This document shows positions 1 to 64,000 of a DNA stretch of 64,000 nt, in pieces (position 1 is the stretch's first letter; the number at the start of each line of letters is the position of its first letter). Source of the stretch: Granulicella paludicola. GTDB lineage: Bacteria; Acidobacteriota; Terriglobia; Terriglobales; Acidobacteriaceae. The DNA lies in NCBI RefSeq assembly GCF_025685545.1, contig NZ_JAGSYC010000021.1, positions 124,001 through 188,000 on the forward strand, given 5' to 3'. The notes under the pieces were generated by a model that saw only the letters and a list, made by a program, of their open reading frames with translations, did no database searches and had not been told where the DNA came from. A program made the translations under genes and the position numbers.

Positions 1-1
1 T

Positions 2-445
2 ACCGGGGGCGGCCTGAGTTCGCCGAGCGCTATAGCGACCGATGCCAGCGGCAATGTGTGGATTGCGAATACGAGCAGCAGCAGCGTGACGGAGTTGAGC
101 AACAACGGCGCAGCACTTTCAGGAACGACCGGCTTTACAGCAGGCGGCATTAGCGGACCTACGGCGATCACCCTCGACACCAGCAACACGGCGTGGGTGG
201 CAAACGGCGGCAACAATACGCTGACGCATTTGAGCGCGACGGGTGCGACCGGGACTTCGATCACTGGCGGCGGGCTGAGCAAGCCTTCCAGCATTGCTAT
301 CGATCCGAACGGCGATGTGTGGGTGAGCAATGCAGGCAATGCGAGCCTGAGCGAATTTACCGCGGCAGGTGTTGCGCTCTCTGGCGCGAGCGGCTTTACC
401 GGCGGCGGACTGAACCAGCCGGGAGCTATTGCGATTCAGCAGTAG
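2..445 (+). CDS. Secreted beta-propeller/NHL-repeat-like protein, C-terminal part
   Basis: The frame is open from the left edge, so only the last 147 codons are seen. The visible part consists of repeats of about 40 residues built on a pattern like P-x-x-I-A-x-D-x-x-G-x-x-W-V-x-N followed by a Thr/Ser/Gly-rich strand. This is the rhythm of NHL or Vgb-like propeller blades, common in acidobacterial cell-surface proteins. Blades of this kind form a rigid extracellular scaffold; the substrate cannot be read from the fragment. No catalytic motif is visible. The stop codon lies inside the 3' end of the convergent patatin gene (20 bp overlap). The N-terminus and any signal peptide lie outside the window. 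Confidence 0.75.
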   Translation, partial: TGGGLSSPSAIATDASGNVWIANTSSSSVTELSNNGAALSGTTGFTAGGISGPTAITLDTSNTAWVANGGNNTLTHLSATGATGTSITGGGLSKPSSIAIDPNGDVWVSNAGNASLSEFTAAGVALSGASGFTGGGLNQPGAIAIQQ

Positions 446-3400
446 GGGCGGTACGTTTGGCGGAGACGAGGTGTTTGGCGAGCCAGGCCTTCACCTCCAC
501 ATCCTCCGCGACGAACTGACCCAGGCGGCGATAGCTTTCAAACTGCGATTCCGTGAACCATTGGTCGAGGGTGCTGTCGCTGGGGAACGAGGGATGCTGG
601 CGCTTGTAGTTGCGCAGGTCCGCTGGCTCCTTGCCGGTGAGCGTGGACTTGAGATATAGCACGTTGCCGACGACAGGAACGGGCGTCGGGTCTTTAGCCG
701 TAGGCTGGGCTGCGTAGAAGATTTGTCCTGTGGCGTAGGCGCATTTGCTGAAGCCGTCTCTACCAGGGATGATGTGCTTGATGTCGTGCAGCTTCGGCTT
801 GCAGGTCTTCGCATCATTGTCTGGCTGGGCTGATTTGGCCGCGTCTGTCGAGGCCGACGCTTCGGTTGTTGCGGCCTCCGGGCTCTTCTCGGTGCCGTCC
901 TCTGAGTCGGAGAGTCCAAACTTAATCTCTGCGCCGAAGTCGATGCGGCATTTGCGGATGGCCATACCGAGACCTTCGAAGACGAAGTCCGGATCTTCTT
1001 CCGCGTCGCAGATGACGATGGTGGTGCAGCGGCGGCGCACCAGCTCATACAGGCCCATGTTTTCGAAGTGGCCACCGTCGGATATGGAGACGTAGCGCGA
1101 GTCATCCGACACCTGACCGAAGAGTTCGCCAAGAAGGTACGGCAGACCGAAGGTGGGTGTGGCTCCAAGGACGCGTTTGTCGCGATCGGAGCGCTGATTG
1201 CGCGGGTTGGGCAGCCACCAGCCGAGGCGCAAGTTGAAGACGGTGAGCAGAAAAGACATTGCTGGCGAGGAATGAAAACCGTCGTCGGGACTGAGAGCAG
1301 CTCCTGAGGCCGCGACGACAGTGGCGAGATGCGGGCCACCGTCCTGATAGGCGTATGTGTTGGTAGGAACGAAGCCATTGAGGTGGATGCGCTTGCTGGT
1401 GCCTTCGGTCCAGCCGATGTCGTAGCCGCAGTAGAGCGGGGTGAAGGCGAAGGCGGCGGCCTTGCGTTCCTGCGTGGCGAGGTCGGCACCGAAGGTTAGG
1501 TTGAGTGTCGCACCAAAGATAGGAAACGGTCCTTGATAGCGAGGTGGCTGGCCTTCGGGCCACAGGGAGCTGGAGCCGTTACTGAACTTCGTAGGGAGCA
1601 GGTCAGAGAGGTGGAGGTGTGTGTCGCTACGCGCGAGGCCAGTGAAGGCATTGGGATACCGATCGGGGTTGGAGGCGCCGCCGTAGCAACGCGCGATGCG
1701 ATCGCGGTAGAAGGCGTGCAATGAGAACTCGTTGATGTCGACGCGCCAACTGAGGAAGAGAGCCAAGGTGAAGGTGGAGAAGAGCAGGATGGGAAGCGCG
1801 ATGTTATCGGGAAACAGAGACAGCGCGAACTGGGCGAGCCACGAGAGGCTGAGCATAAGACCCACGAGGAAGATGGGTGGGCCGAGGCTGGTGAGCCAGT
1901 CGAGTGGAGACTTTTTGCCGGAGGCGTCCTCGGCCCCGCCGTGCGTTGAGGTGCCCTTGCCGACGAGCAGGCTCGAGATGCTGGTGCCGAGCCAGCCGAC
2001 AACCGCCGTGCTGAAGACGGCCCAGTGTATGTGGAAGAGCTTGGAAACAACGACGGGCCCCAGCAAGGAGCAGCCGACGATCGCGAGCCATGCAAAGCCC
2101 GCTAGAAAGCTAAGGGCACGAACGCGCGCGAGCCACTCTCGACCGGCGTCGCTCATGCAGCGGCCGATGGTGCCGATGGCAAGATCCATCGAGATGAAGA
2201 CGACGCAGAGAAGCAGGATGGGAGTAAACGTCATCGCTATCCCGATGAGGGTTTCAAAGGAGAAGGCGATAGCGGAGAGCAGCAGCAGAACGCGCGCAAC
2301 ATGCAGCAGCAGAAGCGCTGTCCACACGCCAACGGCCATGGCAGCAGCTACGAAGGAGGCCCGATACCAGCGTGGAAGTTTGCGCGAAGTGCCCCAGAAG
2401 AGGCCGAAGATTAGCAGGCCCTGACCACTGAGGAAGGCTACCAGAATCCAGCGGTTGGCGGGCGGACGTCCGGCGGAGTTAAGAGGCGACCAAAGGGGAT
2501 AGCAGAAGTCGCGGAACCAGAGACGGGTGTTTACGAAAAGATCCGAAGGAGGTTTGGGTGTGTCGGCTTTGCAGCAGGAGTCGCTGGCGCAGGAGGGATT
2601 GCACGATGTACCGGTTGTGGGTTTCTGGGGCTCGATAGGTTCTTTGGCGAGGTGGTGTAGCTGCCAGACAAGGCCCGCGATGCCGGGCTCTGGATTATGC
2701 GGGATGAAGACGTCTGTGTGTTTGGGCTGAAGTGCAGCAAAGGCGGATCGATACAGAAACGGAGATACGAGGAAGAGCGCGAGGAAGGTGGGCAGCAGAA
2801 TGTCGAAGAAGACCCCGTTGCTGGTATAGCCGATACGTTTGCTTGAGGCGGCGCCGTCGCTGGATTTGGGCGCGCAGTGCTTCAGAAGATCGCTGGGATC
2901 TCCGGCTTGCTCCGTGCAGGGCAGCGCCGCGATCATGTGGAACAGCGCAACGAGGAAGAGCGCAACGATAATGGCTGCGGCTGGGAGCGGACCCGTGACG
3001 AGTGGGGACGGCTGCAGGTTGGCGTTGAACTTATGGGGGAAGTTCCAGAGGACAGGGATGTGCGGTAGCAGCAGCACGAAAAGTGTGGCCGCGACCAGCA
3101 CGATCTGATTGAGAATGGTGTTCCGCAACCAGACGGAGACGGCGACCCAAGTGTCGGCAGCAAGCAGTCCACGTCTGGGGGTCAGGTAGTTGGAGTAGCG
3201 CCGCAGCCAGCGGATAGGTTCGGGCCAGTCCGTGCGGGTAGAGTCGCCTGGCAGCGGCTTGAGCTGCTCCTGCACCTTGTCGAGGTTCTCGCAGAGTATC
3301 CAGGAAGAGAGGAACTGGTGGATATAGCCGCCGCCTGAGATGGAGGAAAGATAATCGATCTCTCCGAGCTTGTTCTGTGCGGCGAGCCCTTGCAAGATGC

Positions 3401-3860
3401 CAAGGTTGAAGGTTGCGCTACGAATGCCTCCGCCGGAAAGACAAAGGCCGGTAAGCTTTCGGTCGCAGGCATAACGAAAGACATCGTCGGTAGGTTCGGC
3501 GGGGTGGGATGCGTACGTTGGATCGCCAGGACGCCAGCCGTCCATGGCATGCATCTCCTGCTCGAGTAGCCACTTACTTGGGGAGTACTGCACAAGCGAG
3601 GAGAAGCGTGCCTGGGCAGCGACGCTGGGCTTGAGATACGTACCGGCAATCTCCTCGATCCTGAGTGTGGAGGGATCGGGCGAGGTGGAGTCGAGGCCGA
3701 GAACGGCGCGCCAAGACGATAGCGTAAGTCGATCGGGGAAGGCGCGCTGAATGTGGCCTGCTAGCCCGAGGCAGTAGTGCCAGGATGGGTCGAGCGCAGG
3801 GTCTGTGTCTGCCTGCGCCTGCACCGCGGACGGCGTGGATTCAGAGCCTAGATCGGGCAT
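426..3860 (-). CDS. Large patatin-like phospholipase with central membrane domain
   Basis: 1144 residues. A patatin fold is indicated by the oxyanion loop SGGGIRS at about 142-148, a nucleophile elbow SISGGG with Ser at about 175, and the catalytic-Asp motif DGG at about 928-930 followed by HFENMGLYE. The elbow is S-x-S-G-G rather than the classic G-x-S-x-G, closer to the cPLA2 style. Between the Ser and the Asp lie some 700 residues with many hydrophobic stretches (about 235-700), so the two halves of the dyad are separated by a membrane domain. Likely a membrane-bound acyl hydrolase; lipid substrate unknown. It is the last gene of a leftward set with the cytochrome (19 bp gap) and the GMC oxidoreductase. 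The acidic Ser/Ala-rich stretch at about 985-1015 looks like a linker. Confidence 0.8.
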   Translation of the reverse strand: MPDLGSESTPSAVQAQADTDPALDPSWHYCLGLAGHIQRAFPDRLTLSSWRAVLGLDSTSPDPSTLRIEEIAGTYLKPSVAAQARFSSLVQYSPSKWLLEQEMHAMDGWRPGDPTYASHPAEPTDDVFRYACDRKLTGLCLSGGGIRSATFNLGILQGLAAQNKLGEIDYLSSISGGGYIHQFLSSWILCENLDKVQEQLKPLPGDSTRTDWPEPIRWLRRYSNYLTPRRGLLAADTWVAVSVWLRNTILNQIVLVAATLFVLLLPHIPVLWNFPHKFNANLQPSPLVTGPLPAAAIIVALFLVALFHMIAALPCTEQAGDPSDLLKHCAPKSSDGAASSKRIGYTSNGVFFDILLPTFLALFLVSPFLYRSAFAALQPKHTDVFIPHNPEPGIAGLVWQLHHLAKEPIEPQKPTTGTSCNPSCASDSCCKADTPKPPSDLFVNTRLWFRDFCYPLWSPLNSAGRPPANRWILVAFLSGQGLLIFGLFWGTSRKLPRWYRASFVAAAMAVGVWTALLLLHVARVLLLLSAIAFSFETLIGIAMTFTPILLLCVVFISMDLAIGTIGRCMSDAGREWLARVRALSFLAGFAWLAIVGCSLLGPVVVSKLFHIHWAVFSTAVVGWLGTSISSLLVGKGTSTHGGAEDASGKKSPLDWLTSLGPPIFLVGLMLSLSWLAQFALSLFPDNIALPILLFSTFTLALFLSWRVDINEFSLHAFYRDRIARCYGGASNPDRYPNAFTGLARSDTHLHLSDLLPTKFSNGSSSLWPEGQPPRYQGPFPIFGATLNLTFGADLATQERKAAAFAFTPLYCGYDIGWTEGTSKRIHLNGFVPTNTYAYQDGGPHLATVVAASGAALSPDDGFHSSPAMSFLLTVFNLRLGWWLPNPRNQRSDRDKRVLGATPTFGLPYLLGELFGQVSDDSRYVSISDGGHFENMGLYELVRRRCTTIVICDAEEDPDFVFEGLGMAIRKCRIDFGAEIKFGLSDSEDGTEKSPEAATTEASASTDAAKSAQPDNDAKTCKPKLHDIKHIIPGRDGFSKCAYATGQIFYAAQPTAKDPTPVPVVGNVLYLKSTLTGKEPADLRNYKRQHPSFPSDSTLDQWFTESQFESYRRLGQFVAEDVEVKAWLAKHLVSAKRTAPTAESQ

Positions 3861-3879
3861 GGAAATCGAGTGTTCCTCT

Positions 3880-6408
3880 CTAGAAGGTCTTGACGAACTC
3901 GATCAGGGCTTTCTTGTCCGAGTCATTGAGGCCAGGTTCATCGGGCAGCAAATCTGTGCCGAAGTAGTGTCCCTTGTTCACGATGAAGTCGGGGCATTTG
4001 TTGTACTTCATGAGCGAAGGCTCGACGTTCTTGAAGGTCTCGCGCACCTGCGCGTCGGTGGGGTTGGGTGGTAGGTGCTCGATGTCCTTCTTCAGCTGGT
4101 AGATCAGGTAGGCGACGGCGAAGTTGTGCTTGATGCGCTCCCAGCGGTCCGTACTGTCGCTGAGCAGGTTGATATTGGCGAGCAGATCGACGGGCGTGCC
4201 TGCGGGGATGGGCCCGAGCTGGATGCCATCGGCGCTAAAGAAGTTGGGAAAGAGCTTGTGCGCGAGATGCGTCATGCTGGCCAGCGGCTCCGGCAAGTAA
4301 CCGGAGGAGACCCGGAGATAGCTCTGCTGCGTGGTGCGGTCGATAAGGCTGGGGCCGGGACCGCTCAGGAGATAGACGCCGTCCGGGAAGCTGGACTTCT
4401 GATCACTATCCTTCATGCGCTTTTCGGGCCACAGCATCTGCTCGATGGAGTCGTTGAAGCTGTTCATGCGGGCTTCGACAGACGGGCTGGATTCGAAGTG
4501 GCCGACGGTGTTATTGAGCAGGAAGGGTGCCGTGGACCAGACGCTGATGAGGCTGGGAGGCCGAGTATAACCGCGGCCCCCGTCGGGCATAACGTAGTCG
4601 GACACTTTGCTGGTGTAGGGGTCAGTGATGCGGATGGTGCCGACGGAGGGGAGATCTTTGTAGCTCTGCGAAGAGAAGTTGTCCCAGATGTTGCCAGCGA
4701 GGGCGTTGGTAGCCAGCGGGCTGCAGGCGTTGGTCTGCAGCAGCGTGACAGGGATGCGGGCATCGGTAGAGAGGAAGTTGTCCTGCAGGAAGTCGTCCTT
4801 GAGGACGATGTCGCGCATCTTGGCTTTGTAGTCTTCGGTCTGCGTGAGCTTCCAGTAGCGATTGAAGCAATCGAGGTAGCCTTTGCCGGCGCAGTTGGCG
4901 AGGCCTTCTCCGGGAGCCATGGCAGGCAGCTTGCTGGAGTGGCAGCGGGCGCAGCGTTCAGCGAAGACGATCTTGCCGCGAGTGAGAACGGCCTTGTCTT
5001 TGGTGAGGTACGCGGAACCGCCGGGAGCGTCGGCAAGATGCTGCGGGTCAGTGCTCTTCAACATGAAGAGAGCAAGGTCGACGGTCTGAAGCTCGTTGGC
5101 CTTCCAGTAGCTGGAGTTCTTTTCATTGACGGCGATCTCAATGGGGGTGACCTTCTTGCCGCCGACAAGCGCATTGAAGTGCTGCAGCCACTCTTCGCTG
5201 AAGAGCCCGATGTTGAGGTAGACCCGGTTGAGCGCGCCAAGAGCGCCTACGGAGTCCGAGCCATCTTTGAGGACGTGTGGCGTGTTCACCATGTCCGGCG
5301 CGGTAAAGAACTTAGCCAGGTAGTTATCGGGCGGGACGAACTGGTTGAACTGCTTGTTATCGAGGTTGCCGCCTGTGAGCTTTTCCTGTCCCCAGTTCAG
5401 CGCCATATCAAGGCGAGACTTGAGTCCGTAAACAGCATTCATGGTGCGAGGGTTGTTGATGTTATCGGTGGAGACGAGCGAGGTGTCGAGTGAACCGGGT
5501 CGTGAGGTATGGAAGAGCTGGAAGACGAAGCTGGACTTGTCGCCCTCCCAACCGAAGATACGGTCGATCCAGAAGTATTGCGCGCCGACCATGGAGCTGA
5601 GATTTTCGAGCTGCGGATTGTTGGGGTCGGTTGGCGGTTTGAGCGGGTTAGGCCCGACGTGGCAGAAGCCGCAGGACATACCGACGCGATAGGGCTTGAT
5701 CAGGCTGCGATCGTTGTAATAGCTGGCGTCAGTGTAGTAGCGGACGGGATCCCACTTGGCCTTGGCGGCATCATCGAAAGCGGGGTTCGGGAAGAGTCGC
5801 AGACCAATGACGCCGGTACCTTCGCCGTAATAGGAGCCTACCTTGACGGTGGTACCGCGAGAGCCGATCTTGATGCCAGGATATTTCTGCTCGTTCTCGA
5901 ATGGGTCCGCACCGCACTCGGGCTTGCGCTGGTCGAGCCAGAGACCGAAGTGATTGGGGTCGGGGCCTGTCGCTTTGACATAGCAAGGATCGTTTACGAG
6001 GCCAAGATAGTCCCAGCGATTATCGCGGCTGGCGGGCAGACCGGGGTGCGAGGAGAGTGTTTTTAGGAAGTCGAGCGTGCCGACACTCTTGACGGAGATT
6101 GTGTCCCAGAAGCGATCGTTGCCGCCGGTCCAGACGATCCAGTTATTGCGGCCTTTGACCTCTTCGGGCGAAAGCGCAATGCCGCCGTCCATGTCCTTGA
6201 AGTAATCTTCGTCTGCTCCGGGCATACTCTCGGCGCTGCGGCCTGCAAGGAGGGCCTCATCCTTGACGGTGCCTGCTTTGGAGAGTGGGAAGATGACTGC
6301 CAGCCCGAGCGCGACGATCAAAAGGACGACAAGGACAAGAAAAACCTTTGCCAGGCGGTAAAGCAGGCCATGCGGGCGGGCTTCAGTGTACATAGGTTGA
6401 GGGCTCAT
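3880..6408 (-). CDS. Membrane-anchored di-heme c-type cytochrome
   Basis: 842 residues. One hydrophobic segment at about 20-40 anchors the protein, leaving a large periplasmic part. Two CxxCH haem motifs are visible, CGFCH at 246-250 and CARCH at 486-490, about 240 residues apart. The second is in a typical RGKIVFAERCARCHS cytochrome context. Such wide spacing fits MauG/CcP-like or RoxA-like di-haem proteins, but I cannot assign the family firmly. The start codon overlaps the stop of the GMC oxidoreductase gene (ATGA), so the two are translationally coupled; the cytochrome is the natural electron acceptor for that flavoprotein. A RoxA-type dioxygenase is an alternative, untested here. Confidence 0.8.
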   Translation of the reverse strand: MSPQPMYTEARPHGLLYRLAKVFLVLVVLLIVALGLAVIFPLSKAGTVKDEALLAGRSAESMPGADEDYFKDMDGGIALSPEEVKGRNNWIVWTGGNDRFWDTISVKSVGTLDFLKTLSSHPGLPASRDNRWDYLGLVNDPCYVKATGPDPNHFGLWLDQRKPECGADPFENEQKYPGIKIGSRGTTVKVGSYYGEGTGVIGLRLFPNPAFDDAAKAKWDPVRYYTDASYYNDRSLIKPYRVGMSCGFCHVGPNPLKPPTDPNNPQLENLSSMVGAQYFWIDRIFGWEGDKSSFVFQLFHTSRPGSLDTSLVSTDNINNPRTMNAVYGLKSRLDMALNWGQEKLTGGNLDNKQFNQFVPPDNYLAKFFTAPDMVNTPHVLKDGSDSVGALGALNRVYLNIGLFSEEWLQHFNALVGGKKVTPIEIAVNEKNSSYWKANELQTVDLALFMLKSTDPQHLADAPGGSAYLTKDKAVLTRGKIVFAERCARCHSSKLPAMAPGEGLANCAGKGYLDCFNRYWKLTQTEDYKAKMRDIVLKDDFLQDNFLSTDARIPVTLLQTNACSPLATNALAGNIWDNFSSQSYKDLPSVGTIRITDPYTSKVSDYVMPDGGRGYTRPPSLISVWSTAPFLLNNTVGHFESSPSVEARMNSFNDSIEQMLWPEKRMKDSDQKSSFPDGVYLLSGPGPSLIDRTTQQSYLRVSSGYLPEPLASMTHLAHKLFPNFFSADGIQLGPIPAGTPVDLLANINLLSDSTDRWERIKHNFAVAYLIYQLKKDIEHLPPNPTDAQVRETFKNVEPSLMKYNKCPDFIVNKGHYFGTDLLPDEPGLNDSDKKALIEFVKTF

Positions 6409-8279
6409 GCTTTGCCTCCTGCGCGTTCAGCTGCGCGGGTATCTTCGAGGATGACGTCGCTTGCTTTCTCGGCGATCATGTAGACCGCGCTGACGATGAA
6501 GTAGCCGGGGATACGCCGGAACACGGAGGCATCTACAACGCGGAGACCGGTTGTGCCTTGCACACGAAAGCGGCTGTCGAGCACGGCCTTCGGATCGCCG
6601 GACAGGCCGATGGGATTGGTGCAGGAGGCGTGGTGGCCCCAGGCCTCGCGCTGGATGAAGTCGGCGATCTCCGCATCGGAGCTAACATCGGGGCCGGGCC
6701 AGACCTCGGTCATACCGATGTGCTTGTGAATCTCCTGGTTCATCTCTCGTGCGAACTTGACACCCTGCACGACGGCGTTGAGGTCGTCACCTGAGGTATC
6801 GTTGCCCTCACTGAAGTAGTGAAAGTGGATGGATGGCGTGTCGCGCGGATCAGCACTGCGAAGCTTCACTTCGCCCGCGGTGTTGTTGGTGTGGGCTTTG
6901 AGAATGGCCCAGGTGAACATATCGCTGTAATGCTTGAGCGCGCCGGAGTAACCCGGGAAGTAGCCCTTGAAGTACGAAGGCAGGCCGAAGACGAAGAGGT
7001 CGGGATCAACCTTCGTGGGCACGGAGCGCTTGGTGACGGCGATGCAGGCGCCGTTCGTGGTGTAAATGCCCTTGCCCTGCTGCCATTGGAGGAAGCCCGG
7101 ATCCGCTGGGCTCTCGGGAGTGGGCGGGGCCCAATTCAGGCCCTTGAGAATGGAGAACGGACGGCCCATCTCCGAGATGATGCCGACCTCATACCTGTCC
7201 TGCATGTTCTTGCCTACGGCAGGAAGGTTCACGACGGGCGAGATGCCGAAGCCACGCAGTTCATTAGGGTCGCCGATGCCGGAGAGCATGAGCAGTTGCG
7301 GACTATTAAAAGCACCGCCCGACAGAATAATTTCGTGGCGCGCGAGGACAATGGTCTTGACGGGCGTGACAGACTCGTCGGGGTTCCTTGAGGCTCTATA
7401 AAGCTTGCTGCCGGAGAGATATTCGACGCCGACGGCGTGGGTACCCTCGAAGACGACCCTCGAAGCGAGCGCGCCGGTGCGGATGGACAGCTTGCCATTC
7501 GAGGCTTTCACGGTATCCAGCAGGCGCTCGCGCGTACCGTTGCGGTTGCCTTTGTTTGTTGCGAGCGGCACCATGCCGACGCCTTCGCGGTTCTTGCTGG
7601 TGACAGTGCGCCAATCGTTCGAATCGAAGAGCGTTTCAAGATCGACGCGCAGGCAGCCGAGGTGGTTGGCGAGGCTGTTGAGGGCGGAGACAGCCACGAT
7701 CTTGACGATCTCTTCGTCAGGCAGGATCACTTCGGGGTTCGCCGTCTGCGTGTGCAGCCAGCCGGAGAAGCCGTGCCTGCCGGGGTTGGTGCCTTTGCCT
7801 GTGAGGAAACCGACGATGGACTGCTTGAGGCGCTCGAAGACAGGGATGTAGTCGCAGTGTTCGAGACGCTCGAAGTAGCTGCGCATCTTTTCTGCGGACC
7901 AGGAAGGATCCCCTGTGAGTTTGGCCAGAGCTTCCCAATCGCTGTTCTGCGGGTAAACAGTGATCATGGCATTGTGTGCCGTGCAGCCACCGAGTGTGCC
8001 AGCACGAGGGTAGAGGATGCCGTCCTGCTGAGCGACGTACTTGGAATCGCGCTGCTGCATGGCCGTGCTGTCGTAGTGACGCACGAAGAAATCCCAGCTC
8101 ATTTCTGGGTCTTCGCTGGCCAGGGTATGGAAGCAAGGCACTTTGTAGAAGTCGGTGTCGCAGTCGCCGCCTGCCTCCAGCACCAGCACGGTGTAGCCCG
8201 CAAGGGCGAGGTTGGAGGCGACAGGGCCGCCGCCCGCACCTGAACCGACCACTACGAAGTCGTAGATCTCATCTGTCAC
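6405..8279 (-). CDS. GMC-family FAD-dependent oxidoreductase
   Basis: 624 residues. The N-terminal dinucleotide-binding motif GSGAGGG (12-18) is followed by the FAD ribose-binding Glu in VLEAGG (about 35). The signature AGTLGGCTAHN and the second GMC signature SGGAFNSPQLLMLSGIG are present, and catalytic His-His falls at about 549-550 (WGHHAS). The second catalytic position, usually Asn or His in an NP(N) context near the C-terminus, reads as GYF here, which is unusual. No signal peptide is evident. The family oxidises alcohols, sterols or sugars and passes electrons to oxygen, quinones or cytochromes; the overlapping cytochrome gene downstream suggests the last. Substrate unknown. First gene of the operon, divergent from the lipoprotein hydrolase. 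Confidence 0.9.
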   Translation of the reverse strand: MTDEIYDFVVVGSGAGGGPVASNLALAGYTVLVLEAGGDCDTDFYKVPCFHTLASEDPEMSWDFFVRHYDSTAMQQRDSKYVAQQDGILYPRAGTLGGCTAHNAMITVYPQNSDWEALAKLTGDPSWSAEKMRSYFERLEHCDYIPVFERLKQSIVGFLTGKGTNPGRHGFSGWLHTQTANPEVILPDEEIVKIVAVSALNSLANHLGCLRVDLETLFDSNDWRTVTSKNREGVGMVPLATNKGNRNGTRERLLDTVKASNGKLSIRTGALASRVVFEGTHAVGVEYLSGSKLYRASRNPDESVTPVKTIVLARHEIILSGGAFNSPQLLMLSGIGDPNELRGFGISPVVNLPAVGKNMQDRYEVGIISEMGRPFSILKGLNWAPPTPESPADPGFLQWQQGKGIYTTNGACIAVTKRSVPTKVDPDLFVFGLPSYFKGYFPGYSGALKHYSDMFTWAILKAHTNNTAGEVKLRSADPRDTPSIHFHYFSEGNDTSGDDLNAVVQGVKFAREMNQEIHKHIGMTEVWPGPDVSSDAEIADFIQREAWGHHASCTNPIGLSGDPKAVLDSRFRVQGTTGLRVVDASVFRRIPGYFIVSAVYMIAEKASDVILEDTRAAERAGGKA

Positions 8280-8299
8280 AAGATGCCTCGAAAAGTAAG

Positions 8300-8309
8300 A
8301 GTGATCACT
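8300..8309. promoter_or_regulatory. Palindromic site in divergent intergenic region
   Basis: A perfect 10-bp palindrome AGTGATCACT lies 21 bp upstream of the GMC oxidoreductase start, inside the 215-bp region shared with the divergent lipoprotein gene. A half-like copy (GAGTGATC) recurs near 8396-8403. The position suits an operator, but no regulator gene is adjacent. Confidence 0.25.
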
Positions 8310-8494
8310 TACGGGCCCGATGCATTACGAGGAGAAAGAAGAACTTCAGAAGAAAAAGAAATGCGTATGTGTAATTTCGACAAATGAAAACAGGTAGAGT
8401 GATCGGTGTCAAGCATTCATTTACAGCGCCAAACCCCCGGGCCATGCAGTGTTCGTTCGTATTCAGATTTTCTGACTCCGATAAGGATGATGCC

Positions 8495-9775
8495 ATGCTG
8501 CGAGTTCGATCTCTTCCCTTCCTTGCCCTGCTCGTCTGCCTGACGGGATGCGTGCCGAATAAGCTTTATCGCCCGAAGAACCTGGCCTTGCAGAACCCAC
8601 CGACGTTGCCTGGGCAGGTGGGGCCGACGCATTTCAAGCTAGGCATCGTCGAGTTCGACGACATGGGCGAGTCGTGGGAGAAGTGTACGGACCTGTCTGT
8701 GCCCACGAACTGTCAGCTCACGCGTGTGCTCGATCTGATCAAGACGGAGAAAGCGCGCACCCGCGACGTCGTCGTGGTGGTCTTTACGCATGGATGGAAG
8801 AACAATGCATCGCCAGAGAACGAGCGCGAGAAGAACCTCTATTCGTTCAAGGAACTGATGGAGAAACTGGGCAGGAACGAGCAAAATCGTTTCGGCGAAA
8901 ATGCGCGCAGCTATATCGGCGTTTATCTGGGATGGCGTGGCGAATCGGTGCGCGGCTTTCTGGACGACACCACCTTCTGGAATCGGCGCGATGCGGCGGA
9001 GCGTGTGGGCAGCTCCGATTATGCTGAGGCGATCTTTCGCATTATGGGTGCGACCAAGCTGGGGAGCCAAAACTCGAAGATCGTAGTGGTGGGGCACTCC
9101 TTTGGTGCGCGCGTGCTGGAGACAGCGCTGACGAACACCTTCGTGAGCCTGCTGGTGCCGCAGCCGGATGGGAACGGTCAGATGGCACCTCCGACGATTC
9201 TTGCGCCAGCAGACCTGATTCTGTATGTGAACTCAGCCAACGACAGCCTGCGCACGAAGTCGATGATCGAGCTGATGAAGCGGTCGCAGTTCACGGTGGA
9301 CCGAGGGACCGATCACTATGCAGGGCCGCTCTTTCTATCGGTAACCTCAACGGGAGATACGGCCACGGGCGTAGCGTTCCCACTAGGACAGAACCTGGAT
9401 GCGGCAACGAAGTCGCTGAGCAATGGGTATATTCCGCAGACGATCCCACCCACACCATCGCAGAAGACATTTTTCACGCATACGCCGGGGCATACTCCTT
9501 ATCTCTATAGCCACCAGGTACAGCCGGTGACGGGGTCGTGTATAAGCTCGACAGCTCTGTTCCGGTTTGTTGCAGGTGGGCAATGCTTCGAGATGACGCC
9601 AGTCGCGAACCGCTGGAACGACTCTCCCTACTGGGTAATAACGGTGCCGCCGGCAATCATCAAAAACCATACGGACATCTTCAATCCGTCGTTTTCCACG
9701 ATGATGATCAAGCTAATGGAGCAGTATGAACTGCTGACCAGTCCTGCACCTACCAAGATGATCCGTAAGCAGTAA
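8495..9775 (+). CDS. Lipoprotein with alpha/beta-hydrolase (serine esterase-like) domain
   Basis: 426 residues from the ATG at 8495, chosen because an AAGGA sequence lies 7 nt upstream and a lipoprotein signal follows directly: a hydrophobic stretch ending in the lipobox LTGC, with Cys at 19. An upstream in-frame start at 8384 would bury this signal. The hydrolase fold is shown by FTHGWKN (about 98) and the nucleophile elbow GHSFGAR (Ser at about 202). This resembles the DUF900-like group of bacterial hydrolases. Probably an outer-membrane-anchored or periplasmic-face esterase; substrate unknown. It is divergent from the GMC/cytochrome/patatin operon and may belong with it functionally, since both encode lipid- or ester-active enzymes. 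Confidence 0.75.
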   Translation: MLRVRSLPFLALLVCLTGCVPNKLYRPKNLALQNPPTLPGQVGPTHFKLGIVEFDDMGESWEKCTDLSVPTNCQLTRVLDLIKTEKARTRDVVVVVFTHGWKNNASPENEREKNLYSFKELMEKLGRNEQNRFGENARSYIGVYLGWRGESVRGFLDDTTFWNRRDAAERVGSSDYAEAIFRIMGATKLGSQNSKIVVVGHSFGARVLETALTNTFVSLLVPQPDGNGQMAPPTILAPADLILYVNSANDSLRTKSMIELMKRSQFTVDRGTDHYAGPLFLSVTSTGDTATGVAFPLGQNLDAATKSLSNGYIPQTIPPTPSQKTFFTHTPGHTPYLYSHQVQPVTGSCISSTALFRFVAGGQCFEMTPVANRWNDSPYWVITVPPAIIKNHTDIFNPSFSTMMIKLMEQYELLTSPAPTKMIRKQ

Positions 9776-9805
9776 CATCAGGGCGCTTCATGTTGACAGC
9801 CCCGT

Positions 9806-9811
9806 TATAAT
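9806..9811 (+). promoter_or_regulatory. Candidate -10 element for metH leader
   Basis: A perfect TATAAT occurs about 208 bp upstream of the metH start. A TTGACA lies at 9793-9798 but only 7 bp away, too close to serve as its -35, and the optimally placed -35 is poor. If used, transcription would begin near 9818 and leave a leader of about 200 nt. Confidence 0.35.
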
Positions 9812-9841
9812 GAACAATGCACGCTGCGACTATACGTGGCG

Positions 9842-9942
9842 ATGCCTAGTGGAAGTGTGCGATGGAGAGGGGCTGAATCACCTTAGCCTGACTCTCCGGC
9901 GGACGCCGCTTCTTTCGGATTCTCCACCCTCTCGACAGGCAT
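9842..9942 (+). ncRNA. Structured 5' leader of metH with alternative pairings
   Basis: Complementary segments enclose this stretch: ATGCCT (9842-9847) with AGGCAT (9937-9942). Inside it two mutually exclusive folds can be drawn. One is a local hairpin, GGAGAG (9864-9869) with CTCTCC (9892-9897) plus GGCT/AGCC. The other is a longer pairing, GAGAGGG (9865-9871) with CCCTCTC (9927-9933) plus GAATC (9875-9879) with GATTC (9918-9922). That is the layout of a switching leader ahead of methionine synthase. I do not recognise the consensus of cobalamin, SAM-I, SAM-II or SAH riboswitches in it. Confidence 0.4.
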
Positions 9943-10018
9943 TCGACGGCAGGGTCAGACGACGCAGTGCGGGCGAAACCGCGATTGCGGATGCAGCACT
10001 TTGGAAGCACGGTAAGTG

Positions 10019-11110
10019 ATGACGACAGCTCAGCAACATCCTCTACAGGCCATTCTCAAAGAACGCATCGCAATTATCGATGGCGCAATGGGCACGACGA
10101 TTCGCACGTACGGAATGAAGGAAGCCGACATCCGCGGCGAGCGTTTCAAGAACTCTACGAAGGACATGCTGAACAACGGCGATATCTTTTCGCTGACGCA
10201 GCCTGCGATGATTTGCGATATTCATCGCCGCTTTCTGGAGGCGGGTGCGGACATTATCGAGACGAACACCTTTGGCGCGACCAGTATCACCCAGAGCGAG
10301 TTCTTTGTGGACGACCCACGTGAGCATGGCGGTCGCAAAGACCCTGAGTTTTATCAAAAGATCATCGACGACAAGATGCTGAGCGGGTTGGCCTGGGAGA
10401 TCAATGAGACCAGCGCGCGGCAATGCCGCGAGTGGGCCGACCGCGTGGCGAACGACACGGGACGGCAGCGGTTCGTTGCAGGCGCGATTGGGCCGTTGAC
10501 GGTGTCGTTGTCGAACTCGCCGGACGCCGACGATGCAGGGTTTCGGGTGGTGACGTTTGATCAGGTGAAGCAGGCCTACATTGAGCAGACGCGCGCGCTG
10601 ATCGCTGGTGGGTCAGACCTGCTGCTCGTGGAGACGATCTTCGACTCTCTGAATGCAAAGGCCGCTCTGGTTGCGATTCGCGAGGTCTTCGACGCGGACA
10701 AGATCGAATTGCCCGTGATGATATCGGCGGCTGTTGGACGTGGCGGCGAGACGCTGATCTCGGCGCAAACGACCGAGGCTTTTTGGAATGCGGTGAAGCA
10801 TGTGAAGCCGCTATCGGTCGGTCTGAACTGCTCTCTCGGGCCGGACCTGATGTACCCGTTCCTGTCGGAGCTTTCGGAGAAGGCAGACGTGGCGATCTCG
10901 TGCTATCCGAATGCAGGACTTCCGAATCCACTGTCGGAGACGGGCTTCGATCTCGGGCCTCCAGATATGGCGCGCTACCTCGGCGACTTTGCCAAGGGTG
11001 GCTTGATCAATATTGCGGGAGGTTGCTGTGGCAACACACCGGAGCATATCGCTGCGATTGCGAAGGCCCTTGAAGGTAAAGCTCCGCGTGAGCTGAAGGC
11101 GGCACGATGA
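10019..11110 (+). CDS. metH: Methionine synthase, homocysteine-binding half (split MetH, N-terminal)
   Basis: 363 residues from ATG 10019; a GTG immediately upstream (10016) is an equally close alternative. It is the homocysteine S-methyltransferase barrel, with zinc ligands in GLNCS (about 270) and in GGCCGN (about 336-340), and the opening motif DGAMGT near residue 20. It binds and activates homocysteine for methyl transfer from methylcobalamin in the last step of methionine synthesis. In most bacteria this domain is fused to the rest of MetH (about 1230 residues); here it ends in an ATGA overlap with the gene for the remaining domains. Combined length (about 1265) matches full MetH, so the split looks functional rather than a broken gene. 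Confidence 0.93.
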
Positions 11111-13815
11111 TCGAGACTAAGCCTTTACGCCTGTCAGGATCGCAGCCCTTTACGCAACAGCCAGGCGTTTACATCATGCTGGGCGAACGCACGAACGTCG
11201 CGGGATCGCCAAAGTTCGCGAAACTGATCAAGGAAGGCAAGTACGAAGAGGCTGTCAGCGTAGCCCGGCAGCAGGTGGAGAACGGCGCGAACGTTATCGA
11301 TATCTGCATGGATGAGGGCATGATCGATGGTGTTGCCGCGATGACGCGATACCTGCAGCTGCTCGCGAGTGAGCCTGAGGTGGCGAAGGTCCCGTTCATG
11401 GTGGACTCCTCCAAATGGGAGGTCATTGAGGCTGGCCTGAAATGCCTGCAGGGCAAAGGCATTGTGAACTCGATCTCTCTGAAGGAAGGCGAGGACAAGT
11501 TCCGCGAGAACGCTGCCAAGGTGCTGAAGTATGGAGCGGCGGTTGTGGTCATGGCCTTTGATGAAGACGGACAGGCCGCGACGTACGAGGACAAGATACG
11601 CATCTGCGAACGCGGCTATCGCATCCTTGTCGATGAGGTTGGGTTTCCGCCGGAAGACATCATCTTCGATCCGAACATCCTGACCGTTGCGACGGGCATG
11701 GAGGAACACAACAACTACGCGATGGACTTCATCAAAGCCACGCGCTGGATCAAAGAAAACCTCCCACACGCGAAGGTGAGCGGCGGTGTTTCGAATATTT
11801 CGTTCAGCTTTCGCGGCAACAATAAGGTCCGCGAGGCCATGCACTCCGCATTTCTGTATCACGCGATTGCTGCGGGCATGGACATGGGCATCGTCAACGC
11901 CGGCATGCTCGAGGTGTACGAAGAGATTGATCCTGAGTTGAAGGTGCTGGTCGAGGATGTGCTGCTGAATCGCCGCCCGGATGCGACGGAGCGACTGGTC
12001 GATTTTGGCGAAGCGCTGAAGGCTGCGGGAACCTCGGGCTCTGCTGAGATAGAGAAGAAGGCCGAAGAATGGCGCAACGGTACGGTCGAAGAGCGGCTTT
12101 CGCACGCGCTGGTCAAGGGTATCGACGCCTACATCGAGATCGATGCTGAAGAGGCCCGCGTGAAGTTGGGACGGCCGCTGCTGGTGATCGAGGGTCCGCT
12201 GATGGCGGGCATGAGCGTGGTCGGCGACCTGTTCGGCGCAGGCAAGATGTTCCTGCCGCAGGTCGTGAAATCAGCGCGCGTGATGAAGAAGGCTGTAGCT
12301 CACCTGACTCCATTTATGGAGGCCGAGAAGGCTGCTGCAGAGGCTGCCGGTGAGGTGGTGAAGGCGCAGGGAAAGATCATTCTCGCAACGGTCAAGGGCG
12401 ACGTGCATGACATCGGAAAGAACATCGTCGGCGTCGTGCTGGCATGCAACAACTACGACGTGATCGACCTCGGTGTAATGGTGTCCTGCGAGAAGATCCT
12501 GGAACGCGCGAAGGCTGAGAAGGCGGACATGATCGGGCTGAGCGGCCTGATTACGCCGTCACTCGATGAGATGGTGCATGTGGCGCGCGAGATGGAGCGG
12601 CAGGGTTTCAAGCTGCCGTTGCTGATTGGCGGCGCTACGACCAGCCGCGCTCATACGGCCGTGAAGATCGCGCCACACTATAGCGAGCCGGTAATCCATG
12701 TGCTCGATGCCAGCCGCGCCGTGCCTGTTACGACAAGCCTGTTGAGCGAAGATGGCAAGGATGCATTCGTTGCGGAGTATCGCGCAGAGTACGATGCCGT
12801 TCGCAAAGCGCATACCGCTCCGAAGCAGAGTGCCGTCTCGCTGGAAGCTGCTCGGGCGCGACGCACGCCGATCACCTGGCGCGCCGAAGATGTGCCGACT
12901 CCTGAATTCACGGGTATTCGAGTGCTCGATAACTTTCCGTTGGAGACGCTGCGGGAGTTTATCGACTGGTCACCGTTCTTCCATACCTGGGGGCTGAAAG
13001 GGATCTATCCACGCATTCTCGAAGACGAACGACAAGGTGCCGAGGCAAAGAAGATCTTTGCCGATGGCAATGCCCTGCTTGACGTCATCATAGAAAATAA
13101 GCTCATCACAGCTCGTGGAGTGTATGGGTTCTTCCCTGCCAATGCGGTGGGTGACGACGTGGAACTGTACACCGACGAGACGCGCACCAAGGTGCTGACG
13201 AAGTTTCATTTCCTGCGGCAGCAGGCTAACCGCGAGGGAGCGGAGCCCTGTCGCTCGCTAGTGGACTTCATCGCTCCGAAGGAGACGGGACTCGCCGATC
13301 ATCTTGGCGCCTTTGCAGTGACGAGTGGCATCCATCTGAAGGAGCTTTGCGAACAGTACAAGGCCGATAACGACGACTACAACGCGATCATGGCGGAGGC
13401 TCTTGCGGATCGCCTCGCGGAGGCGTTTGCAGAGTGCCTGCACAAAAAAGTGCGTGATGAATGGGGTTACGGCCGCAGCGAAGGTCTGAGCCCGGCCGAA
13501 CTCATCCAAGAAGGTTATCGCGGAATTCGACCGGCAGCGGGCTATCCAGCCTGTCCGGATCACACGGAGAAAGGCATTTTGTGGAACCTGCTTGACGTGC
13601 ATGCAAACACAGGCATGATCATCACCGAGTCGTTTGCGATGTGGCCCGGTTCGAGCGTCAGCGGGTTGTACTTTGCGCACCCTGAATCGCGCTACTTCAG
13701 CCTGGGCAAGATCGATCGCGACCAGGTGGTGGATTATCACGAGCGCAAAGGCATGAGCGTCGAAGAGGTCGAGCGTTGGCTTGGGCAGAATCTTAACTAC
13801 GATCCATCGAACTAG
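11107..13815 (+). CDS. metH: Methionine synthase, folate/cobalamin/activation domains (split MetH, C-terminal)
   Basis: 902 residues in three parts: a pterin-binding barrel from about 21 ([13 protein letters not shown]) to 330, a cobalamin cap and Rossmann region at about 340-580 with the B12 motif DVHDIGKN at 432-439 (His434 as lower axial ligand), and an AdoMet-binding reactivation domain at about 600-900 with [12 protein letters not shown] near 820. It takes the methyl group from methyltetrahydrofolate to cobalamin and repairs oxidised cobalamin using AdoMet. The start overlaps the stop of the homocysteine-binding half (ATGA), giving coupled translation of two partners that must work as a complex. 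No cobalamin synthesis gene is in the window, so B12 source is unknown. Confidence 0.95.
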
Positions 13816-13865
13816 AGTTACTTGTCGCGAGCGCTGTGTGTCGACACCTGATCTACAATCCAACG

Positions 13866-15671
13866 ATGACCCCGTTCAGTCGCTGGCAAAGTAAAAACAA
13901 GGTATTCACACGAGCGCTCGTACTTCTTTCGAGCTTTGCAGCCGGCACCGTCGCGACCTCAGCAGCGACTCCGGCACAGAGTGGACTGGCGATCATGGGC
14001 GCCACGGTGTTCAGCGCGACCGGGGCTGCGCCACTCAGCGAAACGGTATTGATCAGCAACGGTCGCATCATAGCTGTTGGGTCCGATCTGGCGGTGCCCG
14101 CGGGATATCACAGAATCGACGCCTCTGGAGAGGCATTGCTGCCGGGCTTCTTCGACCTGCACACACACTGGACGCCCGGCGGAGTTCCACGTGACACACC
14201 GCTAATTGCCAACGCAGATCTAGCAGCAGGAGTTACGACTTCAAATGATTTCAATGCCTCGCCGGAGTCGTTTGAGGCAAGACGGCAATGGCTGTCAACG
14301 CTCATTGCGCCGCATGTGAACCTTTGCGGGCGACTGAGCACTCCAGGTGGTCATGGCGCGGACTGGGCCGACACAGAAACGACCAAGTGGGTGAACACAC
14401 CCGCGGCGGCGCGTGCCGGCGTCGATGCAATCGAAGCCTACAACCCTGACTGCCTGGGCGAGGTGATGACCGATGGCTGGCGTTATGGCACCGCACCCGA
14501 CATGACCAGCATGAATGAGGATACGATCGCGGCGCTGGTAGACGAGGCACACAAATATCACCTGCCCGTACTCACGCATACAGTGACGGTGACGAAGGGT
14601 GCGGAGGCCGGCGAGGCGAAGGTAGACATCATCGCTCATGCCCTGCAGGACCGAGACATTGATGACGCGACTATCGCCGCGATCAAGCAGGGTGGCAGTG
14701 CGCTCGCTCCCACGCTTGCCGTGTACGAGCCGAACAAACCCGGCCACAGCGGTGCGCCCTCCGCACAGTCTTTGCGCAAGTGGGATTTTGCGTTGCGCAA
14801 CACACTCAAGCTCTACAACGCGGGCGTGCCGATCGCGCTTGGTACAGACGCGGGCATGCCCGCAACGTTGCATGGCAAGGCTGCGCTGCGAGAGATGGAG
14901 TTGCTGGTGAAGGCTGGCATCCCAGCATCAGCCGCGCTAATTGCAGGCACGGCGAACAGCGCCGGGGCGATGGGAGAACTGGCTGACCGTGGCACGATTG
15001 AAGTGGGTAAGCGCGCTGATCTTGTTTTGATTCAAGGCAAGCCGTGGGACGATATCGCCGACGTGGAGAAGATCGATCGTGTCTTCGTTGACGGCAGACT
15101 TGTTTCTGGGTCAGGAGCACCGCCCCCCAATGGAGATTTGCCGATGCCTGCGGTGAAGGTGAACGCGCTGATCGATAACTTTGAGCGCGCCGATGGACGC
15201 TCCAATTTGAATACCTTGGTGGTTACCAATCCAGATGGTGGGCTCGATCGCAGTCAGGAGATCTTGCAGGTGATTCCACGAAGCGATAGCGACCATGCAC
15301 TGCTGATGACGGCGAAGATGGCGGTGAAGGAGAACGCGACCGTCAGTGTGATCCTTCCCCTGACAAAGGGTTCTATCGCCCCGGCAGACCTGCGCGCGTA
15401 TCACGGAGTTCGGTTCGAGCTGCGCGGGGATGGCGACTACGAGGTTGTCTTCAACAGTCTGAAAGGTACATGGGTTGCGGCCGCCTCGGGCTCTGGCTCG
15501 TGGAAGACCATTGAGCTTCCTTTCACTGCGTTCCAACATGCAAGCAGAACACTGAAAAATGAAGCTGAGCCGGTCTGGACGGGGAATGACTTGACGGAAC
15601 TGGAGATCGTCGATCATCGTGCGGCTGGAGCCAGGAGCTGGCTCGAGCTCGACAACGTCACGCTCTATTAA
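13866..15671 (+). CDS. Secreted amidohydrolase fused to CIA30-like domain
   Basis: 601 residues from ATG 13866. A signal peptide is visible at about 15-34 (hydrophobic, ending in Ala-rich sequence). The amidohydrolase part has metal ligands HTH in FDLHTHW, further His residues at HTVTV and HAL, and the catalytic Asp in GTDAG, as in imidazolonepropionase-like or prolidase-like enzymes. From about 440 a beta-rich domain begins (DNFERADGR) and runs to the end (LELDNVTLY), recalling the CIA30 galactose-binding fold found fused to such enzymes in Acidobacteria. Substrate unknown; the secretion signal suggests a periplasmic cyclic amide or peptide. A TACAAT lies 6 bp before the ATG with no Shine-Dalgarno, hinting at a leaderless transcript. 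Confidence 0.8.
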   Translation: MTPFSRWQSKNKVFTRALVLLSSFAAGTVATSAATPAQSGLAIMGATVFSATGAAPLSETVLISNGRIIAVGSDLAVPAGYHRIDASGEALLPGFFDLHTHWTPGGVPRDTPLIANADLAAGVTTSNDFNASPESFEARRQWLSTLIAPHVNLCGRLSTPGGHGADWADTETTKWVNTPAAARAGVDAIEAYNPDCLGEVMTDGWRYGTAPDMTSMNEDTIAALVDEAHKYHLPVLTHTVTVTKGAEAGEAKVDIIAHALQDRDIDDATIAAIKQGGSALAPTLAVYEPNKPGHSGAPSAQSLRKWDFALRNTLKLYNAGVPIALGTDAGMPATLHGKAALREMELLVKAGIPASAALIAGTANSAGAMGELADRGTIEVGKRADLVLIQGKPWDDIADVEKIDRVFVDGRLVSGSGAPPPNGDLPMPAVKVNALIDNFERADGRSNLNTLVVTNPDGGLDRSQEILQVIPRSDSDHALLMTAKMAVKENATVSVILPLTKGSIAPADLRAYHGVRFELRGDGDYEVVFNSLKGTWVAAASGSGSWKTIELPFTAFQHASRTLKNEAEPVWTGNDLTELEIVDHRAAGARSWLELDNVTLY

Positions 15672-15704
15672 CGGCCGCGTCAGAGGTCACAGGTTTGTTG
15701 TGGA

Positions 15705-15750
15705 GAATACGCTGTTGAGCGCTGCGAAGCTTCCTCGTGACAGCGTATTC
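15705..15750 (+). terminator. 11-bp inverted repeat after amidohydrolase gene
   Basis: GAATACGCTGT (15705-15715) is perfectly complementary to ACAGCGTATTC (15740-15750), with a 24-nt loop. It lies between the amidohydrolase stop and the ribosome-binding site (AAGGCGAGG) of the next gene. It is followed by TT only, so it could be a weak terminator, an operator, or a leader hairpin of the small secreted protein gene. Confidence 0.4.
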
Positions 15751-15767
15751 TTAAGGCGAGGATTTCG

Positions 15768-16442
15768 ATGAATCGTATTGCCCTCCTGGCCACCGCACTC
15801 TTCAGCTTCCCTGCCTTCGCGCAGACAAACGCGACATCCGACCACTTCATTCAGGCAAGGCAGGCTGAGGTCGAAAAGATCGCGGAGAGTCTGTATTCCA
15901 CCCATCTGGATAGCAGATGGACACTACACACCGTTGGCTCGTGCGGATCCTTTACGCACCACGCCTTCGCGAGCTTCGTAACGTCTACGCCTAAGGGAGC
16001 GCGATTCGTCGCAATCTACGATCTCGATCACGCAGCAGCGCGATCCGCCGACAGACCATGGGAAGGGGGTGTCCGGCTGCTGCGAGTGAGCGAGTTACCG
16101 GGCAATCAGGACGAGGCAGACCTTGTTCAAAATGCCCTGCTTGGTGCCTTCAACCATGCGGTACTGGAAGAGAAGACTACGCGCGGCCGCGAGATGGACC
16201 CTGCTGACGAGGCAGTATGCCTGCTCCTCCTTGCAGGTGAGAGTTTGCAGACGACAGACGCTGCGAGGGACCCGGATGCTCTTCGCTCGACCAAGCCTGT
16301 AAAGGTCAGCAGCATCCTCATCCCACTCGCGGCCAGTGCTGGCACATCCCGCACGGCATCGGTCTTGTTCAATCCCGACGGCACGATTGCTGCAGCAAGC
16401 TTGCTGGTGCGCCGAAAGCCGAGCGAAGTTGCCCCACAGTGA
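15768..16442 (+). CDS. Small secreted protein, function not recognised
   Basis: 224 residues starting at an ATG preceded by AAGGCGAGG about 6 nt upstream. The first 18 residues (MNRIALLATALFSFPAFA) form a clear signal peptide with an AxA cut site. The mature protein has no motif I recognise; it contains one Cys in a GSCGSF segment and another in AVCLLL. It may be co-transcribed with, or separated by an inverted repeat from, the amidohydrolase. It ends 24 bp before the leader of the threonine-aldolase gene. Confidence 0.65.
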   Translation: MNRIALLATALFSFPAFAQTNATSDHFIQARQAEVEKIAESLYSTHLDSRWTLHTVGSCGSFTHHAFASFVTSTPKGARFVAIYDLDHAAARSADRPWEGGVRLLRVSELPGNQDEADLVQNALLGAFNHAVLEEKTTRGREMDPADEAVCLLLLAGESLQTTDAARDPDALRSTKPVKVSSILIPLAASAGTSRTASVLFNPDGTIAAASLLVRRKPSEVAPQ

Positions 16443-16452
16443 TGACGTTGGT

Positions 16453-16481
16453 TTGTCTATCGGGACCGCATCTCTTACACT
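16453..16481 (+). promoter_or_regulatory. Candidate promoter for the aldolase leader
   Basis: TTGTCT (16453-16458), a 17-bp spacer and TACACT (16476-16481). The same -10 hexamer and spacing occur at the tRNA-Val promoter. Transcription would start near 16488, just before the ATCAAGAG segment. Confidence 0.4.
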
Positions 16482-16485
16482 TGTA

Positions 16486-16567
16486 GGTACATCAAGAGTT
16501 GAGCGAAAGGCTCAACGCCAACCTGCTCCCGAGCAAGGTGGCGTCCCACGTGGGGAGATGCGGCCGT
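16486..16567 (+). ncRNA. SAM-I/SAM-IV-clan-like leader RNA (candidate riboswitch)
   Basis: The order of elements follows the SAM-I clan core. ATCAAGAG (16491-16498) corresponds to the P1/J1-2 strand. It is followed by a plain P2 hairpin, TTGAGC (16499-16504) with GCTCAA (16510-16515), then a P3-like hairpin 16516-16543 in which CGCCAACC faces AGGTGGCG around a TGCT/AGCA stem. A short CCC/GGG hairpin (16545-16554) comes next, then GATG (16557-16560), which can close P1 with CATC (16490-16493). SAM-I normally has a kink-turned P2 and a GGCAACC...GGTGCC P3; here P2 is simple, as in SAM-IV. A second pairing, CCGCATCTC (16466-16474) with GAGATGCGG (16555-16563), is possible if transcripts start further upstream. 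The leader sits about 75 nt before a PLP-enzyme gene. Confidence 0.5.
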
Positions 16568-16642
16568 CCGGCAACCAACGGGATCACGTCGCAGATCACT
16601 ACAGCTCATGATGCAGATGTTGATTGAGAGGCGTGACCATCG

Positions 16643-17701
16643 ATGACCGATTTTCCCCAGCAATTTGCGAGCGACAACTACTCCGGCATCTGCCCTGAAG
16701 CGTGGGCAGCTATGGAAGCAGCCAATCACGGCCATGTGGCGGCGTATGGAGATGATCCATGGACGGCGCGGGCGTCGGATGCGTTCCGTCATCTTTTCGA
16801 TACCGACTGCGATGTCTTCTTCGCGTTCAACGGCACGGCTGCAAATTCGCTGGCGCTGGCGTCGCTGTGTCAGTCTTACCACGGAGTGATATGCGCGGAA
16901 TCTGCACATGTGGAAACGGATGAATGTGGTGCGCCAGAGTTCTTCTCCAACGGATCGAAGCTGCTGGTGGCGAAGAGTGAGGATGGCAAACTGTCGCCAG
17001 CGTCGATCCGCGATCTCGCCACCAAGCGACAGGATATTCACTATCCGAAGCCTCGCGTGGCGACGATTACGCAATCGACCGAGACGGGACTGGTGTACAC
17101 ACCCGAGGAGGTGCAGGCCGTCTCCACTGCCTGCAAAGGGCACGGGCTGAAACTGCACATGGATGGAGCGCGGTTTGCGAATGCGTGCGCTAGCCTGGGC
17201 TGCTCACCTGCCGAAGTGACGTGGAAGAGCGGCGTGGATGTGTTGTGTTTCGGCGGCACGAAAAATGGCATGGCGGTAGGCGAGGCAATTCTGTTTTTCG
17301 ATCGAGCACTTGCACAGGACTTCGACTATCGCTGCAAGCAGGCAGGTCAGCTCGCGTCGAAGATGCGGTTCCTCGCAGCCCCATGGGTAGGCATGATCGA
17401 GAGTGAAGCATGGCTGACCAACGCCGCGCACGCGAACGATTGCGCACTCTACTTCGCCGAGCATGCCAGAGAGATCAAAGGTATTGAGGTCTCCCCCGTA
17501 GTTGAGGCGAACGCGGTCTTCGTGACGGCAGCAGAGGAGGTACTGGCAGCTTTGCAGGAACGAGGCTGGAAGTTTTACACCTTCATCGGCGGTGCCGCGC
17601 GCTTCATGTTCTCCTGGGATACGAAACGTGAACGCATCGACCAGTTATGCAACGACCTGCGCAGCGCTGTAGCGGAGACACTCACCGCCGCGGTGCGGTA
17701 G
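16643..17701 (+). CDS. Threonine-aldolase-family PLP enzyme (beta-eliminating lyase)
   Basis: 352 residues, fold-type I PLP enzyme. The PLP lysine is Lys207 in FGGTKNGMAVGEAI, the form seen in Pseudomonas-type low-specificity L-threonine or L-allo-threonine aldolases. The cofactor Asp lies in HMDGARFANA (about 170-180). Length matches the family. The expected reaction is cleavage of threonine or allo-threonine to glycine and acetaldehyde; other beta-hydroxy amino acids are possible. It is the first gene behind a leader that resembles a SAM-type aptamer, which would tie glycine/one-carbon supply to methionine metabolism, consistent with metH 3 kb away. A GAGAGG lies 11 nt before the ATG, rather far for a ribosome site. 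A strong terminator follows. Confidence 0.85.
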   Translation: MTDFPQQFASDNYSGICPEAWAAMEAANHGHVAAYGDDPWTARASDAFRHLFDTDCDVFFAFNGTAANSLALASLCQSYHGVICAESAHVETDECGAPEFFSNGSKLLVAKSEDGKLSPASIRDLATKRQDIHYPKPRVATITQSTETGLVYTPEEVQAVSTACKGHGLKLHMDGARFANACASLGCSPAEVTWKSGVDVLCFGGTKNGMAVGEAILFFDRALAQDFDYRCKQAGQLASKMRFLAAPWVGMIESEAWLTNAAHANDCALYFAEHAREIKGIEVSPVVEANAVFVTAAEEVLAALQERGWKFYTFIGGAARFMFSWDTKRERIDQLCNDLRSAVAETLTAAVR

Positions 17702-17717
17702 GCGATGCGACTGCTTG

Positions 17718-17758
17718 GCTTTTGTCGCCTGAGCCTATCGGCGTCAGGCGACAAAAGC
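17718..17758 (+). terminator. Strong hairpin after threonine-aldolase gene
   Basis: GCTTTTGTCGCCTGA (17718-17732) pairs perfectly with TCAGGCGACAAAAGC (17744-17758), and GCC/GGC extends the stem into the loop. It begins 17 bp after the stop codon. The T and A runs are inside the stem, so it may act in both directions. Confidence 0.65.
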
Positions 17759-18084
17759 GCTGCTAAATCCCGCAGAACGAAATGCGGCCATTAAATGTTG
17801 AAGAACGTATTCAAGAGTTGAAGTGGCTGCCGGTAGCCTCCGAGTTTTTTCCGCAATCAAGACGCACTTTACGAACTGAATCAGACTTTGCACGGTTGCG
17901 AGCTGTTCCGTATGCCACGACTGAACGCGTCTGAGACTTAGCGACAGGCTGTCGACGTAAACAGTACGGGCAAGGGCCGCTTACTGCGTGGTGTGAGATG
18001 TACGAAAATCGCGTTAGCCCATCCAGAGCGGAGTACGGCTAGAGAGGGACTATTCAGCCATAAACGCCTTATGTTCAGGGTTTA
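17759..18084. other. Intergenic stretch without recognised feature
   Basis: 326 bp between the aldolase terminator and tRNA-Asp. No ORF with a plausible start or codon pattern and no repeat was found on either strand. Confidence 0.5.
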
Positions 18085-18162
<78 letters not shown>

Positions 18163-18202
18163 AGCTGTTTTGCAACAACTGGATTTTCGTCACATAGAAC
18201 GA

Positions 18203-18218
18203 TCCGCTATGTAGCGGA
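18203..18218. promoter_or_regulatory. Palindrome at the start of the tRNA-Asp transcript
   Basis: TCCGCTA, TG, TAGCGGA form a 7-bp inverted repeat. It begins about where transcription from the proposed tRNA-Asp promoter would start, so it could be a 5' leader hairpin of the precursor tRNA or an operator. Confidence 0.3.
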
Positions 18219-18225
18219 CATTTTC

Positions 18226-18254
18226 ATTCTATCTTGTCTTCCGCTCAGACTCAA
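18226..18254 (-). promoter_or_regulatory. Promoter of tRNA-Asp
   Basis: On the minus strand TTGAGT (18254-18249), a 17-bp spacer and TAGAAT (18231-18226). The distance to the mature tRNA 5' end is about 65 nt. Confidence 0.5.
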
Positions 18255-18571
18255 TCCGCGGGGAATACCGCCGGATCAGCCATCGCCTCAACAAGACTAA
18301 GTCTATCAGAAGTCGGGCAACATGAGAGAGCTGCCACCTTTCAGCCTGTGCAATTCTTGCATGCCAGGTATCAGATAGCCGCAGAACGGAGGCAGGACAA
18401 TGCTGTGTTCGTGACTGGGACGGATGAGCGATATCAGAGTGTCACCACTTTATGTTGTGGCATGTGCTCAAAGGGCCTGCAAGCAATGCCGGAGTAGAAA
18501 CCGACAGAGAAACTATTTCCATAACTACTCATTTTTCCTCTACAATTTTGCGGAAGACTTGCCGAGGAATC
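18255..18571. other. Intergenic stretch, no supported gene
   Basis: About 320 bp between the tRNA-Asp promoter and the esterase gene. A plus-strand frame at 18234-18497 is open but lacks a ribosome-binding site and protein-like composition. A TACAAT at 18541-18546 could be a -10 for the esterase, with a poor -35. Confidence 0.4.
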
Positions 18572-19903
18572 ATGCTGCATCTACGCTTTCAACTCCCTGC
18601 TCGCGGCCTGAGTGCCGAGTTCCTACTGAAGATCGTGCTGCTCTCTGCACCTCTGTGCACAACAGTCACTATGGCAGCGCAGAACACTGCCAGCTACACA
18701 TGCAGCAAGGCTCGGCACGGTGAGCGCCAGTTGACAGCAGCCACACGTTACGGCGCCAGTTCCGCAGGCTGGGACCTGCAAGCCTCTCCGGGCATCGACT
18801 CTTCCGCGTGCAGCAGCGACGCTCCTTTCTTCTTTTCTATCGCAGAGCCCGATGGTAACTATCAGGTGACAGTAGTGCTTGGCGGCAGCCAGCCTGCAGA
18901 TGTCACCGTAAAGGCCGAATCCCGGCGACTGATGGTCTTCCACGCCGTGTTGGCCGCGAAGGAATCGCACACCTATGTCTTCAACGTCAACGTACGCAGC
19001 GCTCCCATCGCCGGCAACCCAGCCAACAGCGTCAAGCTCAAGCCACGCGAGATAGGCGCGCTCGACTGGGATGAAAAGCTGACGCTAGAGTTCAACGGTC
19101 GGCATCCGAGTGTGCGCTCGATCGCTATCAAGCGCATCAACCTGCCCACGCTTTATATCGCGGGCGACTCCACCGTTGTCGACCAGGATAAGGAGCCATG
19201 GGCGGCGTGGGGGCAGATGCTGCCCGTCTTCCTTAACCGCAACATCGTCGTCTCCAATCAGGCTGAATCCGGAGAGACGATCCGTAGCTTTGTAGGCGAG
19301 CGTCGCCTGCCCAAGATCATGTCCACGATCCAGCCCGGCGACTACCTGATGATTCAATTTGGCCACAACGATCAAAAGCCCGGCAACGGCTACGTGCCCG
19401 CCGAAACGATGTTCAAGGACATCCTCCACAGCTACATCGATCAGGCGCGGGCCCACGGCGCGACCGTCCTCCTCGTAACGCCGATGAATCGCCGCAACTT
19501 CGATGCCGATGGCCACATCAAGCAAACCCTAGGCGACTATCCGCAGGCCCTCCGCGACGTAGCCACACAGGAAAAACTCGGCCTCCTCGATCTAAATGCC
19601 ATGAGCAAGACCTTGTTCGAGGCCCTCGGCCCTGAAGGAACGCTTCACGCTTTCGTTCACTACCCGGCCAATACCTTCGCAGACCAGAAGGACGAATTGA
19701 AGGACGACACGCACTTCAATGCCTACGGAGCATATGAACTCGCTCGCTGCATCGTCCTGGCCATTCAACAACGGCACCTCGTGCTGGAAAAGTATCTGGT
19801 GCCGCACATCCCTCCGTTCGACCCAGCACAGCCTGATCCGTTTGAAGGCTTCTCGATGCCTGCAAGCCCATTCCTCTCCAGCGCAACGCCGTATGGCCGA
19901 TAA
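18572..19903 (+). CDS. Secreted SGNH/GDSL esterase, rhamnogalacturonan acetylesterase-like
   Basis: 443 residues from ATG 18572 (GAGGA 3 nt upstream); a longer frame from 18452 has no ribosome site. The N-terminus is hydrophobic (about 20-38) and likely a signal peptide. Residues about 38-190 form a beta-rich Cys-containing domain resembling a carbohydrate-binding module. The SGNH hydrolase follows: GDSTVV with nucleophile Ser at about 200, Gly in NQAESG, Asn in QFGHND (about 265), and Asp-x-x-His in DDTHF near 390. This is the RGAE/RhgT arrangement, removing acetyl groups from pectin-type polysaccharides outside the cytoplasm. It stands alone between two tRNA genes, with no other pectin genes in view. 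Confidence 0.85.
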   Translation: MLHLRFQLPARGLSAEFLLKIVLLSAPLCTTVTMAAQNTASYTCSKARHGERQLTAATRYGASSAGWDLQASPGIDSSACSSDAPFFFSIAEPDGNYQVTVVLGGSQPADVTVKAESRRLMVFHAVLAAKESHTYVFNVNVRSAPIAGNPANSVKLKPREIGALDWDEKLTLEFNGRHPSVRSIAIKRINLPTLYIAGDSTVVDQDKEPWAAWGQMLPVFLNRNIVVSNQAESGETIRSFVGERRLPKIMSTIQPGDYLMIQFGHNDQKPGNGYVPAETMFKDILHSYIDQARAHGATVLLVTPMNRRNFDADGHIKQTLGDYPQALRDVATQEKLGLLDLNAMSKTLFEALGPEGTLHAFVHYPANTFADQKDELKDDTHFNAYGAYELARCIVLAIQQRHLVLEKYLVPHIPPFDPAQPDPFEGFSMPASPFLSSATPYGR

Positions 19904-19939
19904 TTCCAACGTGTGTCGCCTTGGCGCAGGTCACAGCCA

Positions 19940-19968
19940 TTGCGACATACGCTGGAATCGCCTACACT
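19940..19968 (+). promoter_or_regulatory. Promoter of tRNA-Val
   Basis: TTGCGA (19940-19945), a 17-bp spacer and TACACT (19963-19968), 47 bp upstream of the mature tRNA. Confidence 0.5.
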
Positions 19969-20015
19969 TGTTTTAGACGTTCGGTGTGACAACGGTCAGA
20001 CCTGCGGTTACGAGT

Positions 20016-20092
20016 GGGCGGATAGCTCAGTTGGTTAGAGCACCTCGCTTACACCGAGGGTGTCGGGGGTTCGAGTCCCTCTCTGCCCACCA
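20016..20092 (+). tRNA. tRNA-Val (UAC)
   Basis: 77 nt with CCA encoded. The acceptor GGGCGGA pairs with TCTGCCC (one G-T), the D-arm has AGCTCAGTTGGTTAGAG, and the anticodon stem CCTCG/CGAGG holds loop CTTACAC with anticodon TAC. The T-arm is GGGGGTTCGAGTCCCTC-like. A T-run follows directly. Confidence 0.97.
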
Positions 20093-20215
20093 CTTTTTTG
20101 CGTAGCGCTTTCGCCAGAGAGTGTTCATACAGAGAAAGCCTGAGTCTAGTTACGCCGTCTTATTCCAAAATCTGACAGGCATCGTCTCCCTAGTGATAAA
20201 AACTAGTCTGCGCTC

Positions 20216-20485
20216 TCAATCCTTGACGATCAAGCGAACCGATCTATCCGGTTTGTAAATTACGTGAACTCTGCAAGGGATCTCAGATTTAGAGAGATTC
20301 GACTCTGTTTCCAATAGCTTTCGCTGCATCTTGAGTGATTTTTCAGCGGTTTGAGTCGCTCTAGCCCGGGTTGTGGAACGGAGCTTCATTCCTGGACGGT
20401 CATTCTGTTTTACGCCAAAAGAAACACGCGCCGATGTATCTTTCTCGCGACCCCTGTCACTGCAATTTAATGCAGCGCGATACAC
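20216..20485 (-). CDS. Doubtful small ORF
   Basis: 89 codons from a GTG, without a clear ribosome-binding site. The translation is Lys/Arg-rich and ends in VHVIYKPDRSVRLIVKD, which looks protein-like, but no family is recognised. It could be a remnant or chance ORF in the gene-poor stretch. Confidence 0.2.
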   Translation of the reverse strand: MYRAALNCSDRGREKDTSARVSFGVKQNDRPGMKLRSTTRARATQTAEKSLKMQRKLLETESNLSKSEIPCRVHVIYKPDRSVRLIVKD

Positions 20486-20681
20486 CGTCGAAGAAAAGAG
20501 CTTTGAGATGAAATCGTAATTACGTCAGGTGAGTAGGCGATCGTTTCATTGCAAATTTGTAATTTTCTAGAGATTTGTCCGCATCGAACTTATTTTGAGA
20601 CTCAATCAGATAGAAGAAATCGGACAGCGGCTTTGATCGCTCGGTGGCTGTAATCGCTCTTGGTGGCTGTATAAAACGTTC

Positions 20682-20933
20682 TCAGCCCCCTCCGAAGTCG
20701 GCACAGAAAAGGCAATTCCCTGTCTGCCCAAATCCATCAAAATCAAAGACCAGATTTGCCCATGTAGCAATTCCGACATCTTCACCGGAACGCGGGGACT
20801 TGTGATGGGCATCAAGTAGATCGCAGACTGTTGAGCAAAGTTCGTTCGCGGGCAGGTCGGCATTCCATAGCATGCAAGGTCCAGACGTACACTGCGATTT
20901 AGGGCACCCACGATCATCGGCTTCGTTCTCTTT
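20682..20933 (-). pseudogene. Possible gene remnant, no usable start
   Basis: The minus-strand frame reads protein-like from about 20933 to the stop at 20682, with segments NADLPANELC, LLDAHHKSPRSGEDVG and ATWANLVFDFDG. The only ATG lies inside it at 20873, and a stop in frame closes it just upstream. Composition suggests a former coding region that lost its 5' end. Family not recognised. Confidence 0.25.
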
Positions 20934-21061
20934 ACCGAGATGGCCAAGGGCACGGTCTCATGTCATGATGCACTCAATCAGCAAGATATACTGACATCCA
21001 CATCGCTTCACCTCTATAGAGCTAGCACGGCAGCCATACAACCTGGATAAGGAATAAGAGC

Positions 21062-22213
21062 ATGAGAACAAACAGCGGGGTGATGACTGCCAATAGCGAG
21101 CACAACCCCCATGGAGACGGCAGGTACATCCCGATACTGGATGGTTGGAGAGCCGTAGCGATTCTATTGGTGCTCGCCTTCCACGGCATTTACAATTCCG
21201 ACATCACTGGGTACAAGCACCTGCAACTGGTTAGCCCGTTGGTGGGGCGAGTCGGTGCGATGGGCGTGTTAATCTTTTTCGCCATCAGCGGGTACCTCAT
21301 TACGCAGCGCCTGCTCGTTGAAACTGTCGCTCGCGGTAAGTTTTCCATCCGAGAGTTCTACATTAAGCGCGTCTTTCGCATTCTGCCTCCACTCGCTGCG
21401 TATCTCTTTGTCATAGCCGTCCTCTTTGCTCTCGGAGTCATCCGACTGCAGGCCAGGGACCTAACGGCGCTCGTATTTCTTACCAACTACATTCGAGGCA
21501 CCTGGTACACCAGCCACTTCTGGTCGCTGTCGGTTGAAGAACACTTCTATCTGGTCTGGCCTGTATGCGCCTTCCTGCTGGGATGGCGCCGAGCCATGTG
21601 GGTTGGTTTCGGCGTGATCGCTGCGGTTGCCATCTGGCGTCCGTTGGCATTGCGACAGGTGTCAAACCCTTCGGATGTCGCTGGAGTACTCCAGCACACT
21701 GACATGCGCATCGACTACATCATGATGGGCGCAGTGATGGCGCTTCTCATCCATTTCTATCCTGTGGTACTACCTGCCCTGAAGAAGATGGGGTCAATAT
21801 ATGGTTTGACTGCGCTCGTGCTGCTGCTCTGGCTCTCCACTCGAAACGCCTCGGTCGACATGCGGTCAGTGCAAGCGGTTATTTTCACACTCATGGTTTG
21901 CGTTTCGGCCCTTGCCGATGCAAAGCTGCCGCGCCTGCTTCTGAGCAACCGACCAATCCTCTTTCTAGGGAAAGTTTCCTACAGCCTGTACATCTGGCAG
22001 CAACTCTTTCTCGCGCCCACGACGCTCTCGGGGTGGAACTCGCCAAAGATGCTCCCTTTGAAGTACTTGGCTGCATTCGTTACGGCATACATCAGCTACC
22101 GTTTTATGGAGAAGCCGTTCACTCGCTATGGGCGCTCCATCGTGACTCGGCAACAAGCCCAGCGTCAAGCAGAGGCAAACAACACCCAGCACTCTTCATG
22201 CAGACGCGACTAG
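21062..22213 (+). CDS. Acyltransferase family 3 (OafA/YrhL-like) membrane protein
   Basis: 383 residues with AAGGAA upstream of the ATG. It shows the acyltransferase-3 landmarks: LDGWRAVAILLVLAFHG near the N-terminus (the His is the expected catalytic residue), FFAISGYLIT, RVFRILPP, and LSVEEHFYLVWP, across about ten membrane spans. Members move acetyl or other acyl groups from the cytoplasm to sugars or peptides outside. Four more members lie in the exopolysaccharide region. Whether this copy serves the polysaccharide or the adjacent RiPP cluster cannot be decided from position alone. Confidence 0.88.
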   Translation: MRTNSGVMTANSEHNPHGDGRYIPILDGWRAVAILLVLAFHGIYNSDITGYKHLQLVSPLVGRVGAMGVLIFFAISGYLITQRLLVETVARGKFSIREFYIKRVFRILPPLAAYLFVIAVLFALGVIRLQARDLTALVFLTNYIRGTWYTSHFWSLSVEEHFYLVWPVCAFLLGWRRAMWVGFGVIAAVAIWRPLALRQVSNPSDVAGVLQHTDMRIDYIMMGAVMALLIHFYPVVLPALKKMGSIYGLTALVLLLWLSTRNASVDMRSVQAVIFTLMVCVSALADAKLPRLLLSNRPILFLGKVSYSLYIWQQLFLAPTTLSGWNSPKMLPLKYLAAFVTAYISYRFMEKPFTRYGRSIVTRQQAQRQAEANNTQHSSCRRD

Positions 22214-22361
22214 CCTATGCGCTGAAACCGTAGAGAGCTGGTAATATACCAGTTTCAAATAACGTTCTCCGCAAACGCCACCCTTAGAACGGCACACGCA
22301 AGCCAAAATTTCCGTTTTGCAGGGAACATGACCCTGAATATGGCATCGTTATTATTAACGT

Positions 22362-23558
22362 ATGAAACTTGATCGAGCCTTGGCGTGGAAACTCTACGCA
22401 TTCGCGCAGTTCGGGCTCCCGTTCCCGCTGCGGAAGCCACGGACAACGATAGAAAGACTGCGGCTGAGGTCATTGCGTTCTCGATTCGAACGCCGGAAGC
22501 ATCTTTGGCAGCGAAAATGTCTTTTTATGTTTTTCGCCTGTTCCTATCCCTTCGCGATCGGATTTGAAACATGGCGAAACCTAAGCTTCCTGAAACAATC
22601 CCATCCAGAAGCTGGGCTGGGCGAGTGGCTGCGAATGTATTGGTTGGCTCTGGCCAACAACGTTCCACCGGTGGAGTATGTCCTTTACGGATTTATCGAC
22701 CGAAAGCAGAAGGCCATGGCGAGCCAATACCTCTACTGGATAGACGGGCCGGCAGTTCAGTATCTGAATACCGTGCGTGGCGCCAACAATGAAGACGTTC
22801 AGGACAAAGCGCGTTTTGCTTCCATTTGCTCGAAACATGGGTTGGCGCATGTTGAGTATCTGGGTATATTCCGGCGCGGTGAAGCTGGACCCGGTCTGGA
22901 TGTTCTATCGGCTGAAGAGTTGTGGGTGAAGCCGCTAAGCCTATCGGGAAGCGAGGGCGCAGAGCTCTGGTCCAAGCGATCAGAAGGCTACCAGGCAAGT
23001 GGCGGAAGGGTTCTGACGCGAGAGGATCTGTACGAACAACTCAGCAAGGGAGACTTTTTGCTGCAACAACGGCTCAAGAACCACCCCGCGCTGTCTGAGA
23101 TGACAGACGGACGAATCATGACGCTCCGTGTCATTACTGCCCTTGGAAGAAACGGTGAAGTGGCGCTATTGGGTAATTACCTCTTGTTACCAACAGGTCC
23201 TGGCTTGACCACGACGGGGGGGACAGCTGTTTGCCTGCGATGGGAAGACGGGCGCATGTTACGGCGGCTTGGACAGCCAGGTTTGCGACCAGAAGAGCTT
23301 GGGGAGACTGGCGATGTCATTCCCTTCTTTGCGGAGGCCGTCGAACTATGTCGAAGGGCGCACGCCACTGCATTTCAGCGGTTTGTGACTTTGGGTTGGG
23401 ATGTAGTTTTCACATCGGAAGGTCCAGCTTTGCTGGAGACAAACTCAGGATGGGGAACTTTGGAGTTGCAGCAGCTTTGGGGACCCCTCGGCCTTACCTC
23501 GCTTCCTTCGCTGATCGAACAGGAATGGGCGAGCGCAACGTCGCGACGATTGGTATAG
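22362..23558 (+). CDS. ATP-grasp protein, sugar-transfer-associated type
   Basis: 398 residues. The C-terminal two thirds match the ATP-grasp family found in polysaccharide clusters: VKPLSLSGSEGAEL (about 188-203), LLQQRLKNHP near 230, DGRIMTLRVIT near 250, and a terminal metal-binding ETNSGWGTLELQ. The reaction is unknown, probably ATP-dependent ligation on a glycan or peptide. It sits just upstream of the asparagine-synthetase-like cyclase, so it may be part of the RiPP pathway or the first of the polysaccharide genes. No Shine-Dalgarno is present; TATTAT lies 6 bp before the ATG, compatible with a leaderless mRNA. Confidence 0.75.
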   Translation: MKLDRALAWKLYAFAQFGLPFPLRKPRTTIERLRLRSLRSRFERRKHLWQRKCLFMFFACSYPFAIGFETWRNLSFLKQSHPEAGLGEWLRMYWLALANNVPPVEYVLYGFIDRKQKAMASQYLYWIDGPAVQYLNTVRGANNEDVQDKARFASICSKHGLAHVEYLGIFRRGEAGPGLDVLSAEELWVKPLSLSGSEGAELWSKRSEGYQASGGRVLTREDLYEQLSKGDFLLQQRLKNHPALSEMTDGRIMTLRVITALGRNGEVALLGNYLLLPTGPGLTTTGGTAVCLRWEDGRMLRRLGQPGLRPEELGETGDVIPFFAEAVELCRRAHATAFQRFVTLGWDVVFTSEGPALLETNSGWGTLELQQLWGPLGLTSLPSLIEQEWASATSRRLV

Positions 23559-23607
23559 ATCGGCTGCCTGTATACAGTGCCCATGTGAAAGGATTCGAAA
23601 AATAAAG

Positions 23608-25530
23608 ATGCGACTGATCGCTGGAATCTTGATGCTGAACGGTGAAGGGATATCTACTGAAACACTCCATCTCATGTGTGACGCCATGCGTGCTCCGGCA
23701 GATCGCCCCGCCCACGCTCGCGCTCGCGTAACTGTATGGCAGGAGGGTCCAGTAGGACTCGCCGTGCTGGATTCAGACGGCCATCCCGATTCTCTTTCTA
23801 AAGGACATTCCGGATATGTGCTCGCGGGCGATGTGCGATTGGATGAGCGTGCAGCCCTCCAACACGAACTACGAGTAGCGACGTTGAGCAATGCGGAACA
23901 AGATGAATCCAACCCAGCTAAGGCGAACGCTGCCTTGACCGTGGGAGCGATCGAACGTTGGGGAGAAGAAGCCCCGCTGAAGCTTCTCGGAGACTTCGCC
24001 CTAGCAGGATGGAATCCACAGTCAAGAGAATTAATGCTCGTGCGCGACCCGTTGGGAATCAGACCCATCGTATACGCGTGGCAACCTGGCAAATTCCTCG
24101 CCTTTGCTTCCTTTCCAATCGGCGTCCATGCCTCAGGCATGGTGCCCCGAGAGCTCGATACGACAGCTCTGATCCATGCGTTCTTTATGCAAAGACAGCC
24201 AGGCGAAACGTATTCAGCAGGAGTCAAGGAACTTATACCGGGACATACACTTCGTGTCCGCTGGTCGGGCTCGGATAGCGTGATCCGACTACGTCGCTAC
24301 TGGCGACCAGAGTTGGGGAAATATCGGCACAAGAGTCCGGCGGAAGCGGCAGCAGAGCTGCGTCAATTGATTATTTCAGCCGTTGAAAGCCGGGTTGAGA
24401 GTACTGAAAAAGGCAGCGTAGCAGCTCATCTCAGTGGCGGCTTGGATTCTTCCGCGCTTGCCGTGATCGCCAGCAGAAAACTTGTGTCCGAGGGGCGAAA
24501 ACTACTTGGCTACTCCTTTCTGATGGAGCCTCAGGAAGGCGTCCTTCATGATGACGAATCCCCTTACGTGGAGGCGGTCCTCGCGCAGGAACCACAGATT
24601 GACTGGATGCCAATATGGCCTCCAGACCCCATCGGATACTTGTATCAACACACCGACATCGATTGGGGACTGAGTCTGTGGGATAGAGATCCTGAGAACA
24701 GGGTGTGCGCGGATGCGAGTGCCAAAGGTGCGAACCTCATTCTCTCGGGCTGGGGCGGGGACGAAGGCGCGACCTTCAACGGGCGTGGCGCTTTGGGAGA
24801 CGCCTTTCTCCGTGGGCGTTGGGGATACTGCCTACGCGAGATCGAGGCTGCTAAGCATTTGCGTGGCTTTTCTCGCAGATCAACGCTGCGAAGCGAGATC
24901 TTCGGTCAGGTAACGCCACTTTGGTTGACTCGGATGCTGGGACTGCGAGGTGATATCCGCGAACTCGCCGCATCATGCATGGCGATGTTAGCGAAGGATT
25001 CCGTATCGGCCGCGCAAGATCTTCCATGGACCTGGACGGAGATAACACCGAACGTTCGCCAGAATCAACTCAATCTTTTGAGAAGTCACCATCTGGCAGT
25101 ACGCGCAACAAATTGGGCCTCTATAGGCGCCCGTTACGGCCAAGCCTTTACCTTTCCACTACTGGACAGGCGAGTTGTAGAGTTTGTGCTATCGCTACCC
25201 GCTGAGTGGCACATGCGCGAGGCACGCAAGCGAAGGGTCTTTCGGGATGCAATGGAGAACATTCTCCCCGAAAAAATCAGATGGCGCTTCGATAAGATGT
25301 CCCCGTTCCCCACAGCAGTCGGCACATTGCTTAAGGAATCACCGGCGATACTGAAGAGCGCAAATCAGCTCGCTAAAGTGCCGTTAGTGCTGAAAATCTT
25401 CAACATAGAAGCGGCATGCGCGGCCATCGTTTCGGCACGCAAGTCTGGCGAAGAGGATAGCTCGCTATTTCTGAGCGCAACACGAGCCCTCGATATGGCG
25501 CGCTATATCGAGGAGCACTTTGCCAAGTGA
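23608..25530 (+). CDS. Asparagine-synthetase-like lasso cyclase (C protein)
   Basis: 640 residues, class-B asparagine synthetase architecture. The N-terminal glutaminase-like half starts MRLIAG and so lacks the catalytic Cys2, making glutamine hydrolysis unlikely. The synthetase half has the PP-loop SGGLDSS at 276-282 and the motif SGWGGDEG near 378. Lasso cyclases of this kind adenylate an Asp/Glu side chain of the precursor core and close an isopeptide bond with the core N-terminus. The neighbours PqqD-like, HPr-kinase-like and B2 genes fix the assignment as RiPP cyclase rather than asparagine synthetase. It is upstream of the precursor gene, separated by 199 bp that hold a promoter candidate. 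Confidence 0.85.
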   Translation: MRLIAGILMLNGEGISTETLHLMCDAMRAPADRPAHARARVTVWQEGPVGLAVLDSDGHPDSLSKGHSGYVLAGDVRLDERAALQHELRVATLSNAEQDESNPAKANAALTVGAIERWGEEAPLKLLGDFALAGWNPQSRELMLVRDPLGIRPIVYAWQPGKFLAFASFPIGVHASGMVPRELDTTALIHAFFMQRQPGETYSAGVKELIPGHTLRVRWSGSDSVIRLRRYWRPELGKYRHKSPAEAAAELRQLIISAVESRVESTEKGSVAAHLSGGLDSSALAVIASRKLVSEGRKLLGYSFLMEPQEGVLHDDESPYVEAVLAQEPQIDWMPIWPPDPIGYLYQHTDIDWGLSLWDRDPENRVCADASAKGANLILSGWGGDEGATFNGRGALGDAFLRGRWGYCLREIEAAKHLRGFSRRSTLRSEIFGQVTPLWLTRMLGLRGDIRELAASCMAMLAKDSVSAAQDLPWTWTEITPNVRQNQLNLLRSHHLAVRATNWASIGARYGQAFTFPLLDRRVVEFVLSLPAEWHMREARKRRVFRDAMENILPEKIRWRFDKMSPFPTAVGTLLKESPAILKSANQLAKVPLVLKIFNIEAACAAIVSARKSGEEDSSLFLSATRALDMARYIEEHFAK

Positions 25531-25597
25531 TTTGATGACGCCGTACCAGTAGAAATCGAGAGTCGAATGGCCCATGACCTGAAAGTTTTCCCCCTAT

Positions 25598-25614
25598 TTT
25601 CCCATTTCGGGAAA
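25598..25614. repeat. Short inverted repeat upstream of precursor gene
   Basis: TTTCCC (25598-25603) and GGGAAA (25609-25614) around ATTTC. It lies about 30 bp upstream of the candidate -35 element, in a position suited to an operator; it has no T-run for termination. Confidence 0.25.
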
Positions 25615-25641
25615 CGAAAACCACTATAGTCACACGTTCAA

Positions 25642-25670
25642 TTGACCGTAGGGAGAGGATGAAATATTTT
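25642..25670 (+). promoter_or_regulatory. Candidate promoter of the RiPP precursor
   Basis: TTGACC (25642-25647), a 17-bp spacer and TATTTT (25665-25670), about 60 bp upstream of the precursor start. It would give the precursor its own, stronger transcription than the cyclase. Confidence 0.4.
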
Positions 25671-25729
25671 TCAAATAGGCGGCAAAAGCACGATAAGCCT
25701 GCATCGTACTCGACTACAAGGAGATTTAC

Positions 25730-25897
25730 ATGAGCCACCCAGCGACCAATTCCCCGCAGGCACGCGCACAAAAGCAGTCTTGGAGTAAGCCAATACTAAC
25801 CAGCCTCAGCTTGGGCGACGCTGAAGCCACAAAGACGCTTGGTGTCGGCGAAGTTCTCATCTCAGGCATCAACTATCGCCTTGCAGGTGGCTCTTAA
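25730..25897 (+). CDS. RiPP (lasso-type) precursor peptide, 55 residues
   Basis: An ATG with an excellent ribosome site (AAGGAG, 6 nt spacing) opens 55 codons between the cyclase and the PqqD-like gene. The leader contains W18-S-K-P21-I-L23, matching the lasso leader pattern Y/W-x-x-P-x-L that PqqD-like proteins bind. Thr34 and Thr36 are candidates for the -2 Thr. The C-terminal part reads KTLGVGEVLI (35-44) then SGINYRLAGGS (45-55), ending in Ser. If the core starts at Gly38, the only acid, Glu41, is at position 4 and there is no Asp/Glu at 7-9. Starts at Ala33, Thr34 or Lys35 would put Glu41 at 9, 8 or 7 but do not place Thr at -2. The ring therefore cannot be assigned by the usual rules. 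Confidence 0.8.
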   Translation: MSHPATNSPQARAQKQSWSKPILTSLSLGDAEATKTLGVGEVLISGINYRLAGGS

Positions 25898-25965
25898 GAA
25901 TTGCGCTGCGGCTTGAAACAAAAAAGCTGCGGCAAATAGTAAATAGTTAACTAAATGTTGCGAAC

Positions 25966-25997
25966 GGCGGGCAATGGCATCTTCTGCATTTCCCGCC
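25966..25997 (+). terminator. Hairpin between precursor and maturation genes (attenuator candidate)
   Basis: GGCGGG (25966-25971) pairs with CCCGCC (25992-25997), extended inward by AATG/CATT across one mismatch, and TTT follows. It lies about 70 bp after the precursor stop. A leaky terminator here would favour precursor over enzyme expression, as is common in RiPP operons. Confidence 0.4.
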
Positions 25998-26096
25998 TTT
26001 CACAGCCCACAACAGTCAAAGAACTCTGCCCTCCCAGTTTGCGCCTTAGTAAAGGCGGGCTAGTGCTTTCGTCTTCATTTGACCAACGGATATTTT

Positions 26097-26405
26097 ATGC
26101 CAACAGCAATTTTTAAGGCGGAGCATCTAGAAGGGCTTGTACTTGTTCACTCTGAGCACTGTATTGAGGCACGCATTGGCGAGGAAGTGGTAATGATGGA
26201 CGCGGAACAGGGATTTTGTTTTGGCCTTGACACGACCGGTTCATTCATATGGGAGCAACTCAAAACACCAATCTCGGTCCCGGCCTTGATCCAGAGCTGC
26301 AGCGATCATTTTGATGCCCCCGAAGGCACAATTGAAGAGGACGTCAAACAGCTCCTACTAGAGCTATTGGCAAAGAAGTTAATCATCTCGAGTGTATTTG
26401 AGTGA
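26097..26405 (+). CDS. PqqD-like RiPP recognition protein (B1)
   Basis: 102 residues from ATG 26097; an upstream TTG at 26079 is less likely. The sequence is a PqqD/RRE fold: beta-strand region VMMDAEQGFCFGLDTTGSFIWE, then the helical EEDVKQLLLELLAKKLI. Such proteins are wHTH domains that clamp the precursor leader as an extra beta strand and present it to the B2 protease and cyclase. The stop overlaps the GTG start of the kinase-like gene (GTGA). It lies 199 bp after the precursor, with a hairpin in between. Confidence 0.85.
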   Translation: MPTAIFKAEHLEGLVLVHSEHCIEARIGEEVVMMDAEQGFCFGLDTTGSFIWEQLKTPISVPALIQSCSDHFDAPEGTIEEDVKQLLLELLAKKLIISSVFE

Positions 26406-27355
26406 AAGTGCCTCACTCGGCTCCAGGTACGCAGTACGGGCCTTACTATGTATGCGGCTGGAAGCTCGTTTCAGCGACCCCTCTTCCTGAGCTGCTACCG
26501 TGGGCTGGCGATGACCGTGAGCCTGACGTAATTGTCGATTACGACGAAATACTTCCGGACGTGAGAGAGACGGCGTTTGAGCTTTTAGAGCACGACACGC
26601 TCCGCATCAACTTCGAAGGCAACGTATCAATCGACGTGCCGAAATCAGGCGCGTGCCTTCAAGTTCACATGGCCCAAAGTAGCGACCTTCTCATGGTTCG
26701 CAATTATCTCTACGGAACTGGTCTCGCGGCACTTTGTTACCGGCATGGGCTTTTACCCTTGCATGGCTCCGCTGCACGGGTGGGCGATGAAGCAGTCATC
26801 TTTTCCGGTGATAGCGGCGCAGGAAAGTCCACGCTGGCAACGGCAATGGCTCGACGGGGACACCGTCTGCTGAGCGATGATGTTTGCCCTTTCGATTTTT
26901 GTGGCGTCGGGCCTCGTCCACTGCTTCGTTCTGCGTTCCCACGCGTCAAGTTGTTAGCCGACGCAATCGAAGGTTTCGGCTTCGGGAAAGGGACCGTGTA
27001 CACGGAGTCCCCACGCGGAACAAAGGGGCACTTCGGGATGGTGTCTGTATACGCGGAGGAAAGCATCTCAAGCCTGCCAGTGTCCGCCATCTATATGCTG
27101 GGCGAATCGAAGGATGAGGGAATACGCGCGCGGTCGCTCCAAAACCAAGAGGCCTTCCGGGTAGTCGGGGAACAAATCCACAGATCGGGAGTCGGAGAAT
27201 TATTGAACCTGCGGGGCCAGACGTTCAGCCAGCTCGTAAAGCTTATCTCCTCTGTTCCGATTTACGTCTTGGAACGCCCCCGAGGCTTCGATCTCCTTGA
27301 TCGCACAGTTGACTTCATCGAAAGTCAGCACGCAAATGAGGGTCGAATACCGTAA
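26402..27355 (+). CDS. HPr-kinase-like protein of RiPP cluster
   Basis: 317 residues from a GTG that overlaps the PqqD stop. The P-loop GDSGAGKST is at 136-144, preceded by LPLHGSAA, and SDDVCPFD supplies the acidic metal-binding pair. It lacks the N-terminal domain of true HPr kinase/phosphatase, and no PTS gene is nearby. Homologues in lasso clusters (the paeninodin type) phosphorylate the C-terminal Ser of the precursor, and the precursor here does end in Ser. That reaction is the leading hypothesis; the sequence alone does not prove activity. Confidence 0.8.
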   Translation: MKVPHSAPGTQYGPYYVCGWKLVSATPLPELLPWAGDDREPDVIVDYDEILPDVRETAFELLEHDTLRINFEGNVSIDVPKSGACLQVHMAQSSDLLMVRNYLYGTGLAALCYRHGLLPLHGSAARVGDEAVIFSGDSGAGKSTLATAMARRGHRLLSDDVCPFDFCGVGPRPLLRSAFPRVKLLADAIEGFGFGKGTVYTESPRGTKGHFGMVSVYAEESISSLPVSAIYMLGESKDEGIRARSLQNQEAFRVVGEQIHRSGVGELLNLRGQTFSQLVKLISSVPIYVLERPRGFDLLDRTVDFIESQHANEGRIP

Positions 27356-27860
27356 GCTTATTGTTGCTATGAGCTTGCGCCACCGAGTTCGCCTCCTTCC
27401 CCTAGCCGCCGAAGCATCCTGGTGGCTAGGCGTAACATGGCTTTTGGTGGATCTTTTTCCAGGGCATCTCTACCTCCGATTGTTACCACCAAAGCGGACC
27501 CCGTTACCTTACGAGGCACCCGACTCCCTCCGCCCGGATCCGAGAGTACACAAAATAGCGAACGTGGTAAAGTTCATCTCGAAGCGGCTTCCTGTTCGCT
27601 CCGTGTGCATCCATCGCGGCATTGCTGTAGACAGGATGCTGAGGAGCCGCGGTATCCAACGAGTAATGCACTACGGTGTGCTTCGCGAAAACGGTGCTCT
27701 CAAAGCACACGTATGGATTACCTCGGCAGGTTTTGGGATAATTGGCACCCACGAAGCTGCACCATATACGGAGGTCGCGCAGTTTGTTGAGGTACCTCAG
27801 AGTTCCCTTTCTGTCTTCCTGACCGCTACAGGCATCGAACAGACTGACCCTGGAGAGTGA
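27336..27860 (+). CDS. Lasso B2 transglutaminase-like leader protease
   Basis: 174 residues from ATG 27336, which overlaps the kinase gene by 20 bp; ATG 27369 is an alternative. The core has catalytic Cys91 in RSVCIHRG and His125 in KAHVWIT, the arrangement of the transglutaminase-like (Transglut_core3) B2 proteins. The N-terminal third is hydrophobic and Leu/Trp-rich, as usual for B2. It should remove the leader peptide bound by the PqqD-like B1 protein. The usual third residue (Asp) after the His is not obvious here. Confidence 0.85.
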   Translation: MRVEYRKLIVAMSLRHRVRLLPLAAEASWWLGVTWLLVDLFPGHLYLRLLPPKRTPLPYEAPDSLRPDPRVHKIANVVKFISKRLPVRSVCIHRGIAVDRMLRSRGIQRVMHYGVLRENGALKAHVWITSAGFGIIGTHEAAPYTEVAQFVEVPQSSLSVFLTATGIEQTDPGE

Positions 27861-27979
27861 CCAGAACCACGGGTAGCTGAGACAGAGTTGCGGCCGGTAG
27901 AGAACGCCGTACACTCAAGAGTCAGGCGAAGACACTAACACCGATTACGCCTGCGAGAAAGAATGGGGCCAAAATTCAG

Positions 27980-29182
27980 ATGTTGTTTCCGGACTTTCCC
28001 AGTCACTTCCGACTCATGCTGTTCTCGGCTCGGGTGCCGCTCACGGCATCTGATCAGGAACAAATCCTAAAGACACTTGATGAACCTATCGACTGGGAGG
28101 AATTTGTTAGAGTTGTTTGTGTTCATCGGGTCGCTCCTATTGTCCTGGGTGGGCTGAAGTTAGCGGCACCGGAGCGCATCCCGAAGACTGTCCTCCGTAC
28201 CTTCACCAGGATCACGCAGGCGAACTCCAAGCGTGTGGTGCAAAGCACTCTCGAGACGCAGCGCATCGCAAGGGCTCTTCAGCAGCAGGGCTTCCAAGTG
28301 ACCGTACTCAAAGGTGCATTGCTCTCCGAACTCATCTACAGTGATCCGTTCCGGCGATATTCGGTAGATCTGGACCTTATGACCTCCGATCAGGACCTTG
28401 ATCGACAGATCCTCTGTATGAGCGACTTGGGCTACGAGCTCGTAATGCCATCCACAAAGCTCACGCCACGTCGGCTTCGTTCCTACAGTCGCTATCGGAA
28501 GGATTTTTCATTCAAGCACAAGCGATCCGGTGTCATGGTCGATCTACATTGGAGACTTTTCAATAACGTCGAACACAAGGCCAACCTCCTAGCTCAGAGT
28601 TGCGTTCCGATGAAGGGAAAGCTCTTCGGCGAGGGCTGCTACATGTTGGCCCCCGTGGATCAATTCCTTTATTCCGCTGCACACGGAGTTTCGGATGCTT
28701 GGATTTACCTGAAGAGCCTTATTGATTTTGCGGCTTTCCTGCGCCGACTGACGCAGTCGGAACTGGAAGAAGCGATCGTCCGTGCAACGAAGCTGGGCCT
28801 ACTTCCACAAATAAGTTCAGCCATCCATCTGGCACAAGCTTGGGTCGGAGCTCCGGCGGTGAATGCGCCGTTGCTTCTAACGAGCGACGCTTTCCATCAA
28901 TCGATGTATCGGCAAGTCGTGGATGAATTGCTCAAGACCGAATTCGCACCAAATCGTCTCGATATCACCTTCGCGACCGAGTTTCGTTTAGAACAACACC
29001 TCGTGCCAGGCTTGAAGGGTACCCTCGAGATCATGGGGCGATATATCTTTCGCCCCCGCGTCTGGTCGACTATGGATCTACCAGATACACTTTTTGGCTT
29101 CTACGCGATTCTTGGCCTGCTGGTTCCACCCCGTATGAGTAGAGCTGCCCGTTCTGAGGTCTATCGGGGCATCGAAGCCTAA
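27980..29182 (+). CDS. Nucleotidyltransferase-family protein of RiPP cluster
   Basis: 400 residues. The hallmark of the NTP_transf_5-like family is present: VLKGALLSELIYSDPFRR followed by the metal-binding DLDLM (about 130-137), then a conserved VDLHWRLFN near 190. Genes of this family recur in kinase-containing lasso clusters, where they are proposed to modify the peptide, but I know of no settled reaction. It follows B2 by 119 bp and closes the recognisable RiPP set. No ABC transporter (D protein) is seen nearby. Confidence 0.75.
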   Translation: MLFPDFPSHFRLMLFSARVPLTASDQEQILKTLDEPIDWEEFVRVVCVHRVAPIVLGGLKLAAPERIPKTVLRTFTRITQANSKRVVQSTLETQRIARALQQQGFQVTVLKGALLSELIYSDPFRRYSVDLDLMTSDQDLDRQILCMSDLGYELVMPSTKLTPRRLRSYSRYRKDFSFKHKRSGVMVDLHWRLFNNVEHKANLLAQSCVPMKGKLFGEGCYMLAPVDQFLYSAAHGVSDAWIYLKSLIDFAAFLRRLTQSELEEAIVRATKLGLLPQISSAIHLAQAWVGAPAVNAPLLLTSDAFHQSMYRQVVDELLKTEFAPNRLDITFATEFRLEQHLVPGLKGTLEIMGRYIFRPRVWSTMDLPDTLFGFYAILGLLVPPRMSRAARSEVYRGIEA

Positions 29183-29584
29183 CCTTCTGTGTGTCAATCA
29201 CCTGCTCAAGACCAGACTACAACTAGACGGATTCAAACAACGCCCCGTTCTTGCATCTCCACTTTTGACTAGGTTGTGAGCCAACTCCTTGACTTTGTGG
29301 CACATGTCGCTTACCGTAACATTCGAGTGGGGTCAATCTTTGCCTATTTAGAATGGACACCAGGACAGCCAGGCGTGTAGAAAATCAGCTTTTGTTTGAA
29401 ACGATTTCCCCGCTTGTACCAAGTTGCCTCCGCAAAAGTATAAACTGCGTATCTTCCGGAAAACATCGGTGAATACATGTGATGCGTACAAGCCATGTAG
29501 CATTTCTTTACGATTGCTGCGAAGACTGGCTCATCCGCTCCCCGTTTCAAATCTGTCAATCTTGTGACTGCCAACGGAGGATAT
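29183..29584. other. Intergenic stretch between RiPP set and glycosyltransferase
   Basis: About 400 bp, AT-richer than its neighbours. No supported ORF on either strand; the minus-strand frame across 29344-29910 is mostly antisense to the glycosyltransferase. I see no clear promoter. Confidence 0.45.
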
Positions 29585-30553
29585 GTGCCGGTCCTTTCGA
29601 TCGTTGTACCGCTTTTCAATGATTGGATCTCCTTCGTCACCTTGGTGACGAAGTTGGATGAGTTTGCCGCAACATGCCCGTACAAGGTCTGCATCCTCGG
29701 CATCGATGACGGCTCCAGTGAGCCGGTCGAACCCTTCCTGGGTGCGGTGCCCGACTTTGCCTCGCTTGAGTCTCTTGAGATCGTGCATCTTGCAATCAAC
29801 GTCGGCCACCAGCGGGCTATCGCGACCGGCTTATGTGTCGTCGTCGATGATGCGGCAAGTGACGCTATCGTTGTAATGGATGGCGATGGCGAGGATCCAC
29901 CCGCAGCCATCGCTTCGCTGCTGGCTGCGGCCTCTAACCCAGGACGTTTCTATGTCGTCGCTCAACGTCGTCGTCGCACAGAAAACCTGACGTTCCGGCT
30001 CTCTTATGTTGTGTACAAGGTCATGTTCTCGCTTGTCACCGGCAAGAAGATTAACTTCGGCAACTTCTCCGCGATGTCGATGAGCAATGCTCAGCGACTG
30101 GTTCTCGTTTCAGAATTGTGGAACAATCTTCCTGCGGCTGTTCTTCGTTCCCGAATTCCAATCTCCTTCTGCCCCGTGGACCGCGGCTATCGATACGCTG
30201 GCCGATCGAAGATGAACTTCGTTTCACTCATCGTTCACGGCATGAGTGGCATCTCGGTCTACGCTGATGCAATCTTCGTCCGACTGCTGGTATTTGCCAT
30301 TCTGCTGGCCGTTTCTACCGGTGCCGCGATATGCGCCCTCCTCGTGCTGCGACTATTCTTCCCAACCCACGCAACGCCCGGTTGGGCGACTACCGTAAGC
30401 TTCGGAATGTTGATCATTCTTTTTCAGGTCGGCTTCACGGCACTCTCGTCGAGTTTGATCCTCCTCAATGGTCGCGTCCAGCGGGAGATCTTACCGATTC
30501 ACGACTACAAGCCCTATGTCTCCATGAGGCGCCAGGTTTTCAAACGAAGTTAG
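29585..30553 (+). CDS. Family 2 glycosyltransferase with C-terminal membrane spans
   Basis: 322 residues from GTG 29585, chosen because CGGAGG lies directly upstream and the protein then begins at the family start VLSIVVPLFND. The GT-A domain has IDDGSS (about 45) and DGDGEDPP with the metal-binding DxD near 105. Two membrane helices occur near the C-terminus (about 230-255 and 275-300). This is the layout of polyprenyl-phosphate mannosyl/glucosyltransferases (DPM, GtrB, ArnC-like), which make a lipid-linked sugar donor. The adjacent multi-span protein could be the transferase that uses it. Confidence 0.87.
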   Translation: MPVLSIVVPLFNDWISFVTLVTKLDEFAATCPYKVCILGIDDGSSEPVEPFLGAVPDFASLESLEIVHLAINVGHQRAIATGLCVVVDDAASDAIVVMDGDGEDPPAAIASLLAAASNPGRFYVVAQRRRRTENLTFRLSYVVYKVMFSLVTGKKINFGNFSAMSMSNAQRLVLVSELWNNLPAAVLRSRIPISFCPVDRGYRYAGRSKMNFVSLIVHGMSGISVYADAIFVRLLVFAILLAVSTGAAICALLVLRLFFPTHATPGWATTVSFGMLIILFQVGFTALSSSLILLNGRVQREILPIHDYKPYVSMRRQVFKRS

Positions 30554-30619
30554 CAGCCTAGCCATATGACGAGTCCAAGCGCCGCCACTATACGTAAGAA
30601 AAGGTAGAGAAGCCCACGC

Positions 30620-32635
30620 ATGAACAACGTTGTGATCAAAAGACTTCAAAGCGTCCTTCCTACTCTCATTTGCATTCTGGCATTGCCTGTTTGCGCAATC
30701 TGGGTTCACCCATGGGTTGAGCTCGGCATCGTTGATGACTGGTCCTACATTCAGACTGCCAGAATCCTCGCAAATACCGGCCACATCGCCTACAACGGCT
30801 GGGCGACGGCCATGCTTGGATGGCAGCTGTATGTAGGCGCTGCGTTCATCAAACTCCTGGGTTTCTCCTTTACCGCACCTCGACTGGCAACACTCGTAGT
30901 TGCCATGGCAACTGCCGGTTTAGTGCATCGTGTCTTTACTCGATTGGGAATCTCGGCTTGGAACGCCGCTGCCGCGACACTTGTCCTTTTGCTGTCTCCG
31001 CCCTTTATGGCTGTCACGTTTAGTTTCATGTCAGACATTTACGGGATGCTGGTTTCGATTGGCTGCTGCTACTGTTGTCTCCGGGCGCTGCAGTCCTGCG
31101 ACCAACATCGTTCTACCCTGTGGGTGTGCACCGCTGCAATATCTACAGCGGTGGGTGGAACAGCACGCCAAATCTCTTGGCTGGGTCTACTTGTGATGGT
31201 TCCATGCACAATTTGGCTACTCCGGAAGAATCGTTCTCTCGTATGGAAAGGCACACTAGCTACGCTTGCCGGCATCGCTATGATGACCGCCTCTCTCCGC
31301 TGGTTCGATCAGCAGCCGTACATTATCTCCGAGCATCTTATTCCGAGTGCTTGGCCTGGGACACGGTATTTTGTTATCCACTCTGTCCCATACTTCATAC
31401 GCCTCTCTGTCGGCGAACTACTACTGCTAGCTATGCCGCTGCTTTTAGTGTTCGCGCCTGCTCTTTTCCGCTCTAAGCTGACTAAGATCGTCGCGACTGG
31501 CTGGCTCCTTTTCAGCCTCACAGCTTTGCTTTACATACATAAAACACACGGAATCGGCAAGCTGGCGGCTATATCCGTCCCCTATATGTTCAACAATCTT
31601 TGGTACACAGGGATGGAATATTTTCCATCGTACCTCGGTAGCCAGCCGGTGCTGCTGACTACCGGTGTGCGTGTAGCTCTCACTATATTTCTGATCTTGG
31701 GCGGGGCCGCCTTGATTTCTACGCTGTGGCTGTTCGTGCAAAAGCAAAGTCAATTAGCGAAAGCAAGACCAGACCACCTCTCGCTTGACATGCGAACAGT
31801 CAGCATACTGTTGCTACCCTGCGCTATGGCTTCTCTCTTGATCCTGATGCCACGCATGTTGAGCCCAGGCTTGACAGATCGCTATTACATTTTCCCTGAG
31901 TTTGTCCTTCTCGCTTTTGCAGCACTGATCCATCAACAGACATTTGGGCGTCAATTCCCTATCGCTGTTTGGGGTCTGATCTTAGCTGTGGCCATTATTG
32001 ACACAGCGGGACTGCGTGACGCATTTGCTCTATTCCGTGCGCAGGACAAGTTGTTGAGCGAACTTACATCTCAAGGTGTTCGGCGCACTGCCATCGATGG
32101 CGGTTCTCAGTACAACGGCTGGACGGAAACTGAAGTCACAGGACATCTGAGCGACCCAAGAATGATCAATCCCCGCTCTACAGCTCTGCCACCTCCGGAG
32201 ATTACAGAGGATGATCCTTGCCACACTCGCTTCTTACAGCTAACCCCGTCGATCCATTCCCAATACGTTGTGTCTTTCGACCCGACTACCTGCGGAGGTG
32301 CGTCACGATTCGCACCTGTTGTCTTCCACACGTTCTTTGGCCCTCATGTCAGAACGCTATACGCCGTCAGAGTTCCCCCGGAAACCAATCAACAGGTTGT
32401 CGCAGCATTTCACAATCCCGAGCCATTAGTAACGGCTCGGAGGTATTCAGCGACCACGTTGACCGGCAGGAAACGCTGCAGATATGTGGATCGACGTTGC
32501 TCCAGGGCTTCCAAGGACTCGCGATCTGCAAGTAGATTCCGCGCCTCAAGAACACTCCGAGCCAGGGCGAGCACATCTCCTTCGGGAAATGTGAGGCCGC
32601 AGCCATCGATCGCCTCAGCTAGGCCACCCTGCTGA
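30620..32635 (+). CDS. Multi-span membrane glycosyltransferase (GT39/ArnT-like)
   Basis: 671 residues. About eleven hydrophobic spans follow an N-terminal loop with the acidic pair in GIVDDWSYIQ (about 38-47), where ArnT/PMT-type transferases carry catalytic acids. It would take a sugar from a polyprenyl carrier made by the preceding GT2 and attach it to an acceptor outside the membrane. The last 75 residues or so (after AAFHNPEP) are basic, Ser/Arg-rich and lie antisense to the end of the next gene, a 226-bp convergent overlap; the natural stop has probably been lost and the tail is unlikely to be functional. Confidence 0.75.
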   Translation: MNNVVIKRLQSVLPTLICILALPVCAIWVHPWVELGIVDDWSYIQTARILANTGHIAYNGWATAMLGWQLYVGAAFIKLLGFSFTAPRLATLVVAMATAGLVHRVFTRLGISAWNAAAATLVLLLSPPFMAVTFSFMSDIYGMLVSIGCCYCCLRALQSCDQHRSTLWVCTAAISTAVGGTARQISWLGLLVMVPCTIWLLRKNRSLVWKGTLATLAGIAMMTASLRWFDQQPYIISEHLIPSAWPGTRYFVIHSVPYFIRLSVGELLLLAMPLLLVFAPALFRSKLTKIVATGWLLFSLTALLYIHKTHGIGKLAAISVPYMFNNLWYTGMEYFPSYLGSQPVLLTTGVRVALTIFLILGGAALISTLWLFVQKQSQLAKARPDHLSLDMRTVSILLLPCAMASLLILMPRMLSPGLTDRYYIFPEFVLLAFAALIHQQTFGRQFPIAVWGLILAVAIIDTAGLRDAFALFRAQDKLLSELTSQGVRRTAIDGGSQYNGWTETEVTGHLSDPRMINPRSTALPPPEITEDDPCHTRFLQLTPSIHSQYVVSFDPTTCGGASRFAPVVFHTFFGPHVRTLYAVRVPPETNQQVVAAFHNPEPLVTARRYSATTLTGRKRCRYVDRRCSRASKDSRSASRFRASRTLRARASTSPSGNVRPQPSIASARPPC

Positions 32636-33495
32636 CTGCCGATCGGAATACATCCACATGCGATCGCCTCAATGGCCACAAGTCCGAATGCCTCGGGAGG
32701 CCTTGAGGCCGATGGCATCAGCAGAATTCTGTGCTGATTCATCGTGCGTGCAAGAACAGCTGGAGTTTGTGGACCCCTAAAGTGGATAAATTCCTGCTGC
32801 CCGTGTGCTAAAGCTTGCCGACGCAATTCTTCTTCGTCCTCGCCACGACCAACGATGTCAAGGTGGAAGGGCGCACGACCGACATCGGCAAGCTCGCCAG
32901 TGTTTAACGCTGCGACCGCGTCGATCGCCACACTGCACCCTTTAGCCGCTGTCAGGCGCCCGACGAAAAGCAGATTATCCGAAACGTCATCGACCGGTAG
33001 CCTCTTGAAGACTTTATCGTCATAGGGGTTTTGAATTAGTCCACAAGGTACCCCCTGGGTCTGCCGAAGGTACTCACTGACGGCATACGGCCGAATCTGC
33101 TTCAACAGAAACAGCTTGAGTCGGCTGGCCCGGGTCGTGTCGTTCTCTCGAAGCATCGGTGTGTGCATCACGCTGATGAGGGCCTTCGATTGAAAAGGGC
33201 CCGGAAGGTGCAGTCTACCAAGCAAACGTCCAAGATACAGCGGCCATGTTAGTCCCAGCGTTATGTGGGACTCTATGACCGCATCCGCCTGACGGAATAC
33301 TCGATACAGAGTTGAGCGATCAGGCCGGCGGAGGACCGTGTACGGCACATCAAACACGCCTGCATCATCCTGGGTCATGGTCAACACCGTTACTCGGTGA
33401 CCGAGCAAAGTCAGTTGCTCACAGAGAATCCGAGAAACCGTCTCGACACCGCCGATAGACGGAGCAAACGCATGCGCAACAATTACTAGGTTCAT
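32410..33495 (-). CDS. Family 4 glycosyltransferase
   Basis: 361 residues from ATG 33495, preceded by GGGAG at 5 nt; a slightly longer frame begins at 33510. GT-B fold: N-terminal FAPSIGGVETVSR, and C-terminal FVGRLTAAKG with PSASRPPEAFGLVAIEAIACG, containing the donor-binding E-x7-E. A retaining transferase acting in the cytoplasm on the growing lipid-linked oligosaccharide; donor sugar unknown. Its 3' end is overlapped by the convergent GT39-like gene. It lies 60 bp downstream of another glycosyltransferase on the same strand. Confidence 0.88.
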   Translation of the reverse strand: MNLVIVAHAFAPSIGGVETVSRILCEQLTLLGHRVTVLTMTQDDAGVFDVPYTVLRRPDRSTLYRVFRQADAVIESHITLGLTWPLYLGRLLGRLHLPGPFQSKALISVMHTPMLRENDTTRASRLKLFLLKQIRPYAVSEYLRQTQGVPCGLIQNPYDDKVFKRLPVDDVSDNLLFVGRLTAAKGCSVAIDAVAALNTGELADVGRAPFHLDIVGRGEDEEELRRQALAHGQQEFIHFRGPQTPAVLARTMNQHRILLMPSASRPPEAFGLVAIEAIACGCIPIGSQQGGLAEAIDGCGLTFPEGDVLALARSVLEARNLLADRESLEALEQRRSTYLQRFLPVNVVAEYLRAVTNGSGL

Positions 33496-33555
33496 TCGAG
33501 CTCCCTGCATCGCTTGCGCCCAGACAGAGCCACCGCTCTCTTTGCCACGAGCTTT

Positions 33556-34500
33556 TCAACCAGCCAAATTAAGTGGACGAGGGTTTGCAGCATACTTGCG
33601 AGCCTCGCGCCAAGCTGACCGAGCCGCTGCGGCAGCTGCCTTGCCGCGAGCGTCTCCACGAAGGATCGCGAAAGCTTCACGAACGATGCCAGGCATATCA
33701 CGGATTCCGATCAACCGTGCCCATGCCAGAGCAGCAAAACGTTTCCACCCTGGTTTGCGATCACGCAGGAACGAAAGATAGAAGTTGAATGCGGCATTCT
33801 CGAGCGCGATCATATTGCGCTGGGCGCGATTGTCCTCATCGAAGCGAACAGCGACGTAGTGATCTACGAGGATTGCAGGATCGTAAACAACCTTCCAGCC
33901 TGCACGATCAAGCCTGAAGCAAAAAGCAAGTTCCTGAAAAACCTGCGCACCCTTCCCATGAAGGTCCGTGGCGAAAGGTTGTTTTCCAGCAGCCTTTGTG
34001 CGCCAACTCATGTTCACACCTTTCAGATGATCTACCTCGCGCAGAGGTCCGGCGCCAGCGTGGTGGTTGCCAATGAACCTTCCGTAGGGCATGATCCGTC
34101 CCACGATTTGCGTAGAGCCGGTAGGAATGTCTCCTCCGGCGCGCAGGATATCCCTGCCGCCAACCGCGCCAATGAGATCGTCCGATAGGAAAAGCTTCTC
34201 TATTCGTTCCAGCCATTCAGCCTGCGGTACGGCATCGTCGTCCGTAGCCGAGATGATATCGCCGTTTGCAGCCACACAGCTCGCGTTCATTGCAAACACC
34301 TGGCCCGGACGACCCAACATGACCGGTCGCAGCGGCAGTCTTTCTTTCCAAGCCCCAAGTAGTGCAAGAGTCTCACTATCGTCTTCGCGCACTGCGATGA
34401 CGACCTCATCGGCTCGCCGAGTCTGCGATTCAATCCCTGCGAGGCATCTCTCAAGATAATCGGGCCGCTTATACGTCGGAACGAGTACTGTCATCAACAT
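33556..34500 (-). CDS. Family 2 glycosyltransferase
   Basis: 314 residues from ATG 34500; the frame extends further upstream but overlaps the divergent acyltransferase, and family homology starts at TVLVPTYKRPDYLERCL. GT-A signatures: VLVPTYKR, TDDDAVPQAEW with DDD as metal site near 105, and LKGVNMSWR. Likely adds one sugar of the exopolysaccharide repeat in the cytoplasm. C-terminal part is amphipathic, without clear membrane spans. Upstream of the GT4 gene on the same strand. Confidence 0.85.
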   Translation of the reverse strand: MLMTVLVPTYKRPDYLERCLAGIESQTRRADEVVIAVREDDSETLALLGAWKERLPLRPVMLGRPGQVFAMNASCVAANGDIISATDDDAVPQAEWLERIEKLFLSDDLIGAVGGRDILRAGGDIPTGSTQIVGRIMPYGRFIGNHHAGAGPLREVDHLKGVNMSWRTKAAGKQPFATDLHGKGAQVFQELAFCFRLDRAGWKVVYDPAILVDHYVAVRFDEDNRAQRNMIALENAAFNFYLSFLRDRKPGWKRFAALAWARLIGIRDMPGIVREAFAILRGDARGKAAAAAARSAWREARKYAANPRPLNLAG

Positions 34501-34631
34501 ACTGAAGTAGTTTTCTCCAAACAGAGCACGTACTCGTAACCGGTGCAGATTCACAGTTGCGCCTTCGAACACTTCTGGCTCTCCTCTAGATGATACCCTC
34601 AATGGAAAATGAATGAAGATATCAGTCTCGG

Positions 34632-35798
34632 ATGAATATCCCCCACCAGCAAGGCAAGACCGGAGTTTCCCCATCAAAGCCTGACCTTGCTTTGGCGGCC
34701 AGGCCGCGCTCTTTCGTAACACTGGATGCGTTGCGTGGCATCGCAGCTATACCGGTGATGTACTCCCATACTGCGCGCGCCTACGGAACCCTGCTCGTAT
34801 TTCCGCACGCGCATATGGCCGTCGATTTTTTCCTGCTGCTAAGCGGTTTCGTTATGACCTATGTCTATCAACAGCGGTTGGACGCCGGCTGGCGGACGCG
34901 AGACTTTCTCCAGGTCCGCGTTCTCAGGCTCTATCCGTTGTATTTTCTGGGCTTGCTGCTCGGAGCGGCTTTCCTTGTGCTGCAGAATCGCTACGGTAAG
35001 GTTCATCGTCCGTTGGATCTGCTACTGGAACTCTTTGTGCTTGGCCTGTTCTTCTTGCCCACGCCGCCGATGCCATTGCTACCCCGCGCACCGCTGGCAA
35101 TGTATCCCTACAACAGTCCCGCATGGTCGCTTTTCTTCGAGATCGTTGCAAATCTCTTCCATGCGCTCTTTATGCGACGCCGTAGTCTGCGCATTCTGAT
35201 TGGTTTTTGTGTCGTCATGGCGATAACCCAGTTCTTTGAAGCGATGCGCTGGAACGGATTTGACATCGGTTTTAGCCGCCAGGACTACCTACTCGGCATG
35301 GGAAGAATGCTCCTTTCGTACCCCTTGGGTGTAGTTCTATATCGCCTTTGGGAGAAAGGCCGAGGCCGCATGTATGCTCCCCCCTGGCTGATCGGCCTGG
35401 TATTGGCGGCGCTACTTGCAGTTCCGAACTTTAGGCAAAATGGGCTGTTCGAATGGGTAACGGTCGTGGCCATCTTTCCACTGCTCCTATGGTTTGGAGC
35501 AAATTCTCAGCCAACACCAAAGCTCGTGCGTCCAGCACGCTGGCTCGGAGCCTTGAGCTACCCCTTATACATCCTTCACGCCCCACTGTTCGCCTTCTTC
35601 GAGCAAATCTGGACTCACCTAAGTCACCGCCCAATGGAAGTGGCAGCACCCTGGCCTGGCCTGCTCTTCCTGGCGCTGGTCATCCCGCTGACGTTCTGGA
35701 TCGGAGAGAATTATGACCCGGAAGCTCGCAAGTTGCTACAAGCTCGCCTGCCAGTACCCAAGCAAATTAAACGGGTCGAACGGAGCCCCTCACCGTAA
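34632..35798 (+). CDS. Acyltransferase family 3 membrane protein
   Basis: 388 residues. LDALRGIAAIPVMYSHTAR gives the catalytic-His region, FLLLSGFVMTYVYQ and LRLYPLYFLG the following conserved turns, then several more spans ending at about 365. It probably acylates a sugar of the exopolysaccharide. The Ser/Asn in the usual LSVEEQFY block is replaced by NSPAWSLFFEI, the variant found in one OafA subgroup. Convergent with the next acyltransferase (14 bp between stops). Confidence 0.88.
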   Translation: MNIPHQQGKTGVSPSKPDLALAARPRSFVTLDALRGIAAIPVMYSHTARAYGTLLVFPHAHMAVDFFLLLSGFVMTYVYQQRLDAGWRTRDFLQVRVLRLYPLYFLGLLLGAAFLVLQNRYGKVHRPLDLLLELFVLGLFFLPTPPMPLLPRAPLAMYPYNSPAWSLFFEIVANLFHALFMRRRSLRILIGFCVVMAITQFFEAMRWNGFDIGFSRQDYLLGMGRMLLSYPLGVVLYRLWEKGRGRMYAPPWLIGLVLAALLAVPNFRQNGLFEWVTVVAIFPLLLWFGANSQPTPKLVRPARWLGALSYPLYILHAPLFAFFEQIWTHLSHRPMEVAAPWPGLLFLALVIPLTFWIGENYDPEARKLLQARLPVPKQIKRVERSPSP

Positions 35799-35812
35799 TC
35801 TTTCACCTGGAC

Positions 35813-37849
35813 TCACCGAAGCGGTAGTTTCCCGTCACGTCGCAGCGCCTCCGCAAACTGAGCCGATGTAGCTGGTGTAAAGTGATGCATATCAAATAGG
35901 AGCGGGTCACCGTTGTCAGCGAAAATGGGGCAACCGTTGGACGTATGCCATACCGCTTCACCCGTTGCTCCAAAGCGGCCTTCGCAGAGCTCTTCGAAGT
36001 AAGAAACAAAAGAGATATGCCAGGAAAAGTCAGCCTTTTGACGCATTTTTGTATCAAGTGACACATTCTCTGAGATCATATGTGTCGATATGTAGTCGGC
36101 ACTCGAACGCCCTCCTTTTTGATGACGCAAATTCGCGATGATGAGAGTGGGAAGGGGAATGTCGAAGCCAAGGACAGGCCCCAAAAGCATAACGGGTATA
36201 TTCAGTCGGTGATATAGCTCAATCTCCGGGGTTAGTTTTGTGAGCGAGCTGCCGTCCCACATCGCTGCGATAATCACCGCATCCGGTCTATGAGACGGAT
36301 ACCAGCTATCGTGAAGAAAGTGCCACATCGCGTCGCAATTACTCTGATAACCCGGCAAATCCCTCAATGGCGTCTCATCATACGGCAAGCAACTGGCTGC
36401 GGTCGCTTGCTGGATATTTAGTTCGGGAAATGTGCGGATGAGCCCCGGATATAGATGAGCAGCGGTACTATCTCCGAGGAGAAGGTAGTTTTTTTTACCG
36501 CTCACGGATTTGAGACATACGTCCTGTCGAAACGCTGAAGGTGAATCGGAGGGCAGCAAGAAGCACTGATGCGCACGCCAGGCAGCATCAGTATCTAGGC
36601 TCAGAAACGCGCCGACTCGCGCTATCTCCGGTCGAAGGCGGGACGGTGCACCTTTCGCTCGAACGGCCATTCCGCATATGCAGACCAACATTGTTGCACA
36701 AAGGCCATTGATCCAAAAGAGCGTTCGACGATTTGGCTTCCATCGTCCTTTACGAAACGGCGTCTCTACCAACCACCACGACAAAGCCGCAATCAATAAG
36801 GAACTCGAAAGTATGCAGAGTTTGGTGTTTCGATGCCACGAGGGGTACGGCGACAGGATCAGCGTCGTATTTTGGAACACATAGATGGGCCAGTGCCATA
36901 GATAAAGTGAATATGAGATCAAACCCACAAAGCGGAGGGGAGGAAGAGCGAGAAAGCTTGCGGTCACCGAGTTGCCCACCTGGCCGGCGGCAATGATCAA
37001 CACAGCGCCTGCGCAAGGCAATACCGCAGCAAACCCTGGAAATGGAGTTGTTGAGCTAAAAAGAACGCCGGCTGAGAGAATGGCAATGAGCCCTGCGGCC
37101 GCCGCCAGTTCACGCCCTAGTCGGCTACGAAGCGATCTGATAGGGTACTGTGAAATCAGCACGCCAATCAATAACTCCCAAGCACGAAGTGGAGACCAGA
37201 AAAAAGCGGTACTGGGGCTCACATGCACAAACCAGATGGCCAGTGCGAGTGTCAGGCCTGTCAGTGCCCATAAGGTCCCTCTCAACTTGCTCGGCATCGA
37301 CCGAAAAATAAAATATAGAACTAGCGGCAGCAAGAGGTAAAACTGCTCTTCTACTGCAAGCGACCACGTGTGCAGAAGTGGTTTGGTAGCACTCGGTGCG
37401 TCAAAATAGCCACCTTGACCCCAGAAATAAAAATTTGAATATGATCCAAGGGCCGCGAAAGCTGATTTTGAATAATCAATCAGCGAACTTGGCATCAGGT
37501 AGTACCAAGCCAGAGCAGTGACGAAGAACAACATAGCCAACAGCGCTGGGAAAATTCGGCGAACGCGTCGCTCATAAAACGCGGCCAGCGAAAAAGCGTC
37601 GCGGCGAAACTCAGCAATCATAGAAGCGCCGATTAGGTAGCCAGAGATGACAAAGAAGACATCGACGCCGACATACCCACCGTCGGCGTGCCGAAACTGG
37701 AGGTGATTAAGGACCACCAAAAGCACGGCGACCGCTCGCAATCCATCAATATCTCCCCTGTAACGGGGTGCGATGTGCTCGGCGATTGGTGGTGAGATAT
37801 TTTCCTGATGTGCGTCCAACAATAGTTCCCCTTTAGGAGGCGAAGACAC
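35813..37849 (-). CDS. Acyltransferase 3 fused to SGNH domain (OafA-type)
   Basis: 678 residues from a GTG. Residues about 30-400 are the membrane acyltransferase: DIDGLRAVAVLLVVLNHL, FFVISGYLIG, RRVRRIFPAL, LAVEEQFYLLLPLVLY. Residues about 440-678 form a periplasmic SGNH domain with LLLGDSTAAHLYP as block I and DMHHFTPATS near the end as the Asp-x-His pair. In OafA-like enzymes the membrane part passes the acetyl group to the SGNH domain, which places it on a polysaccharide. No ribosome site is evident at the GTG, so the true start could differ slightly. Confidence 0.9.
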   Translation of the reverse strand: MSSPPKGELLLDAHQENISPPIAEHIAPRYRGDIDGLRAVAVLLVVLNHLQFRHADGGYVGVDVFFVISGYLIGASMIAEFRRDAFSLAAFYERRVRRIFPALLAMLFFVTALAWYYLMPSSLIDYSKSAFAALGSYSNFYFWGQGGYFDAPSATKPLLHTWSLAVEEQFYLLLPLVLYFIFRSMPSKLRGTLWALTGLTLALAIWFVHVSPSTAFFWSPLRAWELLIGVLISQYPIRSLRSRLGRELAAAAGLIAILSAGVLFSSTTPFPGFAAVLPCAGAVLIIAAGQVGNSVTASFLALPPLRFVGLISYSLYLWHWPIYVFQNTTLILSPYPSWHRNTKLCILSSSLLIAALSWWLVETPFRKGRWKPNRRTLFWINGLCATMLVCICGMAVRAKGAPSRLRPEIARVGAFLSLDTDAAWRAHQCFLLPSDSPSAFRQDVCLKSVSGKKNYLLLGDSTAAHLYPGLIRTFPELNIQQATAASCLPYDETPLRDLPGYQSNCDAMWHFLHDSWYPSHRPDAVIIAAMWDGSSLTKLTPEIELYHRLNIPVMLLGPVLGFDIPLPTLIIANLRHQKGGRSSADYISTHMISENVSLDTKMRQKADFSWHISFVSYFEELCEGRFGATGEAVWHTSNGCPIFADNGDPLLFDMHHFTPATSAQFAEALRRDGKLPLR

Positions 37850-37934
37850 TTTGATAGTACCGTCAGCCGGTGCACAAGACGAAGCGTTACCTACCTATCC
37901 ACAGAAGAATGGGCTCCTCTAGGAATGCGCACTT

Positions 37935-40418
37935 TTACCGAAGACGCAAGACACCTAGAGCTAAATCCTTCGCCATTGCGCGCCAGCCCAGCCACGCTGC
38001 AGTCGTCCCGATGCTATAACCTCCACTCAAAAGTATCCTTGCGAAGATCGTCACCCTTCTGGGAAGACTCGCTGTTTCGGCGTAGATCGACGCTCGCTCA
38101 AAGTTGGTGCTCGCGCATCGACGGAAGAAGGTAGCAGCCCTCCCTGCTTCGCTACGCCAACGTTCGGAACAGGTTTTCTCAACCTCTGCCAGAAACTCCG
38201 CAGCCCGAGTCTCTTCAGCAGTACGCGTGCTGTAGTCGTAACGTTTGAGCGCCGGGCTGCCTCCGTTCATGTCCGCACCGAAGGTGTTGCTACTGTGCTG
38301 GCGATAATGTGCCAGAGCATTCGGCAGGGTTACCAGCTTGCCAAAACAGGTAGCCATAAACCAGATCCACTGATCGTGTGCCAGTATCTTTCCACCCTCG
38401 GGCTTAATCAGCGGACGGTTCAGATTGTCCGTAATCTCCAGCAATTCGCGCCGAAAGACCATCGCGAAACCAAATGAACTGATCAATGGATAATAGCCGA
38501 GAGGTGCAAACACCGTTCGACTCGGATAATCGGGGACACGCTTACCGGAAGGAACCCCGTCGCCAAAAAGTTCGGCTGAATGCACAACCAGAAGCACTCT
38601 AGGATCGCGAAGCTCCGCTACGCAGAGCTCCAGCTTATTTGGCAGCCAGAGATCGTCTTGATCGCAGAAGCTGATCAGATGGCCAGTGCAGAGCGAGGCG
38701 GCACGAAGAAAATTGTTAGCATAGCCCAGCCGCGTCGAGTTCGGTGACACCCGCACGGGAAAACTCACCGTGCGAGCGAATTCCTCAATGATTTGTAGCG
38801 TGTCGTCAGTCGATCCGTCATCGGTGATTACCAGCTCTGACGGCTGCAAGCTCTGCGCTGCAAGGCTCTCTAGCTGCTCTAGAATATAGGCCGAGCCGTT
38901 GTAGGTGGCCATAGCTATAGAGACCGTAGGCGCAACATCGGCGACCTCTCGCACCGCAACGATCGCGGATGCACTCCTGCCCTTAAACCTCGCGGGAATC
39001 GTGCCTGTTACGAGTCGCCGGAAGATTGGGCTACTCCACCAGGACCACGACAAGGAAACCGCGATAAGCGCAATCTCAATGGCGCTTCGTGTCGAAAGAA
39101 CCGAGGTGGGAGCGAAGCCGGAAGCGAGCAGAACGAGCAGCCCTCCCGGAAGGATTCGCTGCCAACCGGTGATCTTCCCCGCTACCCAGAAGAGCAGAAG
39201 TCCATCGGCAACCACTCGAAGCGTCCAGGCCCATGCAGCGCCCATGAGTCCGAAGGAATGCAGTCCCACCCAGAGAATACCCAAGAATGGAATGACCTCA
39301 ATCGCATGAAACTTTGCAACAAGATCCGGTCGGTTAGTCGCCTGCAAATGCTCGTAAGGGATAAAAGCGAGTCCATTGGCCCACATCCCGACCAGCAAAA
39401 CGACGCCAACACTGGCGGCGTGTCTAGAGAACTCTGCTCCCACCCAGTAGTGCATGAAAATGGGAAGACACGCGATGCTGATGACGATCAGCGGCGTCAT
39501 CACTGCAGCCAGAGCGATCACCGAATCGCCCGCTAGCCGCGCTCGCTCCTCATCCGAGCTCTTGGACAAGCGAGGAAATAGGCTCGTTGAAAGCGCTCCC
39601 GGGATAATCGAGGCGCGTGTCACCAGGTTAAATGGTACAGAGTAAAACGCCACCGCCTCCGCGCTAAGCACGCTACCGATAAGGACGCGATCCAGCGACG
39701 TCAGCACTGGATTGAGCAGGTTGGTCAGGGTGATCCAGCCACCGTACGAAAACAGCGGTTTCACCAGCGCTCGCTCAAAGCGTCCCCCTACGCCAAGTGG
39801 CATCACTCGTATCAGAGCCACCGCCATGGGAATCGCAGACACCGTCCGAGACAACAGCACCGCCGGAATAAGTATGTGAAGATTCGGACTCCACCAAACC
39901 GCAACGGCAAGTGGAACCAATTGAGTGACGAGCGCACTAGCACTTGAGATCGTATTGAATAGGCCGAACCTCTCGCGGGCCTGCAGTGCGCCTCCAAGCA
40001 CTCCAATAATGATGGAGACAGGAACGGAAGCGGCCAACCAAGGAAGGCTCGCCATTACCTCTGCCCGCATCCCCTCAGGCATCTTGAAGGTCGACATGAA
40101 AATAGGCTTGCCGACAAAGTAGACCGCGAGGCCACCTACGATACCGAAACAGGCGTTCAGCAGGATCGCTGTCCAGAAAACGCTCTCACGTTCACGGTTT
40201 TGATCGTCTTCACTGAGGCGAGCGATGTGATACGTTGCGGCGCGTGTGATTCCTGGGTCAAAAAGACCGAAATAACCGAGAAACAGCCAGACAATAGCCA
40301 GTACGCCGTAACGCGCATCGCCGATCTTGTGAAGGTAGATCGGTACAGCCACCATCCCGACAGCCATTGGGACGAGCGCCCCCACAAGGTTGTACAGAGT
40401 ATTCCGTTTGAGGCTCAT
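37935..40418 (-). CDS. Wzx-like flippase fused to family 2 glycosyltransferase
   Basis: 827 residues. Residues about 1-470 are a MATE/Wzx-type oligosaccharide flippase with 12-14 spans (LYNLVGALVPMAVGMVAVP, the loop GLFDPGITRA, SLDRVLIGSVLSAEAVAFYS). From about 500 a GT-A domain begins: SIAMATYNGSAYILEQLESL, ITDDGSTDDT, SFCDQDDLW with the DxD, then HYRQHSSNTFG near 740. The join is in one frame without stop or frameshift. The pair would add a sugar and flip the undecaprenyl-linked repeat; separate genes are the rule elsewhere. The only flippase in the window. Confidence 0.88.
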   Translation of the reverse strand: MSLKRNTLYNLVGALVPMAVGMVAVPIYLHKIGDARYGVLAIVWLFLGYFGLFDPGITRAATYHIARLSEDDQNRERESVFWTAILLNACFGIVGGLAVYFVGKPIFMSTFKMPEGMRAEVMASLPWLAASVPVSIIIGVLGGALQARERFGLFNTISSASALVTQLVPLAVAVWWSPNLHILIPAVLLSRTVSAIPMAVALIRVMPLGVGGRFERALVKPLFSYGGWITLTNLLNPVLTSLDRVLIGSVLSAEAVAFYSVPFNLVTRASIIPGALSTSLFPRLSKSSDEERARLAGDSVIALAAVMTPLIVISIACLPIFMHYWVGAEFSRHAASVGVVLLVGMWANGLAFIPYEHLQATNRPDLVAKFHAIEVIPFLGILWVGLHSFGLMGAAWAWTLRVVADGLLLFWVAGKITGWQRILPGGLLVLLASGFAPTSVLSTRSAIEIALIAVSLSWSWWSSPIFRRLVTGTIPARFKGRSASAIVAVREVADVAPTVSIAMATYNGSAYILEQLESLAAQSLQPSELVITDDGSTDDTLQIIEEFARTVSFPVRVSPNSTRLGYANNFLRAASLCTGHLISFCDQDDLWLPNKLELCVAELRDPRVLLVVHSAELFGDGVPSGKRVPDYPSRTVFAPLGYYPLISSFGFAMVFRRELLEITDNLNRPLIKPEGGKILAHDQWIWFMATCFGKLVTLPNALAHYRQHSSNTFGADMNGGSPALKRYDYSTRTAEETRAAEFLAEVEKTCSERWRSEAGRAATFFRRCASTNFERASIYAETASLPRRVTIFARILLSGGYSIGTTAAWLGWRAMAKDLALGVLRLR

Positions 40419-40530
40419 CTAAGGTTGTCTAGTACCAGGTTCGTATCGATCTCGGTCATTCGCAATCAATCCTTATTATCTCATCTAGCGCAGCCACTCT
40501 CGATGCCTTGCAAAGCTTCATCGTTACAGC

Positions 40531-41397
40531 TCACCGAATCTGGGTTCTTCGCCCGACCAGATAACGGCGCAGCATGGAAGCTGCCAAAGAGACGTTGGCC
40601 CAGGCAATGCCCAAGCCACGGAAGCCCGCCTGCCTGAACGAGCTGAGAAGATGGTGCGGGATGGCCGTCGCCACAAAACGGAACGCTTGCAGAGGTTTCT
40701 GATCTATATAAAGGTGGCGTTTGAAGGTAATGTAAAGACGATTCGCGTCTGCACCAAGAGCGAACGGTTCATTTACCGCCGGTGCCGTATGAACACAAAC
40801 AAACTCCGGCATGGGAACTACGGGGAAACCAGAGGCAGCAACCCTATAGGTAAAATCAAACTCTTCATACCCGTATGCCGATACGTATTCGTCATACAGA
40901 ATCCGATCGGATATCTTACGCGCAATAATGAAGCACTGCGAATGAGCGGTATGCTGCTTCATTTCGGGCGTATAAGCAACCGTGGAAAACCCCAGGAAAT
41001 CGAGCGCATTCGGTAGAAACGCACGCCCTTGCTCCTCGAGTGACGGAAAGAAAAGAGCCGCGCCCTTGGTCATGGACAACGCAAGCGCCGCGCCCGCAAA
41101 GCCGGGATCGAGACGGATGTCGTCGTCACACATCATCGCGTAGTCGGATTGATTCGCGCGAAGCGCATGATTGCGGTTTGCCGAACGCCCTCTGCGCGGT
41201 CCCGGCACATGCAGCACATTTGGAAACTCAGCAGCCAGCATACTCGCCGTCGCCTCATCCGTACTGTCGTCGGAAACAACGATCTGTTCAAACGGCTGCC
41301 TGCTCGCCAGGAGCGATTGAAGGGTGGGCCGAAGAATATCACACCGGTTACGCGTGATCACAACAGCGGAGATTGTGGGTGCCCGTAAAAGTTTCAT
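40531..41397 (-). CDS. Family 2 glycosyltransferase
   Basis: 288 residues. GT-A fold with SAVVITRNRCDILRPTLQS, VVSDDSTDEAT, and MCDDDIRLD (about 90-98) for the metal site. A conserved ARKISDRILYDEYV follows. Cytoplasmic, acting on the lipid-linked exopolysaccharide repeat; sugar unknown. It lies 113 bp upstream of the flippase fusion gene on the same strand and is likely co-transcribed. Confidence 0.87.
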   Translation of the reverse strand: MKLLRAPTISAVVITRNRCDILRPTLQSLLASRQPFEQIVVSDDSTDEATASMLAAEFPNVLHVPGPRRGRSANRNHALRANQSDYAMMCDDDIRLDPGFAGAALALSMTKGAALFFPSLEEQGRAFLPNALDFLGFSTVAYTPEMKQHTAHSQCFIIARKISDRILYDEYVSAYGYEEFDFTYRVAASGFPVVPMPEFVCVHTAPAVNEPFALGADANRLYITFKRHLYIDQKPLQAFRFVATAIPHHLLSSFRQAGFRGLGIAWANVSLAASMLRRYLVGRRTQIR

Positions 41398-41588
41398 GCC
41401 TTTTTTGCGCGGCTGGCCGAACGCCTCTTGTTATCGCGGTTGATGCCCTAGCTCACGCCCACGTTTTGCCTGCCACAACCGTTAGCTTACACTGGTCACG
41501 CGCTTCTGATTCGACGAAAGCATTCAATGGCCACCGACGCAGACACAAACTCCCAGTCACAAAATCGGCACCATAAAGGCAACTGATC

Positions 41589-42737
41589 TTGCGGGCTGAC
41601 CTCACGAACGATACGGTTAATGCCGTCGATGCTCCTGCAAGCAGGGGAGGCGTCGCCATCGCCCCGCCAGAAGGGAAACGGGCAATTCCCTCCCTAGACG
41701 GCTTGCGCGCGTTTTCAGTTCTCGCCGTAATCTTGGGACACACCCAATCGGCAGCTCTCGACCGCGTCCCCTTCAATGCAGTCGTGCGCAAAGGCGAACT
41801 GGGCGTGAATGTCTTTTTTGTTATTAGCGGCTTCCTCATCACGCATCTGTTGGTAAAAGAACTGAATCGTAGTGGGAAAATCAGTCTGAAGCGCTTTTAC
41901 TTTCGCCGTTCCTTCCGGATCTTCCCCCCGTTCTACGCCTTCCTTCTCATCGTCATCCTCATGCATCTGCCTGATGTGACGTCTGCGCTGCTGTTCGACG
42001 CGGCCAGCTACACCTGGAACTACACTGCAAATGCTGCCTGCTGGATCCTGGGACACTGCTGGTCTCTTGCGGTCGAGGAGCAGTTTTATATGCTTTGGCC
42101 GCTCTGCATGGTGTTCTTCGGACGCGTAAAGTCCCTTTGGATAGCGATTGGGGTCGTCCTGCTATCACCCTTCGTTAGAGTCGCCAGCTACTACGCTTTT
42201 CCGTCGACGCGCACTCATTTGCCGATCATGACCCACACGCACATGGATCCGATCATGGCAGGCTGCGCCCTTGCCCTGATGATCGACCTGAAGCTGTGGG
42301 AGGGACTGCGGAACAAGCTGATGCACCCGCTTTCCGTCGCAGCATCGCTGATATTCCTGCTAGGCGTGGACACCTATGCCAGCAAACGCTATGAAGGCGC
42401 CTACTTACTGACCGCTGGCTTCTCCCTGGATAGTCTTGCAATCGCTTCCGTGCTTCTATTTGTGGTGTTCCGTCACCATAGCTGGCTGGGCAGACTGCTG
42501 AACATCGCTCCCCTGCGGCATTTGGGCATGATCTCCTACAGCTTGTACTTATGGCAGCAGGTCTTCACCGGGCCCCGCACACACTCCATCCCGATCAACT
42601 GGCTATGGATTTTGATTTGTGCAGAGCTGTCCTATCTGCTGATCGAACGCCCTAGTTTCTGGCTCCGTGACCGTACAGAGAAAAAATTTACATCATGGTT
42701 GCGGCCGCGCAGATCCGCCACAGACGCCGCAGCATAG
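41589..42737 (+). CDS. Acyltransferase family 3 membrane protein
   Basis: 382 residues from a TTG with AAGG 8 nt upstream; no in-frame ATG occurs before the conserved region. Landmarks: SLDGLRAFSVLAVILGHTQS, VFFVISGFLIT, RRSFRIFPP, WSLAVEEQFYMLWPL, and about ten spans. Adds an acyl group to an exported sugar. It is the first of three plus-strand genes running through to the Wzy/WaaL-like protein. Strong resemblance to the neighbouring acyltransferase suggests an old duplication. Confidence 0.88.
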   Translation: MRADLTNDTVNAVDAPASRGGVAIAPPEGKRAIPSLDGLRAFSVLAVILGHTQSAALDRVPFNAVVRKGELGVNVFFVISGFLITHLLVKELNRSGKISLKRFYFRRSFRIFPPFYAFLLIVILMHLPDVTSALLFDAASYTWNYTANAACWILGHCWSLAVEEQFYMLWPLCMVFFGRVKSLWIAIGVVLLSPFVRVASYYAFPSTRTHLPIMTHTHMDPIMAGCALALMIDLKLWEGLRNKLMHPLSVAASLIFLLGVDTYASKRYEGAYLLTAGFSLDSLAIASVLLFVVFRHHSWLGRLLNIAPLRHLGMISYSLYLWQQVFTGPRTHSIPINWLWILICAELSYLLIERPSFWLRDRTEKKFTSWLRPRRSATDAAA

Positions 42738-42789
42738 CGCCACGCTGAACTCGACACCAGATATCAGCTATCCCCTGGATGTCAGGTGA

Positions 42790-43956
42790 ATGTGCGAAAA
42801 TAAAAGAGTGAGTTCCATACCGAGCCCACTGCTGGAAACCCAGCAGGCCCCTGAGAGACCAAAGGCACAAGCAAAGCACTATCCGGCTCTGGATGGTCTC
42901 CGCGGCATTGCGATTCTGGCCGTCTTCTTCTCACATTTCGGTGGTGGCCACTCGATAGCGAACCCATTGGTTCATGCGTGGTCGGTTATTGCGGACGCGG
43001 GCTGGATGGGTGTCGATCTGTTCTTCTGCCTGTCTGGCTTTCTGATTACAGGCATTCTGGTGGACACCAGCAAAGCAGCGCATCGAGTCAAGAATTTCTA
43101 TGCTCGTCGCGCACTACGCATCTTCCCTTTGTTCTACGGCGTGCTCGTCATTTTCCTATTACTGACTCCCGTGCTCCATCTGCATTGGCAGCGGGCTCAC
43201 CTGCTCTACTTTCTATATCTTGGGAACATGGTGCCTCTCATCGCGCCAACACTGTTTTCCCCTGGTCCACGCATGGGCCTGACCCATCTCTGGTCCTTAG
43301 CGGTCGAGGAACAGTTCTACATGCTCTGGCCGTTCGTAGTCTGGATCATGCCGAATCGTCGCAAGCTGATGCATCTCTCGGTCGTAATCGTAATAGCGGT
43401 GCTCTTTCTTCGTCTTGCATTGGTTCTGCACCACGTCGACCCGTTCATTATCTATTCCCTACTTTTTACTCGTGCTGACAGCATGATCTGCGGCGCGATT
43501 CTGGCTCTCCTGGTACGCGGTCCTTCTGCACGCGCGCTGCCTGTGCATTTGGTCCTACCGCTGTCGGCTCTTTGTACGCTCGCGCTCTTTCTGGCGTCCC
43601 ACAGCAGTCTGCACGAATCCCCCCTGATGTCCTCCATCGGCTACTCCGTCATCGCGATCCTTTCCTCATGCCTCGTATATTGCGCGTGGCTCGGAGAACA
43701 CTGGATCGCTCGCATCGCCAATCACTCTGTGCTTCGCTTTTTCGGACGCTACAGCTATGGTTTGTACATCTATCACGGTTTTTTGATCGCCTTCCTGTTG
43801 CCGTGGATTGTTCCCTTTCAACGCGCTTTCAATTCCCCATCTGTGGGAGGCGCCATTTTTCTGATGGTTGCACTCGGTCTCACGGTCACGCTCGCGGTTC
43901 TCAGCTATCATTTGTTTGAGGCTCCCCTGCTCGGTCTCAAGAAACGATTTGCCTGA
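42790..43956 (+). CDS. Acyltransferase family 3 membrane protein
   Basis: 388 residues, ATG preceded by AGGTGA. Landmarks: LDGLRGIAILAVFFSHFGG, LFFCLSGFLIT, RRALRIFPLF, HLWSLAVEEQFYMLWPF, and RYSYGLYIYHGFL near 330. The stop overlaps the start of the next gene (TGATG), coupling it to the Wzy/WaaL-like polymerase. Probably decorates the polymer before or during polymerisation. Confidence 0.88.
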   Translation: MCENKRVSSIPSPLLETQQAPERPKAQAKHYPALDGLRGIAILAVFFSHFGGGHSIANPLVHAWSVIADAGWMGVDLFFCLSGFLITGILVDTSKAAHRVKNFYARRALRIFPLFYGVLVIFLLLTPVLHLHWQRAHLLYFLYLGNMVPLIAPTLFSPGPRMGLTHLWSLAVEEQFYMLWPFVVWIMPNRRKLMHLSVVIVIAVLFLRLALVLHHVDPFIIYSLLFTRADSMICGAILALLVRGPSARALPVHLVLPLSALCTLALFLASHSSLHESPLMSSIGYSVIAILSSCLVYCAWLGEHWIARIANHSVLRFFGRYSYGLYIYHGFLIAFLLPWIVPFQRAFNSPSVGGAIFLMVALGLTVTLAVLSYHLFEAPLLGLKKRFA

Positions 43957-45449
43957 TGAGTTCCCTCTCCCTATTTAAGCCGATCGTGGAACTGCCCCCA
44001 AAGGTCTTACTTTGGGTGAGCGGCCCTGTTCTTACGGGATTGTTCCTATATATGCTACTAAAGGGATACGGGACCGTTCTGACCGCCCTGCTCCCCTTAG
44101 CGTTGCTGGGCTGCCTTCTCGTCTATAACCGGGTCGCGGCTATGTTGGCGACGATAGCGTACCTGTTTCTGGTTGGCGATCTTCGTCGTATCCGGGACTT
44201 GGCGTTCCCTCATCCATCACTCGATCCGCTGCTGCTCGTCGGCCCAGCTATCGCGGTCATCCTTGCGCTCCCGGTAATCATCAAAGCGAAATCTCAGGAT
44301 CCCCTGTCGAAGGCAATGCTGTTTTTGACGCTCGTGATGACCGCTGAGATCTTCAATCCTTCCCAAGGTGGATTGGGAGTCGGCGTCGGAGGCGCCTTCT
44401 TCTACCTTGTACCTGTCTTTTGGTTTTGGATTGGCCGAGAATACGGCACAACCGCGGTTCTTGAAGCGTTTCTCTATCGTGTGATTCTTCCGCTTGCCAT
44501 CGCCGCGGCATTGATGGGCCTTTACCAGAACTTCATCGGCTTTCTCCCCTACCAACAGCTCTGGATCGACGCGAATATCAATACATTCGTGATTCTCAGA
44601 ATGGGCAATGGGAGTCGCTCCTTCGGCTTTTCTGTTGCACCTTCCGAATATGCCAGCCTTGTCCAGATCGGAGCGATCGGTGTTGTTGCAGCCTACATGG
44701 CGGGACGAAAGGCCTGGATTCTTGCACTCCCGATCCTCATTGCAGCATTGATTCTGGCCTCTGGTCGAAGCGTCATCGTAAAGATGGTCTTCGCACTTGC
44801 GTTCACCTGGGTAGCTCGCAACAGGAAGGACTTTGGGGCCATGGCCATCATTCGCCTTATCGTCATTATGATGGTCGGGCTTATTGCGGTGTCGGTCATC
44901 GCGAGCCGTTTTGCTGGGGGAGCACAAGGTTATGGCCCTCAAAGTGCCACCTCTGCCGCGATAGCCCATGAGGCCGGTGGCCTCGCTAATCCTTTTGACA
45001 AGAAAAAATCGACAGTTGGACTTCACTCGCAGTATGTTCTGGGCGGCTTCCTTGAAGGCTTCAAGTACCCTTTCGGGCATGGTTTGGGGTCGACAACTGC
45101 AGCAACCGGCAAACTTGGCACCTCAAAAGTAATGTTCACGGAGATTGACCTCTCGGATCTCTTCATCGCACTCGGGCTACCTGGCGGAATCCTCTACTTA
45201 TATTGCGTATTCCAAGCTCTTCGTTCTGCACTCTTATTCGTAAGGGGAGCCCCTAAAGTGATCAGTTTGCCTACTCTTGCCATCCTTGGTGGTGGAATCG
45301 GTATTTGGCTGGTTACTTCGCAGTATTCGACGTCTGCCATGTACCTGTTCATGATCGGTTGTCTAACGCATTCGGAGTCAGGAGCAGTCAAGGTCAAACA
45401 GCGAATAGCTGCTCCTACAGTCGAACCCTTGTCCCGAGCGGTCGCTTGA
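43956..45449 (+). CDS. Wzy/WaaL-like O-antigen polymerase or ligase family membrane protein
   Basis: 497 residues with about 12 hydrophobic spans and a large loop at about 315-385 holding GPQSATSAAIAHEAG and VLGGFLEGFKYPFGHGLGS; such an H-x6-G-x-G-like loop is typical for the Wzy_C family of polymerases and ligases. An earlier loop carries a positively charged RSFGFSVAPSEYAS (about 205-218). It should join flipped repeat units outside the membrane. Translationally coupled to the preceding acyltransferase. The only polymerase candidate in the window. Confidence 0.8.
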   Translation: MSSLSLFKPIVELPPKVLLWVSGPVLTGLFLYMLLKGYGTVLTALLPLALLGCLLVYNRVAAMLATIAYLFLVGDLRRIRDLAFPHPSLDPLLLVGPAIAVILALPVIIKAKSQDPLSKAMLFLTLVMTAEIFNPSQGGLGVGVGGAFFYLVPVFWFWIGREYGTTAVLEAFLYRVILPLAIAAALMGLYQNFIGFLPYQQLWIDANINTFVILRMGNGSRSFGFSVAPSEYASLVQIGAIGVVAAYMAGRKAWILALPILIAALILASGRSVIVKMVFALAFTWVARNRKDFGAMAIIRLIVIMMVGLIAVSVIASRFAGGAQGYGPQSATSAAIAHEAGGLANPFDKKKSTVGLHSQYVLGGFLEGFKYPFGHGLGSTTAATGKLGTSKVMFTEIDLSDLFIALGLPGGILYLYCVFQALRSALLFVRGAPKVISLPTLAILGGGIGIWLVTSQYSTSAMYLFMIGCLTHSESGAVKVKQRIAAPTVEPLSRAVA

Positions 45450-45777
45450 TCAGCTAAAGATCCTTATGACTTGCCCGCATGACGTCATAGTTGCGCCTCA
45501 AGTAGTAGCTTGAAAGAGGCGTCGGCAAAATAACCTCCAGCAGGCATCCTTGGCTTGAAGTTGACCACTGACTGTTTGTATGTAGAGCAAGGTCTCATTT
45601 TGCGAGAAACCCTTCTCCTCGGCACTTCATAGCAAAAATCCAGCGCTAGCGTATTGATAAAAGGAAGGGGCTGCACGAATATCCGGCCACCCCTCCCGTT
45701 GCTATTTTAGTTGTTGCCACGATACGAAAAAGAAGATCGAGGGTATACGCTGACCCGTCCAGGCTTCGCTGTTTATC
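45450..45777. other. Gap between convergent genes, with one hairpin
   Basis: 328 bp between the polymerase-like gene and the Wzc-like gene, both ending here. CGCCTC (45494-45499) pairs with GAGGCG (45516-45521), with inner AAG/CTT, and may terminate transcription. No ORF is supported. Confidence 0.4.
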
Positions 45778-47994
45778 CTAACCTACCTTCTTCTTTGGCT
45801 CCTCGGTATAGTAGCCACTCCCATAGCCGTAATACGAGCCATAGCCAATTCCCTTGATCGGCACGTCGTTGAACAGCACGCCCAGAACCTTGGCACGAGT
45901 GCGACGGAGTAGCGCCACCGAACGCTGCGCTGCCCGCATCGGCGTTACGTCGAACCGTGCCACGAGAATGACTCCATCCACATACTTGGCAATCGGAAGC
46001 GTATCGCTCACCACCAGCAGAGGAGCCGAATCCAGCAGTACGAAATCGTACTCCCGGCGCCACTGCTCCACGTAGCTACGGAACTTGAGCGACCCCAGTG
46101 CCTCCGAGGGGAAGGCCACCGTCTGTCCAGCCGTTAGCACCGACAGGTTTTCCAGATCAGGAAGCGGCGTTTGGAAGTTCGGAGTACCGAGCGTCGCACC
46201 GCTACTCATCAGCAGGTCGCTCAGACCCACCTTATTGGGAAGGCTGAATTCGTTGTGAAGCCTGGCCCGTCGGAGATCGATATCCACGATAAGAACCCTC
46301 GCACCGGACTGCGCCAGGATCACTGCGTAATTGGACGAAAGACTCGTCTTGCCCTCTCCTGCAAAGCTGCTCGTCATCAGAACAACCCTGGGCGGATTAT
46401 CGATCGAAGCGAGGAAGACAGAGTTTCTCACTGCACGGAAGGCCTCGGCGACCTTCGACAGTGGCTGTTCGTAGGAATACGGGTACGTCTTCGTCGCCGA
46501 GGCGATCCTCAGCTTTAGCCCATCGTCGTGAGGAATGGTAGAGAGCGTTGACAGATGCAGCGCCGACTCCAGTTGCTCGACGGTCTGCAGCTTGTCCCCC
46601 GTCGCAGCGAAGAGGAATGCCGTCAGCGCACCGGCAAACAGCCCCAAAACAAGTCCACCGAGGAGCAGCAGTGTCTTCTTCGGCTCGACCGGAACGTGCG
46701 GTTTGCGTGCGCTGTTGACGACCATCGTGTTTACGGCATTAAGACCCGCGCTCACACCAGCCTGCTGCAACTGATATTGCAGCTTATCGTACAGGTCGCG
46801 GCTCGCCGAGCCCTCCGCCAGCAGGACTGCATACTGAGCCTGCTTACTGTTCAAGGCGTACACACGCTGGGTCTGGTCGTCGAATTGCGCCTGAATCAGG
46901 TCTTCCGTACTCTTTGCAACCTGATACTCCTGGCGCAGACGGCTCTTGGTGGTATCCACGAGCTTCGTAAGCTGATCGTCGACGTTCTTACGCTGAGCAA
47001 TCACCTCCGCGAGAGGTGGATAGCTCGGGCCGAACTTCGCTGACAACTCGACGTAGCGGGCATATAGGGTCGCCTGTTGAGTTTGGAGGGCCTGCAGGCC
47101 CACGCTGGGATAAAGCGTCGCCAAGGTCGAAGCATTGGCATCCAACGCGGCCCGAAGCTGTGCTTCCTTTGCAATTCGATCGGCCTGGACTTCGCCGAGA
47201 CGCTGATTCAGCGCCTCAAGACGCTCGATGACAGTATTGCTATTTTTGTCGGTGCTGGTGATGTCGTTTTCGCGCTGAAAATCAGCGAGGCGCTTCTGAG
47301 ATTGAGATGCTCGGTCCTTCAAAGTGTTCAACTGCTCTTGCAGCCATGTCTGCACCTGCGCCACGGAGCTGTAGCGACTATCGAATCCGTTCCGCAGATA
47401 GGCGTAGACGATGTGGTTCGCCAGTGTCGCCGCAACCTCAGGATTCTTGTTCCGTACAGTAACAGCTAGAATCTGGGTTCCCTCGACAGGCTTTACGCTC
47501 ACCATGCCCGAAACAGAGGCAATCAAGTTCTCCTGGGCCAAAGTCAAAGCAGGTGCTCGGCCATTCAGGCGTTCCTCCTGCTGCTGCTCCATCGCAGAAG
47601 CTGGAAACGACATCGCAGACTGCGGCTCACCGGCCAGCTCTCGGAACTGATCGTCCGGCATGGATTGCAACGCAGCAATCGTGACAGCATCACTGCGCAG
47701 AATAAGCGTCTCCGTCTGCATGGGATCGCTTACCGAAAACATCGATGCCTGATCCATGAGTCCGAGCGAACTAGCCCTGTTCGGGTCAATACGCAATGAT
47801 GCGCTGGCCTCGTAAATCGGCGTCGTGAAATGCACATACACTGCGGAGATGGACAGCCCTACGAGAGCGCAAACCAAGATGAGCCATTTGTGCCTACCTA
47901 AGGTACGAAAGACATCGCCAAAGGACATCCCTGGGGCGTCGCTGACGATTGCTCCGTCCTTGAAATCTGAAATCTCCTGCTCGTCCTGAATCAC
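45778..47994 (-). CDS. Wzc-like polysaccharide co-polymerase with BY-kinase domain
   Basis: 738 residues. A Wzz-type N-terminal domain with a first span near 33-52, a long coiled periplasmic part (about 180-400), and a second span at about 440-465 (LLLLGGLVLGLFAGALTAF). The cytoplasmic tyrosine kinase has Walker A SSFAGEGKTS (about 542-551), Walker A' VLIVDIDLRR (568-577) and Walker B FVLLDSAP (651-658). The tail holds six tyrosines at 718-729 before a basic end, the autophosphorylation cluster. Phosphorylation cycles of such tails control chain length and export with the Wza channel. No separate phosphatase (Wzb) is seen in the window. Confidence 0.93.
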   Translation of the reverse strand: MIQDEQEISDFKDGAIVSDAPGMSFGDVFRTLGRHKWLILVCALVGLSISAVYVHFTTPIYEASASLRIDPNRASSLGLMDQASMFSVSDPMQTETLILRSDAVTIAALQSMPDDQFRELAGEPQSAMSFPASAMEQQQEERLNGRAPALTLAQENLIASVSGMVSVKPVEGTQILAVTVRNKNPEVAATLANHIVYAYLRNGFDSRYSSVAQVQTWLQEQLNTLKDRASQSQKRLADFQRENDITSTDKNSNTVIERLEALNQRLGEVQADRIAKEAQLRAALDANASTLATLYPSVGLQALQTQQATLYARYVELSAKFGPSYPPLAEVIAQRKNVDDQLTKLVDTTKSRLRQEYQVAKSTEDLIQAQFDDQTQRVYALNSKQAQYAVLLAEGSASRDLYDKLQYQLQQAGVSAGLNAVNTMVVNSARKPHVPVEPKKTLLLLGGLVLGLFAGALTAFLFAATGDKLQTVEQLESALHLSTLSTIPHDDGLKLRIASATKTYPYSYEQPLSKVAEAFRAVRNSVFLASIDNPPRVVLMTSSFAGEGKTSLSSNYAVILAQSGARVLIVDIDLRRARLHNEFSLPNKVGLSDLLMSSGATLGTPNFQTPLPDLENLSVLTAGQTVAFPSEALGSLKFRSYVEQWRREYDFVLLDSAPLLVVSDTLPIAKYVDGVILVARFDVTPMRAAQRSVALLRRTRAKVLGVLFNDVPIKGIGYGSYYGYGSGYYTEEPKKKVG

Positions 47995-48134
47995 GTCACT
48001 CCTTCGGTCAAATCTGGTGTTTACAGCGCAATGAGAAGGTATCTATCTCATGATGTTTTGCGACAGCATCGCCTCGCGGCGATCCCGCGAACTCTTGGTT
48101 CTAGGGTCCATCCCTCGCTTAGTCACCAATAAGT

Positions 48135-49328
48135 CTACTCGCCCCCATCAGACCCAGCAAGCGACTGATAAAGCGCGACATATTGCTCTCCTGTTTTTTC
48201 CCAGGTCATCTCCTTGGTAACTTCTCGACCTCGTTCTGACATCCGAGAGCGGGCGGGGGTATCTGCAAGAAGTTGGCGAATCGCGGCTGAGAACGCTTTG
48301 GCATCTGTCGCGTCTTCTATCAGTATGCAAGCATCCGCAAATGACTCGCCCGTTGCGATTCCAGCTGAAACGATTGCGGGCAAACCGCTTGCCAGCGCCT
48401 CCATCACGACAAGCGGATGGGCCTCATAGCGGGACGGAAACACCATCGCGTCGGAGCTCCGCATCAGATCGGCGACACGGGACGTCTTACCAACGAAATG
48501 AACCCGGTCGGCAAGCCCTAGTTCGGCGGCAAGTGCGACATAAGGGCTGCCCTCGATGGATGCGGCAACCGCGAGATGTACATCAGGCAGCGTTTGAAGC
48601 GCCTGAAGTACCGTCGGAAGATTTTTCCTGGGCGTTTGAATGTCACCCACAAAAAGCAGCAGCGGATAATCATTTGATAGGTTGAATACGCTCCGACAGG
48701 GATGCCCTGGATAAAACTCCTCCAGATCGACTCCGTTGTAAATCACCCGAACCGGCTTTTGCGTGACGCCTAACGATTCAACCTCCGAGGCGGTTCGACG
48801 CGATACAGCAATAATCTCCTTGGCGCTTCGAAAGGCTGCCCGCTCCCACCGTGCATTCAGTACAGTGTAAAGGCGTTGATACCAACCGCCCGGCTTCAGA
48901 GAAAGGAGCCGGAAAGGGAATACAGGACTGCTAAGCCAAGCGGAATGCACAAAGTGAACAGCCACAACATCACATGCCTCCCAGGTGACAAAACCATTGC
49001 CCTGAATCACATCAAACTCCGTCCGATGAAGCCGCAGCCACGCCGCGCTTTGGTTCGCAAAGTGAACATTTCGGACGAGTTGAGTCGGCAATCTTTCGCT
49101 TCCGATCTGAACAAACTGCACATTCGGATGCTCAGCCAACTCGTTGCTGCACGCCATCGCTAAAATAGTGAGCTGGTGCCCGCGCTCAAGAACAGCGCGT
49201 GCTACTTCGAAGTTGACTCGACCTTGGCCATCGTGGCGACGTAAGGCATGGGCAACCAAGCAAATCTTCAATGACGATCCCAAACGGTGACACCAATCCG
49301 ATTCAAAACGGTCAGTCCTGCAACGCAT
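48135..49328 (-). CDS. Family 4 glycosyltransferase
   Basis: 397 residues from ATG 49328; family homology starts at KICLVAHALRRHDGQGRVN, so a TTG at 49271 may be the real start. GT-B signatures: NGVDLEEFYPG, LFVGDIQTPRKNLPT, and PSRYEAHPLVVMEALASGLP with E-x7-E near 290. Cytoplasmic glycosyl transfer to the lipid-linked repeat. Lies 140 bp upstream of the Wzc-like gene on the same strand, and divergent from the next GT4. Confidence 0.87.
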   Translation of the reverse strand: MRCRTDRFESDWCHRLGSSLKICLVAHALRRHDGQGRVNFEVARAVLERGHQLTILAMACSNELAEHPNVQFVQIGSERLPTQLVRNVHFANQSAAWLRLHRTEFDVIQGNGFVTWEACDVVAVHFVHSAWLSSPVFPFRLLSLKPGGWYQRLYTVLNARWERAAFRSAKEIIAVSRRTASEVESLGVTQKPVRVIYNGVDLEEFYPGHPCRSVFNLSNDYPLLLFVGDIQTPRKNLPTVLQALQTLPDVHLAVAASIEGSPYVALAAELGLADRVHFVGKTSRVADLMRSSDAMVFPSRYEAHPLVVMEALASGLPAIVSAGIATGESFADACILIEDATDAKAFSAAIRQLLADTPARSRMSERGREVTKEMTWEKTGEQYVALYQSLAGSDGGE

Positions 49329-49472
49329 GGGTATCGAGTCCGATATCAGCGGCGATATCTACTCGATTATTTTGCCCAACCCATTCAATGCAGGTCTGTA
49401 CTATTAGTATAAGCGGAATCGATCGAGACGATTTCAAAATACAAAGTCGATGTAACCTCGGAGAGCTGCCGT

Positions 49473-50642
49473 TTGAACTTGATGATCGTAAGCCATGCAT
49501 GCGCTACCCCAATCAATCAAAGCTTCTTCGCTGATGTAGAAGCGGTAACAGGATGGAAGCTCGCCCTGGCCCTGCCACAATTCTGGAAAACCGAATATGC
49601 AGAAAGGAAAGCAGAACGCTGGGCAGCTTTTAGGGGCGACTTCTATCCAATCCCAGTTTTGAAATCTGGGCACATCCCTCTGCACGTCTACCGGAGTGGT
49701 CTATTAGGCCTATTGAAAAAAGCCCGGCCTGATGCGATCTACGTGCAGCATGAACCCTACGGAGCGGCAACATCGCAGGTATACCTCGCAAACCGCATGA
49801 CTCGACGTGTACCTATTGGCTTCTATGCCGCCCAGAACATCTTCAAGCAATACCCAGTTCCGTTCCGATTCATGGAAAGCATGGTGCTTCACGAATCGTC
49901 ATTTTGCTTTCCTGTGACTGACGAAGCCTTGGAAGTTTTGCGTGCTAAGGGCTATCGCGGCGATGCCGAGGTGCTGCCCCTCGCGGTCGACAACACCCTC
50001 TACAGACCAATGCCTGATGCAGCACGTTCCCTGCGAGAAAAGCTCGATATCGGCTCGGACGAACCCGTAATCGGCTACCTGGGTCGCCTCGTGTCCGAAA
50101 AAGGTCTGCTCACGCTAGTCAAATCGTTGAAGCTAATCGAGACGTTGCCTTGGAAATGCGTCCTGGTCGGCAACGGCCCGCTGGAGGTCGAACTTCGAGC
50201 GGCCATTGCTCAATCCGGACTTGAGGGCAGGGTGTTCTTCCCAGGGTATGTACCTCACACCGAAGCTCCAGCTTGGCTCTCGATGTTCGATATGTTGGCG
50301 CTCCCATCAGAGACCCGCGAAAACTGGAAAGAACAGTTCGGGCGTGTCATTGTGGAAGCCAACGCCTGCGGTACCCCGGTCATCGGGACGACCTGCGGGG
50401 AAATCCCGGCCGTCATCGGCCACACGGGCGGGGGAATTATCGTTTCGGAAGCCGCGCCCCAAGAGTTCGCATCGGCATTGGCTCTGCTCATCAATGACCC
50501 CAGTCGGCGCGAAGATCTCGCAAAACGAGGGCGCAGTGTCGCTGCCAAAGAATATGATCAGCGCTTTCTGGCATCCCGTTTTGCAGAAGCCATCGCCAGA
50601 AATGTAAAGGCCAGCAACGAGTCCGCACCGGCGCGTGTTTAG
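49473..50642 (+). CDS. Family 4 glycosyltransferase
   Basis: 389 residues from TTG 49473, supported by GGAGAG 7 nt upstream; ATG 49482 is the alternative. GT-B fold: MIVSHACATPINQ at the N-terminus, GYLGRLVSEKGLLTLVKSL, and LPSETRENWKEQFGRVIVEANACGTP carrying the donor-site Glu residues. Cytoplasmic transferase of the exopolysaccharide set, just upstream of the Wza-like gene. Confidence 0.88.
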   Translation: MNLMIVSHACATPINQSFFADVEAVTGWKLALALPQFWKTEYAERKAERWAAFRGDFYPIPVLKSGHIPLHVYRSGLLGLLKKARPDAIYVQHEPYGAATSQVYLANRMTRRVPIGFYAAQNIFKQYPVPFRFMESMVLHESSFCFPVTDEALEVLRAKGYRGDAEVLPLAVDNTLYRPMPDAARSLREKLDIGSDEPVIGYLGRLVSEKGLLTLVKSLKLIETLPWKCVLVGNGPLEVELRAAIAQSGLEGRVFFPGYVPHTEAPAWLSMFDMLALPSETRENWKEQFGRVIVEANACGTPVIGTTCGEIPAVIGHTGGGIIVSEAAPQEFASALALLINDPSRREDLAKRGRSVAAKEYDQRFLASRFAEAIARNVKASNESAPARV

Positions 50643-50768
50643 CCTTACTATGGTAGAGATGGTGCTAAAAACTCTGCATCGGATTCTCCCGCAGACGGAT
50701 ATGTGCAACCGCGTGTCAAAATCACAAACCCGGTAGTCAATCCGGTGGCCAATGTAGTGAGGTGTTCG

Positions 50769-51782
50769 ATGTCACACAAAAACGTTTCTGCCAATACCGT
50801 AGTCTCAAGCTATCTTTCGGGCCTTTGCAGCCCTAGAGCTATTCATATCTATACGTTGCTGTGTCTCGGCTTTGCCCTTCCGGCCTCCCTGGCTATCGCT
50901 CAGACGGCACCTGCGCTTGCGGAACCTACCACGGTCACACCCGAATTAGCAGACGCCCACCCTCTTCGGATCGGCAAAGGTGACGTTGTCAGCGTCACTG
51001 TCTTTGACACCCCGAGCTTGTCGTTTCAGGACCGTGTCGATGAAGCAGGTTTTTTACGCGCTCCTGTGCTGGGAGCCGTACAAATTGCGGGACTGAACAC
51101 GCAGCAGGCTTCTCGTCTTTTCGAAGAGAAGCTTCGCACAAGCGAGATCATGCTGAAGCCGAACGTGACCGTTCAAGATACTGAATACGCAACTCAAGGC
51201 GTAGTTCTGTTGGGACAGATCAAGAGTCCAGGTACCTATAATCTCCCGGGGCCGCACTCCCTCTATGACGCGCTTTCTGCCGCAGGTGGAGTCACGGACA
51301 CAGCTGGCCCGCGCATCACCATTACTCATCGTGGTGACCCTGAACAGCTGGATGTCATCGACGTAAGTTCTCCGAACTACTCTGCCATTCAGCGCTCGAC
51401 TCGAATCTTCCCAGGCGACACCGTATTCGTCTCCAAAGCAGAGGTCTTCTACGTAATCGGCGACGTCGGCCATCCGGGTTCCTTCTACATTCAGAACGGA
51501 AAGCCCCTGTCCGTTCTCAATGCAATAGCTCTCGCTTCCGGGGATAACGACACTGCCAAATACTCCGCCGCTTCCATCAAGCGCAAGACTTCGGCAGGCG
51601 TCGTCTCCATTCCCTTCAACCTGAAAAACATAAAGAAGGGGAAAGAAACCGACATCGCGGTTCTCCCGGAAGACATCATTATTCTGCCCCGCAGCGAACT
51701 GAAGGTGGCGCTAACCACGATCTTGCCTGGAGCAGCAAACTCTGCGATTGGAACGGGTGTTACTGCTGCGGTGATTAGGTAG
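50769..51782 (+). CDS. Wza-like polysaccharide export protein
   Basis: 337 residues from ATG 50769 (GAGGTG 4 nt upstream); a GTG at 50703 would add an unlikely extension. A hydrophobic signal segment IYTLLCLGFALPASLAIA is visible at about 28-45 with an A-x-A-like end, no lipobox Cys. Then the Poly_export domain (HPLRIGKGDVVSVTVFDTPSL) and two SLBB-like repeats (GVVLLGQIKSPGTYNLPG near 170; YVIGDVGHPGSFYIQNG near 235). It should form or gate the outer-membrane pore through which polymer leaves, in contact with the Wzc-like protein. Confidence 0.92.
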   Translation: MSHKNVSANTVVSSYLSGLCSPRAIHIYTLLCLGFALPASLAIAQTAPALAEPTTVTPELADAHPLRIGKGDVVSVTVFDTPSLSFQDRVDEAGFLRAPVLGAVQIAGLNTQQASRLFEEKLRTSEIMLKPNVTVQDTEYATQGVVLLGQIKSPGTYNLPGPHSLYDALSAAGGVTDTAGPRITITHRGDPEQLDVIDVSSPNYSAIQRSTRIFPGDTVFVSKAEVFYVIGDVGHPGSFYIQNGKPLSVLNAIALASGDNDTAKYSAASIKRKTSAGVVSIPFNLKNIKKGKETDIAVLPEDIIILPRSELKVALTTILPGAANSAIGTGVTAAVIR

Positions 51783-51829
51783 CGGAATCCCGGTAATTGA
51801 AGTTCGTGATTCACACTCTCAGAAGAACT

Positions 51830-52558
51830 ATGTCACTTAGATACCTTCAATCCGTCTTGGGCCTTGCGACTATGGTCGTTGCGGGGGTCCTGTGCCGCGA
51901 ATCTGCGGCACAGGTCACGGTAGACTCCTCAGTCAGTGCGTCGGTGAATGTGTCCGTAGACAATTCAATTAGCCAGCCACTGCTTCCAGGCTATCTACCA
52001 CTATTCGGTACAGGCGAAGCTGCAGGCTCCGGTAGCCGTAAGGTAGCCGCGTCCTTTGCCTCCACAAGAGCGGCGACGCAATCGTCCTTGCGTCAGTTCT
52101 CGCAGCAAATTTCGGCTGGTGCTCAACTCAATCAGTCCCCCACATTGGCATATGCCATGATGGCGCCGGCGGGGAGAATGACCGCCCCGACCAGAGCCCC
52201 ACTCGGACCCAAAGCCGCTCCCACCGGAAGCACCGGCGAGAGCAGCTTTGGCAATGGAAGTTTCTCCAACGGGAGCTTCACGAACGCTAGTTTCGCAAAT
52301 AAAAGCTTCGGCCCCGACGATCCAGTGGTCTTTTCGGCGATGAATGTGGTGCCATTGACGCCTACACCTAGAGTTGCATTTCCAACTCGTTTCAGGTCCG
52401 TGCCTCCGAGGAAATCCAACCGTTCAACCTCCTCGGACAATGACGCCACCAAGGGCCGTTCGAATAACCGATCAACCACTCCGACGTTCGGCAACAGAGA
52501 CTTCACACCGCCCGGCTCAAGATCCAATTCGACTCCATCCAGTTCACCTATCCAATAG
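51830..52558 (+). CDS. Secreted Ser/Asn-rich protein with SFxN repeats, function unknown
   Basis: 242 residues from ATG 51830. A signal peptide is visible (LGLATMVVAGVLC then ESAAQ). The middle (about 140-165) has five pentapeptide-like units SFGNG, SFSNG, SFTNA, SFANK, SFGPD. The C-terminus is rich in Ser, Asn, Thr and Pro, as in disordered or surface-exposed tails. No family recognised. It follows the Wza-like gene by 47 bp on the same strand and may be a cell-surface or matrix partner of the polymer. Confidence 0.65.
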   Translation: MSLRYLQSVLGLATMVVAGVLCRESAAQVTVDSSVSASVNVSVDNSISQPLLPGYLPLFGTGEAAGSGSRKVAASFASTRAATQSSLRQFSQQISAGAQLNQSPTLAYAMMAPAGRMTAPTRAPLGPKAAPTGSTGESSFGNGSFSNGSFTNASFANKSFGPDDPVVFSAMNVVPLTPTPRVAFPTRFRSVPPRKSNRSTSSDNDATKGRSNNRSTTPTFGNRDFTPPGSRSNSTPSSSPIQ

Positions 52559-52618
52559 AGTGTCGTTTGGACTCACACTTTTGGCATACGGACGGGCCGC
52601 TGGATTGCATGCCGTTAG

Positions 52619-53800
52619 TCACCTGCCTCTGGCCAGCGCCTCGTCGTAGATGCTACGGACCTTTGCAGCAATTACCCCCCATGAATACTTCTCCGCATGT
52701 CTCCTGCATTCCGCTTCTGTCGGCATAGGAATTGCTCCACCAAGTGCCTCGCAAAGAGTGCTCGCTATCACCTCTGAACCCGTCCCTGCAAAGACACACT
52801 GCGGAGCGAAAGGGGTCACGGCATCCGCCAGGCCACCGACCGGCGTCACGAAAACTGGTGTGCCTGCGGCCAGCGACTCGAGCGTAATTAACCCAAAGCC
52901 CTCAAGTCCAGTGGAGGGCACCACCGTCATGTCTGCTGCGCGATAGGCGGTCGGCAGATCGGAATCAGGCACCCTCCCAAGTTGCCGTACGCTGTCTGTA
53001 AGACCAAGCTCCTGTATGCGCGCTGCTAATTCGCCCGTTATCGGGCCAGAGCCACCCAGCAAGATGAGTACCGTCGGATGGACCTTCACAATTCTCGTCG
53101 CGGCATCGATCAAAGACTCTAACCCCATCCTTCGCACTTGCCTCCGAACGGACAAGACAATCGGGCGATCCAGCGGCCAGTTTAAACTCCGCCGCGCATC
53201 CGCCCGCGAACCCGCAAGATTGAAGCGCTCGCTATCGACGCCGCCAGGAACAACGCGAATTCGCTCCTCGACTACACCGTAGTTCTTCACCAACTCGCTC
53301 TCGAACGATTTTGAAAGGACGATAAGACGATCAGCGCGGCGATAAACAGTCTTTTCGAGCGTCGCCTTTAGCCGCGATCGTAAGCCAGTCGAGCGTTCCA
53401 TTACGCTCTCCGCAGCCCAAGGGCCATGAAAGTGCGTCACGTTCGGGAACGATCTCAACCTGTCTGCGATTGGGAGGGCATACAATGCGAAGTGCGATAC
53501 GACGAGATCGATACGCTTTCCATCGATTTCTCGAATGGCTGCTTTTCTACCAAGGCGAAGCCGTTTGAGCATCGGGCTGTCCACGTCGCTGAAGGCAACA
53601 GTCTGCCCACCCGTGGCAAGCGCCGCCTTTTCCGTCCCCACGACCAGTCCCTTCGCCGACGTGCCTGTGCCTGGCAGATGTCGGATGAGTTCGTAGTAAT
53701 AGCGAGCGAGACCCCCCTCCTGATCACCGATCCAGTCATCGCCGATTTGTAGTGTCCGTAAGCTAAGGGGAACCGTTGGACTTGACTCTATTTCAGGCAT
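52619..53800 (-). CDS. Family 4 glycosyltransferase
   Basis: 393 residues. GT-B features: EGGLARYYYELIRHLPG, THFHGPWAAESVMER, VPGGVDSERFN, LSVRRQVRRMGLESLIDA, and PSTGLEGFGLITLESLAAGTP with E-x7-E near 305. Likely a retaining transferase of the exopolysaccharide repeat. Convergent with the SFxN-repeat gene (60 bp apart) and divergent from the next GT4, with a 280-bp shared upstream region. Confidence 0.88.
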   Translation of the reverse strand: MPEIESSPTVPLSLRTLQIGDDWIGDQEGGLARYYYELIRHLPGTGTSAKGLVVGTEKAALATGGQTVAFSDVDSPMLKRLRLGRKAAIREIDGKRIDLVVSHFALYALPIADRLRSFPNVTHFHGPWAAESVMERSTGLRSRLKATLEKTVYRRADRLIVLSKSFESELVKNYGVVEERIRVVPGGVDSERFNLAGSRADARRSLNWPLDRPIVLSVRRQVRRMGLESLIDAATRIVKVHPTVLILLGGSGPITGELAARIQELGLTDSVRQLGRVPDSDLPTAYRAADMTVVPSTGLEGFGLITLESLAAGTPVFVTPVGGLADAVTPFAPQCVFAGTGSEVIASTLCEALGGAIPMPTEAECRRHAEKYSWGVIAAKVRSIYDEALARGR

Positions 53801-54080
53801 CTACAGGTTCCTTTATCCTCTCTGTGCATGAACTGCATGTATGCACATCTCAAGCTTTGTCTCGCGACACGCGCGAGTTCTTAATCAATCGAAACTAATA
53901 CCCTTGAAGCTGCTGTCGGATCGGTCAAGTAAAATCTAAAAAGGCGCGGAATGTGTCCATTATTCTGACAAGCAGCGAAAACAGTCCGAATCTCCGCCTA
54001 TATTACGAGATCACTCTTCTCCTCAATCTTCCAATGGGTGAAGCTGGACGATGGACGGTTCGATTTTATCAAGAGGATAC

Positions 54081-55265
54081 ATGGCAAAAACAAGACCTTC
54101 AGTAACGTACGTAAATCAAACAGCTCTACTCGCGGGTGGCGAACTCAACCTCTACGACTTCCTCAGGCTCTCTCCTGAAGGTGCCTCAGTCATCCTCTTC
54201 GAAGATGGACCTCTTCGCCTTCTTCTAGAAGATTTAGCAATCCCCGTGACAATCCTCTCTCAGGGGTCCCTCCATGATATCCGGCGGAGCGCAGGCCTGA
54301 GTTCGCTTGTTCGCTCGATACCCCATTTCTTTTCGATGTGGAGGCGGCTCAGAAAGCTTATCGCGAAAGCCGACATCCTCTACGCGAACTCGCAAAAAGC
54401 ATTCCTTCTCTCAGCTTTCGCTCGACGCCACAAACAGCCTCTCGTTTGGCACTTGCATGACATGCTCGTGCCCGAACACTTCAGCATCCTGATTCGAAAG
54501 TTAGCCGTCTTCACTGGCAATCATTTTGCTACCCGGATCATTTGCAACTCGCAAGCCACCGCCGCTGCGTTTGTCGCTGAAGGCGGCAGGGCAGAAAAGC
54601 TTGAGGTCATCTACTGCGGCCTCGATCCGCTTACCTACGATGAAGTCAAGACCGGTGATGTAGATCAGCTTCGAGCGACAATCTGTGCACCTCAGACATT
54701 CCTGGTTGGGGTGTTCGGACGACTCGCAAAGTGGAAGGGGCAGCATGTACTTCTCGAAGCTGTGAGCAGCATTCCAGGGGTTCATGTTGCAGTCGTTGGC
54801 GATGCCTTCTTTGCGGAAGATGCATACAAGGCACGTTTGCTGGAGCGAGCCAGCCAACCTGATCTAGCCGGACGAGTTCACTTTTTAGGGTTTCGCAGCG
54901 ATATTGCTCCACTTATGAAAGCCGTTGACGTCGTTGCGCACACGTCAACGGCGCCTGAGCCTTTTGGCAGAGTTGTTGTCGAAGCGATGCTGGCTCGAAA
55001 GCCTGTTATCGCCTCCAACGCGGGGGGCGTGGCAGAAATCGTCGAGGACGGACGTTCCGGCTTGCTCACAGCACCCGGTTCGGACGCGCAACTGAACCAG
55101 GCGCTTCTGCGACTGGTAAACGATCCCCAACATCGCATGGATCTCGGTATAGTTGCGCGCCAGGTAGCCGAGGAAAAGTTCTCCCTGAAAACGATGGTTG
55201 AAGCAATACAGGGTGTTCTATCGCGATTGTCCGAACAGGACAGTGACGGTTCGGAATCTCTCTAG
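54081..55265 (+). CDS. Family 4 glycosyltransferase
   Basis: 394 residues from ATG 54081, preceded by AGAGGA; an upstream ATG at 54051 is possible. GT-B signatures: LLAGGELNLYDFLRL, VWHLHDMLVPEHF, VGVFGRLAKWKGQHVLLEA, and TSTAPEPFGRVVVEAMLARKP with the donor-site Glu pair near 300. Cytoplasmic step of exopolysaccharide assembly. Its stop is 41 bp from that of the convergent GT4. Confidence 0.88.
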   Translation: MAKTRPSVTYVNQTALLAGGELNLYDFLRLSPEGASVILFEDGPLRLLLEDLAIPVTILSQGSLHDIRRSAGLSSLVRSIPHFFSMWRRLRKLIAKADILYANSQKAFLLSAFARRHKQPLVWHLHDMLVPEHFSILIRKLAVFTGNHFATRIICNSQATAAAFVAEGGRAEKLEVIYCGLDPLTYDEVKTGDVDQLRATICAPQTFLVGVFGRLAKWKGQHVLLEAVSSIPGVHVAVVGDAFFAEDAYKARLLERASQPDLAGRVHFLGFRSDIAPLMKAVDVVAHTSTAPEPFGRVVVEAMLARKPVIASNAGGVAEIVEDGRSGLLTAPGSDAQLNQALLRLVNDPQHRMDLGIVARQVAEEKFSLKTMVEAIQGVLSRLSEQDSDGSESL

Positions 55266-55306
55266 ACGCCACAAGCTAACTTGACTCCACAGTCAACGGG
55301 ATACCG

Positions 55307-56431
55307 CTATCGCGCAGTCAAACCTGCGGTTACCTCATCAACCAACCGCGAAAAGTCTTCTTCGAAACGAGAGCGGCTGAAGCGCGCAGCATGCTCTTGG
55401 ATTGCAAGCGGATCGAAGCTATCCTCCATTGACTCAAACTGCAAGATGGCTTCGCAGATGCTCTCGACCGTCTGCTCTCTAAAGAAGACGCCCGTGGGCG
55501 CTCGGCCCTCGGCGACGCGGTCAATTCCTATAACCGTCTCCAGCGAGCCTCCATGCCCGTAGGACACAACGGGACGTCCGTAGGACTGAGCCTCGACCGG
55601 CACTATCCCAAAATCCTCATTGGCCGCAAACAACAGAGCACGACAGCTCCGGTAGGTATTCTCTAGTTCCTCATCGCTGATCCGTCCTGGGAACTTAATC
55701 GTGGAACCGGCGATCTTCTTGAGCCGGGTAAGATTGCGCCCACCACCGACAACGATCAAGGGACGCTTTAGTCGATTACACGCTTCTATTAGAAGGTCTA
55801 CACGCTTGGTCTGAGTCAATCTTCCCACAGAAAGATAGAAGTCACCACGCGAAGCAGAAGCCATGTGGTTACGCTCGCTCACCGGGGGATAAATCACATG
55901 GCTTTCGCGGCGGTAGTAACGCATGATGCGCTCAGCCACAAAGTTGGAGTTTGCCACAAAGTAGTCCACGCGTTGGGCAGCTAGAAAATCCCACTGACGC
56001 AGAGAGCGTGTGATCGTCGTGAATATCGGGCGAAACGGCGCAGGCAGCGTATCGCGAAACTCGAATCGCAGGTCCCATAGCGCTCGCATCGGGCTGTGAC
56101 AGTAGCAGATCTGACGCGCTGTCTGGTCAATCAGCACGCCTTTAGCCACGCAAGAATCACTCGTGATCACTAGGTCATAGCCACGCAGATCGATCGCTTC
56201 GAAACCTGCGGGATACAGCGGCATCAGAAAGCGATAGGTCTGGTACTTCCACGGCAGGAAGTTCGCACGCGAAGCAATGATGTTACGTCCTCGAAGACTC
56301 GGCGACAGATCGCGTTCGGTATAGAGAAGTGTGAAGATATCAGCTTCAGGGTACATCTCGGCTAAAACGTTGACTACATGTTCGGCTCCACCATGTGCCA
56401 GAAACCATGGGTGGACGATCGCGATCTTCAT
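55307..56431 (-). CDS. Family 4 glycosyltransferase
   Basis: 374 residues. Starts directly at the family motif MKIAIVHPWFLAHGGAEHVV. Further signatures: CYCHSPMRALWDLRFEFRD, LSVGRLTQTKRVDLLIEA, and FAANEDFGIVPVEAQSYGRP with the E-x7-E region near 285. Similar to mannosyl- or rhamnosyltransferases of the WbaZ type, but the sugar cannot be told from sequence. It is the downstream neighbour of the WecG-like gene on the same strand, 266 bp away. Confidence 0.89.
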   Translation of the reverse strand: MKIAIVHPWFLAHGGAEHVVNVLAEMYPEADIFTLLYTERDLSPSLRGRNIIASRANFLPWKYQTYRFLMPLYPAGFEAIDLRGYDLVITSDSCVAKGVLIDQTARQICYCHSPMRALWDLRFEFRDTLPAPFRPIFTTITRSLRQWDFLAAQRVDYFVANSNFVAERIMRYYRRESHVIYPPVSERNHMASASRGDFYLSVGRLTQTKRVDLLIEACNRLKRPLIVVGGGRNLTRLKKIAGSTIKFPGRISDEELENTYRSCRALLFAANEDFGIVPVEAQSYGRPVVSYGHGGSLETVIGIDRVAEGRAPTGVFFREQTVESICEAILQFESMEDSFDPLAIQEHAARFSRSRFEEDFSRLVDEVTAGLTAR

Positions 56432-56697
56432 AGGTCTCCATTATTGCCGTTGGAAGCCGATCTGGCAAACAGCTCCATCAACCTCTCCAAAGCACGCAAA
56501 AGCAACCACACCAGGTCCGGCCTACGCAGCAGCCAGCACTAAAAAGCTAATAGACATGGGTATTACGGACTTGGGAGTAAAACACTTATACAGTTTGCGT
56601 AAGACATCTGCAATAACCCGGAACCACGTTGGTCATGCTCCTGCGAAAAAGCCGTTTCGCGGCGCAACAACAAATGTCTTGCACCCCGCGGCAAGCG

Positions 56698-57507
56698 TCA
56701 CACGCGCGCGTGCAGCGGTCCGTCTTGCAGCCGTACAGGGCTTGGGTTCAGGTTTCTATACTTCTTCATCAGAGGCAGCAGACGCATTGCCGACACGTAT
56801 CGACGAGCAAAGCGGCTCGGGTTATGCAGCGTACGAAACAGCCACCCGAGATACAACCGGTCCGCCCACACCGGGATGCTCACCTGCTCACCCGTCAGGA
56901 AAGACACCGCCGCGCCCACACAGTGAATAGCCGGAAGATAATCCAGGCGATGCTTCAGATCAGCTCCCAGCGGCTCCTGCACACCGCCGCCCACACCCAG
57001 AATCACATGCTGCGGATGAAGCCTCTCGACTAGGTCTATCAGCGTCTGATCCATCGGCTCTTTTCCGTCCACCGAATACTTGGGAGCAACGTAGATGTGG
57101 CTCGCAGGCACTTCGATCCCCTGCTCGCTGAGCCATTTCTTCGTCACGCGCCTCGAACTGCTGTGTGGAAGCACCCAAATCGTATTGCCCGACTGGCGAA
57201 AACTATCGAGTCTCACCAGCTCTCGCAGATAAGCCAGCCCCGATAGACGCCGAATGCTGTCACGCTCGATCAAATTCCACATGATCACCATGAAGCCTGA
57301 GTCCGGGAAGACCGAGTCGGCCCCCAGCAGCGCATCTCGGTAAGCCGCATTCTGCGGCAACTCCTTCAGCGCAGGCGCCGCCGGAAAGACCACCAATCCG
57401 CCCATCTCCGAACGCAGTACAGCCTCCGCGGCAGAACACAGCGAAAAGCGTAATCCGAGTATCGTGCGGTAGTCTTTGGCTGACCTGTTCATCGTTTCAT
57501 CCTTCAT
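56698..57507 (-). CDS. WecG/TagA/CpsF-family glycosyltransferase (GT26)
   Basis: 269 residues from ATG 57507; ATG 57492 with AAGGA 7 nt upstream is an equally good start. Family signatures: ALLGADSVFPDSGFMV (about 60-75, including the catalytic Asp), LPHSSSRRVTKKWLSE, and VILGVGGGVQEPLG near 175. Such inverting transferases add the second sugar (ManNAcA-, glucose- or similar) to the undecaprenyl-linked primer. It lies just after the initiating phosphotransferase on the same strand, matching that role. Confidence 0.88.
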   Translation of the reverse strand: MKDETMNRSAKDYRTILGLRFSLCSAAEAVLRSEMGGLVVFPAAPALKELPQNAAYRDALLGADSVFPDSGFMVIMWNLIERDSIRRLSGLAYLRELVRLDSFRQSGNTIWVLPHSSSRRVTKKWLSEQGIEVPASHIYVAPKYSVDGKEPMDQTLIDLVERLHPQHVILGVGGGVQEPLGADLKHRLDYLPAIHCVGAAVSFLTGEQVSIPVWADRLYLGWLFRTLHNPSRFARRYVSAMRLLPLMKKYRNLNPSPVRLQDGPLHARV

Positions 57508-57581
57508 GTCGACACCTATAGCTGTGATCAAAACGGCTACGATGCCTGACTCCAATGGACATACCATACACCCTGAAACCC

Positions 57582-57627
57582 GTGGTTCGGGGGGCATCGC
57601 CCTAACACCTTAGGGGCATAGAACCAC
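57582..57627 (-). other. Nested hairpin upstream of the WecG-family gene
   Basis: GTGGTTC (57582-57588) pairs with GAACCAC (57621-57627), enclosing CCCTAA (57600-57605) with TTAGGG (57610-57615) around a 4-nt loop. It lies in the 267-bp space between the initiating phosphotransferase and the WecG-like gene. No T-run follows on either strand, so a regulatory or mRNA-stabilising role is as likely as termination. Confidence 0.35.
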
Positions 57628-57774
57628 CCCGATATACGTAACCATGGCAGCGTTCGTCTCTGCTGATAACGAGAATACGTAGCCTTGCGCACCCCGGATT
57701 GTCTTCCTTCAGGCCAGCCTTCCTTTAGTCCCACTTCCGAACAACCAAAACGTACCGCTGGCGAACCCCTTCAC

Positions 57775-59262
57775 CTAACGTCCCGTCCCGCGCACAATCA
57801 CTCCGAGCGTCCGAGCCATGATTCGGAAGTCCATCCTCAAGTTCCACGTGTCCACATACGCCGTATCGAGGGAGATATAGCTGTCGAACGAAGGGTCTTC
57901 ACGCGCCTCCACCTGCCATAGGCCCGTAATGCCCGGCAATACGTCCAGCCGCCGGAAGTGCTCCAGCGCATACATCTCCACCTCGGTCGCCAGCGGTGGC
58001 CGCGGGCCTACCAGGCTCATCTCCCCCATCAGCACATTAAATAGTTGTGGCAGCTCATCCAGCGAGTACCGACGCAGCCACCGCCCGCTCTTCGTAATCC
58101 GCGGATCGTTGTCGATCTTGAACAGAATCCCTTCGCGCTCGTTCAGATGCGCCAGGGCCTTCAGCTGCTTGTCCGCGTCCACCTGCATCGTTCTAAATTT
58201 AAAACACATAAACCGCCTGCCCTTGCGCCCAATGCGCTCGGCCCGGTAAAAGATCGGCCCCTGCGAGTCGCGCTTCACGATCGCCGCAATCACCAGCATC
58301 AACGGCGCAAGGACCATTAGAGCAAGCGTCGAAAGGCACACGTCGATCACCCGCTTGATCGCAAAGGCTCCCGCCGAAAAATCATGGTGATGCAACAAAA
58401 TCGTCGGGAACTGCCCCACAAACTCCACCGGCGCGTTCCAGGCCAAACCCTCGTACAGGTCTGGCACCACACGCACCTCGATCCCGTATACCTTCGCTTC
58501 ATCGACGACCCGCGTAATCAACTCGCGGTCGGCCGGAGTCGAAAAATAAATCTCGTCCACAAAATGTGTGCGCGCGATCGCGACACAGTCCTTGATCTCC
58601 CCCAATACCTCGTCGTTCCCCTCGGTACCTTCGGTCGGAGCCAGCGTAATGAACCCCTTAAACCGGAAACCCAGTCGAGGTAACGCTAGAAAGTGGTTGC
58701 GCAGCGCATGGCCCACCTTGCCATTCCCGATAATCAGCGCGTTCCGTGTCTCCAGCCCTGCCATGAATCGCCGCTCGCGCAGGCTACGCCAAATAGCCCG
58801 GTTCAGCATCATCAGCAGCATGGTCCCCCCTGCCGCAACTGCCACTACCGACCGGGGCGCATAGATCAGACGTGTTAAGAACAATGTGCCGCACAGCATG
58901 AGCGCCGCGATCAGCGCCGTTTGCACCGACATTCGCTGTTCATTCAGAAAGCTCTTGCTCTTGACGACCTGGTACAGCCCAAGTACCCGTCCCACGATCA
59001 GCACGTACACGGCAAACACCGCCACGAACCCCAGCCGCGAGCCATCCCCCAGATGGAGTGCGTACCTTGCCGGAAACACCGCCACCCCGGTGAGTCTCAG
59101 GGAAAGCACGGCAGCAAACACAGCACACAGAAGATCTGCACTTGCCCACGCAGCCCCGAGCCCCAACCCCTCTCGTTTCCCCGCTTCGCGCTGCGTTATC
59201 AGACTACGGAGCTGGAGACTCTCCGCCATCCCTGAAAACCCTGCAGTATCCCGTGTGCTCAT
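57775..59262 (-). CDS. Polyprenyl glycosylphosphotransferase initiating exopolysaccharide (WcaJ-like)
   Basis: 495 residues. Four to five N-terminal spans (about 45-140), a CoA-binding-like Rossmann region (ALIIGNGKVGHALRNHF near 175), a further span near 285-310, and the bacterial sugar transferase domain: KRDSQGPIFYRAERIGRKGRRF, FKFRTMQVDADK, RRYSLDELPQLFNVLMGEMSLVGPRPP and LPGITGLWQVEARED. It transfers a hexose-1-phosphate (often glucose or galactose) to undecaprenyl phosphate, the first step of the pathway. Divergent organisation with the small membrane gene is not used; both run leftward. Confidence 0.94.
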   Translation of the reverse strand: MSTRDTAGFSGMAESLQLRSLITQREAGKREGLGLGAAWASADLLCAVFAAVLSLRLTGVAVFPARYALHLGDGSRLGFVAVFAVYVLIVGRVLGLYQVVKSKSFLNEQRMSVQTALIAALMLCGTLFLTRLIYAPRSVVAVAAGGTMLLMMLNRAIWRSLRERRFMAGLETRNALIIGNGKVGHALRNHFLALPRLGFRFKGFITLAPTEGTEGNDEVLGEIKDCVAIARTHFVDEIYFSTPADRELITRVVDEAKVYGIEVRVVPDLYEGLAWNAPVEFVGQFPTILLHHHDFSAGAFAIKRVIDVCLSTLALMVLAPLMLVIAAIVKRDSQGPIFYRAERIGRKGRRFMCFKFRTMQVDADKQLKALAHLNEREGILFKIDNDPRITKSGRWLRRYSLDELPQLFNVLMGEMSLVGPRPPLATEVEMYALEHFRRLDVLPGITGLWQVEAREDPSFDSYISLDTAYVDTWNLRMDFRIMARTLGVIVRGTGR

Positions 59263-59340
59263 AGCTCGTTCGTTCCCGTAAGCCGTGAAACGACTGCATA
59301 AAATCCGTGGTTACCGATTGGCCCGAGACCTATGTAGCCT

Positions 59341-59601
59341 CTAGCTGTGAGATACCTCTTTAGTCACTAAACCCTTCGAAACTCGTGACATCCGACTTCC
59401 CGTCGACGAAGGAAAACTCGCAATGAAGAGACTTGCCAGGACAAGCGGGATTCCAATCAGCGAGAACACTGCAAAAAAAACGACCAACTCCGCAGGCTTC
59501 GGACTTACCGGTCCGTCGAACCAGGCTGCCAGATGAAACATCAAGCCGATCACCAGGCTCGTCAACACGTACGCGCAGATAACATAAGGCCAGATCATCA
59601 T
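59341..59601 (-). CDS. Small membrane protein
   Basis: 86 residues from ATG 59601, with GGAG 5 nt upstream. Two hydrophobic helices are visible (about 5-25 and 40-65). No family is recognised. It lies 78 bp upstream of the exopolysaccharide phosphotransferase on the same strand and could be co-transcribed with it. Confidence 0.6.
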   Translation of the reverse strand: MMIWPYVICAYVLTSLVIGLMFHLAAWFDGPVSPKPAELVVFFAVFSLIGIPLVLASLFIASFPSSTGSRMSRVSKGLVTKEVSHS

Positions 59602-60001
59602 GATTCTCCTCAGCCAGGGCAAACATCGCAGCGTTAACTGATAAAAGTACCGAGCGAGTAAATTGCAGCAAAAATAAAAGGGCTATTATTTGCTCTCTGT
59701 AAGCGAGAAGTCTTATGCCTGAACCAATGGAATCCGAGCTCAAACGCCTGAACCCGTTGACAGATATAGAAAGGCCTGCAAACCGATGCCAGTATCGAGT
59801 TGTGAGGTCGACACCACGACACTGGAGCTGAATCGCACCAAGCTTCACATCGGTACAAAAAGTAGGAAAGACAACCTCAATGTAGCACAGTGAATAAGTA
59901 CATATGATGAGGCCTGCCAGACTTTCGTTGCCTCCTTTGTGCAGTTTCCCAAAGAGGCACCAGCAGTCATTCCACGGTCCCTCCCCGCTACAATCAATCC
60001 G
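59602..60001. other. Divergent intergenic region
   Basis: 400 bp between the small membrane protein and the deacetylase gene, AT-richer than either. TACAAT at 59989-59994 lies 7 bp before the deacetylase ATG, a leaderless layout. No gene is supported inside. Confidence 0.4.
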
Positions 60002-60850
60002 ATGCCCGCCCGCCTCATCCTCAACGCTGACGACTTCGGCCTCACCCCCGGCGTCAACCGCGCCATCGCCGAACTCCACGCCGCCGGAGCCCTCACCTCC
60101 GCCACCCTCATGGCCGACGGCCCCGCCTTCGACCACGCCGTCGCCATCGCCCGCTCCACCCCCACGCTCGGCGTCGGCTGCCACATCGTCCTCACCGACG
60201 GCACCCCGGTCTCCGACCCCGGCACGCTCCCCACGCTCTGCCCCAACGGTCGCACCTTCCGCCCGTCGCTCCTCAACTTCATCCGCGATCTCCTGCTCCA
60301 CCGCATCGACCCCGACGAGATTGGGCGTGAAGCTCTCGCTCAATTCCAAAAACTCGAGCGCTCCGGCATCCGTCCCACCCACCTCGACACCCACAAACAC
60401 ACCCACCTCTTCCCTGCAGTCGTCGCCCAGCTCAGCTCGATCCTCCGACGCGCCGAGTTCACCTCCCTCCGCAATCCCTTCGAACCTCCCTTCGCGAAGG
60501 ATGCCGCCGGCGCCCCCCTCAAACGTCGCCTCCAGATTGCTCTCCTCGACCGCTTCCGCCCCGCCTACATGCGTGCCGCCCACGGCACCCTCACCACCGA
60601 CGGCACCCTCGGCATCTCCGCCACCGGCAGCCTCAACGCCGACACCCTCCAAGCCACCCTCGCCTCCCTTCCCACCTCCGGCACCTTCGAGCTCCTCTGT
60701 CACCCCGGCTACAACGATGCCGACCTCGACGCCATCCCCACCCGCCTCCGCAACCATCGCGAAGTCGAATACCGCGCCCTACTCACCCAAATCCCCCAAC
60801 TCCGTCTGCAACCAAACCCGCCACAGCTCATCCACTACGGAGACCTGTAG
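60002..60850 (+). CDS. ChbG/HpnK (YdjC)-family carbohydrate deacetylase
   Basis: 282 residues from ATG 60002. NodB-like YdjC fold: the metal Asp-Asp in LILNADDFG (about 5-13), HIVLTDG, and the His pair in THLDTHKHTH (about 122-131). These enzymes remove N-acetyl groups from sugars such as diacetylchitobiose, or act in hopanoid side-chain synthesis (HpnK). No other hopanoid gene is near; the neighbour bshA suggests a sugar-amide role but does not decide. No Shine-Dalgarno is evident. The gene uses GCC/CTC codons much more than its left neighbours. Confidence 0.82.
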   Translation: MPARLILNADDFGLTPGVNRAIAELHAAGALTSATLMADGPAFDHAVAIARSTPTLGVGCHIVLTDGTPVSDPGTLPTLCPNGRTFRPSLLNFIRDLLLHRIDPDEIGREALAQFQKLERSGIRPTHLDTHKHTHLFPAVVAQLSSILRRAEFTSLRNPFEPPFAKDAAGAPLKRRLQIALLDRFRPAYMRAAHGTLTTDGTLGISATGSLNADTLQATLASLPTSGTFELLCHPGYNDADLDAIPTRLRNHREVEYRALLTQIPQLRLQPNPPQLIHYGDL

Positions 60851-60901
60851 TCTCTACTCACTACTGTCTACTCACTACTGTCTGCGAGCAAAGCGAGCAA
60901 A

Positions 60902-62062
60902 ATGAAGATCGGCATCACCTGCTACCCCACCTACGGCGGCTCCGGCGTCGTCGCCACCGAGCTCGGCATCGAGCTCGCCAACCGCGGCCACGAGGTCCAC
61001 TTCATTACCTACTCGCAGCCCTTCCGCCTCACCGGCCGCGAAGCCAACATCCGCTATCACGAGGTCCCGGTCTCGAATTACCCGCTCTTCGAGTACCCCC
61101 CCTACGATCTCGCCCTCGCCACCCGCATGGCCGAGGTCGCTGAAATCTACGAGCTCGATCTCCTCCACGTCCACTACGCCATCCCGCACAGCATCTCCGC
61201 ACTGCTCGCCCGCCAGATGCTCGCCAAGCGCTGCAAGCATCTCCCCTTCATCACTACCCTCCACGGCACCGACATCACCCTCGTCGGCCTCGACCGCTCC
61301 TATCTCCCCATCACCCGCTTCGGTATCGAAGAGTCCGACGGCGTCACCGCCATCAGCGAACACCTCAAGCAGCAGACCGAGCAGTTCTTCGGCAACACCG
61401 GCCCCATCGAGGTCATTCGCAACTTCGTCAACTGCGACCTCTATTGCCGCAACGAAGAGCTCGTCGCCAAACAGCGTCCCCGCTTCGCCCAACCCGGCGA
61501 GCGCCTCCTCGTGCATCTCTCGAACTTCCGCCCCGTCAAGCGCGTCCTCGACGTCATCGAAATCTTCGCCCGCGTCTCCCACGCCCTGCCCGCCCGCCTG
61601 CTCATGATCGGCGACGGCCCCGAGCGCTCCGCAGCCGAATTTCTCGCCCGCCGACTCGGTGTCGCCGACCGCGTCGACTTCGTCGGCAAGCAGGAAAACG
61701 TCAACGAACTCCTCGCCCTCGCCGACCTCATGCTCATGCCCTCCGAGATGGAGTCCTTCGGCCTCGCTGCCCTCGAAGCCATGGCCTGCCGCGTCCCCGC
61801 CATCTCCACCCGAGTCGGCGGTATCCCCGAGCTCATCGACGACGGTCGTGAATCCGGCAACACCGCCAACGGCCTCCTCTACGAGGTCGGTGCCATCGAG
61901 GCCATGGCCGAAGGTGCCATCTGGCTCCTCAGCGACCAGGCCCGCCTCGACGCCATGTCCGCCGCCGCCCGCAAAACCGCCCAGGACAAGTTCTGCGCCT
62001 CCCGCATCATCCCCCACTACGAACGCTACTACGAGCAGATGATCTCTAAAACCAAAGCCTGA
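60902..62062 (+). CDS. bshA: N-acetyl-alpha-D-glucosaminyl L-malate synthase BshA
   Basis: 386 residues, GT4 family. Starts MKIGITCYPTYGGSGVVATELG, the BshA hallmark, followed by LDLLHVHYAIPHSISA and HGTDITLVGLDRSY, and ending with PSEMESFGLAALEAMACRVP for the donor-site Glu residues. It joins UDP-GlcNAc and L-malate, the first step of bacillithiol synthesis. BshB and BshC are not in the window. It is 51 bp downstream of the deacetylase gene; a deacetylase next to bshA is notable because BshB is also a GlcNAc deacetylase, although of another family (LmbE). Confidence 0.93.
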   Translation: MKIGITCYPTYGGSGVVATELGIELANRGHEVHFITYSQPFRLTGREANIRYHEVPVSNYPLFEYPPYDLALATRMAEVAEIYELDLLHVHYAIPHSISALLARQMLAKRCKHLPFITTLHGTDITLVGLDRSYLPITRFGIEESDGVTAISEHLKQQTEQFFGNTGPIEVIRNFVNCDLYCRNEELVAKQRPRFAQPGERLLVHLSNFRPVKRVLDVIEIFARVSHALPARLLMIGDGPERSAAEFLARRLGVADRVDFVGKQENVNELLALADLMLMPSEMESFGLAALEAMACRVPAISTRVGGIPELIDDGRESGNTANGLLYEVGAIEAMAEGAIWLLSDQARLDAMSAAARKTAQDKFCASRIIPHYERYYEQMISKTKA

Positions 62063-62220
62063 TTCCTCTGTTTCTCCACAACGATTGCGATATCTCAGCG
62101 ACAAGACATCGTCGTTAGGACCAAGCAACTCTCCTTAAAATTTTCTAATGTCTCCTGCGCCCCCGCCGATACACGGAATGGGCCACAAATATTCGCCTGC
62201 CTGGGCGCAAGGAGACATAC

Positions 62221-62736
62221 ATGAAAGGCACGATCGTAAAGTGCATGCAGGACCTCGTCACTCGAGATTTCGGCAAAGACAAGTGGCAGGCATCTCTTAC
62301 CGCCGCAGGCCTCAACGGCACTGTCATCACCGTTCAATCGGACGTTCCGGATACGGACGTTCACAAGCTCATCAAGGGCATCGCAGACGTCAACGGCCTC
62401 AAGGTCGACCAGGTCATCGAGGCTTTCGGTGACTACTGGTCCTCCGTCTACGCTCCCTCCATCTACTCCGTCTACTTCGACAAGGCCAAGAGCGCCAAAG
62501 AGCTTCTCACCAATCTCGGCAACATCCACACCGTCGTCACCAAATCGGTCCCCAACGCTGCCCCACCCGCCTTCACCTACGAGTGGGAGAGCGACAAGGT
62601 TCTCATCATGAACTACTCCTCCTCCCGCGGCATGGTCCAGTTCATGCCGGCCCTCGTGCGAGGCGTCGGAAAGTACTACAAAGAGAAGATCAACGTCAGC
62701 CTCAGTGGCAACAAGGTGCGCGTTCAGTTCGCCTGA
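62221..62736 (+). CDS. Stand-alone H-NOX haem NO/O2-binding protein
   Basis: 171 residues with AAGGAG upstream of the ATG. H-NOX signatures are complete: N-terminal MKGTIV and FGKDKW, proximal haem ligand His103 in NIHTVVTK, and the propionate-binding Y-x-S-x-R as Y132-S-S-S-R136. Length is close to the full domain and there is no fused output domain. H-NOX proteins bind NO (some O2) through haem iron and signal to a partner kinase, cyclase or chemoreceptor, usually encoded next door. Here the neighbours are bshA and dinB, so the partner is unknown. A good terminator hairpin follows. Confidence 0.88.
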   Translation: MKGTIVKCMQDLVTRDFGKDKWQASLTAAGLNGTVITVQSDVPDTDVHKLIKGIADVNGLKVDQVIEAFGDYWSSVYAPSIYSVYFDKAKSAKELLTNLGNIHTVVTKSVPNAAPPAFTYEWESDKVLIMNYSSSRGMVQFMPALVRGVGKYYKEKINVSLSGNKVRVQFA

Positions 62737-62741
62737 TATCC

Positions 62742-62773
62742 AGGCCGTTGTCCCAGCTCCAGGACAGCGGCCT
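62742..62773 (+). terminator. Terminator after H-NOX gene
   Basis: A 12-bp stem with one T-G pair joins 62742-62753 (AGGCCGTTGTCC) to 62762-62773 (GGACAGCGGCCT) around an 8-nt loop. TTATTTCT follows 7 nt later. Confidence 0.6.
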
Positions 62774-62838
62774 CGGGATGTTATTTCTAAATCTCCACCT
62801 CACCCACTTGTTCGCCTTGTCTTCGCTTACAATCAGTC

Positions 62839-62857
62839 CTGAGAGTCAAACTCAGGA
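62839..62857 (+). promoter_or_regulatory. Leader hairpin close to dinB start
   Basis: CCTGAG (62839-62844) pairs with CTCAGG (62852-62857), and a TACAAT lies just upstream at 62829-62834. The 3' arm reaches the GGA that would serve as the weak ribosome site of dinB, so the hairpin could limit translation. Confidence 0.3.
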
Positions 62858-62867
62858 CCCCGGCTCA

Positions 62868-64000
62868 TGGCGACAGACGAACTCGAACCAACCCACAGGC
62901 TCGGCACTCGCAAGATTGTCCACGTCGACATGGACGCCTTTTATGCTTCGGTCGAACAGCGCGACGATCCCGCCCTCCGCAATCGGCCTGTCGTCGTCGC
63001 CTGGAAGGGCAAACGCTCTGTCGTCTGCGCAGCCTCCTACGAAGCCCGACGCTTCGGCGTCCGCTCGGCTATGCCCGCCATCACCGCCGAGCGACTCTGT
63101 CCCGAAGCCGTCTTTATCCCACCCGATTTCACTCGCTACAAAACCGCCTCGCAGGCCGTCCGCGAGATCTTCCAGCGCCACACCGACGCCATCGAGCCGC
63201 TCTCGCTCGACGAGGCTTACCTCGATGTGACCGAAAATAAGCTCAATCTGCCCACAGCCACTTTGGTCGCCAAGACCATCCGCCAGCAGATCTGCGAAGA
63301 GCTCAACCTCACCGCCTCCGCTGGCATCGCGCCAAATAAGTTCCTTGCCAAGATCGCCTCCGACTGGAGAAAGCCCAACGGCCAGTTCGTCATCCAGCCG
63401 CACGAAGTGCAAGCCTTCCTGATTCCCCTGCCCGTCGGCCGTATTCCCGGCGTCGGCAAGGTCACCGAAACCCGCATGGCCGAGGTCGGCATCAAGACCG
63501 TCGGCGACATCTATTCCATGGCGCTCTCCACCCTGGAGCAGCACTTTGGTCGTTACGGCTCGCGTCTCTTCGAACTGGCGCGCGGCATCGATCACAACCC
63601 GGTCATCTCGAACCGTGTCCGCAAGCAGATCTCCGCCGAAGACACCTTCCCCGACGACATCCCGTTGCCCCAATGTGACGAACATATCCGCCGACTCTCT
63701 GAGAAAGTCTGGAAAGCGTCGAAGGACAACGCTCGCGGAGCCAGGACCGTCGGCCTCAAGCTCAAGACAAAACAGTTCAGCTCCCTCACCCGCAGCCTGA
63801 CCCTCTCTGCCCCCGTCGTCTCCTGCGAAGAGTTAGCTGACACAGCTTTGGCTCTCTGCCATCGCGTCGATCTCGGCCCCGACCAGCTCTACCGCCTCGT
63901 CGGCGTCGGCCTCAGCAACTTCCAGCTCGACGTCGAAGAAGAGGTCGAGGTCGTTACCCCTCTCTTTTCCGCAGAAACGAGCGAAGAAGTCGAATTACCT
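62868..64000 (+). CDS. dinB: DNA polymerase IV (DinB), 3' truncated by window edge
   Basis: 377 codons visible, running off the right edge. Y-family motifs: HVDMDAFYASVEQRDDP (catalytic Asp pair, about 22-38), SYEARRFGVRSAMP, SLDEAYLDVT with the catalytic DE near 118, SAGIAPNKFLAKIASDWRKPNG, and the helix-hairpin-helix PVGRIPGVGKVT. The little-finger domain follows (about 250-360). It copies past DNA lesions with low fidelity. A LexA box was not recognised upstream. Full length is about 350-400, so only a short tail (beta-clamp motif) is missing. Confidence 0.95.

Follow-up and report, generated by a model that had tools for sequence, protein, structure and literature searches.

A lasso-type gene cluster of Granulicella paludicola with a Lys-Glu precursor core and a cyclase-adjacent ATP-grasp gene, read as a variant of the phosphorylated lasso clusters

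The window, that is the whole stretch of 64,000 nucleotides of Granulicella paludicola DNA that was analysed, holds a lasso-type biosynthetic gene set, and both the cluster and its 55-codon precursor ORF are real. The genes for a cyclase, a B1 protein, a kinase-like protein, a B2 protease and a nucleotidyltransferase that the earlier note had recognised were all five recovered with Pfam and NCBIfam models, and the locus is laid out as follows:

22362–23558, + strand: ATP-grasp ligase gene, 398 aa (PF14397, sugar-transfer associated ATP-grasp; Pfam 66.4 bits)
23608–25530, + strand: AsnB/C lasso-type macrolactam synthetase (cyclase), 640 aa (PF00733 above cut-off; SGGLDS motif kept; tree)
25718–25723, + strand: ribosome-binding site of the precursor, AAGGAG (read directly)
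25730–25897, + strand: precursor peptide gene, 55 aa (first among window ORFs by a leave-window-out profile; homologue P0001; alignment A2)
25781–25798, + strand: leader recognition motif W18-S-K-P21-I-L23 (read directly)
25826–25852, + strand: predicted ring segment Ala33-Thr-Lys35-Thr-Leu-Gly-Val-Gly-Glu41 (Lys and Glu columns of A2; Lys-Glu spacing)
25832–25834, + strand: Lys35 codon
25850–25852, + strand: Glu41 codon
25892–25894, + strand: C-terminal Ser55 codon, predicted phosphorylation site (profile matches; kinase motif; paeninodin analogy)
26079–26405, + strand: PqqD-like B1 leader-binding protein (PF05402, 57 bits, above cut-off)
26402–27355, + strand: HPr-kinase-like precursor kinase (PF07475, 31.9 bits, just under the cut-off of 33.3)
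27336–27860, + strand: B2 leader protease, transglutaminase-like (PF13471, Transglut_core3, above cut-off)
27980–29182, + strand: NTP_transf_5 nucleotidyltransferase-like protein (PF14907, 172 bits)

Against NCBIfam, the cyclase scored best with NF033535 (lasso cyclase; 219 bits, far below the cut-off of 525), B1, for which the ATG at 26097 is the more likely start, fell below the cut-off of NF033536 (44 bits), the kinase fell below that of TIGR04352 (38 bits), and B2 reached 52.3 bits with NF033537 (cut-off 33). The kinase motif is intact (H121, the P-loop and D159-D160 invariant in the six sequences compared) and B2 keeps its Cys and His (C90 and H124, invariant among five B2 proteins). The position of the cyclase under the NF033535 cut-off and of the kinase under both its Pfam and NCBIfam cut-offs is counted against the mechanism favoured below. 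Related cyclases are rare: at E 1e-60, only 4 of the 399 genomes searched in the class, the window's own counted, have one, and a plasmid search gave one record (CP131057, locus L026). A scan of contigs with the single cyclase sequence returned no match, and the search was then redone with profile A1.

At the place where a precursor would be expected, the earlier note had put a 55-codon ORF with a strong ribosome site and a W-x-x-P-x-L leader, both of which are present; the leader fits the lasso pattern Y/W-x-x-P-x-L. A profile built from relatives' precursors, with the window and P0001 excluded, ranked this ORF first of 752 window ORFs of 25–150 aa (E 0.0065, next 0.24; match confined to the leader), and none of the others scored near it as an alternative precursor. 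That the ORF does not encode the substrate, or that the cluster has decayed and the rule-breaking sequence is meaningless, is very unlikely: such a reading could draw on the rarity of the cyclase and on the recovery of just one homologue, P0001, when the ORF itself served as query (E threshold 1, in a search that scores only proteins sharing short exact words), but it is opposed by the first rank under a profile blind to the ORF, the strong ribosome site, the Lys and Glu at family positions, and enzyme frames that are all open with their motifs kept. P0001 is 95% identical and keeps all of Leu28–Ser55 except for V42L. A search of 101 relatives' genomes at E up to 0.1 gave eight matches, namely the window and seven weak ones. 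A C-terminal Ser is found in 52 of 52 profile matches, though the profile was built from Lys-bearing sequences that themselves end in Ser, and these matches are therefore not independent evidence for Lys or Ser.

Precursors of relatives were collected with an ORF scan whose criteria were W/Y/F-x-x-P, a K/R close by, and a Ser in the final or penultimate position; conservation of W, P and Ser in the scanned ORFs therefore holds by construction. The 18 precursors of alignment A2 were chosen by eye from a separate motif scan, and conservation of the leader motif in A2 follows from that choice. Mechanically scanned ORFs numbered 79 beside related cyclases, some of which may not be genes, 23 of them in a near set; before both counts, 20 noise prefixes, all flagged ORFs lacking an acid, and all Y/F motifs were removed by hand. 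The near set, based on cyclase ranking and the class search, comprised 25 loci (L011–L031, L039 and L098–L100, the last three with precursors picked by eye) and yielded no ORF from L014, L017 or L019 (precursors not found at L014 and L019). Five loci (L034, L036, L037, L050 and L075) that are sister to L098–L100 in the cyclase tree were left out, and are called the sister group here.

Genome-mining tools call lasso cores by the rule of a Thr at position -2. As the earlier note had said, the window ORF offers no combination of Thr(-2) with a ring of 7–9 residues, since Thr36 puts Glu at position 4 and Thr34 at position 6, and from residue 33 onward Glu41 is the one side-chain acid that remains. 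Breaking the rule is not peculiar to this ORF. No Thr(-2) reading with a ring of 7–9 was available for 21 of the 79 related ORFs and 5 of the 23 near-set ORFs; it was possible in the other 58 and 18, respectively, which places the window in a minority. Mining based on Thr(-2) would miss roughly one in four of the precursor-like ORFs collected here. A six-residue ring, with Thr34 as a true Thr(-2) and Thr36 joined to Glu41, is hardly credible; it comes nearer to a legal ring than the other Thr(-2) reading does (six residues against four), but Lys35 would fall at -1 and be lost with the leader, leaving its conservation unexplained, and we know of no lasso ring under seven residues. Residues other than Thr at -2 have precedent in PMC10368454, where Ile(-2) is shown experimentally, Ile/Val(-2) is reported in Acidobacteriaceae, and a predicted Ala(-2) is cited.

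With the ring closed on Glu41, the core would start at Ala33, Thr34 or Lys35 (rings of 9, 8 or 7 residues), as had been worked out before, and Glu41 is likely the ring acceptor with the cut before one of these three. In a MAFFT alignment, Ala31 falls in line with Thr(-2), and Lys35, Glu41 and Ser55 each occupy a conserved column, while gapless alignment to relatives whose Lys and Glu stand at W+17 and W+23 (counted from the leader Trp, e.g., L018) gives Glu32 at -2 and a core from Thr34. The cyclases P0003 to P0010, of the clade to which the window belongs, are 43–61% identical to the window's. Within the 12 rows of this clade in the cyclase tree, precursors came only from the window, P0001 (placed by sequence alone) and the Terriglobus locus L039; the L039 precursor fits neither rule well, and the start assignment rests on more distant relatives. 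The Terriglobus precursor (L039/L102) is readable either as V-A|GYPMG, with no acid at 7–9, or as T-P|KTTPLQTE, with a ring of 8 and a long leader. Of the options that the earlier note had left, the evidence most favours a shifted leader cut, and there is no need to invoke a novel ring size.

The same note had proposed K-T-L-G-x-G-E, or G-x-G-[DE], as the mark of a precursor family. Among the precursors compared, the G-x-G-[DE] block was seen in the window and P0001 only, and it is instead a Lys and a Glu that are conserved. These lie 5–7 residues apart in all 23 near-set ORFs and exactly 6 apart in 17, compared to 14% after shuffling and 7 of 56 ORFs outside the near loci; adding the six sister-group precursors, which have no Lys in the ring, brings the count to 23 of 29. 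Counted from the leader Trp, Lys35 and Glu41 of the window take the commonest and second commonest positions. Lys stands at W+17 in 11 of the 23 near ORFs; Glu41 is at W+23, and 44 of the 79 related ORFs have their first acid at or past W+19 either there or one residue further on (W+24).

The ATP-grasp gene probably belongs to the lasso pathway, as indicated by its adjacency to the cyclase: of the 21 loci with a match to it, 13 have it overlapping or directly adjoining the start of the cyclase (gap to the cyclase match -6 to +10 bases). V146–K149, K190, D347, E359 and N361 are invariant in 16 sequences, and an AF2 model (pLDDT 88) has the ATP-grasp fold, with RimK as the nearest PDB chain. PF14397 was the sole Pfam match, NCBIfam gave nothing at an E threshold of 1, and no graspetide-family ATP-grasp was matched. 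The earlier reading of the locus had missed this gene, which lies directly 5' of the cyclase. A strict pairing of ATP-grasp with Lys was rejected, with loci having one without the other; L016 and L023–L025 gave no ATP-grasp match though the precursor Lys is present, the sister group has the ATP-grasp with Lys in the precursor tail, and at L018 the ATP-grasp piece is truncated. Across titles, abstract openings and parts of PMC8498205, with subscription journals thinly covered, no paper was recognised that pairs a PF14397-type ATP-grasp with lasso clusters.

Since the Lys-Glu spacing is steady and an ATP-grasp gene is linked, a bond other than the lasso one is conceivable. That the side-chain amine of Lys35 closes the ring on Glu41, by the cyclase or the ATP-grasp, with the residues before Lys as a free N-terminal tail and a leader cut that could be imprecise, is nonetheless unlikely. 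Besides the spacing in the near set, 54 non-redundant sets bear on this reading (the script itself confines Lys to the core; P0170, L039 and the Thr-less ORFs of L011 and L012 outside), in which Lys and Glu are 6 or 7 apart in 53, residue 1 varies (G, S, A, K, V, L, F or Q) and, under the Thr rule, Lys stands at core positions 1–4 with a ring of 7–10 that grows with Lys position (rho 0.53). The spacing is only somewhat steadier than the ring size, the variances being close (0.29 for spacing, 0.44 for ring), and a spacing of 7 coincides with a ring of 9 in 28 of the 54, although most of these 28 closely resemble one another. Moreover, the spacing tends weakly to shrink as Lys lies further into the core (rho -0.29), which a fixed ring predicts, 42 of the 54 sets start with G, S or A, the usual first residues of lasso rings, and the sister group has the same kinds of enzyme with no ring Lys. 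More broadly, it is a tentative suggestion that two amide-forming ligases, the AsnB-type cyclase and the ATP-grasp enzyme encoded with it, define a RiPP type by acting on one short core with a conserved Lys and Glu, to give a Lys-Glu side-chain lactam or a lasso ring with a second, ligase-made amide on Lys or the C-terminus.

A phosphorylated-lasso cluster with a relaxed leader cut lacking Thr(-2), a ring on Glu41, and further modification by the ligase and the NTP_transf_5 protein is the favoured and reasonably probable account, and is supported by the gene families, the top rank of the ORF, the conserved Lys, Glu and Ser columns, the precedents for residues other than Thr at -2, and the ligase-cyclase adjacency. 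As its family suggests, the PqqD-like B1 would bind W18-x-x-P-x-L23, and the HPrK-like kinase would phosphorylate the C-terminal Ser55. B2 would cleave in the absence of Thr(-2), the likeliest sites being the bonds that follow Glu32 (core from Ala33) and Thr34 (core from Lys35), each of which puts Ala at -2, and the AsnB-type cyclase would activate Glu41 and join it to the new N-terminus, for a predicted ring of 9 or 7. Further modifications may be added by the ATP-grasp ligase and the NTP_transf_5 protein; the best guess for what the ligase acts on is Lys35 or the C-terminal carboxylate. Clusters marked by the Lys-Glu pair and a cyclase-tied ligase gene occur in the Acidobacteriota and Pseudomonadota, and with the Lys-Glu pair only in Wallbacteria, and pose the question of which partner the ATP-grasp enzyme joins and which amine closes the ring.

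Like the window, graspetides combine an ATP-grasp ligase with a short core that holds a Lys/Glu pair. Graspetide cores repeat acidic and Thr/Ser/Lys residues; such repeated acids are not seen in the one-acid core of the window, which also differs in having a PF14397 ATP-grasp and a full lasso B1/B2/C set. Likenesses are also found in the paeninodin and pseudomycoidin clusters, which, according to PMC9266682, have C, B1, B2, an HPrK-like kinase and a C-terminal Ser (phosphorylated in paeninodin) in common with the window, the pseudomycoidin cluster also having an annotated nucleotidyltransferase like the NTP_transf_5 protein. Compared to these, the window has a cyclase-adjacent ATP-grasp gene and a conserved Lys before the ring acid, and lacks Thr(-2); a scan of the nine proteins between 21062 and 30550 showed no ABC transporter. 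The phosphorylated lasso clusters with Ile/Val(-2) (bsf; Bradymonadales, Acidobacteriaceae and Sphingomonadales), as described in PMC10368454, share the B1/B2/C/kinase set, a residue other than Thr at -2 and an aromatic-xxP-x-L leader, but differ in a core that starts with Gly, a predicted closure on Asp8 and a kinase that acts on Ser3; the term 'ATP-grasp' has zero occurrences in the text of that paper. Set beside these systems, the cluster is read as a new variant of the phosphorylated lasso clusters.

Seven consecutive forward-strand genes constitute the cluster in the window:

22362-23558, forward strand: ATP-grasp gene
23608-25530, forward strand: AsnB-type cyclase
25730-25897, forward strand: precursor, 55 codons
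between the precursor and NTP_transf_5, forward strand: PqqD-like B1, HPrK-like kinase and B2 protease, in that order
27980-29182, forward strand: NTP_transf_5 protein

When the genes were re-identified, the gene calls of the earlier note stood, as did its arithmetic that a ring closed on Glu41 would begin at Ala33, Thr34 or Lys35; the ATP-grasp gene falls beyond the coordinates of the cluster as then drawn. An acyltransferase_3 gene (21062-22213) and a family 2 glycosyltransferase (29564-30553) flank the cluster. As a phosphorylated-lasso-like type the cluster is ordinary; what is new is the combination of a linked ATP-grasp gene, a Lys-Glu signature and a relaxed -2 position.

The 55-codon ORF, previously proposed as the precursor, was supported in that role by a profile of relatives' precursors blind to the window (18 rows of a MAFFT alignment, excluding the window and its homologue P0001, plus Acidobacteriota loci L098-L100). 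It ranked first among 752 window ORFs of 25-150 aa (E 0.0065; runner-up, 0.24), with the match confined to the leader, and AAGGAG lies six bases 5' of its ATG. P0001 is 95% identical, with three residue changes, one of them past the leader.

In the precursor alignment Ser55 was invariant, Glu41 nearly invariant, and Lys35 fell in a Lys column, while the invariance of W18 and P21 results from how the rows were chosen. Scanning relatives' loci for short ORFs that combine the leader motif with a C-terminal Ser, with noise removed by hand and L098-L100 added, yielded 79 precursor-like ORFs from 68 loci; in 44 of the 79, W+23 or W+24 (counted from the leader Trp) held the first acid at or past W+19. 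Independent of alignment, Lys and Glu were spaced 5-7 apart in all 23 ORFs of the 22 near loci (window not counted; shuffle, 14%), exactly 6 in 17 of them, and in 7/56 ORFs of the remaining 46 loci (shuffle, 6%). The latter include L034 and its kin, which lack a ring Lys and are joined to L098-L100 by the tree, yet were counted among the others; adding the six precursors of this group would make the near count 23/29. The window Lys, at W+17, occupies the commonest near-set position (11/23), and its Glu, at W+23 (7/23), is second to W+24 (9).

A reading with Thr at -2 and an acid at core positions 7-9 was possible for 58/79 ORFs (shuffled tails, 22%) and absent from 21/79, including L011 (two ORFs), L012, L015 and L039, which account for 5/23 near-set ORFs; therefore, the Thr rule is valid for the majority and relaxed in part of the group. 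One published study (PMC10368454) demonstrates Ile(-2) experimentally, reports Ile/Val(-2) for Acidobacteriaceae and cites predicted Ile/Val/Ala(-2). The L011 cluster (Acidobacteriota; 4954-5695) has two precursor ORFs, with Thr in one and Ile in the other at the same position, and a Pseudomonadales MAG (L083:11048-12087) has two, ~760 bp apart, with identical tails. OY282 genomes (within L043-L089) hold multiple lasso-type cyclase loci each, e.g. five in OY282519.1, and many of these loci have precursors of VRSG or ASGG form, without a Thr(-2) reading.

For the window, the MAFFT alignment places Ala31 in the Thr column, giving a core from Ala33, a 9-residue ring and Glu at -1, a residue common there to many relatives. 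Acidobacteriota L098, L099 and L100 and Wallbacteria L016 read Thr-x before Lys1...Glu7, a pattern by which the window would be cut between Thr34 and Lys35 to form a 7-residue ring to Glu41. Ungapped alignment with L018-like precursors instead yields Thr34, an 8-residue ring and Glu at -2. From these comparisons a start at Ala33 or Lys35 is favoured, the two on a par.

A live rival is a side-chain lactam, in which the Lys amine would be the ring amine. Across 54 non-redundant precursors read under the Thr rule, Lys occupied core position 1 (n = 4), 2 (38), 3 (11) or 4 (1), Lys-Glu spacing was 5 (1), 6 (24) or 7 (29), and ring size was 7 (4), 8 (11), 9 (37) or 10 (2). Such a 7-10 range looks unusual inside one cyclase group and ring size grows with Lys position (rho 0.53), both of which speak for the lactam; however, spacing and ring size have fairly similar variances, the spacing shows a weak negative correlation with Lys position (rho -0.29), and position 1 is Gly, Ser or Ala in 42/54.

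By tblastn, the ATP-grasp gene was found in 21 of 93 loci besides the window's own, and in 13/21 its final sense codon is separated from the cyclase match by -6 to +10 bases (window, ~50 bases); in L098 a divergent copy begins at the cyclase stop. Sixteen sequences share invariant residues typical of ATP-grasp catalysis. The predicted structure (mean pLDDT 88) matched RimK best, then D-Ala-D-Ala ligases, BesA and LysX, with biotin carboxylases and carbamoyl phosphate synthetase among the further matches, at TM ≤ ~0.5; on this model the fold class is sure, but not the reaction. Loci L034, L036, L037, L050 and L075 have a distant ATP-grasp (Pfam-confirmed for L034) and a ring without Lys, and their six precursors all end FLK[PTV]GS; thus a core Lys accompanies the ligase in both groups, an association confounded by common descent. 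No ligase was detected in L016 or L023-L025, although Lys is kept. A fragment that matches the ATP-grasp profile lies between the two L011 precursor ORFs (5192-5437, E 5e-8). Upstream of the cyclase, at the relatives' ATP-grasp place, L018 (5580-6994) and L025 (5963-6963) have a 2OG-Fe(II) oxygenase gene, and L018 a 185-aa remnant matching the ATP-grasp C-terminal part. Ligase loss and oxygenase gain may be linked.

The cyclase had 570 homologues (E ≤1e-40; 120 listed) among 7998 candidates scored, and its profile found 123 matching stretches across named genome records; the best 80, which were kept, represent 79 distinct loci. Close to the window it is rare, with matches at the limits used in 4/399 genomes of the class, 3/396 of the phylum and 2/347 of the order, window counted in; ATP-grasp was found in 2/398 genomes of the family. 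This patchy distribution suggests horizontal spread. In a tree of 59 cyclases the window pairs with the protein P0003 (62%) inside a supported 12-row clade holding Terriglobus L039 and otherwise just proteins without genomic context. Because L039 shares its precursor with locus L102 of G945, a genome of the window's family, that family is probably Acidobacteriaceae.

Among scanned genes, six related loci carry a sulfotransferase (L013, L016, L020, L025, L031 and L098), with none among the nine proteins scanned in the window; the literature search turned up no recognisable report of sulfated lasso peptides. According to PMC9266682, the pseudomycoidin cluster has an annotated nucleotidyltransferase, as the window has NTP_transf_5, and paeninodin-type kinases act at the C-terminal Ser, for which Ser55 would be the predicted counterpart.
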